A stretch of 39,898 bases of DNA from contig NZ_NFLU01000020.1 in NCBI RefSeq assembly GCF_002161085.1, positions 1 to 39,898 of the forward strand, written 5' to 3'. This DNA is from Flavonifractor sp. An112 (GTDB lineage: Bacteria; Bacillota; Clostridia; Oscillospirales; Oscillospiraceae). Numbering within the stretch: position 1 is the first letter of the stretch; each line of letters starts with the position of its first letter. A program made the translations under genes and the position numbers. The notes under the pieces are model-generated. The model was given only the letters and a program-made list of their open reading frames with translations, did not search any database and was not told where the DNA came from. Positions 1 through 39,898 of this stretch are shown here, one piece after another.

Positions 1-8
1 AGTGCCCT

Positions 9-92
9 GGGGGCCTAATGCTCACATCGGTCCCCCGGAGGCCAAACGCTCGCATCGGTGCCAATAGGGGCCAAGTGCTCACATCGGTGCCC
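9..92. repeat. IS21-type terminal repeat array
   Basis: Three imperfect copies of a unit of the form GGGGCCAA-TGCTCACATCGGTGCC are spaced about 30 bp apart just beyond the 3' end of the truncated istB. The shared core is CTCACATCGGT, with one G variant in the middle copy. Multiple repeated transposase-binding sites at the ends are a known feature of IS21-family elements, so this is read as the istB-side end of such an element. The outer tip may lie left of the window. Confidence 0.65.
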
Positions 93-121
93 AAAGCCCT
101 TTTGCACTAATTTTGAGTACC

Positions 122-709
<588 letters not shown>

Positions 710-710
<1 letters not shown>

Positions 711-853
711 CAAAGTCCCCCTCCCGGTTTTCCCCTCTCCGCTTCCTGTTCGGCTTTCCATTTCAGAAGCAAGGAGATGGCCAGTTCCTGGGTCGCGGGA
801 TCGGCGCAGAACTCAAAGAACTTCACAATCAGCATTTCTGGCGTCAGCCCCAT
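710..853 (-). CDS. Short conserved hypothetical protein (47 codons) or frameshifted tail of the preceding gene
   Basis: A 47-residue frame starts at ATG 853, inside the end of the preceding gene in another frame, and ends with a TGA that overlaps the next ATG. The sequence is helical and charged (EMLIVKFFEFCADPATQEL, then a Lys/Glu-rich end). The ribosome site is weak. Two readings are possible: a separate, translationally coupled small protein, or the true C-terminus of the 148-aa gene displaced by a frameshift near 850. The tight TGATG junction favours a real coding end at 710. Confidence 0.4.
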
Positions 854-1259
854 AGGGGAAGGCGCGCTCTTTGCGGCTGTCCACCTCCAGCACATGGCGA
901 TGGCCCAGGAATACCGCCCGGTATCCGATCTCCTGATCCTCGCCGGCGGCAAAGTGGAACCACGCTGCCTCCTCCGGGAACTCGGAATGCCACCAGGTTT
1001 CAAACTCCTCAAAGCTCTCCACCTGGCCGTCCGCCCGCAGCTTCTCAAAGCTGCCGAAGTCTTCAATGGTACCTCGCTCCGCACGGAGCCATAGTTCCCA
1101 GCTTGTGTTCTCCGGGCCTGGCTCCAGCCGGTGGAGAAGGCGGAAGATCCGGTCGATGGCCGCATAGGATGTCTCGTCATAGGTGAAGGAGCAGTTGATG
1201 TTTCGGTATTCCACCCGACCCAGCCAGTTGATGTAGTGCTTGATCTCCGGCGCTTTCAT
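813..1259 (-). CDS. Conserved hypothetical accessory protein (148 aa)
   Basis: The start ATG at 1259 overlaps the stop of the upstream gene by 4 bp (ATGA), a sign of operon coupling. The protein is acidic and rich in aromatic residues (ELWLRAERG, FETWWHSEFPEE, AAWFHFAAGEDQEI). It has no signal peptide, membrane segment or catalytic motif that I recognise. It belongs to a leftward operon headed by a metallophosphoesterase. Its C-terminus may be shifted by a frame error (see the 47-codon frame at 710-853). Confidence 0.6.
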   Translation of the reverse strand: MKAPEIKHYINWLGRVEYRNINCSFTYDETSYAAIDRIFRLLHRLEPGPENTSWELWLRAERGTIEDFGSFEKLRADGQVESFEEFETWWHSEFPEEAAWFHFAAGEDQEIGYRAVFLGHRHVLEVDSRKERAFPYGADARNADCEVL

Positions 1260-1606
1260 GTTTTCACCTCCTCAGTATCCGTATCCCCATCCTCCGTTTC
1301 CTCAAACTGGAGCCGGAAGAGGGCAGTGTGCTCTCCCACAAGAGCGGGGTATTTGTAATAGACATGGCGGCAGAGGGTTTTGTACAGTTCAAGGAGCCTC
1401 GGATCATCTCCGAAGTCCACAAGCCCGTCCATGATTCGCTCGATCTCCCGCTCCTCGGTGATCCTGCCGTTCAACACCTGTTCTACCAAACGGCTGTATT
1501 GCTGATATGCGGCGTCCATTAGGTGGAAAATCTTCTGGACGATCTCACGGATTGCGGCAAAGCACGCCTCCTGCTCCTTGGCCTCCGGTCTTTCTTCCTC
1601 TGTCAT
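1256..1606 (-). CDS. Conserved hypothetical accessory protein (116 aa)
   Basis: The start ATG at 1606 overlaps the metallophosphoesterase stop by 4 bp, and its own stop overlaps the next start by 4 bp. The protein is almost wholly alpha-helical and acidic, with a Glu/Asp/Thr-rich C-terminal tail (EETEDGDTDTEEVKT) and no transmembrane segment. It is a middle member of an accessory operon typical of Clostridial mobile elements. I cannot assign a function. Confidence 0.65.
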   Translation of the reverse strand: MTEEERPEAKEQEACFAAIREIVQKIFHLMDAAYQQYSRLVEQVLNGRITEEREIERIMDGLVDFGDDPRLLELYKTLCRHVYYKYPALVGEHTALFRLQFEETEDGDTDTEEVKT

Positions 1607-2322
1607 AATGTGTCCCCTCCCGTCAAGAGCTGCGGCGCAGCCTCCACGCTGTGGAAGAGGAAGTGCATCCGGTCGATATGCTTGTCAATATGCCAGTGTC
1701 CACAGAACCAGTGGTCGTATTTGAGTTTCCGCTCGATCTCCTCCAACCATTTCTCGGTAGAGTCGTCCACGGTACTCTGGTCGATCATCGGAAGAAAGAC
1801 CTCGCGCGGCTCATACGGATAGGGACAGGTGTGGGAGAGGACGGTATCTACCTGCCACCCGCAGGCGTCCAGCGTCTGGATAACCTTGTCCTTGATCTCC
1901 TGGGAAGGCTGTTCGTCCGGCCACCAGCCGTACCCTCTGGCCAGCCGGTAGAATTTGTCCACGCTGTAAGCTCCGCCGATGACCAAGTGTCGGAGACCTT
2001 CCAGATCAAAGATCTCACCATCCATAGCAAACAGCAGGCGGGGAAAGGCTTCCTCTACCCAGACTGTCCCGCCGTTCCACTGCTTCGTCCGATAGGAAGG
2101 GATACTGGCCGGTCGGATCTCATGGTTGCCGTGGATGCAGAGCATCGTCGGCTTTACGGCGGTAAGAACTTTCTTCATCTCTGTGTCTCGCCGGTTTCGG
2201 TAGTAGTTCGCTCCTGCATCTCCAAGCAGAACCAGAGTATCCTGCTCTGTCAGCTTCTTGCTGTCGCAAAACTGTATGACCTCATAGGGGTCTCCGTGGA
2301 TATCACCCGTGTAATAGATAAT
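1603..2322 (-). CDS. Calcineurin-like metallophosphoesterase, apparent ATT start
   Basis: This 239-residue predicted dinuclear metallophosphoesterase has the full motif set: GDIHGD at residues 6-11, GDAG at 34-37, GNHE at 65-68, HTCP near 164 and GHWH near 208-211. In the family these residues bind two metal ions and hydrolyse phosphoesters; the substrate cannot be told from sequence. Related proteins, as I recall them, begin MIYxTGDxHG, which would place the start at the ATT codon 2320-2322. A good AGGTGG site lies 8 bp upstream, and an in-frame TGA precedes it at 2326-2328. The first in-frame ATG (2178) would delete the first two metal motifs, so it is unlikely. The gene heads a leftward overlapping operon. 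Confidence 0.75.
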   Translation of the reverse strand: MIYYTGDIHGDPYEVIQFCDSKKLTEQDTLVLLGDAGANYYRNRRDTEMKKVLTAVKPTMLCIHGNHEIRPASIPSYRTKQWNGGTVWVEEAFPRLLFAMDGEIFDLEGLRHLVIGGAYSVDKFYRLARGYGWWPDEQPSQEIKDKVIQTLDACGWQVDTVLSHTCPYPYEPREVFLPMIDQSTVDDSTEKWLEEIERKLKYDHWFCGHWHIDKHIDRMHFLFHSVEAAPQLLTGGDTL

Positions 2323-2432
2323 TGGTCATTCCACCTTTCTTTTTTCATTATACCAACTCGGAAGGCCCATATCCGGGACTTTCCAAAAACATATCCACCA
2401 TTCCCAAAATATATCCAGCTTTACTGGCATAG

Positions 2433-2469
2433 ATCGACCGGCAGTCAATGCTCGTGACTTCCGGTTGAT
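2433..2469. promoter_or_regulatory. Imperfect 15-bp-arm palindrome, left copy
   Basis: Arms ATCGACCGGCAGTCA (2433-2447) and TGACTTCCGGTTGAT (2455-2469) match at 13 of 15 positions when reverse-complemented, with a 7-bp centre. The arms are near-identical in sequence to the perfect palindrome at 3408-3443 on the other side of the XRE pair. No T run follows, so it is not a plain terminator. It lies upstream of a possible leftward -10 box (TATATT, 2408-2413) for the metallophosphoesterase operon. Likely a protein-binding site; the binder is unknown. Confidence 0.6.
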
Positions 2470-2482
2470 TGCTTTCTCAGGT

Positions 2483-2860
2483 TCAGACGGTAAAATCAGA
2501 GTTATCTGGTTTACCGTATCTGCCTTGATGCTCTTTCAAGGAAGCTTTCAACGATTTTATAACATCCAAGAGAATCAGCATCTCATAGGTACTGCAATCC
2601 GAAAGGAGCAGGGAGATTTCTTCGCTGGCGCACCGTTCAGTGCTGGTGACTTGCTCCATCAAAAGCCGGTCGGGAGATACTCCCAAGGCATTGGTGATAA
2701 GCACAAAGGTGTCAAGGCTCATGCTCTTGATCCCGCTCTCTATGTAGCTGATGTAAGATGGCGTTTTATCTACCAGTTCAGAGAGCATCGCTTGCGAAAG
2801 GTGGTTGCGCTGGCGGACTTCACGGATGTGTTTTCCAATGACTTTGTAGTTCAGGCTCAT
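2483..2860 (-). CDS. XRE-family helix-turn-helix regulator (left member of divergent pair)
   Basis: The 125-residue protein has an N-terminal Cro/CI-type helix-turn-helix at about residues 7-66, with the canonical stretches LSQAMLSELVDKTPSYISYI and LDTFVLITNALGVSPD. The C-terminal part (SEEISLLLSDCSTYEMLILLDVIKSL) closely resembles the C-terminus of the divergent regulator at 3002, so the two are paralogues and may heterodimerise. Start at 2860 with a GGAGG site upstream. It is probably a repressor acting on the shared promoter region 2861-3001, similar in layout to a phage CI/Cro switch (inference). Confidence 0.88.
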   Translation of the reverse strand: MSLNYKVIGKHIREVRQRNHLSQAMLSELVDKTPSYISYIESGIKSMSLDTFVLITNALGVSPDRLLMEQVTSTERCASEEISLLLSDCSTYEMLILLDVIKSLKASLKEHQGRYGKPDNSDFTV

Positions 2861-2905
2861 AATAAGACCTCCAAAAAAATTTTGCAGTCTTATTATAGTG
2901 TTTAG

Positions 2906-2974
2906 ATTATATCATCAACTCGGCCTTATATCAATTTCACCTCAGGTTGATATACTCTTAGAAATAGATAATCT
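2906..2974. promoter_or_regulatory. Back-to-back divergent promoters sharing an inverted repeat
   Basis: The leftward promoter has -35 TTGATA (2929-2934, minus strand), a 17-bp spacer and -10 TATAAT (2906-2911). The rightward promoter has -35 TTGATA (2947-2952), a 16-bp spacer and a weaker -10 TAATCT (2969-2974). Both -35 boxes sit inside the arms of one inverted repeat, TATATCAA (2927-2934) and TTGATATA (2947-2954), separated by 12 bp. A repressor bound there would cover both -35 boxes at once. Confidence 0.65.
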
Positions 2975-3001
2975 GGAGAATATATTTGAGGGGGGAAGCC
3001 G

Positions 3002-3361
3002 ATGACGGAACATGATTTGACCGAGAGCCAGCTGATCGGCTCCCGTATTCGAGATGCGCGGATCAATCGCCGGATGAGCCAGGCCGATCTTGCTGCGAAG
3101 GCCAATATCTCGCTGCCGCATATCAGCAATATCGAAAAAGGCAAGACGAGCATGAAGTTGGAAACCTTTATCCGAATCATCGAAGCCCTGCAAGTGTCTG
3201 CTGATTCCCTTCTTCGGCCCGATGTGCCGGAGGTGAGAAGTCTATACCAGAGCGAGTTTGACGAGCTGCTGGCCGACTGCTCTCCCAAGGAGCTGGATTC
3301 CATCCTGAAGATTGTTCGTGAGTTGAAATCCACTATGGCCAGACGGGATGACAATACCTGA
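3002..3361 (+). CDS. XRE-family helix-turn-helix regulator (right member of divergent pair)
   Basis: This 119-residue protein has a Cro/CI-type helix-turn-helix at about residues 12-70 (MSQADLAAKANISLPHISNI, then METFIRII-like KLETFIRIIEALQVS). The C-terminal stretch FDELLADCSPKELDSILKIV parallels the LLSDCSTYEM stretch of the leftward paralogue. The start ATG 3002 follows a strong GAGGGGGG site. It lies between the shared operator region and its own terminator, and is the regulator nearest the recombinase operon. The target and inducer are not visible from sequence. Confidence 0.88.
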   Translation: MTEHDLTESQLIGSRIRDARINRRMSQADLAAKANISLPHISNIEKGKTSMKLETFIRIIEALQVSADSLLRPDVPEVRSLYQSEFDELLADCSPKELDSILKIVRELKSTMARRDDNT

Positions 3362-3367
3362 AAATTT

Positions 3368-3400
3368 GCGAGCTGGAATTGCCGGCTCGCTTCTTTTTTT
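3368..3400 (+). terminator. Rho-independent terminator after the right XRE gene
   Basis: GCGAGCTGG pairs with CCGGCTCGC (one G-T pair) around a short AATTG loop, followed by TTCTTTTTTT. It lies 6 bp after the XRE stop codon and separates the regulator from the recombinase operon. Confidence 0.85.
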
Positions 3401-3407
3401 CTCATCT

Positions 3408-3443
3408 ATCGACCAGAAGTCAAGGTGTTGACTTCTGGTCGAT
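3408..3443. promoter_or_regulatory. Perfect 16-bp-arm palindrome, right copy, next to the recombinase-operon promoter
   Basis: ATCGACCAGAAGTCAA (3408-3423) and TTGACTTCTGGTCGAT (3428-3443) are exact reverse complements around GGTG. A terminator already precedes it, so a second role is likely. A -10 box TATAAT lies at 3466-3471, which puts the -35 position directly at the edge of the palindrome. The related copy at 2433-2469 has the same orientation relative to the leftward operon. Candidate operator or recombinase/ParB-like binding site (inference). Confidence 0.7.
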
Positions 3444-3505
3444 TTTGTTATTAGTCTGCAGATTATATAATGGCCTGGAAGAGAAATAACACAGGGGGAG
3501 CAAAT

Positions 3506-4111
3506 ATGTCAGATCTGACCGTTCAAAATAGAGAGTCAGAGCAGGAGGTTATGCCCTCATTTGATTTCCTGCTGGAGAGGGAAACGGAACGAAACACCCT
3601 TTTAGCGGAACATCGTGCCTGGTTAAAGGAAATCAAGCGGGAACGCCCGCTTCCCAAAACACATTACCGTGTGGCGGTATACATCCGCTACTTCAACCAG
3701 ACCCGCTATGAGGACTATCTCTCAGCTCATAAAAAGCAATTTCTTGATACACTGGCTCTCTGCCCAAACTGGAAGTTTGTCGGTTTCTATGTGGACGAGG
3801 GCAGCACTGCGCCCAATATGGAGAACGCCCCGGAGTGGTCAAGGCTCCTTCAAGACTGCTACGAGGAAAAGGTCGATCTGATCGTTACCCAGAAAGCAAG
3901 CAATATCTCGAAGAAGCTCTCCGAGCTTTCTTTCTGTACGCGCCTTTTGGCAGCACTCTCAAAGCCAGTGGGCGTTTACTTCGTTTCGGAGGATATTTAT
4001 ACGCTGGCTTCCTATTACCAAGAGGATCTACACGACCCCTACTTTTTGCCAGATCCCGGTTGGAAGATACTTCCTGATGACAAACCCCGGAGGGAAATGC
4101 TGCATGATTGA
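3506..4111 (+). CDS. Serine-recombinase-like protein lacking catalytic residues
   Basis: The 201-residue protein starts at ATG 3506 after GGGGGAG; an earlier in-frame ATG at 3470 has no such site. Residues about 54-165 align with the resolvase catalytic domain of the next gene: RVAVYIRYFNQ against RIAVYARVSTD, PNWKFVGFYVDEG against PNWTLVKIYADEG, and SKPVGVYFVSEDI against PSPVGVFFESECI. The nucleophilic Ser is replaced by Phe63, and the two Arg of the SRFAR motif become Asn133 and Lys136. It also lacks the DNA-binding recombinase domain. It therefore cannot catalyse strand exchange by the known mechanism. It may be a regulatory or structural partner of the active recombinase, whose start it overlaps by 8 bp. 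Confidence 0.75.
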   Translation: MSDLTVQNRESEQEVMPSFDFLLERETERNTLLAEHRAWLKEIKRERPLPKTHYRVAVYIRYFNQTRYEDYLSAHKKQFLDTLALCPNWKFVGFYVDEGSTAPNMENAPEWSRLLQDCYEEKVDLIVTQKASNISKKLSELSFCTRLLAALSKPVGVYFVSEDIYTLASYYQEDLHDPYFLPDPGWKILPDDKPRREMLHD

Positions 4112-5984
4112 CAAGTCCACACGCAAACAGCTTGCGGAACGGAAAGAACGGGTCCGCCGGCGTATCAACACAAAAGTTGACCCGGAGAACTATGAATTCA
4201 TTCCGGCCAAAAAGCCCATCGACTATTACGACAATGATATAAGGCAGCGGATCGCCGTGTATGCCCGTGTCTCCACAGACAATGTCCAGCAGACTTCCTC
4301 CTATGAGCTGCAAAAGAAATACTATGAAGATTTTGTTGTGCATCATCCCAACTGGACATTGGTCAAAATCTATGCGGATGAGGGCATCAGCGGGACTTCT
4401 CTGGCTCATCGGGACGAGTTCAACAGCATGATCGCCGATTGCCGTAGCGGGAAAATCGATATGATCATTACCAAAAGCGTGTCTCGCTTTGCCCGGAATG
4501 TGGTGGACTGTATCAGCATGGTGCGAATGCTTGCGGAGCTGCCCAGTCCTGTCGGGGTGTTCTTTGAGAGCGAATGTATCTTCTCCCTCAAAGACGATTC
4601 CCAGATGGCGCTTTCGTTTCAGGCCACCATGGCTCAGGAGGAGTCTCACATCCGCAGCCGGAGCATGGAAACCTCCTTGCGGATGCGGCTGGACGGAGGT
4701 CTGCCATTGACGCCCAAACTGCTGGGGTATTCTCACGACGCAGATGGAAACCTGGTCGTCAACCCGGATGAAGCCCCCACGGTAAAACTCATCTTCTATA
4801 TGTATCTGTACGGATATTCCACCTCCGACATTGCGGCGGCGCTCACCGAGCTGGGCCGAAAAACTTATCTGGGGAATGTCAAGTGGACATCCAACTCCAT
4901 TGTCCAGGTCCTTCGCAATGAGCGGCATTGCGGGGATGTACTGACCCGGAAGACCTTCACCCCCAACTATCTGAACCACAAGGCCAGAAAAAATCGGGGG
5001 GACAGACCCCAGAGCCTTTACCGGAACCACCACGAGGGCATCGTTTCCAGAGATGATTTCATTGCGGTTCAGCATCTTCTGAACAACTCCAAGTATGGCA
5101 ACCGTTCCATCCTCCCGGAGCTGCGGGTGATCGACAGCGGCCTGCTCAGGGGGTTCGTGACCATCAATCCCCGCTGGGCTGGATTTAAGCCGGCGGATTA
5201 TTACCAAGCGTCCGCCAGTATCCATCCACCCGATGAGCAGCAGGCGGATGCATCCCTGCCCTCGAGCATCACATTGGTTCCGGGAGATTTTGATATGAGA
5301 GGCTTTGAAATCGCCCGCAGTGAATTCTTTGATAATTATCACCGTCCCTATGTACTGTTTCAAGATAAGAGGATCAAGTTCAGCACCACATGTGTTCGGT
5401 CTTTTGGGAAAGACAACCATGTGGAGCTGCTGGTCAACCCTGTGGAGATGAAGTTCGCCGTCCGTACAGCGGCGAAAAGCAGCCGCAACGCAGTCGTGTT
5501 TTCCAAGCTGTCAGACGGAAAGTATCAGCCCAGGGATATCGCCGGTGCGGCCTATGTAGAAACGCTTTTTCAGTTATTCGGCTGGAGTCCGGATTTAAAA
5601 TACCGGATCGCCGGAGCGCTGTTTCAAACCGAAACTGAATCTGCGTATATTTTTGATGTCAATGATGCGGAAGCGTTTATTAAATCGTACCTGCTTTCCG
5701 GTTCAAAAAGCACGGAACAGGCAAAGGAGCCTGTACAGCCCCTTTCTGTCTCCGGCAAACGGGTGCGGGCAGTCCCGGAGGAGTGGATCGGCTCTTTTGG
5801 CAAGCAATATTACCTCCACCAACAGTCTTTCCCGCCCGTCTGCGATCAGAGTGAGGAAGACTGGAAAATTCGCATGGAGGGCCAGTTGTATGAAACCGGA
5901 CAGAAACTCCGCGTGACAGGATTTGACGTGCTGCGTGACTATATCTGTCAGGAACTCGGTCAGCGCGGGAAGGAGGAATCCTAA
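4104..5984 (+). CDS. Large serine recombinase with an extra C-terminal domain
   Basis: The 626-residue protein starts at ATG 4104 with GGAGGG upstream; the alternative ATG at 4077 lies deeper inside the preceding gene. The N-terminal resolvase domain (about 48-190) has Arg55 and nucleophile Ser57 in YARVSTD, the DEGISGTS motif near 92, SRFARN near 127-132 and the EESHIRSRS helix. A recombinase DNA-binding domain (about 205-330) follows, with YLGNVKWTSNSIVQVLRNER. Residues about 394-626 form an extension not typical of transposon serine recombinases; a domain in it recurs in the next two genes. I see no Cys zinc ribbon of the usual large recombinase type. Expected to cut and rejoin DNA for integration, excision or inversion; its sites are unknown. 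Confidence 0.88.
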   Translation: MIDKSTRKQLAERKERVRRRINTKVDPENYEFIPAKKPIDYYDNDIRQRIAVYARVSTDNVQQTSSYELQKKYYEDFVVHHPNWTLVKIYADEGISGTSLAHRDEFNSMIADCRSGKIDMIITKSVSRFARNVVDCISMVRMLAELPSPVGVFFESECIFSLKDDSQMALSFQATMAQEESHIRSRSMETSLRMRLDGGLPLTPKLLGYSHDADGNLVVNPDEAPTVKLIFYMYLYGYSTSDIAAALTELGRKTYLGNVKWTSNSIVQVLRNERHCGDVLTRKTFTPNYLNHKARKNRGDRPQSLYRNHHEGIVSRDDFIAVQHLLNNSKYGNRSILPELRVIDSGLLRGFVTINPRWAGFKPADYYQASASIHPPDEQQADASLPSSITLVPGDFDMRGFEIARSEFFDNYHRPYVLFQDKRIKFSTTCVRSFGKDNHVELLVNPVEMKFAVRTAAKSSRNAVVFSKLSDGKYQPRDIAGAAYVETLFQLFGWSPDLKYRIAGALFQTETESAYIFDVNDAEAFIKSYLLSGSKSTEQAKEPVQPLSVSGKRVRAVPEEWIGSFGKQYYLHQQSFPPVCDQSEEDWKIRMEGQLYETGQKLRVTGFDVLRDYICQELGQRGKEES

Positions 5985-6791
5985 ATGTTTGAAGAAAGTC
6001 GGGAAAATACCGGCAGCGTAATCGCCGGAATGCTTCGTTCCCTGGAGGACGGGCATTTGGATATTGTTCCGTCTGCTGAATTAGAAAAAGCGGAACCGGC
6101 AGCTTCTCCCGCAAACAGCAGTAGTGATGAGGTTCTGGAGATGGCCGGTGACTTTAACTACGATGGCTACCAGGTGGTACGCCGTGAGTTCTTCGCCCAT
6201 ATTAATGAGCCGTCTGTAACTTTCAACAATTACAAATTTTATGTAAATACCGCCTGCCTGAACCGCTTCCCACAAGTTGATTATGTGCAGGTACTGGTCA
6301 ATCAGGAGAGCAGGATCTTGGCGATCCGTCCCTGTCGGGCGGAAGATCGGGATGCCTGCGCCTGGTGCACCAACGGCTCCGGCAGACGCAAACCGAAACA
6401 GATCACCTGCAAGATTTTTTTCGCCAAAGTGTTTTCACTGATGGGCTGGAATCTGGACTATCGATATAAGCTCCTCGGGCGGATAATCCATGCCAGGGAT
6501 GAGTGGCTCATCGCATTTGATCTCACAGCGACCGAAGTGTATCAGCGGGTGCAAAAAGACGGCCAGAAGCCCAAGTCTTCTCGAACTCCCGTGTTTCCGG
6601 AGGGCTGGAAGACGCAGTTTGGACTCCCGTTCCGGGAACACCAGAAATCTATGCAGGTAGACATTTTTGAAGGATATGCTGTATATGGGTTGCGCGATAA
6701 CATCGCTCCTGCTGCATCAGAGCAGTCAGACGAGGCTGCCTCTGATACTGGTAGTAAGTCCGTTTTGGGAGGACAAGGACATGAATCATGA
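5985..6791 (+). CDS. Stand-alone homologue of the recombinase C-terminal extension
   Basis: The 268-residue protein starts directly at the preceding stop (TAAATG) with GGAAGGAGG upstream. Residues about 50-185 align with residues 394-535 of the recombinase: GYQVVRREFF against GFEIARSEFF, YVQVLVNQE against HVELLVNPV, FSLMGWNLDYRYKLLGR against FQLFGWSPDLKYRIAGA, and IAFDLTATEVY against YIFDVNDAEAF. A later stretch, FPEGWKTQFGLPFREHQKS, matches VPEEWIGSFGKQYYLHQQS. So it carries the whole extension without the catalytic and DNA-binding parts. A partner or decoy subunit is likely; no catalytic motif is seen. Confidence 0.75.
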   Translation: MFEESRENTGSVIAGMLRSLEDGHLDIVPSAELEKAEPAASPANSSSDEVLEMAGDFNYDGYQVVRREFFAHINEPSVTFNNYKFYVNTACLNRFPQVDYVQVLVNQESRILAIRPCRAEDRDACAWCTNGSGRRKPKQITCKIFFAKVFSLMGWNLDYRYKLLGRIIHARDEWLIAFDLTATEVYQRVQKDGQKPKSSRTPVFPEGWKTQFGLPFREHQKSMQVDIFEGYAVYGLRDNIAPAASEQSDEAASDTGSKSVLGGQGHES

Positions 6792-7179
6792 AAATCAATT
6801 GCAGGCTTACTTAACGCTGGACCCTGCGCGAAACCGGATTCGAATCCACCGGCAAACGATTCGTCTCTTGAAGAATCCTGCGTATGTGCAATTCCTGGTA
6901 AACCCTGAAGAACTGTATATCGCCGTTCTCGGATCGGACAAACCTATTTCAGGCGGGACCGCAAACAAGGTTCGGATGTCAAGTACATCCCAGCAGTCTA
7001 TAGAATTCTATAGTACGATCCTTATCAAAAACTTTTCCGAACTGCTGGGTGGCTTTGACCTGAGATTTAATTACCAGCTGACCGGTGAGATCGATCAAGT
7101 CAACCGGGTCGCATATTTTTCCCTCAAAACCGTCAAACAGCTGGAACGCAGGAGGCTACATGACAGAGAAAGCATTTAG
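6781..7179 (+). CDS. Minimal stand-alone copy of the recombinase-extension domain
   Basis: The 132-residue protein starts at ATG 6781 and overlaps the preceding gene by 11 bp. It consists of little more than the shared domain: IRLLKNPAYVQFLVNPEELYIAV and FSELLGGFDLRFNYQLTGEI, ending VAYFSLKTVKQLE. This is the third copy of the domain within 3.1 kb. The copies are too diverged to be a recent duplication. No catalytic residues, membrane segment or known fold name can be given. It also overlaps the next gene by 20 bp, in keeping with one transcript. Confidence 0.7.
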   Translation: MNHENQLQAYLTLDPARNRIRIHRQTIRLLKNPAYVQFLVNPEELYIAVLGSDKPISGGTANKVRMSSTSQQSIEFYSTILIKNFSELLGGFDLRFNYQLTGEIDQVNRVAYFSLKTVKQLERRRLHDRESI

Positions 7180-8113
7180 GCAGCTTAACATCGATCCGGA
7201 ATTCAAAAACTTGATTCGTCCACTTCGCCGGGAGGAATACCGGCAGCTGGAGCTGAATCTGGTCGTGGAAGGATGCCGGGAAGATATCATCGCATGGAAT
7301 GATACCATCATCGACGGTCATAATCGCTATGAAATATGCAATAAAATGCGCATTCCTTATGGAGTCAAGGAGCTGGATTTTCCAAGCAGAGATGCTGCCA
7401 TCGCCTGGATCTGTGCGAACCAACTCGGACGACGCAACATCTCAGAAGAAACCAGGAAATATCTGATTGGGAAACAATATGAAGTGGAAAAGAAAGTACA
7501 GCGAAATAGGAATGGCTATAATCAGTACCGTCCGAACCCCAACATTGCTGTGGGGAGAGGCCGCCCAATAGATGAAGAGAGCGGCCGGCGAACAGCAGCC
7601 CGGCTGGGAAGGAAGTATCATGTGTCCGGCGCAACCGTACAGAAATATGCGAAATACAGTGCAGCATTAGATACCATTGAACAAAATGCTCCTGAGCTTG
7701 TTCCGCACATTCTTTCCGGGGCATATAAGATTTCTTTCGAAAATATCGTTGCTCTATCAGAAATGGAACCCGAAGAATTGAAAGCACTTAGTAAAAAAAT
7801 CGGAAAAAATCCCTATGCTTTCGCTCGTTACAGTGAATCGAGACGATGCCTTTATTCCGATGCTTCTGCCAAGCCCGGCACAGCGGCGGCAGAGCAGCCG
7901 GCAATCAAGACGATGCCCGCCTATGACCCGGATGCGGAAGTTGCTGGACTTACTCTTACGATCCCCTCCTGGATGAGCTCCATCGACCGGACAAAGTCCA
8001 TGGCACATTTGGAAGCGATCTCACCTGCTGCCAGACAAAACCTCTTGGCGGCGTTGACTGAATTAGAAGGAAAAATCCAGGAAATGCTCAATGCAATTGA
8101 GGGGGAATCCTAA
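7160..8113 (+). CDS. ParB-like nuclease-fold protein with helix-turn-helix
   Basis: The 317-residue protein starts at ATG 7160, five bases after a GGAGG; a longer frame from 7085 lacks a ribosome site. The N-terminal part (about 10-110) is ParB/Srx-like, with PLRREEYRQLELNLVVEG, the DGHNRYEIC motif in place of the ParB GxRRxxA box, and the family-typical WICANQLGRRNISEETRKYL. A helix-turn-helix-like segment follows (LGRKYHVSGATVQKYAKY), then a helical C-terminus. ParB-fold proteins bind specific DNA and often CTP; whether this one does is unknown. No ParA is present, so ordinary partition is doubtful. A regulatory or recombination-accessory role is possible. Confidence 0.8.
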   Translation: MTEKAFRQLNIDPEFKNLIRPLRREEYRQLELNLVVEGCREDIIAWNDTIIDGHNRYEICNKMRIPYGVKELDFPSRDAAIAWICANQLGRRNISEETRKYLIGKQYEVEKKVQRNRNGYNQYRPNPNIAVGRGRPIDEESGRRTAARLGRKYHVSGATVQKYAKYSAALDTIEQNAPELVPHILSGAYKISFENIVALSEMEPEELKALSKKIGKNPYAFARYSESRRCLYSDASAKPGTAAAEQPAIKTMPAYDPDAEVAGLTLTIPSWMSSIDRTKSMAHLEAISPAARQNLLAALTELEGKIQEMLNAIEGES

Positions 8114-8982
8114 TGGAAGATTATAGTATGTTTGTTCCCAATGTTCACTTCGAACAGATTCCCATCAAGAACCTCGTATCCAATCAGGAGTACCAGAGGA
8201 ATATTTCCGAACAGCATGTGCTGAATGCTGCGGCACACTTTGATCTGTATCAGATCAACCCTGTGAAGGTGAGCCGTCGAAATGGGGTCAACTATGTCTT
8301 CAATGGCCAGCACACGGTGGAGATCGTCGCCCTGGCCTCTGGCTCTCGTGAAACGCCAGTCTGGTGCATGATATACGATGATCTGAACTACGAGCACGAG
8401 GCAGATATCTTCGCCAACCAGATGAAGTTTGTCAAACCGCTCCGTCCCTATGAAGTGTTTATGGCAAATGTGGAAGCCGGGAATCAGGAACAGCTTATGA
8501 TCAAAGATCTGGTAGAGTCTTATTCTCTTTCCATTGGCCAGGTCAGAAACTATGGCGTTGTCTGTGCTGTCTCCACGCTCGAAAATATATATGAGCGGTT
8601 TGGTTACCACGTACTTGATCGAACACTCAGACTCTGCGTAGGCACCTGGGAGGGCGATATGAATTCGCTGTCTGCCAATATGCTCAACGGAATCGCCAGA
8701 TTGGTCTACACGTTCGGCGATGCCCTGAAAGATGAGACCTTTAAGGAAAAAGTGGGGGAAATGTCGGTCAAGTTGCTTTCGAGAACAGCCAAGGAACGAC
8801 GCCCCGGTTCTATGGGCTATGCTGAGGCGATGCTTCTGGCCTATAACCGCAAATGCAAATATCCGCTCAAATGGACCAGGCTCTACGAGAAGAATGTGGG
8901 GAACAATGAAGGACTGGACATTGATACGGATATGGACGAGGATGAGGGCGGGGACTCTTTTGAGGGAGTCGCCAAAGAATAA
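8113..8982 (+). CDS. Second ParB-like protein (DUF6551-like)
   Basis: The 289-residue protein starts at an ATG that shares one base with the preceding stop (TAATG). The N-terminal domain has IPIKNLVSNQEYQRNIS, a common ParB-fold opening, and VFNGQHTVEIVAL in place of the DGHNR box of its neighbour. It is followed by a helical domain (SYSLSIGQVRNYGVV) and an acidic tail rich in Asp and Glu. From memory it resembles proteins annotated DUF6551. As last gene of the operon it ends at a hairpin at 8984-9017. It may pair with the first ParB-like protein; no catalytic activity can be shown from sequence. Confidence 0.72.
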   Translation: MEDYSMFVPNVHFEQIPIKNLVSNQEYQRNISEQHVLNAAAHFDLYQINPVKVSRRNGVNYVFNGQHTVEIVALASGSRETPVWCMIYDDLNYEHEADIFANQMKFVKPLRPYEVFMANVEAGNQEQLMIKDLVESYSLSIGQVRNYGVVCAVSTLENIYERFGYHVLDRTLRLCVGTWEGDMNSLSANMLNGIARLVYTFGDALKDETFKEKVGEMSVKLLSRTAKERRPGSMGYAEAMLLAYNRKCKYPLKWTRLYEKNVGNNEGLDIDTDMDEDEGGDSFEGVAKE

Positions 8983-8983
8983 G

Positions 8984-9017
8984 CAAACGGACGGTTCCAC
9001 CAGGAATCGTCCGTTTG
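8984..9017. terminator. Bidirectional hairpin between the recombinase operon and hipA
   Basis: CAAACGGACG and CGTCCGTTTG are exact complements, extended inward by TTCC/GGAA. It lies 2 bp after the last ParB-like gene and 9 bp from the hipA stop on the opposite strand. The T run is poor on the plus side, so termination strength is uncertain. Confidence 0.65.
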
Positions 9018-9025
9018 TGATCTTA

Positions 9026-10282
9026 TCATGGAAGGGAAAAGGCCGGGCGCATATACTCTATCGCTCCTCGGCTGAGACCATACTGCCCGGCCAACTGTTC
9101 CCAGTGTCCGGATACTGTTTTGCAGACCTCCTCTGCAGCCTGTTCCGCTTCCTGCGGGGCAAGGCCGAAATAATCGGCTACTTCCAGAGCCAGTTCCAAG
9201 TCAATGGTGTTATCATACTCACTCACATTGAGGGAAAGCCGGTCCCCCGAGGGGACTGGGTTCACATCATAGAGAGGGGCCAGCCGCCAGCCGGTGGGTG
9301 TCAGAAGAAAACCATGGTTGCGCAGGTGGTCGTCAGTATTAGATACCGCCATGCTGAACACGATCCACTTCCACAGCTCGGCCAGATCCTGCCGGGGTGA
9401 TGCCCCGTTGGCCCGGATGAACGCCGCCAGATCCAGATAGCTGCTTCCGTCCGCTGCAGAGGCTTCATCGATCTTGCCCAGCAGGGTCATGGCGGAGGCG
9501 AAGTGGATGCGGCGGCTGCCATTTCGGTCAAATCGCTTGACGAGAAAGGTGCTGCCGGTCTTGGAGAATGTCTCCAATTTGGATTCCGGAACATCCAGCC
9601 CACAGAGCCGTGCCAGGTCATGGACGACCTTCTCCCACGCGCCACTGTTATATTCATCATGCTTGGAGGGGAACTTGGCGATCCACAAGGCGCCATCTGT
9701 GGCCTGCACCGTAGCTTTGGGTCTTGCACCGCCCAAGGAGGAGCCAGGGGCCAGAAGCTCACGCAGCCATTTTTCATTCAGGCCGCTCTCATCGTTCTCG
9801 AAAGCGATAGAGGCGTTTTCCAGCGTCCGAAGGTTTACCCATGGAGGCGTCGCAAACGCTTTATCGTTCGAAAGAAATTCGCCCCCTTCCTCCAAGCTGA
9901 ACCGCAGCGCACCCATACGGGATTCATCGTAGACCCCCAACAGGAAGTCGCTCTCGGTGAGCTTACGGGGCTTGCGGTCCTCTTTGCGGGCGTCGATGGC
10001 CTCCTTGCGCTTCATCAGCAGACGCCCCCAGCGATCCGGACAGGAGTCGGAAAACAGGCCAAAGAGCTGCTTGTTCAGCGGCACATACTACCGCCCGCGG
10101 TAAAGAGCCAGATCCGGGTCCAGAGAGAAGGAACTCTCGGCGGATGACAGCCAGGCTGGATCATACTCAAAGGAAAAGGTTTCCTGTCCACGGACGAAGC
10201 CGCAGCGCAGCCGCCCCAGCAGAGTGGGTGCCTCTCCACGCCAATTTTCATATACATAGATGGTCTTTTCGTCCTGCGCCAT
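9026..10282 (-). pseudogene. hipA: HipA-type toxin kinase interrupted by an in-frame amber codon
   Basis: Read through, this would be a 418-residue HipA serine/threonine kinase. The N-terminal 64 residues (10088-10282, starting MAQDEKTIYVYENWRGE) carry the first HipA subdomain strands. TAG at 10088-10090 then stops translation, and the same frame continues with YVPLNKQLFGLFSDSCPDRW, the normal HipA continuation. The kinase core is intact: GGARPKA loop, FLVKRFDR, SNTDDHLRNHGFLL with the catalytic Asp, and LYDVNPVP with the metal-binding Asp. A GTG at 10082-10084 could restart translation of 352 residues, but its context is poor. HipA enzymes phosphorylate aminoacyl-tRNA synthetases and cause dormancy. 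It lies 3 bp after hipB. Most likely inactivated by a Gln-to-stop change; a split two-protein form is less likely. Confidence 0.75.
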
Positions 10283-10285
10283 GGG

Positions 10286-10606
10286 CTACTCTCCTTTCTT
10301 GGGTGCCCGCCGTCTGGTGGGCAGCGCCAGATCTTGTAGCTTCCTGCCGAATTCATCATCTTTTGCAATAAGCAGCAGGTCGCTGTCCATATTGTTTAAT
10401 GCGTGCAGCACAGCGGCATAGGAGCCGATGGATACCGTAGGGGTGCCTTTCTCAATGGATATCAGAGTGGCTCGGCTGATCCCGGCACGCTCTGCTACCA
10501 ATTCCAGGCTCAACTTCCTGCGCAGGCGGGCCAGGCGGATCTGCTCACCCATCTGTGCCAGGATCTCCCGTGTTTGCGGCATGATGACCGCAGCTTTTTT
10601 TGCCAT
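10286..10606 (-). CDS. hipB: HipB-like antitoxin and autorepressor (XRE family)
   Basis: The 106-residue DNA-binding protein starts at ATG 10606 with AGGAGG 9 bp upstream; an in-frame TTG at 10612 is possible but less well placed. The helix-turn-helix spans about residues 17-75 (LARLRRKLSLELVAERAGIS, then TLISIEKGTPTVSIGSYAAV). In hipBA systems HipB binds the operon promoter and neutralises HipA. The hipA start lies only 3 bp downstream, as usual. Since hipA is broken, hipB may now act only as an autorepressor. Confidence 0.85.
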   Translation of the reverse strand: MAKKAAVIMPQTREILAQMGEQIRLARLRRKLSLELVAERAGISRATLISIEKGTPTVSIGSYAAVLHALNNMDSDLLLIAKDDEFGRKLQDLALPTRRRAPKKGE

Positions 10607-10626
10607 GCACAATCGCCTCCTAACAT

Positions 10627-10660
10627 AAATTATACTATATTATTTCGGCAATTATGTCAA
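10627..10660 (-). promoter_or_regulatory. hipBA promoter
   Basis: Minus-strand -35 TTGACA (10655-10660) and an AT-rich -10 zone TATAGTATAAT (about 10629-10639). The best -10 at 17-bp spacing is TAGTAT. It ends some 20 bp before the hipB start. HipB operators are expected here, but no clear palindrome stands out. Confidence 0.55.
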
Positions 10661-10675
10661 TTATATTTGAAGTTA

Positions 10676-10842
10676 TTAACTTTCTTTTTCCAGGCGTTCT
10701 TCGATAAGGTACCCTCCTCCGAAGATAATGTCCAGTCTCCCGTCGGGATACACCTTCACACACTCAATCATTTGGTGGACGATGGTATCGTCGTACTCCA
10801 TCTTTTTGGATGCTCGGTCGGCGATGATCTGCTGTATGCAGA
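10676..10842 (-). pseudogene. C-terminal remnant of a site-specific recombinase
   Basis: The minus strand encodes about 55 residues ending at TAA 10676-10678, including QQIIADRASKKMEYDDTIV, HQMIECVKVYPDGRLDIIFG and GGYLIEERLEKES. The pattern VHQMIECVKV-PDGRLDIIFGGGY is typical of the C-terminus of serine recombinases from Clostridial elements. Homology stops near 10842, where an HsdS-like fragment begins on the other strand. No start and no catalytic domain remain. Confidence 0.6.
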
Positions 10843-10858
10843 AGAAGCGAAATTACTG

Positions 10859-11062
10859 GCTGCAGGAACTACTATGCAGCGAATTAGCAGAACTAAACTC
10901 GGTACGCTCGGATTGCCTAAGCCTCCATTATCGACACAAGACAAAATCGTGTCCTACCTAAACGAAGTAATTAAGAAGATCGACATTTGTATCGAGAATA
11001 AGCTGCGTCTGTCTGAATTATTACAGGAAAGCCGAACCTCTATAATATGTTCAGCTATATCC
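10859..11062 (+). pseudogene. hsdS: HsdS remnant (type I restriction specificity subunit, C-terminal end)
   Basis: In the plus strand about 68 residues match the end of an HsdS target-recognition and spacer-helix region: AAGTTMQRISRTKLGTLGLP, KPPLSTQDKIVSYLNEVIKK, IDICIENKLRLSELLQESRT. Intact HsdS is 380-450 residues and pairs with HsdM and HsdR, neither of which is present. Homology ends at about 11062 and the frame continues without similarity to 11230. It is a non-functional fragment beside a recombinase remnant. Confidence 0.65.
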
Positions 11063-11677
11063 GTTTTTAGACATAAAAATTGCGCCCTCCTTATTCTCAT
11101 CTCTTATGATGTTGAGGTCATTATGCTGGAAATCGACCTGTTTATGGCTGAATCAATATCAAAAAAGCCTGAAACGCTCCCCGTGTCTCTGATACGATCA
11201 GCTGTATACGGGGAACATATTTGCCCATAAAGCCTCAGAATCCCAGCCCGCTTTTCACAGCTGCCAAGTGCTGAGGTATTTTATAAGGCATATTCACTGC
11301 TTATTTGTCAAGGTGCAGGCTTTAGTGATACAATTTTCGCCTTTTTAGCAATGCATTGCGGGCAGCCCATACAGAAGACACCACAAAAAAGCGGCATCAC
11401 AAAGAGCTGCCAATAGCTTTGATGTAATGGTCACCTCAGGCCGGCGAGGGCGTTCCTTTGTTTTTATTATAGCTGCTTTATACACGATGTAAAGCGACAC
11501 CTATTCTCCCGGTGTCAACATCTGGACATCGGATTATAATGCGTCATAAAAAAGGTATTTATTCCAAAAAATTTGTTAAAACCGCACAAATTAGGCAGGG
11601 AGAAAGAGTATCAAAAGGAATTAAGTGGAATAATAATGTGACTGTCGCTCGCTATTAAGTTTTCTTGATCTCACACT
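11063..11677. other. Gene-poor stretch with a minus-strand promoter
   Basis: No convincing gene is seen in these 615 bp. A minus-strand promoter is present: -35 TTTACA (11488-11493), 16-bp spacer, -10 TATAAT (11466-11471). An inverted repeat GGTGTC/GACACC lies just upstream of it, and an AGGTGACC ribosome-like site about 40 bp downstream is followed by ATT, not ATG. A weak hairpin (TCCCCGT at about 11179, ACGGGGA at about 11210) follows the HsdS fragment. Probably decayed element DNA. Confidence 0.4.
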
Positions 11678-12346
11678 TGAACTGCCCCAAGTTGTGTGGA
11701 CAGTACAAAAAAGAGCCCCTGGCAGGAAATATTAAACTTTAGGCGGAGCGGCGTCTCCCCAGTCTTTAACTGGATGCGCTCATGATTGTAGAAGTAAATA
11801 TAACGGTCAATCATTTCGTTTGCTTCAGCAAAGGTCCACGATGCTGTTGTCATAGAGGTCTCGGATCATGGATAGGTACAGTACGCCCTGCCTGGTGTGG
11901 ATGTAGGAGATGTCCGTGCCCCATCTGCTGCCATTTCCTGCGGCGGCGGATTTCAGACAGCAAATCGTACTTCTGCATGATCCGCAGTACAGTCTTGGGG
12001 TCGCGGTAAATCTTTTGACTTTTCAGCCACCTCCACATCCTTCGGTATCCGTATGTACAAAAGCAACGTTCACGTTGCTGAGCAATCAGTTCCGCAAGGG
12101 CTGCATCCTTCTCCGGACTGCCAAGGCGATGGACAAAAGCATAGTAGCCGCTTCTGGATACTCCAAAGAATTTGCACATGACTGCCACGGGATACTCTGT
12201 TTTGTGACGATAGATGATATGATATTTTACCGTCGACCTCACTTCCTTCCTGTGAAGCGCAGAAAATCCCGCAGCAACTGATTCTCCATGCCAAGCCGTT
12301 GGATCTCATAGGCCTGCTCTACCACAATGTCTTTGGGTAGCTTCAA
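11678..12346 (-). mobile_element. IS3-family (IS150-like) remnant with internal deletions
   Basis: A probable terminal repeat TGAACTGCCCCAAGTTGTGT-GGACA lies at 11678-11702. OrfA survives only as its C-terminus in one frame (IVVEQAYEIQRLGMENQLLR, ending at 12241). OrfB follows with the HTH_21-type start (IIYRHKTEYPVAVMCKFFGV, SRSGYYAFVHR, TYGYRRMWRWLKSQ). It then shows a deletion with frame change at RRKWQQMG, a short rve-domain piece (TDISYIHTRQGVLYLSMIRD, LYDNSIV) and a second deletion of about 100 residues. It ends with the C-terminal FAEANEMIDRYIYFYNHERI-QLKTGETPL. The catalytic DDE core is mostly missing, so it cannot transpose by itself. Confidence 0.8.
11850..12242 (-). pseudogene. IS3-family transposase OrfB, frameshifted fragment
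   Basis: This 130-codon frame holds the N-terminal helix-turn-helix part of OrfB up to KYDLLSEIRRRRKWQQMG; from there it reads in the wrong frame because of a deletion. The correct frame resumes as GTDISYIHTRQG on the same strand. The end of the protein (FYNHERIQLKTGETPLRLKF) sits in the frame at 11671-11853 after a second deletion. The first catalytic Asp survives in TDISYIH, but the remaining acidic residues are lost. Confidence 0.75.
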
Positions 12347-12687
12347 GGAGGTGATGGGACAAGCTATCCGAGCGATCAACGCATACCTTAGACCCGGACA
12401 GGCACTCCGGGCGCGATGACAGCGCGGGGGTTAAAGATACTTTCTCACGACCTCCCACAGACTTGAGGGGGAACCCTGCGGCACACGCTTTGAACGATGC
12501 TGCGGAGTTATGACAGCCCTGCCAGGGGCGGCCTGTAATATCCCCACCGCTGGGGATGCGTGGCAAATACAGCGGGCTTGAAGTTACTGAAAAGTCAAGG
12601 CAGCCGCGCCGAAGTGCGCCGTATGTTACAACGGCTCCAACCAGATCGGCGCGGTTGCTTTTTTGTTCTCGAAGGAGGCGAACAATT
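12347..12687 (+). promoter_or_regulatory. Leader region of xis with nested hairpin and T run
   Basis: No full gene is seen. A 51-codon stop-bounded frame (12358-12510, no start) looks mildly coding but has no recognised homologue. Closer to xis, GCA-CCGCGCCGA (12600-12612) pairs with TCGGCGCGG-TGC (12646-12658), enclosing a smaller CCGT/ACGG hairpin, and is followed at once by TTTTTTG (12659-12665). This is a terminator or attenuator shape 23 bp before the xis start codon. A short stem TCCCC/GGGGA lies at 12541-12556. It may keep xis silent until antitermination (inference). Confidence 0.5.
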
Positions 12688-12993
12688 ATGACTTCAAATT
12701 CGCCTGTTTGTTATGCGAATATTCCGTCCGGGACTTCCGGGCGTACTCATACAGAAAGATACTCCGCTGTTCAGCCTGCGGGCGTTGGTAAGATCGGCAT
12801 GACGATTGAAGAAGCTGCCGACTATACCGGCATTGGACGCAATACCCTCCGCCGCCTTGTGGATTGGGGGAAAATCCCGGTCCTGCGGATTGGGCGCAAG
12901 TCTATTGTCCGCGTGGATGTGATTTGCTGTTTCATGCAGATCAACGAGGGCCGTGACCTTCTGGACCGCAATCAGGTCCTTGCAGTGAAGTAA
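12688..12993 (+). CDS. xis: Excisionase of a Tn916/Tn1549-like element
   Basis: The 101-residue protein starts at ATG 12688 with GAAGGAGG upstream; longer frames upstream lack a ribosome site. The N-terminal 37 residues are a poorly conserved Ser/Thr-rich extension. The C-terminal about 60 residues form a winged-helix excisionase domain (MTIEEAADYTGIGRNTLRRL, VDWGKIPVLRIGRKSIVRVD). Xis bends DNA at the element ends and directs the integrase toward excision. It lies 115 bp before int on the same strand, the standard order in this family. Confidence 0.85.
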   Translation: MTSNSPVCYANIPSGTSGRTHTERYSAVQPAGVGKIGMTIEEAADYTGIGRNTLRRLVDWGKIPVLRIGRKSIVRVDVICCFMQINEGRDLLDRNQVLAVK

Positions 12994-13108
12994 ATATTGA
13001 AACCTTGAAATTTAGCAAGCGGTATGTTTGATAGATTGGCCACCCTTTGCTATAATCAGGGTGACACATCACTACGGTTCCGTTTGCCAGCATAGAAAGG
13101 AGTTTGCT

Positions 13109-14412
13109 ATGGCAAAAGGATCTGTAAGAAAGAAAGGAAAGAAGTGGTACTATCGCTTTTATGTAGAGGATGCCAGCGGCAGCCGTGTCCAGAAGGAATT
13201 TCCGGGAACGGAAAGCAAGAGTGAAACCGAGTCTCTGCTCCGCAAGGCGATGGAGGACTATGAAACCAAGATGTTTCTGGCACAGGCCAAGAACATCACT
13301 TTGGGAGATATGCTGGATATGTGGGTGGAGGAAGAACTGAAACCCGGCTCGTTGAGTGATGGGACGGTGACAGCCTACATCAACACTGTTTCCCGCATCA
13401 AGAAGCACCCCATTGGTAAACGCAAGCTCAAGACGGTAACTTCCGACCATCTGCAAAGCTATATGGATTTGTTGAGCTTCGGAGGGACAAGCCCCGATGG
13501 AAAAACCGTTGAGGCGTTGAGCAAAGGCTCGCTGGGCCAGTATTCGGCAGTGCTTCAAAATTCCTTCCGCTTTGCGGTTTTCCCCAAAAGGCTGATTACC
13601 TTCAATCCGATGCAGTATGTGGTGAAACGGGTCAAAGATGATGAATATGAGCTGTTCACCGAAGATGGTACAGGCGACCTTCCCGTTGAAACGCCGACAA
13701 TCTCCCATGAGCAGTATTTGGCGCTGAATGAGCTTTTGAAGAAAAAGCACAATCCCGCGTTATTGCCTATCCAGATCGCCTATTTCGCCGGACTTCGTAT
13801 CGGCGAGGTGTGCGGGCTGACCTGGCAGGACATCGACTTGAAAGAACAGTGCCTCACCATTCGCCGGAGTATGCGGTATGACTCCGTAAGGAAGAAAACG
13901 CAGATCGGCCCCACCAAGCGCAAAAAAATCCGTACTGTGGATTTCTGCGACACCCTGGCGGCTATCCTGCGGGAAGCCAAAAAAGAGCAAATGCTGAACA
14001 GCATCAAATACGGGCCGTTGTACTCTCAAAACTACTATCGCATCGTCAAGGAAAAAATCGCACCTACTACGAGGTCTATTCCTTGCCCCGGACAGAGACA
14101 CCGCCGGAAGATTACACCCAGGTTTCCTTCGTCTGCCTGCGGCCTGATGGAGCCTATGAAGCTCCTGCAACGGTCAGCAACGTATGCCGATACTCCCGAA
14201 AGAAGATCGGGGATATGGATGATTTTTACTTCCATCTGTTGAGGCATACATATACGACCAATCTTCTCTCCCACGGGGCAGCACCCAAGGATGTGCAGGA
14301 GCTGCTGGGACATTCTGATGTAAGTACCACGATGAACATTTACGCCCACGCCACCAGAGAGGCTAAGCGAACTTCCGCAAGACTGCTGGATAAGGTTGTA
14401 GGAACGGCCTGA
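13109..14412 (+). pseudogene. int: Tyrosine integrase of the element, one-base frameshift
   Basis: The start ATG 13109 follows AAAGGAG. The N-terminal arm-binding domain (GSVRKKGKKWYYRFYVEDAS), core-binding domain and first catalytic Arg (FAGLRIGEVCGLTWQDIDL) are in one frame. After LYSQNYYRIVKEK the frame is lost in an A run (six A at 14052-14057) and ends at 14242. The other frame continues perfectly (YYEVYSLPRTETPPEDYTQ, FHLLRHTYTTNLLSHG, LLGHSDVSTTMNIYAH with the nucleophilic Tyr) to 14412. A seventh A would restore a 434-residue Tn916-type integrase. Without it the product lacks the HxxR, second His and Tyr and is inactive. A sequencing error or slippage-based expression is also possible. 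Confidence 0.85.
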
Positions 14413-14418
14413 AAAAAG

Positions 14419-14458
14419 TTTCCCTCATTTCTTCTCGCAAGGGAAAAAATGAGGGAAA
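14419..14458. repeat. 12-bp inverted repeat after int
   Basis: TTTCCCTCATTT (14419-14430) and AAATGAGGGAAA (14447-14458) are exact reverse complements, starting 6 bp after the int stop. It may terminate int transcription or mark the element end where Int and Xis bind. There is no clear T run. Confidence 0.55.
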
Positions 14459-14582
14459 AGGGCCAAACCAAGGTGACGAAAACGCTGGAAACACCAGTGT
14501 TTTCAAGGGGTATAGAAATTTTAACTGAGAAAATGGAATTTCTCGACACGCCTTATTTTTGAAAATGGCAGAAAAGTAATAA

Positions 14583-14618
14583 AAAACACCTGATTCTCGT
14601 GGAATCAGGTGTTTTTTT
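14583..14618. terminator. Bidirectional terminator between int and the tRNA operon
   Basis: AAAAAACACCTGATTC pairs exactly with GAATCAGGTGTTTTTT around a 4-5 base loop, with T runs on both strands. It follows the tRNA-fMet 3' end on the minus strand within 2 bp and also faces the int side. Confidence 0.85.
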
Positions 14619-14619
14619 C

Positions 14620-14696
<77 letters not shown>

Positions 14697-14699
14697 ATA

Positions 14700-14786
14700 T
14701 GGTGCCGGAGACCGGGGTCGAACCGGCACGGGATTACTCCCACGGGATTTTAAGTCCCGGGCGTCTGCCAATTCCGCCACTCCGGC
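14700..14786 (-). tRNA. tRNA-Leu (TAA)
   Basis: The 87-nt class II tRNA has a long variable arm (TGGGAGTAATCCCG), anticodon TAA in loop CTTAAAA, acceptor GCCGGAG/CTCCGGC and encoded CCA. It is separated from tRNA-fMet by 3 bp and shares its promoter. Confidence 0.93.
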
Positions 14787-14825
14787 GTGGAGGGCTCCAG
14801 TCTCGCGTTTTCTGAGTGCCTAAAT

Positions 14826-14854
14826 AGAATACCACAGAGGGGATGGTATGTCAA
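14826..14854 (-). promoter_or_regulatory. Promoter of the tRNA-Leu/tRNA-fMet operon
   Basis: Minus-strand -35 TTGACA (14849-14854), 17-bp spacer and -10 TATTCT (14826-14831), about 40 bp before the tRNA-Leu 5' end. Confidence 0.8.
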
Positions 14855-14911
14855 CCCCTGATTTAAAAAATAAAGAGAAAAAATTGACTGCTGGATAAAA
14901 AGCAAAAAAAC

Positions 14912-14942
14912 AAAAGAGACACGCTTTTGTGTGTCTCTTTTG
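14912..14942 (-). terminator. Terminator of tRNA-Arg
   Basis: On the minus strand AAAAGAGACAC pairs with GTGTCTCTTTT and is followed by GTTTTTTT. It begins at the very 3' end of the tRNA-Arg gene. Confidence 0.85.
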
Positions 14943-15017
14943 GTACGGCTGAAGGGATTCGAACCCCCGACCTTTTGGTTCGTAGCCAAACACTCTATCC
15001 AACTGAGCTACAGCCGC
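14941..15017 (-). tRNA. tRNA-Arg (ACG)
   Basis: The 77-nt tRNA has anticodon ACG in loop CTACGAA, T-loop TTCGAAT, encoded CCA and acceptor GCGGCTG/CAGCCGT (terminal G-T pair). In this group the first anticodon A would be edited to inosine. It has its own promoter and terminator. Confidence 0.92.
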
Positions 15018-15059
15018 ATATCAACTGAGGTGTTTCTCTCTCTCGCTGGCAGCTTAATT

Positions 15060-15088
15060 ATATTAGCACAGCTTTAGACAGAATGCAA
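15060..15088 (-). promoter_or_regulatory. Promoter of tRNA-Arg
   Basis: Minus-strand -35 TTGCAT (15083-15088), 17-bp spacer and -10 TAATAT (15060-15065), about 43 bp before the tRNA. Confidence 0.65.
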
Positions 15089-15126
15089 GACCTTTTTTAA
15101 AAAATTTTCAAAAAATTTCAGAGGGC

Positions 15127-15279
15127 CTATTTATGCCCCTCTTCCGCGATAATGCGCTCCAGACAGCCCATCAGATCTGCCATGGTTTCCAGCCGCACCC
15201 CCATGTTGAGAATATGCTCCCGAAGGTGGGGCGGCATGGAGTCAAACTGGGGCCGGATTGCCGGATCAATATACGCCAT
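15127..15279 (-). CDS. Small conserved hypothetical protein (50 aa)
   Basis: The frame runs from ATG 15279 to TAG 15127-15129, with a strong CAGGAGGTGAT site 6 bp upstream. The peptide starts MAYIDPAIRPQFDSMPPHLR, continues with a Met-rich amphipathic helix (ILNMGVRLETMADLMG) and ends EEGHK. No signal peptide or membrane span is seen. I do not recognise the family. The ideal ribosome site and a base composition like its neighbours support a real gene. Confidence 0.6.
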   Translation of the reverse strand: MAYIDPAIRPQFDSMPPHLREHILNMGVRLETMADLMGCLERIIAEEGHK

Positions 15280-15287
15280 TCTATCAC

Positions 15288-15329
15288 CTCCTGCCGGTTA
15301 GTCTGCATAGCTAGTATAGCCGGCAGGAG
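15288..15329 (-). promoter_or_regulatory. Inverted repeat covering the ribosome site of the 50-aa gene
   Basis: CTCCTGCCGG (15288-15297) and CCGGCAGGAG (15320-15329) are exact complements around 22 bp. On the minus strand the 3' arm contains the AGGAG of the ribosome site, so pairing would hide it. The loop contains TATACT, which could instead be a -10 box, in which case the 5' arm would not be transcribed. Confidence 0.5.
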
Positions 15330-15392
15330 AAAAAAGGATACAGCGGGCATCAAAAAACGCGCCTCCGAAACAGAGACGCGGAAATTTTGGTC

Positions 15393-15434
15393 TGTCCCCA
15401 CCGCAGGGAGCGATTGCCGCCCTGCGGTGGGACA
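15393..15434. repeat. Strong hairpin between the amidase and the 50-aa gene
   Basis: TGTCCCCACCGCAGGG pairs with CCCTGCGGTGGGACA with one bulged C. It lies 153 bp beyond the amidase stop in the leftward direction. It may be the distal terminator of that gene or a dispersed repeat; no T run follows. The rest of 15280-15586 holds a TCTGGTATC/GATACCAGA repeat near 15485-15518 and no gene. Confidence 0.5.
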
Positions 15435-15586
15435 GTGGGTAGTGCGTTGAAAAGAGAGAGAAGAGAGGAGGAGTAATGTCATTGTTATCTCTGGTATCCT
15501 GACAGTCTCTATGATACCAGATTCCGCACCGAAGTGGTGAACCGTTTCGGAACTTATTGTGAACGAATTATGAACGCATGAGTATG

Positions 15587-16327
15587 TTACAGCAGTGTGA
15601 TAAATTGGCTGTTGGCCCAGCCCACCATGCCGTCCAGACGGACCACATACCAGTCCTCCCATTGGTTGAGGATGGTAAGGCGGGTACCGTCGTAGGCCCT
15701 GGCCAGCACAGCGGCGGTGGTGGAGGGTTTATCGCGGATGTTCAGATAGCCCCAGGAGACGTCCACAACGGCGGGACGGGGGGACTGAGGCTCCAGGAAG
15801 GGTAGACCAAAATACTCCGTCAGGGAGAGGACGATATTGCGGGCAATGGCGTCCAGGTTGTTCTGCACCCAGGCGGCATCGTCCGGGTTATCGTGATAGC
15901 CCAGCTCCAGGAACACCGAGGGGGCACGTACTCGCCGTACCTCGCCGATGGAGGTGGTAGACTCGGCCCGAACCTTATTAGGCAGGGGATAGATGGTTTT
16001 CAGACCATTGGCAATGAGCTGGGCGGCCCGCTTACCCTCTGTGGAGCTGGGATAATAGAAGACCACGATACCCCGGGCCTGACCGTATTGCTCTTCCGGT
16101 GCGGCGTTGGAGTGGAGAGCCAGGTGGAGATCGTAGTTCCCGGCGTTGGAGGCCCGGATAGAGGACAGGGCGGTCATGTCCGGGGTGTTGCGGGAAAAAC
16201 GGATGCCGGCAGCGGTGAGGTAGGGCTCCATAGCGTCAGCCAGACGATTCATCCACTCCTCTTCCGTACCGCCGTTGACGTACAGGTTGTTCTCCTGGGT
16301 GGAGGGGGAGAGGTAGATAATGGGCAT
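15587..16327 (-). CDS. N-acetylmuramoyl-L-alanine amidase with C-terminal SH3-like domain
   Basis: The 246-residue protein starts at ATG 16327 with AAGGAGG upstream. Residues about 1-170 form an Amidase_3 domain: LSPSTQENNLYVNGGTEEEW at the N-terminus in place of the common DPGHGG, LHLALHSNA with a zinc-ligand His, and FLELGYHDN with the catalytic Glu. A bacterial SH3 domain follows (about 180-246: WGYLNIRDKPSTTAAVLARA, WYVVRLDGMVGWANSQFI), which usually anchors such enzymes to peptidoglycan. No signal peptide is seen, so it may act in the forespore or after lysis, or be released by other means. It would cleave the amide bond between muramic acid and the stem peptide. Confidence 0.85.
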   Translation of the reverse strand: MPIIYLSPSTQENNLYVNGGTEEEWMNRLADAMEPYLTAAGIRFSRNTPDMTALSSIRASNAGNYDLHLALHSNAAPEEQYGQARGIVVFYYPSSTEGKRAAQLIANGLKTIYPLPNKVRAESTTSIGEVRRVRAPSVFLELGYHDNPDDAAWVQNNLDAIARNIVLSLTEYFGLPFLEPQSPRPAVVDVSWGYLNIRDKPSTTAAVLARAYDGTRLTILNQWEDWYVVRLDGMVGWANSQFITLL

Positions 16328-16387
16328 AAAAATAACCTCCTTTTCCCCATGCTATGCGGGAGAAGGGGGGGCTGCGCACCAGAAACA

Positions 16388-16416
16388 GTCCCCGGTGCGT
16401 AAAACGCACCGGGGAC
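16388..16416 (-). terminator. Hairpin after pckA
   Basis: GTCCCCGGTGCGT and ACGCACCGGGGAC are exact complements around AAA. It lies 25 bp past the pckA stop in the leftward direction; the T run on that strand is short (TGTTTCT). Confidence 0.7.
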
Positions 16417-16440
16417 GGCGAAAGGATGTATGTAAATAAC

Positions 16441-18048
<1,608 letters not shown>

Positions 18049-18132
18049 AATGCATGACCTCTTTCCCGTATTGATCTCTCTGGGGCTCTGGCGGGGCGGA
18101 CAAGCCCCGGAAGTTACAAATCCCATGGGATA

Positions 18133-18161
18133 ATCATACACAGATTTAGGCATAATGTCAA
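18133..18161 (-). promoter_or_regulatory. pckA promoter
   Basis: Minus-strand -35 TTGACA (18156-18161), exact 17-bp spacer and -10 TATGAT (18133-18138). It leaves a leader of about 80 nt before the pckA start. Confidence 0.85.
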
Positions 18162-18234
18162 TTCCCCTGTGCCAGGCGATTTTGCAATTTTCTTTCCCGG
18201 CAGTTTCAATCTGCCTTTTGAAGTACCAGGAACT

Positions 18235-19098
18235 TCAAGCTCCAAGCGCCCGAAGCGCACGGGCCAGAAGGGCAAACTCTTGGATGCCCAGCCGCTCGCC
18301 GCGGACCCCCTCAGGCAGTCCGGCGTCGGCAATGGCCTGCCGCAGCTGATCCTTGCTCAACCGGTCGCCGAAAGCGGCGGACAGACCGTTGAGCAGGGTC
18401 TTGCGGCGCTGGGCAAAGGAGGCGCGCACGACCCGGAAGAAGAAGTCGTCCTCCACCAGGGTCTGTACCGGCTCAGACCGGGGCACCATGCGGATTACCG
18501 CCGAGGTCACCTTGGGGGCAGGCAGAAAGCACTCCGGAGGCACTTCAAAGAGATACTCCGGCTGGGTGTAGTACTGGCAGAACAGGGAGAAAGCGCCGTA
18601 ATCCGCCGTACCGGGATCGGCGCAGATCCGTTTGGCCACTTCCCGCTGGATCATTACCGTGATGGAGGCAAAGCAGCCTGCCTCAATGAGGGCGGTAATG
18701 ACGGGGGTGGTAATGTTGTAGGGCAGGTTGGCACAGGCCACCGGGGTGAGGCCGGGAAACTGTTCCGCGGCCAGGGCGGCCAGATCCAGCTTCATGGCGT
18801 CCCCGGGGATGACAGTCACATTGTCAAAGGGAGAGAGGGTCTCCGCCAGAATGGGCAGCAAGTCCCGATCCAGCTCAATGGCAGCTACCCTGCCTGCCCG
18901 GCGGGCCAGCTGAACGGTGAGAGGACCGATGCCCGGTCCGATCTCCAGAGCGCCGCAGGTCTCGTCGGCGCCAGAGGCGTCGGCAATGTCCTGGGGCACC
19001 CAGCCCTGAATGAGAAAATTCTGGCCCATGCTTTTGGAAAAACGAAAGCCGTGGCGGCCCAACAGGGCCTTGATGTCATTGCTGTTGCAGAGATCCAT
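18235..19098 (-). CDS. rsmA: 16S rRNA dimethyladenosine transferase
   Basis: The 287-residue RsmA/KsgA methylates two adjacent adenines near the 3' end of 16S rRNA during 30S maturation, using S-adenosylmethionine. It shows the family's SMGQNFLI start, the SAM-binding motif LEIGPGIGPLT, the acidic IELDRDL, GDAMKLDL, catalytic NLPYNITTPV, and the C-terminal FLPAPKVTSAV and FAQRRKTLLNGL. The ATG 19098 follows GAGGTGG. It has its own promoter overlapping the end of the sensor kinase gene. A weak stem (TTGAAGT/ACTTCAA, about 18220-18240) ends it. Confidence 0.95.
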   Translation of the reverse strand: MDLCNSNDIKALLGRHGFRFSKSMGQNFLIQGWVPQDIADASGADETCGALEIGPGIGPLTVQLARRAGRVAAIELDRDLLPILAETLSPFDNVTVIPGDAMKLDLAALAAEQFPGLTPVACANLPYNITTPVITALIEAGCFASITVMIQREVAKRICADPGTADYGAFSLFCQYYTQPEYLFEVPPECFLPAPKVTSAVIRMVPRSEPVQTLVEDDFFFRVVRASFAQRRKTLLNGLSAAFGDRLSKDQLRQAIADAGLPEGVRGERLGIQEFALLARALRALGA

Positions 19099-19125
19099 AA
19101 TCCACCTCGCACACGTATTGACATC

Positions 19126-19154
19126 AGTATACGGGAAACAGAATGAAAATACAA
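19126..19154 (-). promoter_or_regulatory. rsmA promoter
   Basis: Minus-strand -35 TTGTAT (19149-19154), 17-bp spacer and -10 TATACT (19126-19131), between the histidine kinase stop and the rsmA start. Confidence 0.7.
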
Positions 19155-19156
19155 GC

Positions 19157-20413
19157 CTACCGCCGGGGCAGCCGGACAGCGAAAGTGGTGCCGCTGTCCG
19201 GGGTGCTGGTCACGGAAATCCTGCCCCGGTGGGTTTCGGTAATGCTCTTGGCGATGGCCAGCCCCAGACCATAGCCCCCCTGAGCCCGGTCCCGGGCGGC
19301 ATCCGCCCGGTAGAACCGCTCGAATAGGTGAGGCAGGTGTTCCGCCGGAATGGGAGCGCCGGTGTTGTGGACGCTGAGGCGCAGCTTGTCCTGCTGGCGG
19401 GTCAGCGTAATCCGGACCTCCGGGTTGGGTGGACCGGCGTATTTCACCGCATTGTCCAGCAAAATACGTACCAGCCGCCGCAGCTGCCCCTCATCCCCGG
19501 TGAGTGTCAGCTCTGGATCGATGTGGGACTCCAGGGCCACCCCCGCCTCAAAGGCCACCGGTTCAAAGGGGAGCAGGCAGCCCTGGACCAGCTGGCTCAG
19601 ATCCACCTGGGTGGGATGGGTAGGCAGCCGGGCGCTGTCCGATTTGGCCAAAAAGAGCAGGTCCTCCACCAGCCCCTTCATCTGGCGGGCCTCCTCCTGG
19701 GTGTAGCTGAGCCACTTGGACTGGCTTTCCACCGTGTCCGACGGATGGGCCAGAACGATCCCGGTATTGGCCAGAATTACGGTCAGCGGTGTTTTCAGCT
19801 CATGGGAGGCGTCGGCCACAAATTGCCTCTGCTGTTTCCAGGCCTTTTCCACCGGCCGGAGGGCCAGGGAGGCCAGAAACAGACTGACAAAGAAAAAGGC
19901 GGCCATGGCCAGCAGCCAGATCAGCAGGCAGGTGAGAAAGAGGTTGCGCAGGGTACTGCGTTCCCAGGACAGGTCGGCGAAGGCGATACGGATGGTGCCG
20001 TCAGGCTTCTCCTCCATCAAAAAGCGCAGGCCCAGATCGGCCAGCACGCCACTGTCCTGTTCCGAGTCCATGGCCTCCTGAGCGGCCTGGGCGGCGGTCT
20101 CCTCCGACACATCCACATGGCCGCCGTCGTTGATGGAGGTGACCTGTCCATCCTCCATAGTAACGGAAAAAACGGGCACCATGGAGGCATTGCGGTCCCG
20201 GTCCATGCCGTCCTGCTCCGGCGGAGAGCCGATCTCAAACCGGGGCGGCAGCTCGTCATCTCCCCGATTCAGCGCCATATGGAGGGCGGCGGTTCCCTGA
20301 TCAGCCAGCCTCCGGGCGTTGGAGGAGAGCAGCAGGGCAAAGACCACCGTTAAAACCAGTCCCACCAGCAGCAGGTTGATGAGGATAAACTTCCACCGCA
20401 GCCGTCGGATCAT
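19157..20413 (-). CDS. Membrane sensor histidine kinase
   Basis: The 418-residue kinase has a first membrane segment (about residues 10-30), an extracytoplasmic region with many acidic residues (about 31-150), and a second membrane segment (about 155-180). Then come HisKA (DASHELKTPLTVILANTG, phospho-acceptor His) and an HATPase domain with N box LLDNAVKYAG, F box LFERFYRAD and G box YGLGLAIAKS. It starts at ATG 20413, overlapping the response regulator stop by 4 bp, so the pair is co-translated. The sensed signal is unknown. The divergent efflux operon suggests a cell-envelope stress or antimicrobial signal (inference). Confidence 0.92.
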   Translation of the reverse strand: MIRRLRWKFILINLLLVGLVLTVVFALLLSSNARRLADQGTAALHMALNRGDDELPPRFEIGSPPEQDGMDRDRNASMVPVFSVTMEDGQVTSINDGGHVDVSEETAAQAAQEAMDSEQDSGVLADLGLRFLMEEKPDGTIRIAFADLSWERSTLRNLFLTCLLIWLLAMAAFFFVSLFLASLALRPVEKAWKQQRQFVADASHELKTPLTVILANTGIVLAHPSDTVESQSKWLSYTQEEARQMKGLVEDLLFLAKSDSARLPTHPTQVDLSQLVQGCLLPFEPVAFEAGVALESHIDPELTLTGDEGQLRRLVRILLDNAVKYAGPPNPEVRITLTRQQDKLRLSVHNTGAPIPAEHLPHLFERFYRADAARDRAQGGYGLGLAIAKSITETHRGRISVTSTPDSGTTFAVRLPRR

Positions 20414-21087
20414 GAGACGGGCACCTCCAGATAATAGCCCACCTTCCGGACGGTACCGATACTCACATTGGATTCCAGAAATGTGAGCTTTTTGCGCAGA
20501 AAGGAGATATATACCTCCACATTGTTGTCCTCCGCATCGGAATCCAGCCCCCAGACCCGGGCGATGATATCCTCCTTGGGTACCACGGCCCGGGGATGGA
20601 CCATCAGCTGCCGCAGTACATCAAACTCCTTAAAGCCCAGACGCACCGATTTGTCCCCCTGCCGCAGACAGCGGGTGGATAAGTCCAGGATCAGGTCCCC
20701 GGCGGTGAGCTGCTCGCCGATGACCTCCCCCTGCCGCCGGGTGAGGGCCCGCACACGAGCCAGCAGCTCCCCGATGTCAAAGGGCTTGGTCATGTAGTCG
20801 TCGGCGCCGTGGTCCAGACCGGCGATCTTGTCCGGCATCTCATCCCGGGCGGTGAGCATGAGGATGGGGGTGGACACATGGGCGTGACGCAGGCGGCTGG
20901 CTACCTCAAAGCCGTCCAGCTTGGGCAGCATCACGTCCAGCACGATCACGTCGTATTGCTCCGTCAGGGCATAGTCCAGCCCGTCGGCCCCGTCATATAC
21001 CACATCCGTCTGATAGCGCTGCTCCGCCATGATTTGGCCCAGGGCCTCCGCCAGCCGGCGCTCATCTTCTACGATTAAAACTCTCAT
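20410..21087 (-). CDS. OmpR-family response regulator
   Basis: The 225-residue regulator has a receiver domain with acidic pocket EDE near residue 7, phospho-acceptor Asp in VIVLDVMLPKLDG, Thr in LTAR and Lys in TKPFDIGELLARV. A C-terminal winged helix follows (FKEFDVLRQLMVHPRAVVPK, EDNNVEVYISFLRKKL, GTVRKVGYYLE). The ATG 21087 follows GAAAGGAT. It heads a leftward operon with the sensor kinase. OmpR-type regulators bind direct repeats with about 11-bp period; such repeats lie in front of both this gene and the divergent efflux operon. Confidence 0.94.
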   Translation of the reverse strand: MRVLIVEDERRLAEALGQIMAEQRYQTDVVYDGADGLDYALTEQYDVIVLDVMLPKLDGFEVASRLRHAHVSTPILMLTARDEMPDKIAGLDHGADDYMTKPFDIGELLARVRALTRRQGEVIGEQLTAGDLILDLSTRCLRQGDKSVRLGFKEFDVLRQLMVHPRAVVPKEDIIARVWGLDSDAEDNNVEVYISFLRKKLTFLESNVSIGTVRKVGYYLEVPVS

Positions 21088-21130
21088 AGGTAAGATCCTT
21101 TCCTGTTTGGTATGCGTATTTGCTGAGCAA

Positions 21131-21163
21131 AGGATACCGTTCCATCCTGAAATTTATCTGAAA
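21131..21163 (-). promoter_or_regulatory. Promoter and TTTCAG-N5-TTTCAG repeat of the two-component operon
   Basis: On the minus strand TTTCAG-ATAAA-TTTCAG (21163 to 21147) is followed after exactly 10 bp by a -10 like TATCCT (21131-21136). There is no good -35, as in promoters activated by OmpR-family proteins. The same arrangement recurs for the divergent operon. Confidence 0.65.
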
Positions 21164-21226
21164 ATATGATAGAAAAATGGAAAGAAAAAAGGATTTACAG
21201 AGTGTTAACAATTCCAGCGCTGGATT

Positions 21227-21259
21227 TTTCAGGGTAATTTCAGATTGACAAATTATACT
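21227..21259 (+). promoter_or_regulatory. Promoter and TTTCAG-N5-TTTCAG repeat of the efflux operon
   Basis: TTTCAG-GGTAA-TTTCAG (21227-21243) is followed after exactly 10 bp by a -10 box TATACT (21254-21259). The repeat covers the -35 position. A TTGACA at 21245-21250 has no -10 at proper distance and is not thought to be used. Confidence 0.65.
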
Positions 21260-21293
21260 GACCCAGAATCCGGAACAGACGGGAGGACCCACC

Positions 21294-23099
21294 ATGGAAT
21301 GTGCAGAAATCATGCCCCAGGAGACCCCACAGATCCCAAAGAAAGCCCGGCGTAAGTTTCCCATCAAGCGGGCCGTGGCCCTGGTTGTGGCGGCAGCTGT
21401 TGTCGTAGGCGGCGGTTTTGGCATCAAGACCCTTTTCTTTCAGAATGAGACTCAGACGGCCCTGACCGAAACCACCACCTATGGCAGCCTGTCTACGGTC
21501 ATTGAAGGAACAGGTACCACCATGCCAGCGGATAGCGTTACTTATACCACAGCCTCCGCGGCGGAGATCACCGGGGTCTATGTGTCCGCCGGTGATACAG
21601 TGGCGGCGGGAGACCTGCTCTATACCCAGGACGACTCTGAGCTGGATGAGGAGATCGAAGGCTATCAGGACGAACTGACCGAGCTGGAGAATACCCTGTC
21701 CGATGCCTCCGATCAGCTGTCTGAATTGAATGAGCGGCTGGCTGACCTGACTGTGACCGCACCCTTCTCCGGCAGGATCACCGATGTGACCGTCCGGGCG
21801 GGGGACAGTGTGGGATCGGGTACCAAGCTGGCTACCCTGGTGGACGACAGCAAGATGACCCTCACCCAGTATTTCAGCTATGCCTACGAGGACCAGATCT
21901 ATGTGGGCATGAAGGCGGGGGTGTCCATCGCCAGCCTCATGACCACCCTGGATGGCACCGTGACGGAGATCAAGAAAGTGGACCGGGTCACCGCCGAGGG
22001 CACCCGCTGCTTTGCGGTGACGGTGACGGTGGATAATCCGGGGGCCCTCAGCGAGGGTATGACCGGCGCGGGCTACCTGCTGACCGGCAGTGGGGAGAAA
22101 CTCTATCCCGCTGTGGAGGGCACGCTGGAACCCTATGCCAGCGAGGACATCACCGCCACCGAGAGTGGCAAGCTGACGGCAGTCAACGTGGATGATTATG
22201 AGACGGTGACCGCCGGGGCTGCCCTCTTTATCATTGACGGCTCCGATCTGGAGGACCAGGTGGAGACCACCCAGCGGAGCATTACCCAGACCCAGGAAAA
22301 AATCACCCAGACCCAGGAGAAGATCACCGAAGCGGAGGAAAAGCGCTCCGACTACCAGGTGACAGCGGAGATCGACGGGAAGATCATCATGGTTGGGATA
22401 CAGGAGGGGGAGGCTCCCCGGCAGGCGGGGCAGACCGCAGTGACCCTCTACAACCTGGACTCCATGACCATTACCGCCAACATTGACGAGCTGGACATTG
22501 ACAGCATCACCATGGGCATGGAGGTGGACATCACCCAGTCCGGGGCGGAGAGCGACACCCACTATACCGGCACGGTGACCGCCATCAGCTATGAGGCCAC
22601 CAACACCAACGGCGTGGCCTACTTCCCCATCACCATCACCATTCCCAGTGAAGGGGCCCTGTCCGCCGGCGTCAACGTGTCCTACACCATCACCGTGGGT
22701 GACGAGTCGGAGGGTGTGCTTGCCCCCATCGCGGCGTTGAAGAGCACCAGCGAGGGCACCTGCCTCTTTGTGAAGGCGGATACCCGGCCGGACAACGCGG
22801 TGGATCTGGAGGACGGCGTGGTGCCAGACGGATTCTATGCCGTGCCGGTGGAGACCGGGGTGTCCAACAGCCAGTATGTCCGCATCCTCTCCGGCGTGGA
22901 GGAGGGGGTGGAGGTATTCACCCGTTATCAGCAGACGGCCCCCTCCGGCGGCGATACCACCAGCCAGAGCGGTGAGGAACAGGGCTTTGAGGGCATGGGT
23001 GACTTCTCCGGCGGCCGGCCCGGTGGTATGGAGCAGGGCGGCGGCATGATGCCCGGCGGTAATATGGGCGGCGGCATGAGCGGCGGCCCCATGGGCTAG
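21294..23099 (+). CDS. Membrane-fusion (HlyD/MacA-like) efflux adaptor
   Basis: The 601-residue protein starts at ATG 21294 after GGGAGG. A single N-terminal membrane anchor lies at about 25-45 (AVALVVAAAVVVGGGFGIKT). Two lipoyl/biotinyl-like hybrid segments are visible (EITGVYVSAGDTVAAGDLLY and VTAPFSGRITDVTVRAGDSV). A coiled coil has repeated heptads (ITQTQEK twice, then ITEAEEK), and beta-barrel regions follow. It ends in a Gly/Met-rich tail (GGRPGGMEQGGGMMPGG). It would link the ABC transporter encoded next to the cell exterior. First gene of a four-gene operon probably under the adjacent two-component system. It is longer than typical MacA (about 370) because of a second barrel-like insert and the tail. 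Confidence 0.85.
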   Translation: MECAEIMPQETPQIPKKARRKFPIKRAVALVVAAAVVVGGGFGIKTLFFQNETQTALTETTTYGSLSTVIEGTGTTMPADSVTYTTASAAEITGVYVSAGDTVAAGDLLYTQDDSELDEEIEGYQDELTELENTLSDASDQLSELNERLADLTVTAPFSGRITDVTVRAGDSVGSGTKLATLVDDSKMTLTQYFSYAYEDQIYVGMKAGVSIASLMTTLDGTVTEIKKVDRVTAEGTRCFAVTVTVDNPGALSEGMTGAGYLLTGSGEKLYPAVEGTLEPYASEDITATESGKLTAVNVDDYETVTAGAALFIIDGSDLEDQVETTQRSITQTQEKITQTQEKITEAEEKRSDYQVTAEIDGKIIMVGIQEGEAPRQAGQTAVTLYNLDSMTITANIDELDIDSITMGMEVDITQSGAESDTHYTGTVTAISYEATNTNGVAYFPITITIPSEGALSAGVNVSYTITVGDESEGVLAPIAALKSTSEGTCLFVKADTRPDNAVDLEDGVVPDGFYAVPVETGVSNSQYVRILSGVEEGVEVFTRYQQTAPSGGDTTSQSGEEQGFEGMGDFSGGRPGGMEQGGGMMPGGNMGGGMSGGPMG

Positions 23100-23110
23100 G
23101 AGGTGGCGAA

Positions 23111-23842
23111 ATGAGTTTGATCCGACTGGACAACGTGTATAAGATCTACGGCGAGGGCAGGGAAAACCAGGTCAACGCCCTGGACGGCGTGACGCTGGAG
23201 ATCAACCAGGGAGAATTTGTGGCCATCATTGGTACCTCCGGCTCGGGCAAGTCCACCATGATGAACATTCTGGGCTGCCTGGATGTACCCACCCGGGGGG
23301 AGTACTATCTGGACGGCATCCCCATCAGCCAGCGTGGGCGGCGGGAGCTGGAGCTCATCCGCTCCCGGAAGATCGCCTTCATCTTTCAGGGCTACAACCT
23401 GATCCCCTCCCTCAGCGTGTGGCAGAATGTAGCTCTGCCTATGCTCTACCAGAAGGTGCCCCTGGCCCAGAGGAAGGCGCGGGCTATGGAGGCCCTGGAG
23501 CGTGTGGAGATCGCGGCCAAGGCGGACTACCGGCCCGGCCAGCTCTCCGGCGGCCAGCAGCAGCGGGTGGCCATTGCCCGGGCCATTGCGGCCCAGTCTC
23601 CCGTGCTGATGGCCGACGAGCCCACCGGCGCCCTGGACTCCAAGACCGGCGCCCAGGTGCTGGCCCTCATGCGGGAAATGAACCGGACGGGCACCACCGT
23701 GATCCTCATTACCCACGACAACGGCATTGCAGCCCAGGCCGACCGCACGGTGCGGGTGAAGGACGGGAAGATCGTCCACGACAGCCTGTGGGACGGGGTG
23801 CTGGTGGATCTGGACGTGCCGGCAAGGCGGGTGGCGCCGTGA
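23111..23842 (+). CDS. ABC transporter ATP-binding protein (MacB/LolD-like)
   Basis: The 243-residue ATPase has Walker [17 protein letters not shown] loop [17 protein letters not shown], signature [16 protein letters not shown], Walker [13 protein letters not shown] and the H-loop His in LITHDN. It starts at ATG 23111, 11 bp after the adaptor stop, with AGGAGG inside that stop region. Its stop overlaps the GTG of the permease. It powers the FtsX/MacB-type permease for export of an unknown substrate such as a peptide or drug. Confidence 0.94.
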
Positions 23843-25020
23843 ACGCACTGGGTATGGCCCTGGAGTCCATCCGGGAGAAGAAAGGGCGCTCCTTCCTCAC
23901 CATGCTGGGCATTATCATCGGCGTCACCGCCGTGCTGGTGCTGGTGGCTCTGGTGTCTGGCTACAACGCCGACATCACCGCCTACTATGAGAAGCTGGGC
24001 GTCAACAAGGTCAATGTCACTGTGACCTGGTACGACACCAGCCGCAGCGTGGATGTGATGAGCGCCCTGTATGACTACTGCGATGAGGAACTGAGCGACA
24101 CGGTAGAAGGGGTGAGCCCCGACCTGCCCACCGCATTGCCTATGAAATACCGTACCACCACCCTGGACAGTAGTACCGTATATCTGGGCAGCGACGAATA
24201 TGCTGTGTGCAACAACTACACCCTGGAGAGCGGTCGGGACATCAATGCCTTTGACATTGAACAGCGCAACCGGGTGTGCGTGCTGGGGTCCTACGTGGCG
24301 GACAGCCTGTTCCAGTATGCCGACCCCATTGGGGAGACGGTGTATCTGGGGGGCGAGCCCTTTACCGTGGTGGGTACTTACTACCAGAAGGACGGGGGCA
24401 CCGAGGGGTCCATGGACGATATGGCGGTGATCCCTTACTCCCTGGATCGGGCCATCCTCCAGATCGACTACCTCACCTCCTTTACAGTGAAAGTGGATAA
24501 ATCGGATAACATGGACGCCGTCATGGCGGATTTGGAGGTCTTTCTGGCCGACACCATCTCCTCCACAGTGGGAGAATATGATCTGGAAAACGGCAACGCC
24601 GCCATGACTGAGTCCACCGAAGAGATGACCTCCATGAGCGTGGTGCTGGGCGGCATCGCCGGTATCGCCCTGCTGGTGGGCGGCATCGGCATCATGAACA
24701 TCATGCTGGTCACCGTCACCGAGCGCACCCGGGAGATCGGCATTAAAAAGTCCATCGGCGCGCCCCGGGGGGAGATCATCGGCCAGTTCCTGGTGGAGGC
24801 CGCCATCCTCAGCGGCATGGGCGGCGTCATCGGCATTTTGCTGGGCTACGGCCTGAGCCTGATCCTGGGCAAGGCCATGTACGACCTGATCCTCTTCCCG
24901 GACAGCCTGGTGACGGCGGGGGCCTTTGGCTTCTCGGTGATCATCGGCATTGTGTTCGGCATCTACCCGGCGGTGAAGGCCTCCAACCTCCAGCCGGTGG
25001 ACGCCCTCCGGGCGGATTGA
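23839..25020 (+). CDS. MacB/FtsX-family ABC transporter permease
   Basis: The 393-residue permease starts at GTG 23839, overlapping the ATPase stop by 4 bp (GTGA), with the N-terminus [20 protein letters not shown]. The first membrane helix is [20 protein letters not shown], followed by a large extracellular MacB-like domain (about 45-265). Three C-terminal helices follow, with the conserved [20 protein letters not shown] coupling segment and the end [21 protein letters not shown] longer frame from 23419 is a shadow of the ATPase gene. It acts as a dimer with the ATPase and the adaptor. Confidence 0.93.
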
Positions 25021-25039
25021 ACAGAAGGAGGAGATTCCA

Positions 25040-27049
25040 ATGAAACGCAAACTCTTGTCCCTGCTGACCGCGGCGGGGCTGTGTCTGGGGCTGACCGGCT
25101 ACGCCGGGGCGGCCTCATTTCCCGACGTGAGCGATGCCGACACCGCCCTGGCAGTGGAGGTGCTGTCCGGTCTGGGGATCGTCTCCGGCGGCTCCGACGG
25201 CAACTACTACCCGGATCAGGGACTGACCCGGGCTCAGTTCTGCAAGCTGGCGGTGCTGGCCGGGGGCCACGGGGATCAGGTAAGCGGCAGCGCCTACCGC
25301 ACCCTCTTTTCCGACGTGGCGGGAAGCCACTGGGCGGCTCCTTACATCAATCTGGCCTGTGAGGAGGGCCTGGTATCCGGCTACGGCAACGGCACCTTCG
25401 GCCCCGACGACCCGGTGACGGTGGGCCAGGCGGTGACGGTGGTGCTGCGCCTGCTGGGCTATACCACCGACCAGGTGGGACCCTTCTGGCCAGAGGACTA
25501 CATGGCCCTGGGAGAGCAGCTGGGGCTGCTGGAGGGGGTGTCCGGTGACCCGGACCACGCCCTGACCCGGGGTGAGGCGGCCCTGCTGCTCTACGCCCTG
25601 CTGGGCCAGAGCGACAGCGCAGGCAGGGACTACATCGACAACCTGTGCGCCTCCAAGGTGGAAAACGCCGTCCTGCTGGATGCCGACGCTGAGAGCGGCG
25701 ACGGAACCGAGGGCATGGTGGAGGTGTACGCCAACCAGAACCTGTCTTGGTATGAGCCGGCGGCGGAGCTGGAGGGCCTGGCGGGCAGCCGGGGCACCCT
25801 GCTGCTGGACCAGAGCGGACGGGTGAGCGGCTTCCTGCCCGACGACACGGTACGGTACACCCTTATCCCCGAGAGCGTCACCGCCAACCGGATCAACAGC
25901 AGTTATGCCGTCAGCAGCACCACGCCGGTGGTGGTGGGGGATACCCTGACCACCTTTGAGAACTGCTGGTATGATCTGGAGAGCTGTTCCCAACTGACCC
26001 TCTACTACAACCAGTCGGGCAATCTGGAGCTGGTGGCGGCCACGGAGAGGACCGCCTATGCGGGGGTCACCCTCACGGGCTACTATGAGTCGGCCAGCCC
26101 CAACACCGCCGCCCCCGACACCATCACCCTGCTGGGCATGGAGCTGGAGGTGGAGGAGAGCGCCGTGGACAGCCTGAGCGGCTGTTCGGTTGGGGATAAG
26201 ATTACCGTTACCCTGAACGGGGACGGTGCGGTGATCTCCGCTGCCGCGGGTGGGCAGACTACCCTGTACGGGGTCCTGGGAGAGGGGCAGGTGGAACTGA
26301 CCTGCGGCCTCACCGCCAGAGGGACGATCAGCGGTTCCGCCGGTGCGGGGGACCTGGTGAAGGTCACTTCCAGCGGTGTGGGTAAGCTCTCTGTGTCCCA
26401 GGTGTCCGGCGGCAGCAGTTTGGATCTCAATGTGTCGGAGGGGACCCTGGGCTCCATCCCTCTGGCAGACAACGTGCGGATCTACGAGCGGGCGGGGACC
26501 AGCGTGGTCACGGAGATCGACCTGGAGGACATTCAGAGTGCCACTGTGAAGGCTTCTGACATTGATTTCTACGTCACCGACAGCAATGGCCTTGTCAGTG
26601 TGCTGCTGCTGGATGACGTGACGGGGAGTGCCTATACCTATGGTCTGCTCACCATGGGCAGCAGGACGGAGGGCAGCGGCGGCATGACCTACACCAACCG
26701 CACCGTTTCGGTGGAGAACGGAGGCGGTACCACCCAGGAGTATATCACCGGCCAGTCCGGGCGTACCGGCACCATGGGGGGCATCGCGGTATCCTCCGAG
26801 GGGAAGGCGGTGTCCCTTGTCACCCTCAGCCAGGCGGAGGATGTGAGCCAGAGCGCCTTTGACGGCCTGGACGCGGTGGTGATCGACGGGGTGCGGGTGC
26901 CCATCAGCGACACCGCCGAGGGCTATAACAGCGATACCGAGCAGTGGGTCACCCTGTCCCAGGCCCGGGCCTACAGCGATACCTTTGCCGTGTACTACAG
27001 CGGCACCCTGGGGGTGGACGCCGTGGTTCGGGTGGTCGCAGCTGAATAA
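25040..27049 (+). CDS. Secreted S-layer-homology (SLH) domain protein
   Basis: The 669-residue protein has a signal peptide (MKRKLLSLLTAAGLCLGLTG, cleavage near AGAA-SFPD). Three SLH repeats follow at about 27-75, 88-145 and 150-195, with YYPDQGLTRAQFCKLAV, HWAAPYINLACEEGLVSGYG and DHALTRGEAALLLYALLG. SLH domains anchor proteins to pyruvylated cell-wall polymer. The remaining about 470 residues are Ser/Thr/Gly-rich beta-type sequence without a recognised catalytic domain. It starts 19 bp after the permease with AGAAGGAGGAG and ends at a terminator, so it belongs to the efflux operon. Confidence 0.9.
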   Translation: MKRKLLSLLTAAGLCLGLTGYAGAASFPDVSDADTALAVEVLSGLGIVSGGSDGNYYPDQGLTRAQFCKLAVLAGGHGDQVSGSAYRTLFSDVAGSHWAAPYINLACEEGLVSGYGNGTFGPDDPVTVGQAVTVVLRLLGYTTDQVGPFWPEDYMALGEQLGLLEGVSGDPDHALTRGEAALLLYALLGQSDSAGRDYIDNLCASKVENAVLLDADAESGDGTEGMVEVYANQNLSWYEPAAELEGLAGSRGTLLLDQSGRVSGFLPDDTVRYTLIPESVTANRINSSYAVSSTTPVVVGDTLTTFENCWYDLESCSQLTLYYNQSGNLELVAATERTAYAGVTLTGYYESASPNTAAPDTITLLGMELEVEESAVDSLSGCSVGDKITVTLNGDGAVISAAAGGQTTLYGVLGEGQVELTCGLTARGTISGSAGAGDLVKVTSSGVGKLSVSQVSGGSSLDLNVSEGTLGSIPLADNVRIYERAGTSVVTEIDLEDIQSATVKASDIDFYVTDSNGLVSVLLLDDVTGSAYTYGLLTMGSRTEGSGGMTYTNRTVSVENGGGTTQEYITGQSGRTGTMGGIAVSSEGKAVSLVTLSQAEDVSQSAFDGLDAVVIDGVRVPISDTAEGYNSDTEQWVTLSQARAYSDTFAVYYSGTLGVDAVVRVVAAE

Positions 27050-27057
27050 CAGGAAAA

Positions 27058-27086
27058 GAGCGTGCCGAAAGCGGCGCGCTCTTTTT
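27058..27086 (+). terminator. Terminator of the efflux/SLH operon
   Basis: GAGCGTGCCG pairs with CGGCGCGCTC (10 bp, one G-T) around AAAG and is followed by TTTTT. It lies 9 bp past the SLH gene stop. Confidence 0.88.
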
Positions 27087-27095
27087 GTCCTCCTC

Positions 27096-27136
27096 TTGAC
27101 AATCTGATATTTTGATGATATTATTTTGATATCAAA
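27096..27136 (+). promoter_or_regulatory. Promoter and palindromic operator of the SPFH operon
   Basis: -35 TTGACA (27096-27101), 17-bp spacer and -10 TATTAT (27119-27124). The perfect 12-bp palindrome TTTGATATCAAA (27125-27136) begins directly after the -10, covering the expected transcription start. A related TTTTGATGATAT lies in the spacer. Binding there would block initiation. The RHH protein encoded in the operon is a candidate binder. Confidence 0.7.
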
Positions 27137-27157
27137 TAGAGAGCGGGAGGTGCTCTT

Positions 27158-28168
27158 ATGGAAGAGAAGATTTTAACCGGCAAGAAAAAAGGTATGCCTA
27201 TGCTGCTGCTCATTCTGGCCCTGTATGTGCTGGCGGTCATCGGCATCGTGTGGGCCGCCGTCCAGGACGGAGCAGGAGACATGGATACAGTCACGGTGGT
27301 CATTCTGGCTGTGAGCATTGTCTGGGCGTCCTTGGGCTGGATTCTTCTTTGCGGTCTGAAGGTACTCAAGCCCCAGGAGGCCCTGGTGCTCACCCTGTTC
27401 GGCAAGTACATCGGCACCCTGAAGGGGGAGGGTTTCTACTACGTCAACCCCTTCTGCTCCGGGGTCAATCCGGCGGCCCAGACCAGGCTGAACCAGAGCG
27501 GTGATGTGGATGGCGGCAGCAAGGCGGAGAAGAAGGCAGAGGCCCAGGCGGGCGGCAAGAAGATCTCCCTCAAGATCATGACCCTGAACAACAACCGCCA
27601 GAAAATCAACGACTGCCTGGGCAACCCGGTGGAGATCGGTATCGCCGTCATGTGGCGGGTGGTGGACACTGCCAAGGCGGTATTCGACGTGGACAACTAC
27701 AAGGAATACCTGTCCCTCCAGTGTGACAGCGCCCTGCGGAACATTGTGCGTATCTACCCCTACGACGTGGCCCCCAACGTGGACACCACCGGCGACGGCA
27801 TCGCTGACGAGGGCAGCCTGCGGGGCTCCAGTGAGGTGGTGGCCGGGCGTATCAAGGATGAGATCCAGAGCAAGGTGGCTCAGGCCGGGCTGGAGATCAT
27901 TGAGGCCCGCATTACCTACCTGGCTTATGCCCCCGAGATCGCCGCGGTGATGCTCCAGCGGCAGCAGGCCTCTGCCATTATCGACGCCCGCAAGATGATC
28001 GTGGACGGGGCCGTGGGCATGGTGGAGATGGCTCTGGAGCGGCTCAGCGAGAAGCAGGTGGTGGAACTGGACGAGGAGCGGAAGGCCGCCATGGTGTCCA
28101 ACCTGCTGGTGGTACTTTGCGGCAACCGGGACGCCCAGCCGGTGGTCAACTCCGGCAGCCTGTACTGA
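27158..28168 (+). CDS. SPFH/Band 7 domain membrane protein
   Basis: The 336-residue protein starts at ATG 27158 after GGGAGG. Two N-terminal hydrophobic segments (about 13-33 and 45-66) are followed by an SPFH domain: [20 protein letters not shown], the [20 protein letters not shown] segment, and [24 protein letters not shown] proteins oligomerise at membranes and organise microdomains or proteases. No NfeD partner is present here; instead a small ribbon-helix-helix gene follows after 1 bp. The function is otherwise unknown. Confidence 0.88.
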
Positions 28169-28169
28169 T

Positions 28170-28373
28170 ATGGCGGGCGATGGTAAGAAGCAGGTGCCCC
28201 TGCGCCTGTCCCCCAAGCTGTATGCCGCCATTGCGGCCTGGGCAGAGGACGACTTCCGCTCGGTGAACGGACAGATCGAGTATCTGCTCACCGAGTGCGT
28301 CCGGCAGCGGAAAAAGAACGGCAAATATGTATCCGATGAGATAGATGTGCCGCCGGAACTGGATATCCAATGA
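28170..28373 (+). CDS. Small Arc-like ribbon-helix-helix protein
   Basis: The 67-residue protein starts at ATG 28170, one base after the SPFH stop, without its own clear ribosome site, so translation is probably coupled. Residues about 6-47 fit the Arc/MetJ ribbon-helix-helix pattern: strand [12 protein letters not shown], helix [11 protein letters not shown] and helix [16 protein letters not shown]. It likely binds DNA as a dimer. The 12-bp palindrome at the SPFH promoter is the obvious candidate site (inference). Confidence 0.75.
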
Positions 28374-28409
28374 AAAAAGACGTGCTGCCACGGCAGCACG
28401 TCTTTTTTT
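28374..28409. terminator. Bidirectional terminator between the SPFH operon and the FAS regulator
   Basis: AAAAAAGACGTGCTGC and its exact complement GCAGCACGTCTTTTTT surround a 4-base loop, with A/T runs on both sides. It serves both convergent transcripts. Confidence 0.92.
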
Positions 28410-28416
28410 GATTGGT

Positions 28417-28869
28417 TCAGGCCTCGGCGGAGCCCAGACGGATTTCCGGCATCAGCTCTTTGCTGATGATGGAGAGCATCTCCTCCAGTTTGGCACATTC
28501 AGCGGGGGTGAACCGCTCCCGCATCCGCTCGGTAACTACGTGTACATAGTCGTTGCTGATGTTGTAATACTCCTTGTACTTTTGGGTTACCTGCAGGTGG
28601 TACTCTCGCTTGTCATGCTCCGACTGGATCTTCTGGACATAGCCCTTGCGGATGAGACTGTTGATCTTATAAGCCGCATTGGGCGGGGAAATACGCATAA
28701 AGGAGGCAAACTCGTTGATGGTGGGGGACCCAAGGGCCTGGATGGTCTCCATAGCGAAGGTCTCCACCGTGGTCAGGCTGGCCTCCCGGTTCTGGAACCG
28801 CTCGAAGATCTCCTGATAAAAGTGAAGTTTAAATTTCGTATACACTATCTCAAATTTCTCTTCCAGCAT
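28417..28869 (-). CDS. MarR-family regulator, last gene of the fatty-acid cluster (FabT-like)
   Basis: The 150-residue winged-helix regulator starts at ATG 28869 after GCGGAGG. MarR features are TVETFAMETIQALGSPTINE, the recognition-helix region FASFMRISPPNAAYKINSLI, and the wing RKGYVQKIQSEHDKREYHLQ. In Streptococcus and relatives a MarR protein, FabT, represses fab genes when acyl-ACP is bound; this gene's position suggests the same role (inference). It has its own promoter besides read-through from fabZ. Candidate targets are the two 18-bp sites at the acpP promoter. Confidence 0.82.
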   Translation of the reverse strand: MLEEKFEIVYTKFKLHFYQEIFERFQNREASLTTVETFAMETIQALGSPTINEFASFMRISPPNAAYKINSLIRKGYVQKIQSEHDKREYHLQVTQKYKEYYNISNDYVHVVTERMRERFTPAECAKLEEMLSIISKELMPEIRLGSAEA

Positions 28870-28901
28870 ACCCGTGCCTCCGCATTTTTGATCTTATTCT
28901 T

Positions 28902-28930
28902 ATTATAACAAACGGCGGAGGGGAGGGCAA
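28902..28930 (-). promoter_or_regulatory. Promoter of the MarR-family gene
   Basis: Minus-strand -35 TTGCCC (28925-28930), 17-bp spacer and -10 TATAAT (28902-28907). A CCTCCGC/GCGGAGG pair flanks the leader, and the 3' arm is the ribosome site; the 5' arm lies inside the promoter, so it matters only for read-through transcripts from fabZ. Confidence 0.6.
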
Positions 28931-29365
28931 TCAGGAATCCTTACCCAGGGCAAAAGTGAGCTCCGCCGTGGCCGCCACCTGTCCGTTGACGGTGGCCTTG
29001 GCCTCCCCGATGCCCACCGGCCCTTTCTGCTTGGTGAGGGTGCATTCCAGCTCCAGCACGTCGCCGGGGGTCACCTGGCGGCGGAACCGGGCGTTCTTGA
29101 TACCGCCGAAGAAGGCGATCTTGCCCCGGTTCTCCGGCAGGGACAGCAGGGCCACCGCACCTACCTGGGCCAGGGCCTCCAGAATGAGGACGCCGGGCAT
29201 GACGTGGTACTGGGGGAAGTGGCCCTGGAAGAAGGGCTCGTTGACGCTGACGCACTTGATGCCCTTGGCCCACTTACCCGCCTCACCGTCCACGATGCGG
29301 TCCACCAGGGCGAAGGGGTAGCGGTGGGGCAGAATCTCAGCAATCTGATTGGAGTTGAGTTCCAT
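28931..29365 (-). CDS. fabZ: 3-hydroxyacyl-ACP dehydratase
   Basis: The 144-residue hot-dog-fold enzyme removes water from 3-hydroxyacyl-ACP in fatty-acid elongation. The catalytic His49 is in FFQGHFP and Glu63 in [23 protein letters not shown] is the family's N-terminal signature. The ATG 29365 lies 5 bp after the fabF stop with GGGAGGG as ribosome site; an earlier in-frame ATG (29383) would lie inside fabF. No FabA or FabM is seen in the cluster, so the route to unsaturated acids is not evident here. Confidence 0.95.
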
Positions 29366-29370
29366 AGCGT

Positions 29371-30612
29371 TTAACCCTCCCACTTCTTGAACAGCACACA
29401 GGCGTTGTGACCGCCGAAGCCCAGGGAGTTGGACAGGGCGTACTGGACGTCGGCATTCCGGCCCTGGTTGGGTACATAGTCCAGGTCGCAGGCCGGATCG
29501 GCCTCCTGGTAGTTGATGGTGGCGGGCAGATATCCGTCCTTCAGGGTGAGGGCGGAGAAGATGGCCTCCACCGCACCGGCAGCGCCCAGCATATGGCCGG
29601 TCATGGACTTGGTGGAGCTGACTGCCAGTTTGTAGGCGTGGTCGCCGAACACCGTCTTGATGGCGTCGGTCTCGCCGGAGTCGTTCAGGGGGGTGGAGGT
29701 GCCGTGGGCGTTGATGTAGCCCACCTGCTCCGGGGCCACGCCGCCGTCGGACAGAGCCTGGGCCATGGCCCGGGCGCCGCCCTCCCCGTGGGGAGCGGGG
29801 GCGGTCATGTGGTAGGCGTCGCAGGTGGCGCCGTAGCCCACCACCTCGGCGTACACCTTGGCCCCCCGGGCCTTGGCGTGCTCATACTCCTCCAGCACCA
29901 GGATACCGGCGCCCTCGCCCATAACGAAGCCGGAGCGCTGGGCGTCAAAGGGGATGGAGGCCCGGTTGGGGTCGTCGCCCACATGGAGGGCCCGCATGGT
30001 GGTGAAGCCGCCGATGGACAGGGGGGTGATGGCGGACTCGGCGCCGCCGCACAGCATCACCTCGGCATAGCCGTCCCGGATGTGGCGGAAGGCGTCGCCC
30101 ACGGCGTTGGAGCCGCCGGCGCAGGCAGTGACAGGGCAGGTACACATACCCTGGAAGCCGAAGGCGATGGCGATGAGACCGGCGCCCATGTTAGCAATGG
30201 TGGAGGGGATGTAGAAGGGGGAGGCCCGGTCAAAGCCCTTCTCGGAGCAGCGCATCTGCTCGGCCTCGGTGTTGCCGATGCCGCCGATGCCGCTGGAGAC
30301 GATGACGCCGCAGCGGGTGCGGTCGATGGACTCCAGATCCAGACCGCTGTCGGCCACCGCCTCCTTGGCGGAGGCCATAGCCAGCTGGGAGTAGCGGGCC
30401 ATGTGGCGTACTTCCTTCTTATCCAGCACGGAAGTGGGGTCCCAGTCCTTTACCTCGGCGGCCAGATGGACCTTCTGAGGGGCGGCGTCGTACTGGGTGA
30501 TGGGGGCGATGCCGCACACGCCGTTGCGGACGGCCTGCCAGGTGTCGGCCACGTTGTGGCCCAGGGGATTCACGGTCCCCATGCCGGTAATGACGACTCT
30601 GCGTTTTTCCAT
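29371..30612 (-). CDS. fabF: 3-oxoacyl-ACP synthase II
   Basis: The 413-residue condensing enzyme elongates acyl-ACP with malonyl-ACP. The catalytic triad is visible: Cys164 in [10 protein letters not shown], His in [13 protein letters not shown] and His in [11 protein letters not shown], with the N-terminal [13 protein letters not shown]. The ATG 30612 has GAGGAGGAA upstream. It is the only FabB/FabF-type enzyme in the cluster. Confidence 0.96.
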
Positions 30613-30630
30613 AGTTGATCTTGTTCCTCC

Positions 30631-31374
30631 TCACATACCCATGCCGCCGTCGACGGAAAGGACCTGTCCGGTGATGTAGGCGGCCTCATCAGAGGCCAGG
30701 AAGGCCACGGCAGCGGCTACGTCCTCGGGGGTGCCGGCCCGGCCTGCGGGGATGGTGGACAGCATGGCCTCCCGGGCGGCTTCCGGCAGGGCGGCGGTCA
30801 TGTCGGTGGCGATGTAGCCGGGGGCTACGGCGTTGACGGTGATCCCCCGGCCCCCCAGTTCCTTGGCCAGGGACTTGGTCATGCCGATGACGCCCGCCTT
30901 GCTGGCGCAGTAGTTGATCTGGCCCGGGTTGCCCCGCAGGGCCACCACGGAACTGAGGTTGATGATGCGGCCGTATTTGGCCTTCATCATGGGCCGGGCG
31001 GCGGCCTTCATGCACAGGAAGGTGCCCTTCAGGTTGGTCTCAATGACCGCGTCGAAGTCCTCCTCCTTCAGCATCATAGCCAGGTTGTCCCGGGTGATGC
31101 CGGCGTTGTTCACCAGGATATGGAGGCCGCTCAGCTCCTTTAAGGCGGTGTCGATGAGGGTTTTCACGGCGGTGGGGTCGGTCACGCTGCCCTGGACAGC
31201 CCGGGCCTCCACCCCCAGCTCCTTGATGGCGGCCAGGGTCTCCTCGGCAGCGGCAGTGTTGCCGGCGTAGGAGAACACCACGTTGGCGCCCCGGCGGGCC
31301 AGCTCCAGGCAGATGGCCCTGCCGATGCCCCGGCTGCCGCCGGTGACCACGGCGATTTTTCCATTCATGCTCAT
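30631..31374 (-). CDS. fabG: 3-oxoacyl-ACP reductase
   Basis: The 247-residue short-chain dehydrogenase reduces 3-oxoacyl-ACP with NADPH. It shows the cofactor motif TGGSRGIGRAI, the NNAG strand, the active-site Ser in LSSVVAL, and YCASKAG with Tyr and Lys. The ATG 31374 follows GAAAGGAT, 4 bp after the fabD stop; a second ATG two codons later is possible. Confidence 0.96.
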   Translation of the reverse strand: MSMNGKIAVVTGGSRGIGRAICLELARRGANVVFSYAGNTAAAEETLAAIKELGVEARAVQGSVTDPTAVKTLIDTALKELSGLHILVNNAGITRDNLAMMLKEEDFDAVIETNLKGTFLCMKAAARPMMKAKYGRIINLSSVVALRGNPGQINYCASKAGVIGMTKSLAKELGGRGITVNAVAPGYIATDMTAALPEAAREAMLSTIPAGRAGTPEDVAAAVAFLASDEAAYITGQVLSVDGGMGM

Positions 31375-31378
31375 ACTG

Positions 31379-32305
31379 TTATCCTTTCAAAGCGGCGGAG
31401 AGGGCCTCAATGTCGGCGCAGGTCTCCACGGCGTAGGTCTTGATGGAGGGGGCGGTCTTCTTTACAAAGCCGCTGAGGGCCTTGCCCGGACCGATCTCCA
31501 CGATGGTGTCCACACCCAGCGCCTCCAGGCGGCGGATGGTGTCCTCCATGTAGACGGAGGACTGGACCTGGCGCTCCAGCAGGGCGGGGATAGTGTCATT
31601 CTCGCCCATCTCATGGCCCAGGCAGTTGAAGAGCACCGGGAAGGCCATCTCTCCAAAGGTGACGCTCTGGAACTTCTCCCGCAGGGCGTCGCCGGCGGGG
31701 CGGAGCAGGGAGGTGTGGAAGGGGCCGCTGACCTTCAGAGGGAGGCAGCGCTTGGCGCCCAGCTCCTTGGCAATGGAAGCGGCCTTGTTCACCGCCTCCT
31801 GGGCGCCGCCGATGACCAGTTGGCCGGGGCAGTTGTAGTTGGCGATCTCCACCACACCGGCGTCGGCGGCCTGATCGCAGGCCTGCTGCAGCTTCTCACG
31901 GTCCAGACCCAGTACGGCGGTCATGCCGCAGGCCATACCGGCGCAGGCGGAGGCCATGGCGCGGCCCCGGAAGGCGGCCAGGGAGATGGCCTGGGCAGGG
32001 GTGAACACCCCGGCGGCCTGGAGGGCGGAATACTCGCCCAGGCTGAGGCCGGCGGCGTAATCGGGCCGGATGCCCATGTCATACAGGATGGCGGTCATGC
32101 CGGCGGCGAAAGCCACCATGCAGGGCTGGGTGTACTCCGTCTGGTTCAGTACCCCGTCGGGGTCGGTGAAGGAGACGGTCTTCAGGTCAAAGTCCACGTC
32201 GGCGCTGTCCAGCACCTCTTTGAACACGGGGTAGGCCTCATAGAGGTCGGCCCCCATGCCGGGGTGCTGGCTGCCCTGTCCGGCGTACAGAAACGCGAGG
32301 CTCAT
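31379..32305 (-). CDS. fabD: Malonyl-CoA:ACP transacylase
   Basis: The 308-residue enzyme transfers malonyl groups from CoA to ACP. It has the LYAGQGSQHPGMG oxyanion loop, nucleophile Ser88 in GLSLGEYSAL (Leu replacing the common His of GHSLGE), and the catalytic His in SGPFHTSLL. Its start overlaps the fabK stop by 4 bp (ATGA). Confidence 0.95.
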   Translation of the reverse strand: MSLAFLYAGQGSQHPGMGADLYEAYPVFKEVLDSADVDFDLKTVSFTDPDGVLNQTEYTQPCMVAFAAGMTAILYDMGIRPDYAAGLSLGEYSALQAAGVFTPAQAISLAAFRGRAMASACAGMACGMTAVLGLDREKLQQACDQAADAGVVEIANYNCPGQLVIGGAQEAVNKAASIAKELGAKRCLPLKVSGPFHTSLLRPAGDALREKFQSVTFGEMAFPVLFNCLGHEMGENDTIPALLERQVQSSVYMEDTIRRLEALGVDTIVEIGPGKALSGFVKKTAPSIKTYAVETCADIEALSAALKG

Positions 32306-33228
32306 ACGTTCAGTCCTTTCACAACGGCCTGGCAGCCGCTCATCATTTCCTCAAAGATGGTCCGCAGGGGACGGACCTCCTTTACCATACCGGCCACCTG
32401 ACCGGCCATAAAGCTGCCGGTGTCCAGATCGCCGTCGAACACCGCCCGGCGGAGGGAGCCCAGGGTCAGCTTCTCCATCTCCTCCAGAGGCAGGTTCTGC
32501 TTCTCCATGCGCAGGTACTCCCGAGCCATCTTGTTCTTGAGCACCCGGACGGGAGCGCCGCCGGTGCGACCGGTGACGGTGGTGTCGTTGGCCCCGGCCT
32601 TCACCACGGCCTGTTTGTAGTTGTCGTGGATGGGGCATTCCTCACTGGCCAGCAGGCAGGTGCCGATCTGCACGCCGCAGGCGCCCAGGGCGAAGGCGGC
32701 GGCCATTTGGCGGCCGTCGGCAATGCCGCCGGCGGCAATGACGGGCACGCTCACCGCGTCCACCACCTGGGGCACCAGGGCCATGGTGGTCATCTCGCCC
32801 ACATGGCCGCCGCTCTCGGTGCCCTCGGCGATGATGCCGTCAATGCCGTAGCGCTCCAGACGCTTGGCCAGGATGGGGGCGGCTACCACGGGGAACACCT
32901 TGATGCCCGCGGCCTTCCAGGCGGGGACGTACTTGCCGGGGTTGCCGGCGCCGGTGGTCACCACCTGGACGCCCTCCTCCACCACCACGCGGGCCAGGTC
33001 CTCGATGTGGGGATTCATCAGCATCAGATTGACGCCGAAGGGCTTATTGGTGGCAGCACGGGCGGCCTGGATCTCACAACGCAGGGCGTCGGCGTCCATG
33101 CCGCCGGAGCCGATGAGGCCCAACGCGCCGGCATTGGACACGGCGGCGGCAAAAGCACCAGTGGCCACGTTGGCCATGCCGCCCTGGATAATGGGGAATT
33201 CGATCCCCAGAAGTTCATTCAATTTCAT
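32302..33228 (-). CDS. fabK: Enoyl-ACP reductase II (FMN-dependent)
   Basis: The 308-residue FMN TIM-barrel enzyme performs the last reduction of each elongation cycle. It starts at ATG 33228 with AAGGAG 6 bp upstream; the longer frame to 33441 runs through a repeat and lacks support. Motifs are FPIIQGGMANVATG, NLMLMNPH, VVTTGAGNPGKY, GTESGGHVGEMTTM, VIAAGGIADGRQMAAAFALG and QIGTCLLASEE. FabK replaces FabI in this cluster, which makes such bacteria insensitive to triclosan-type FabI inhibitors (family knowledge). Confidence 0.94.
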   Translation of the reverse strand: MKLNELLGIEFPIIQGGMANVATGAFAAAVSNAGALGLIGSGGMDADALRCEIQAARAATNKPFGVNLMLMNPHIEDLARVVVEEGVQVVTTGAGNPGKYVPAWKAAGIKVFPVVAAPILAKRLERYGIDGIIAEGTESGGHVGEMTTMALVPQVVDAVSVPVIAAGGIADGRQMAAAFALGACGVQIGTCLLASEECPIHDNYKQAVVKAGANDTTVTGRTGGAPVRVLKNKMAREYLRMEKQNLPLEEMEKLTLGSLRRAVFDGDLDTGSFMAGQVAGMVKEVRPLRTIFEEMMSGCQAVVKGLNV

Positions 33229-33245
33229 AATATACTCCTTATGAG

Positions 33246-33380
33246 CCTTCCCCTGGGGGAAGGTGGCTGGCCGAAGGCCAGACGGATGAGGGAAGCGGTA
33301 TGTATGATGGCGGACGGCCATAAAGGCCGCCCCTACGGGGTAGCGACTTTGCGTAGGGGCAACCCTTGTGGTCGCCCGTT
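33246..33380. repeat. Composite palindromic repeat between fabH and fabK
   Basis: The 155-bp gap holds several nested palindromes: CCTTCCCC/GGGGAAGG (33246-33263), CTGGCC-GAA-GGCCAG (33267-33281), GGCC-N5-GGCC (33317-33329) and GCCCCTACG (33329-33337) with CGTAGGGGC (33352-33360). Units of the type CGTAGGGGCGGCC and GGTGGC-GGCC-GAAGGCC are, from memory, dispersed intergenic repeats in this bacterial group. It interrupts an otherwise overlapping operon. Confidence 0.7.
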
Positions 33381-33383
33381 TTT

Positions 33384-34334
33384 TTACGCCAGTTCCAGCA
33401 GTGCTCCCGCCCAGGTCAGGCCCCCGCCGAAGCCCACGCACAGGGCCTTCTGGCCGGAAGTCAGCTGACCGGAGGTGACCAGCTCATCCAGCAGCAGGGG
33501 TACGCTGGCGGCGGAGGTGTTGCCGGTGCGGGCGATGTTGCCGGTACACTTGGCCGGATTCACTCCCAGCTTCTTCACCGCAAAGTCAATGATGCGCTGG
33601 TTGGCCTGGTGGAACACGAAGCGGTCCACGTCCTCCAGGGTGAGGCCAGCCTTTTTGAGCACCTCTTTGGCGCAGCGGGGCAGGGCCTCTACCGCGAAGC
33701 GGAACACCGCCTTGCCGTCCATATGGATGTAGGAGGGATCGGCGCTGTTGGCTCCGGGGACGTACAGGGCTTCCTGATTGCCCCGGCAGCCCAGCACTCC
33801 GCAGAGGGAAGGATAGTCCGCCCGCCACTCCACCACGGCGGCTCCCGCGCCGTCTCCGAAGAGGACGCAGGTGGAGCGGTCGGTGAAGTCGGTGATGCGG
33901 CTCAGGGCCTCCACGCCCACAATGAGGCCGTACTTCCGTTCTGCGGCGGCCAACAGGCATTCCGCTGTATGGAGACCGTACACAAAGCCGGAGCAGGCGG
34001 CGTTCAGGTCGAAGCACACCGTGTCCTCCGGAAAGCCCAGATCCCGCTGGAGGATGCAGGCGGCGGCAGGGGTGAGAAAATCCTGGGACAGGGTAGCCAC
34101 GATGCACACCCCGATCTGCTCCGGACCGATACCGGAGCGCTCCAGAGCCTGTTTGGCGGCGGCCAGACATAGGGTGGTGTGGCTCTCGCCTTCGGTGCAG
34201 TGGTAGCGGCTGCGGATACCGGTGCGGGTGGCGATCCACTCGTCGTTGGTGTCCACGATCTTGGACATATCGTCGTTGGTCACCGCCCGGCGGGGCAGGG
34301 CGGAGCCGGTGCTCAGCAGTTTGATTCCGTTCAT
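33384..34334 (-). CDS. fabH: 3-oxoacyl-ACP synthase III
   Basis: The 316-residue enzyme starts fatty-acid synthesis by condensing acetyl- or branched acyl-CoA with malonyl-ACP. It has Cys114 in LNAACSGFVYGL, His in FVFHQANQRIID and Asn in ARTGNTSAASVP, with the N-terminal TNDDMSKIVDTNDEWIATRT. The start ATG 34334 overlaps the accA stop by 4 bp with AAAGGAG upstream; longer frames are shadows of accA. It ends with CXG-like FGGGLTWAGALLELA. Confidence 0.95.
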   Translation of the reverse strand: MNGIKLLSTGSALPRRAVTNDDMSKIVDTNDEWIATRTGIRSRYHCTEGESHTTLCLAAAKQALERSGIGPEQIGVCIVATLSQDFLTPAAACILQRDLGFPEDTVCFDLNAACSGFVYGLHTAECLLAAAERKYGLIVGVEALSRITDFTDRSTCVLFGDGAGAAVVEWRADYPSLCGVLGCRGNQEALYVPGANSADPSYIHMDGKAVFRFAVEALPRCAKEVLKKAGLTLEDVDRFVFHQANQRIIDFAVKKLGVNPAKCTGNIARTGNTSAASVPLLLDELVTSGQLTSGQKALCVGFGGGLTWAGALLELA

Positions 34335-35152
34335 GGGCGCTCCTTTCTCAGGGCCTTGCTGCCCATTAAGCGGAATTTTTTGTAGCGCTGGGTGGCCAGA
34401 GCCTGACCGTTCAGCTTGTTCAGTGCCGCCAGCTCCTTGGCCAGGACGGCGTCCAGGGAGCGGCAGACGGCATGGAGGTCGGTATGGGCTCCCTGGGTGG
34501 GCTCGGGGATCACGGCGTCGATGACGCCCAGCTCCAGCAGGTCGGCGGCGGTGAGCTTCATCACGTCGCAGGCCTCGTCGCTGCGGGAGGAATCTTTCCA
34601 CAGGATGGCGGCAAAGCCCTCGGGGGAGAGGACGGAGTAGACGGCATTTTCCAGCATGAGTACCTTGTTGCCCACACCCAGAGCCAATGCGCCGCCGCTG
34701 CCCCCCTCGCCGGTGACCACCGAGATCACCGGGACGGTGAGGGCGGAGGAGAGAGCCAGGGTGCGGGCGATGGCCTCTCCCTGGCCTCTGGCCTCGGCCT
34801 CCAGGCCGGGGTAGGCGCCGGGGGTGTCGATGAAGGTGATGACGGGACGGCGGAACTTCTCCGCCTGCTCCATCAGCCGCTGGGCCTTGCGGTAGCCCTC
34901 GGGGGAGGGCATACCGAAGTGATAGGCCAGGTGTTCCTCCAGGGTGCGGCCCTTCCGGTGGCCGATCACGGTGACCGGCTGGCCGTGGAAGAGGGCCACG
35001 CCGCCCAGGATACTGCCGTCGTCGGAACAGAGCCGGTCTCCCCGCTGCTCAAAGAAGTCAGTGAAGAGGGCGGCGATGAAGTCGGCGGTACCCGGCCGGT
35101 CCTGATGGCGGGCCAGGGCCACCCGCTGAGCGGGAGTCAGGTTATTTGCCAC
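34331..35152 (-). CDS. accA: Acetyl-CoA carboxylase carboxyltransferase alpha subunit
   Basis: The 273-residue subunit forms, with AccD, the carboxyltransferase that makes malonyl-CoA. Landmarks are ARHQDRPGTADFI, GHRKGRTLEEHLAYHFGMPS, ITFIDTPGAYPGLEAEARGQ and the oxyanion region VTGEGGSGGALALGVGN. It starts at GTG 35152 inside the end of accD with AAAGGAGGGAGC upstream, so the 11-bp overlap links the two subunits in translation. It is shorter than E. coli AccA (319), mainly at the N-terminus, as usual in Firmicutes. Confidence 0.94.
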   Translation of the reverse strand: MANNLTPAQRVALARHQDRPGTADFIAALFTDFFEQRGDRLCSDDGSILGGVALFHGQPVTVIGHRKGRTLEEHLAYHFGMPSPEGYRKAQRLMEQAEKFRRPVITFIDTPGAYPGLEAEARGQGEAIARTLALSSALTVPVISVVTGEGGSGGALALGVGNKVLMLENAVYSVLSPEGFAAILWKDSSRSDEACDVMKLTAADLLELGVIDAVIPEPTQGAHTDLHAVCRSLDAVLAKELAALNKLNGQALATQRYKKFRLMGSKALRKERP

Positions 35153-36004
35153 GGTCGCTCCCTCCTTTCCCGTGCAGTTTCAGCAGCTGAATCAGGGTGT
35201 CCCGCAGCTGGGTCCGGGGGACGATGGCGTCCAGAAAGCCGTGTTCCAGCAGGTACTCGGCGCTCTGGAAACCCTCGGGCAGCTTCTCGCCGATGGTCTG
35301 CTCAATGACCCGGGGGCCGGCAAAGCCGATGAGGGCGCCGGGCTCGGCCAGCATGATGTCGCCCAGGCTGGCAAAGCTGGCGGTGACGCCGCCGGTGGTG
35401 GGGTGGGTGAGCACGGAGATGTACAGCCCGCCCTTGCGGGAGAACCGCTCCAGGGCGGCGGAGGTCTTGGCCATCTGCATCAGGGACAAAATGCCCTCCT
35501 GCATCCGGGCTCCGCCGCTGGCGGAGAAGAGGATGAGGGGCAGCTTATATTTTTCGGCATACTCCACCAGCCGGGTGACCTTCTCGCCCAGGGCGGCGCT
35601 CATGCTGCCCATGAAGAACCGGCTGTCCAGAGCGCCGATGGCCACCTTCTGGCCGTTGATGCGGCCGGTGGCGGCCACCACGCCCTCGTTCATGCCGGTG
35701 CGGCGGCGGGCGCCCTCCAGCTTGGCGGAGTAGCCGGGGAAGGACAGGGGGTCGCTGGAGGACAGGGCGGCGTCCAACTCCCGGAAGGTACCCTTGTCCA
35801 GCACCAGGCTGAGGCGATAATAGGCCCCGATAGGATAGTGGTGGCCGCACAGGGGGCAGACGTACCGGGCAGTCACCAGATCCTTGCGGCGGAAGGTGCC
35901 GCTGCAGGCGGGACAGGTCTCTTCGGTATGGGCGGGGGCGGGGGAGCTGCCCCGGAGAGCCTTCAGGGAGAGCAGCTTCTGACGCCGCTGGGCAAAGACA
36001 TTGC

Positions 36005-36008
<4 letters not shown>
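35142..36008 (-). CDS. accD: Acetyl-CoA carboxylase carboxyltransferase beta subunit
   Basis: The 288-residue subunit has an N-terminal four-Cys zinc ribbon (CPAC about residues 33-36 and CPLC about 51-54) and the crotonase-like carboxyltransferase core: PLILFSASGGARMQEGILSL, LTHPTTGGVTASFASLGD and GFAGPRVIEQTIGEKLPEGF. The ATG 36008 overlaps the accC stop by 4 bp. Confidence 0.95.
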
Positions 36009-37390
<1,382 letters not shown>

Positions 37391-37394
37391 GGAA

Positions 37395-37820
37395 TCACCC
37401 TTCCCGGTAACGAATGAGGGGGTCCCCAAAGGACACCAGAGCCCCGTCCTCCTGAAGAATGGCCTCGATGGTGCAGTCGCAGGGGGCGTGGACCTCATTC
37501 ATCATCTTCATGGCCTCCATGAGGCAGACGGTCTGGCCCTTCTTCACCTTGTCGCCCACCTTGACGAAGGGCTCGGCGTCGGGAGCGGAGGCGGCATAGA
37601 AGGTGCCCACCAGGGGGGCGGTGATGCAGGGACCATCGGGCTGAGCCGCCGGGGCGAGCGCAGCAGCGGCAGGTGCGGGTGCGCCCACGGGAGCGGCGGG
37701 AACGGCAGCGCTGCCGCCTTTGCCCAGCTCCAGGGTAAAGTCCTTGGTATTCAGCTTGAAGGTGGTGATGCCGCTCTGGTCAAAGCGGGCCATCAGCTCA
37801 AAAATCTCTTGGTTGGTCAT
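37395..37820 (-). CDS. accB: Biotin carboxyl carrier protein of acetyl-CoA carboxylase
   Basis: The 141-residue carrier has a helical N-terminus, an Ala/Pro-rich linker (about 38-63) and a biotinyl domain (about 64-141) with Lys105 in LMEAMKMMNEV as the biotin site; the thumb region FYAASAPDAEPFVKVGD is present. The ATG 37820 follows GAAAGGAG; an upstream in-frame ATG at 37856 lies in the preceding hairpin. Confidence 0.95.
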   Translation of the reverse strand: MTNQEIFELMARFDQSGITTFKLNTKDFTLELGKGGSAAVPAAPVGAPAPAAAALAPAAQPDGPCITAPLVGTFYAASAPDAEPFVKVGDKVKKGQTVCLMEAMKMMNEVHAPCDCTIEAILQEDGALVSFGDPLIRYREG

Positions 37821-37835
37821 AGCGGCTCCTTTCGG

Positions 37836-37863
37836 AAAAAAGGCATCGGTTTGCACCGATGCC
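37836..37863 (-). terminator. Intrinsic terminator between acpP and accB
   Basis: GGCATCGGT and ACCGATGCC are exact complements around TTGC; on the minus strand TTTTTT follows (37841 to 37836). It lies 13 bp after the acpP stop inside the operon, so it probably acts as a partial terminator giving more acpP mRNA than accB mRNA. No promoter of its own is seen for accB. Confidence 0.8.
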
Positions 37864-37876
37864 CGTTTTCTTCCTC

Positions 37877-38107
37877 TTACTCAGCGTGATCCTCGATGTA
37901 CTTCATCAGGTCGCCCACGGTCTTCATGTTGGGCAGGTCCTCGTCGGCGATGGTCACGCCGAAGGCCTCCTCCAGAGCCATGGACAGCTCCACGGCAGCC
38001 AGGGAATCGGCCTCCAGGTCCTCGGCCAGGCGGGCGTCGGGGGTCACCTTGTCGGCGTCGCAGCTCAGGGTCTCCACAATGATATCCTTAATCTTCTCGA
38101 AATCCAT
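37877..38107 (-). CDS. acpP: Acyl carrier protein
   Basis: The 76-residue acidic four-helix protein carries growing acyl chains on phosphopantetheine attached to Ser35 in LEADSLAAVEL. Start ATG 38107 with GTGAGGAG upstream; an in-frame ATG at 38134 lies in the leader. It is the first gene of the whole acc-fab cluster and is followed by a hairpin terminator. Confidence 0.96.
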   Translation of the reverse strand: MDFEKIKDIIVETLSCDADKVTPDARLAEDLEADSLAAVELSMALEEAFGVTIADEDLPNMKTVGDLMKYIEDHAE

Positions 38108-38143
38108 GGTAATGCTCCTCACAAAACAATTCAAAAATTTTAG

Positions 38144-38217
38144 TTAAATCATTTTACTTAAAAATTTTTAAATAAAATAATTTAAGCATATTTTAGCAGG
38201 CGGAAGTGATTTGTCAA
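38144..38217 (-). promoter_or_regulatory. acpP/FAS cluster promoter with two 18-bp operator-like sites
   Basis: Minus-strand -35 TTGACA (38212-38217), 16-bp spacer and -10 TAAAAT (38190-38195). Immediately downstream are TTAAAT-N6-ATTTAA (38168-38185, perfect arms) and TTAAAT-N6-ACTTAA (38144-38161, one arm mismatch), 24 bp apart centre to centre. The first would cover the transcription start. Their size and AT-rich dyad suit a MarR-family repressor, possibly the one encoded at 28417-28869 (inference). Confidence 0.65.
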
Positions 38218-38280
38218 GACTTTTTTTGGAAACTCCAGAGGATAATCTTCAGAACTGTTCAAATTCACGAAAAAAGCGCA

Positions 38281-38312
38281 AAAAAAGCGCCCTGCCATTG
38301 GATCGCAGGGCG
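38281..38312 (-). terminator. Terminator of the Cys-rich peptide gene
   Basis: On the minus strand CGCCCTGC pairs with GCAGGGCG around a 9-base loop, followed by CTTTTTTTGCG. A further GC-rich stem (GCCGCC/GGCGGC) lies between this and the stop codon at 38357. Confidence 0.8.
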
Positions 38313-38356
38313 GGGATTGGGGGTAAGTAGCCGCCCTGGAGGGGGCGGCGTGGGGC

Positions 38357-38569
38357 TCAGCAGCAGCGACAGCAGCCGCAGGAGGTGTCCTCCTCCTGAT
38401 CGGCAGCCCACAGGAAAGCCGGGATGGTGAGATAGACCTGACGGCCGCCGGCTGTGCCGGACAGGTCGGACAGGGTCAGGCCGGAGAACAGGTCACTGGA
38501 AGTGGTCCTGTTGTTCTCAGAGGCGCCGCAGCAGCAGCGGCAGCAGCGATTCCGGTTGTTACAACACAT
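38357..38569 (-). CDS. Small Cys-rich protein (70 aa)
   Basis: ATG 38569 is preceded by GGGGGT about 8 bp upstream; the longer frame to 38719 runs through a tRNA gene and is rejected. The protein has two Cys clusters: MCCNNRNRCCRCCCGAS at the start (seven Cys in the first 14 residues) and CGCCRCC at the extreme C-terminus (five Cys). The middle is a mixed polar/hydrophobic segment (LFSGLTLSDLSGTAGG, then VYLTIPAFLWAADQEED). No signal peptide. It has its own terminator. Possibly metal-binding or a spore-coat-like protein; no family recognised. Confidence 0.65.
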   Translation of the reverse strand: MCCNNRNRCCRCCCGASENNRTTSSDLFSGLTLSDLSGTAGGRQVYLTIPAFLWAADQEEDTSCGCCRCC

Positions 38570-38663
38570 GATGAAGTACCCCCAATCAAAATCGTGACGG
38601 GCCTTTGCCCCCCACAGCCCAGTATACGCAGGGTGGGGACGGGAGGTACCGAAAAAGAAAAAA

Positions 38664-38687
38664 GCGAGACAACCGAAGTTGTCTCGC
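38664..38687 (-). terminator. Terminator of tRNA-Gln
   Basis: On the minus strand GCGAGACAAC-TTCG-GTTGTCTCGC is a perfect stem with a UUCG tetraloop, followed by TTTTTTC. It begins 3 bp from the tRNA 3' end. Confidence 0.92.
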
Positions 38688-38689
38688 TT

Positions 38690-38763
38690 TGGCAGCGGGA
38701 GAAGGATTCGAACCCTCACATACAGAGTCAGAGTCTGCTGTGCTACCCTTACACAATCCCGCT
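38690..38763 (-). tRNA. tRNA-Gln (CTG)
   Basis: The 74-nt tRNA has acceptor AGCGGGA/TCCCGCT, encoded CCA, anticodon CTG in loop CTCTGAC on a GCAGA/TCTGT stem, and T-arm GAGGGTTCGAATCCTTC. It reads CAG codons. It is single, with its own terminator. Confidence 0.88.
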
Positions 38764-38850
38764 ATTTGTTTGCCGCTCTCGTGAGCGCAGGTGTTATTAT
38801 AGCAAACTACAGAGAAATGTCAAGAGGAAAATGAAAAAAATAAAAAAATT

Positions 38851-38873
38851 GTGGGCCGGACATTCCGGCCCAC
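38851..38873 (-). terminator. Terminator of the 42-aa gene
   Basis: GTGGGCCGG and CCGGCCCAC are exact complements around ACATT; on the minus strand AATTTTTTT follows. It lies 10 bp past the stop codon at 38884-38886. Confidence 0.88.
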
Positions 38874-38883
38874 GAAAAAGGGG

Positions 38884-39012
38884 TCAATGACGGTTGGGAT
38901 CACCGGTCTTATCCTGGGGCTGCTCCTGCTTCTTGCTCTGGGGATGCTTGCAGTCCTGAGGAGCGGGATTCTGGTTTCTGGACTTCTTCTGCTCGTTATG
39001 CTGGTTCTGCAT
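38884..39012 (-). CDS. Small hydrophilic Gln/Asn/Lys-rich protein (42 aa)
   Basis: ATG 39012 is preceded by GCGAGGTGAGCACC. The peptide is [20 protein letters not shown] followed by [19 protein letters not shown] and NRH: nearly all polar, one Cys, no hydrophobic core, so intrinsically disordered. A strong terminator follows. Similar tiny Asn/Gln-rich proteins are common in spore-forming Clostridia, from memory often sporulation-linked. Transcribed away from nrdR. Confidence 0.6.
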
Positions 39013-39113
39013 GGTGCTCACCTCGCTTTCACCGTTCCTAGCTTGCCCCGGTGTTTCCTGATTTATACAAAAACTTTCTCATTTCAGGGATACCAACTAA
39101 GAACAAAGTATGG

Positions 39114-39119
39114 TATAAT
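39114..39119 (+). promoter_or_regulatory. nrdR promoter (-10 box)
   Basis: TATAAT within GTATGGTATAATAATACG, about 70 bp before the nrdR start. No close -35 consensus is seen 17 bp upstream. Confidence 0.55.
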
Positions 39120-39189
39120 AATACGACAGAAGCTGCTATATTTTGCCTGGGCCTGGCCTGGAGCTTTGTTTCAAAGGAGGGCTGCTGCT

Positions 39190-39645
39190 GTGAGATGTCC
39201 GTTTTGTTCTCACCCGGAGAGCAAGGTCGTGGACTCCCGTCCGTCCGACGAAGGGTCCAGCATCCGCCGCCGCCGGGAATGTCTGGCCTGCCATAAGCGT
39301 TTTACCACTTATGAGACCATGGAGAGTCTGCCCCTGATGGTAATCAAAAAGGACGGCAGCCGTCAGACCTTTGACAAGACCAAGCTGCTCAACGGCATGA
39401 TTCGGGCCTGTGAAAAACGGCCGGTGGCCTTTGCCACCCTGGAAGATATGGCCAATGAGATCGAACAGGTCCTGCAAAACGACATGGACCGGGAGATTCC
39501 CTCCGCCCGTATTGGCGAATTGGTGATGGAACGGCTGAAAAAGGTGGACGAGGTGGCCTATGTCCGTTTCGCTTCCGTCTACCGTCAGTTCAAGGATATC
39601 AGCACCTTTATGGAGGAACTGAACAAGCTTCTGGCGGAGAAGTAA
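39190..39645 (+). CDS. nrdR: Transcriptional repressor NrdR
   Basis: The 151-residue repressor of ribonucleotide reductase genes has an N-terminal zinc ribbon (MRCPFC, then CLACHKRF), the conserved [20 protein letters not shown] stretch, and an ATP-cone domain ([20 protein letters not shown] to [14 protein letters not shown]) that binds ATP or dATP. The GTG 39190 with AAAGGAGG upstream is the start; the longer frame from 38851 includes a hydrophobic stretch that is the shadow of the opposite small gene. Monocistronic with promoter and terminator. Confidence 0.95.
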
Positions 39646-39704
39646 TTGTGACCTAATCCCCTGAAAAACGGCGGCTTGTCCGCCAAGTTTGACCCCAAAC
39701 ATGA

Positions 39705-39747
39705 GCGAGAGTGCGTTGGAAAAAATCCGACGCACCCTCGCTTTTTT
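39705..39747 (+). terminator. Terminator of nrdR
   Basis: GCGAGAGTGCGTTGG pairs with CCGACGCACCCTCGC (one mismatch) around an A-rich loop and is followed by TTTTTT. It lies 60 bp past the nrdR stop. From 39748 to the end of the window (151 bp) no gene is seen. Confidence 0.85.
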
Positions 39748-39898
39748 CATCCCCTGATGCCGCAAAGCTGTTTCCGAAAATGGTTCAGATTTTGGCCCGG
39801 TTTCGGCGTTGTTCAGCCGTAATAGCACAGAATCGTCGCAAATTCTGTTCCATGGCTGGTGCATGGCCCCGGGGGATGGAGGGGGTGCAGGGGGAGGA

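Follow-up and report, generated by a model that had tools for sequence, protein, structure and literature searches.

A conserved module of a serine recombinase, extension-domain proteins and ParB-type proteins in mobile elements of gut Clostridia and their phages

Genes for a serine recombinase with a C-terminal extension (G2), for two stand-alone versions of that extension (EXT; G3 and G4) and for two ParB-type proteins (G5 and G6) make up a module of several genes that is conserved among mobile elements. In the 39,898-nucleotide stretch of Flavonifractor sp. An112 DNA that was analysed (the window), a sixth gene, G1, precedes them, and a preliminary description had proposed that the six encode a DNA rearrangement or element-maintenance machine; the notion of an element module held, but its unit is not the full set of six. 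Our tentative explanation, which we regard as plausible rather than probable, is that these genes would form an accessory module of integrating elements, situated beside a pair of HTH regulators and acting on the element's own DNA.

RESULTS

Organization and conservation of the operon

As had been described, the six genes are all on the plus strand and each overlaps or abuts its neighbour (Table 1); of 38 ORFs chosen from all those of the window and compared with Pfam, none matched a ParA, relaxase or replication family. HipAB is a neighbour of the operon in the window.

Table 1. Features of the operon and of its upstream region (window coordinates)
Feature	Coordinates	Strand	Basis
S2, degenerate second palindrome copy, 16 + 5 + 16 nt	2433..2469	.	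family-matrix score 24.8
HTH_3 regulator, divergent partner	2483..2860	-	Pfam HTH_3 1.2e-13
HTH_3 regulator directly 5' of operon	3002..3361	+	Pfam HTH_3 1.5e-13
Terminator-like hairpin and T-run 3' of HTH gene	3368..3390	+	consensus scan
S1, perfect palindrome, 16-bp arms, 4-bp core	3408..3443	.	conserved across family
G1, catalytic-domain-only serine recombinase without catalytic serine, optional	3506..4111	+	Pfam, alignment
G2, serine recombinase, catalytic residues intact, PF07508, C-terminal EXT	4104..5984	+	Pfam, alignment
G3, stand-alone EXT protein	5985..6791	+	profile comparison
G4, short stand-alone EXT protein	6781..7179	+	profile comparison
G5, ParB N-domain and helical region of ParB DNA-binding type	7160..8113	+	AlphaFold2 and structure search
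G6, DUF6551/ParB-CTPase-fold protein	8113..8982	+	Pfam, PHROG

The preliminary description proposed a search for co-occurrence of the six families in the same order. For G2–G6 such an order was found in 155 of 189 fetched loci (picked by G6 or G3, some contigs being fetched twice), where these genes are consecutive and on one strand; gaps of at most 30 nt separate 160 of 161 G2–G3, 164 of 166 G3–G4, 174 of 175 G4–G5 and 187 of 187 G5–G6 neighbour pairs. It does not extend to G1, an optional component that immediately precedes G2 in 64 of the 189 loci, and only in part to G5 and G6. A systematic draw of 147 genomes yielded EXT proteins in eight: the full operon is present in five (in four of them as near-identical copies) and split in another, while two show G2–G4 only, G5–G6 being absent or displaced in three of the eight. 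In one of the two genomes with G2–G4 only (G029), G3 is interrupted by in-frame stops. Throughout this draw, G2-G3-G4 forms the constant core. Wherever dS could be computed (against loci L161, L156 and L158), dN/dS across the operon was 0.03–0.20, with dS near saturation for L161, saturated for L166 and L052, and G4 compared with L156 only; the value for G1 was 0.05 against L161, at a dS saturated or nearly so.

Carriers of the module

G2–G6 occur in order in three records of Candidatus Heliusvirales gut phages (Candidatus Heliusviridae), in all of which they are annotated 'hypothetical protein'. No function for these genes was found in PMC9226167, on Heliusviridae, the main text of which contains no occurrence of 'recombinase', 'integrase' or 'ParB'; nor was a published description of the operon's composition found among the titles and abstract starts listed from open-licence PMC literature. 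Further carriers are ICE-like contexts near conjugation genes and an element (G177) with three tyrosine recombinases and DUF6262. The module crosses at least two kinds of mobile element, and probably three. Its carriers, which include temperate phages, thus belong to more than one element type and have different integrases, LSR pairs being present in G165, G168 and G180. Complete elements are carried by Anaerocolumna and Coprococcus comes isolates. By eye, a restriction-modification-like gene was also seen in the G177 element. When plasmids were searched with G2, one record was matched with at least 80% query coverage, the rest of the 269 records being partial matches.

Recombinases G1 and G2

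Both proteins match the Pfam Resolvase family (1.4e-7 for G1 and 1.2e-23 for G2), and G2 also matches Recombinase PF07508 (6e-22). Alignment bears out the view that G1 is catalytically dead and G2 active-looking: equivalents of R8, S10, R68 and R71 are present in all 160 G2 sequences, whereas among 73 short catalytic-domain proteins (13 of which do not adjoin a G2) S10 is found in 2, R68 in 10 and R71 in 12. An R[YF]FNQT motif is shared by 56 of the 60 short copies that do adjoin a G2.

Like the large serine integrases of the phiC31/Bxb1/TP901 type, G2 is a mobile-element gene product with a catalytic domain and PF07508. It differs from them in having EXT (approximately residues 380–560) in place of a zinc ribbon, none of which was detected in 160 sequences: after residue 330, two or more CxxC motifs are found in 0 of 160 G2 and a single one in 1 of 160, whereas at least one is present in 190 of 190 other LSRs. 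The zinc-ribbon/coiled-coil region is thought to govern direction in serine integrases. A further difference is that the four G2 carriers whose surroundings were read (G168, G177, G180 and, in part, G165) have integrases of their own, because of which G2 is probably not the integrase of the element. The closest NCBIfam relatives of G2 are the SCC recombinases CcrA/CcrB (3.3e-22 for CcrB), which likewise involve recombinase genes in a row; the module departs from them in its dead, catalytic-domain-only partner G1 and in its EXT and ParB-type proteins. G2 was rejected as a CcrB equivalog, since it scores 78.8 bits against an NCBIfam cut-off of 900.

EXT and ParB-type proteins

G3 and G4 had been taken for free-standing versions of the G2 extension, and profile–profile comparison agrees (E = 6.6e-40 for the extension with G3, 2.8e-15 with G4, and 7e-14 for G3 with G4). 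No Pfam family was matched above its cut-off by G3, G4 or G5, no NCBIfam or PHROG family by G3, and no Pfam, NCBIfam or PHROG model was found for EXT. EXT was compared with the MraZ/AbrB-like fold (fold or profile match), and the structure search with the EXT fold gave no clear match.

That there are two different ParB-type proteins was likewise upheld. G5 has a ParB-N fold according to its AlphaFold2 prediction and a structure search, and G6 matches DUF6551 (1.5e-30); the PHROG 'ParB-like' family is matched by both (5.3e-14 for G6, 2.6e-4 for G5). Pfam ParB was matched by 0 of 65 G5 members at E = 0.01. Against solved structures, the best hits of the G5 profile were Rad50 chains at E = 0.6, and the G6 profile gave none up to E = 1. 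An NGQHT motif is conserved in 68 of 69 G6 proteins, and of the canonical ParB nucleotide motifs, box-2-like and box-3-like forms are present in 37 and 39 of 69 G5 proteins. G5-like proteins are also found alone. For phage proteins of the DUF6551 type with a ParB fold, NTP binding has been measured, according to PMC12704722.

Regulator pair and palindromes

The pair of divergent genes directly upstream of the operon, described earlier as regulators, does encode two HTH_3 proteins. Of 78 distinct loci for which sufficient upstream DNA was available, 50 have both genes and 59 have an HTH gene adjoining S1. S1 is a new feature, a conserved 36-bp palindrome upstream of G1/G2. With a scoring matrix built from 130 loci, it was detected close to the operon in 111 of these same loci. 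A separate scan of viral sequences for the exact pattern, made independently of the matrix, gave 20 matching stretches, of which 13 adjoin operon genes and 7 lie away from them, 3 of the 7 near recombinase genes without EXT. Among ten elements or regions, eight have one site scoring at least 20, and the window and G035 have two; at a threshold of 11, matrix hits away from the operon occur at close to the background rate (204 in 2.48 Mb versus 61 in 0.84 Mb of shuffled sequence).

A weaker copy, S2, lies about 1 kb upstream of S1 in some loci, so that the two flank the HTH pair. Because 119 of 390 shuffled windows match at a threshold of 10, S2 was counted only at scores of at least 18; of 78 distinct loci, 20 have such a site at a distance of 0.9–1.12 kb upstream of where the operon starts, and three of these are near-identical window-type copies.

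The sequence of S1 tracks that of G5 beyond the other proteins (partial r = 0.28–0.30, P = 0.002, by a permutation that ignores shared ancestry), and within G5 the signal comes from residues 94–135, outside the HTH region. S1 may be an RNA terminator or attenuator, because a T-run follows it in 69 of 84 sites and its G.T mismatches outnumber A.C ones (74 versus 33). Taken together, S2 sites show poor pairing and are not followed by a run typical of a terminator for the minus-strand HTH gene. As for the hairpin between the plus-strand HTH gene and S1, the shuffled region yields 1.1 such sites. S1 is intact in integrated copies.

DISCUSSION

A tentative model

Under the accessory-module explanation, G2, G3 and G4, with G1 where present, would join via EXT into a single recombinase complex. 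This complex would be brought to the DNA of the element itself by G5, which would load at S1 (and S2), perhaps together with G6 acting as a nucleotide-switched clamp. The reaction would more likely involve an excised, circular or replicating form than integration itself, because the carriers read have their own integrases and S1 is intact when the element is integrated; dimer resolution, or licensing or stabilization of the excised circle, could be examples. The explanation is weakened by the two of eight systematically found genomes that have G2–G4 without detectable G5–G6. Also against it are the terminator-like character of S1, the position of the covariation signal outside the HTH region of G5, the presence of canonical ParB nucleotide motifs in only about half of the G5 proteins, the 45 of 89 loci in which no LSR pair was found within 6 kb of G6, and the structure search with EXT, which gave no clear match. 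The EXT and ParB-type proteins may, as earlier proposed, set site choice or direction, and the HTH pair, to judge by its position, may control the operon.

Several known systems share parts of this arrangement. The stability modules of plasmids and transposons that combine resolvase/res with partition functions also have a recombinase gene, a palindromic site and ParB-type proteins, but the multi-gene EXT set is particular to the present operon. ParABS and the orphan ParB clamps KorB and BisD have in common with the module the ParB N-domain fold seen in G5. The module differs from ParABS in that no ParA is found among the 38 scanned window proteins and its ParB-type genes sit with a recombinase; canonical parS is shorter than the S1 palindrome. 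G6 resembles ParB clamps through DUF6551, a family for which NTP binding is reported in PMC12704722.

A bolder reading, which we consider rather unlikely, is that of a new multi-subunit class of serine recombinases, in which EXT and the dead partner would replace the zinc-ribbon/coiled-coil and ParB clamps would license synapsis, these nucleotide-switched clamps loading at the long palindrome that flanks the lysogeny switch. If true, rearrangement or resolution would be coupled to the lysogeny decision by a device common to phages, ICEs and transposons.

Alternative explanations

The module could instead control the element's own integrase, as an RDF-like or synapsis-modulating complex that acts on the neighbouring LSR pair or trio and switches it between integration and excision. 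Of 89 loci with sufficient DNA, 44 have two convergent LSRs at most 6 kb from G6; where a convergent LSR exists (85 loci), the nearest is less than 300 bp away in 54. In an Anaerocolumna prophage, moreover, the LSR pair sits at the end opposite to the operon, and circularization would bring the two face to face. We nevertheless hold this to be unlikely: in the other 45 of 89 loci there is no such pair within 6 kb, the G177/G178 element has tyrosine recombinases instead, and G2 retains all catalytic residues. The last point also bears on a mainly transcriptional role, with G5/G6 as KorB- or BisD-like clamps on S1/S2 regulating both divergent operons, S1 as an attenuator and recombination as secondary. 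This role is unlikely in our estimation, as it leaves unexplained both the catalytic residues conserved throughout G2 and the EXT paralogues. That G2 is the primary integrase or excisionase of the element might be suggested by the position of the operon at the element edge, where a comEC-type gene starts 280 bp past G6 in G168 and an interrupted pilus-type ATPase gene lies 477 bp past it in G177; yet both elements carry other integrases and S1 is not disrupted by integration, which makes this improbable.

The placement of S2 upstream of the operon raises the question of an invertible or excisable regulator cassette, in which G2 would recombine S1 with S2 and flip or remove the HTH pair, and compared with the window, G035 and G071 indeed have the 4-bp core of S1 in inverted orientation. 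Such core inversion could also arise when replication slips at a palindrome. When pairs were compared by eye, however, the cores of S1 and S2 mismatched and their spacing could differ, and the HTH segment is collinear with that of the window in the aligned near-identical copies (G035, G071/L155, L050, L156–L159). Recombination between S1 and S2 was judged unlikely, and the cassette as a whole is very improbable. Much doubt also attaches to a role for the module in defence or superinfection exclusion: the distribution of the module among mobile elements, HipAB beside the operon and the restriction-modification-like gene of G177 noted by eye would be in keeping with it, but no PADLOC family was matched below E = 0.01 by any of the six proteins.

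Significance

The same module is found repeatedly among gut Clostridia and their phages, and its recombinase, derived from an LSR, lacks the domain to which control of direction is ascribed. If its role were regulation only, it would still be a control layer of widespread gut phages for which no description was found in open-licence PMC literature. If its ParB proteins license recombination, ParB-type switches would have a new use, and the module might serve as a controllable recombination tool.

Composition and linkage of the operon

All six genes that the preliminary description had assigned to one operon are present in the window, which is a complete contig of its assembly. An IS21 IstB fragment lies at the window start, a phage-integrase-family gene is also found, and the right part carries chromosomal-looking genes, e.g. 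for fatty-acid synthesis. A HipA-like gene and an HTH gene (9026–10612), common to window-type elements, lie directly 3' of the operon. Phosphoesterase-like genes recur on the minus strand beyond the divergent HTH pair in many loci, e.g. 1603–2178 in the window (clusters of 37, 18 and 17 loci, named by eye; the window's own gene was named by Pfam).

Coordinates of the operon genes, upstream features and comEC-related segments (window positions unless a locus is named)
Feature	Position	Strand	Description
S2	2433–2469		weaker copy of S1
HTH_3 gene	2483–2860	-	divergent partner of 3002–3361
HTH_3 gene	3002–3361	+	divergent partner of 2483–2860
S1	3408–3443		palindrome upstream of G1/G2
G1	3506–4111		serine recombinase, catalytic domain only
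G2	4104–5984		serine recombinase with PF07508 and long C-terminal part
G3	5985–6791		no known family
G4	6781–7179		no known family
G5	7160–8113		ParB-like
G6	8113–8982		DUF6551
comEC-related, prophages of G168 and G165	L315:11798–14065, L318:17911–18159, L328:12774–14414

The description of G1 as catalytically dead and of G2 as active-looking is borne out by an alignment of 160 G2 proteins, 73 short catalytic-domain proteins and 190 other large serine recombinases (LSRs): equivalents of R8, S10, R68 and R71 are retained in 160/160 G2, and S10 is retained in 2, R68 in 10 and R71 in 12 of the 73 short proteins. At the position of the catalytic serine, 56 of the 60 short proteins directly adjoining a G2 carry R[YF]FNQT, which marks G1 as a conserved pseudo-enzyme; its dN/dS was 0.19 against both L156 and L158, and 0.05 against L161, where dS was close to saturation. 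Two CxxC motifs after residue 330 were found in 0/160 G2 and one in 1/160, whereas 190/190 other LSRs have at least one; the zinc ribbon has thus been lost from G2.

Loci were collected by G6 alignment (the best 80 of 95 viral and the best 80 of 183 genome matches) and by G3 alignment (31 viral, 25 of them new loci that mostly belong to contigs the set already contained); adding the window and three phage records brought the total to 189 gene-called loci. In this set, ascertained through G6 or G3, G2-G3-G4-G5-G6 are consecutive on one strand in 155/189 loci, and many of the other 34 end at contig or locus edges. Neighbours are separated by at most 30 nt in 160/161 (G2-G3), 164/166 (G3-G4), 174/175 (G4-G5) and 187/187 (G5-G6) cases, and G1 is immediately 5' of G2 in 64/189 loci. 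Because of the ascertainment, 147 genomes drawn systematically from the order, the window's own among them, were added; G3 was found in 8, G6 in 8 and G5 in 13. In five of the G3-positive genomes the operon is complete, contiguous and preceded by G1 (four are near-identical window-type copies), G085 has G5-G6 displaced by ~5 kb, past two LSRs, and in G029 and G099 only G2-G4 were detected, the G3 of G029 having in-frame stops. G6 occurs without G3 in G078 (broken) and G082 (part of G5 present), and G5-like proteins occur without the rest of the operon in G030, G032 and G103, with weaker matches elsewhere. The genes are thus strongly though not absolutely linked, most tightly in the core G2-G3-G4. 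One viral contig has a second G6-like gene outside its operon (L051:11965–12768).

A palindrome upstream of the operon

The best inverted repeat upstream of G1/G2 had a mean score of 11.0 (108 distinct regions) versus 6.2 in shuffles; 51% of regions and none of the shuffles scored at least 12. This palindrome, S1, has the half-site consensus ~ATAAACCAnARGTMAA (71 distinct sites) and was found near the operon in 111/130 loci, with a matrix built from the same loci. Of 78 distinct loci with enough DNA, 22 have an S2 scoring at least 18, and in 20 of these the copy is 0.9–1.12 kb upstream of the operon start; the window's S2 lies past the HTH pair. Shuffled background gave 14 matches scoring at least 17 in 3.1 Mb. 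When viral contigs were searched independently for two exact patterns, 13 of the 20 matching stretches adjoined operon genes.

In pairwise-distance tests, S1 covaried with G5: partial r was 0.275 for 69 loci, 0.301 for 50 and 0.294 for 42, each time at the lowest attainable P, 0.002. The values for G2 were 0.09–0.10 (P = 0.02–0.06) and for G6 0.08–0.13 (P = 0.03–0.11); neither HTH protein gave a signal. The S1-G5 covariation is a lead, not proof, since it maps to G5 residues 94–135 and not to the HTH.

Carriers and integrases

G2-G6 occur in three Ca. Heliusvirales records, annotated 'hypothetical protein'; two of these genomes have structural and replication genes. Among 39 other operon genomes, a phage portal gene (PF04860) lies at most 40 kb away on the same contig in six (G155, G165, G168, G169, G175 and G180), and a T4SS coupling protein or relaxase within ~45 kb in eight (G148, G151, G157, G159, G162, G166, G171 and G184), a distance that alone is no proof of one element. 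G035 and G071, members of different families, share the window-type block at 97.8% identity over 20.1 kb. Isolates of Coprococcus comes and Blautia luti (G177/G178) share an element of 19.57 kb (L296:7624 to L297:7194; G177:C49:27624–47194), identical between them but for one difference. It contains the operon, three tyrosine recombinases and DUF6262 and interrupts a T2SSE-type ATPase gene; a large restriction-modification-like gene was recognised in it by eye. Prophages in Anaerocolumna MB42-C2 (G168) and R. torques ATCC 27756 (G165) appear to interrupt comEC: the part adjoining each has a Pfam competence domain, the complementary small C-terminal piece in G168 (L318) was recognised by eye only, having no Pfam match, and the G165 interruption was read from one flank. 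A convergent LSR pair lies at most 6 kb from G6 in 44/89 loci with enough DNA. Across carriers the integrase type is variable and the operon constant.

In L034/L035 (G071, C3), three LSR-like genes adjoin the window-type operon, the middle one (301 aa) being without a catalytic domain by eye. Compared with G071, the window copy is missing ~2.35 kb on the left (window 855–858) and this trio on the right (10836–12338); despite its intact operon it may therefore be immobile. Two related genomes (G173:C3:68226–94340 and G174:C16:35955–58210) seem to carry distinct elements at one common chromosomal location, sharing only 3.9 kb (99.7% identity) that includes the operon end.

Possible roles of the site and of a proposed complex

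Judged from its sequence, S1 looks like a terminator, with a T-run 3' of it in 69/84 sites and mismatches in 223/1280 pairs (G.T 74 versus A.C 33). The likeness is weaker for S2 (116/336 pairs, G.T 28 versus A.C 21), which is followed by a T-run in 8/21 cases and preceded by an A-run, as for a terminator of the minus-strand HTH gene, in 1/21. S1 can be both a DNA site and a terminator. Its 4-bp core (window 3424–3427) is inverted, GGTG to CACC, in G071 and G035 (L155, L032), otherwise near-identical elements; replication slippage could be the source. Inversion between S1 and S2 is unlikely: the compared pairs disagree in core and in spacing, and near-identical copies are collinear.

The observation in the preliminary description is real, and this composition was not found in print among the open-licence PMC papers searched; its broad reading as a rearrangement or element-maintenance machine is reasonable but unproven. 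Conservatively, the products would form an accessory recombinase complex, with ParB-type proteins as its loaders. A role of this complex as the primary integrase is improbable: the four carriers examined (G165, G168, G177 and G180) have other integrases, integrated copies keep S1 intact, and 8/10 elements or regions scanned have one site scoring at least 20. For such a single site per element, dimer resolution or a control site fits better than inversion or excision.
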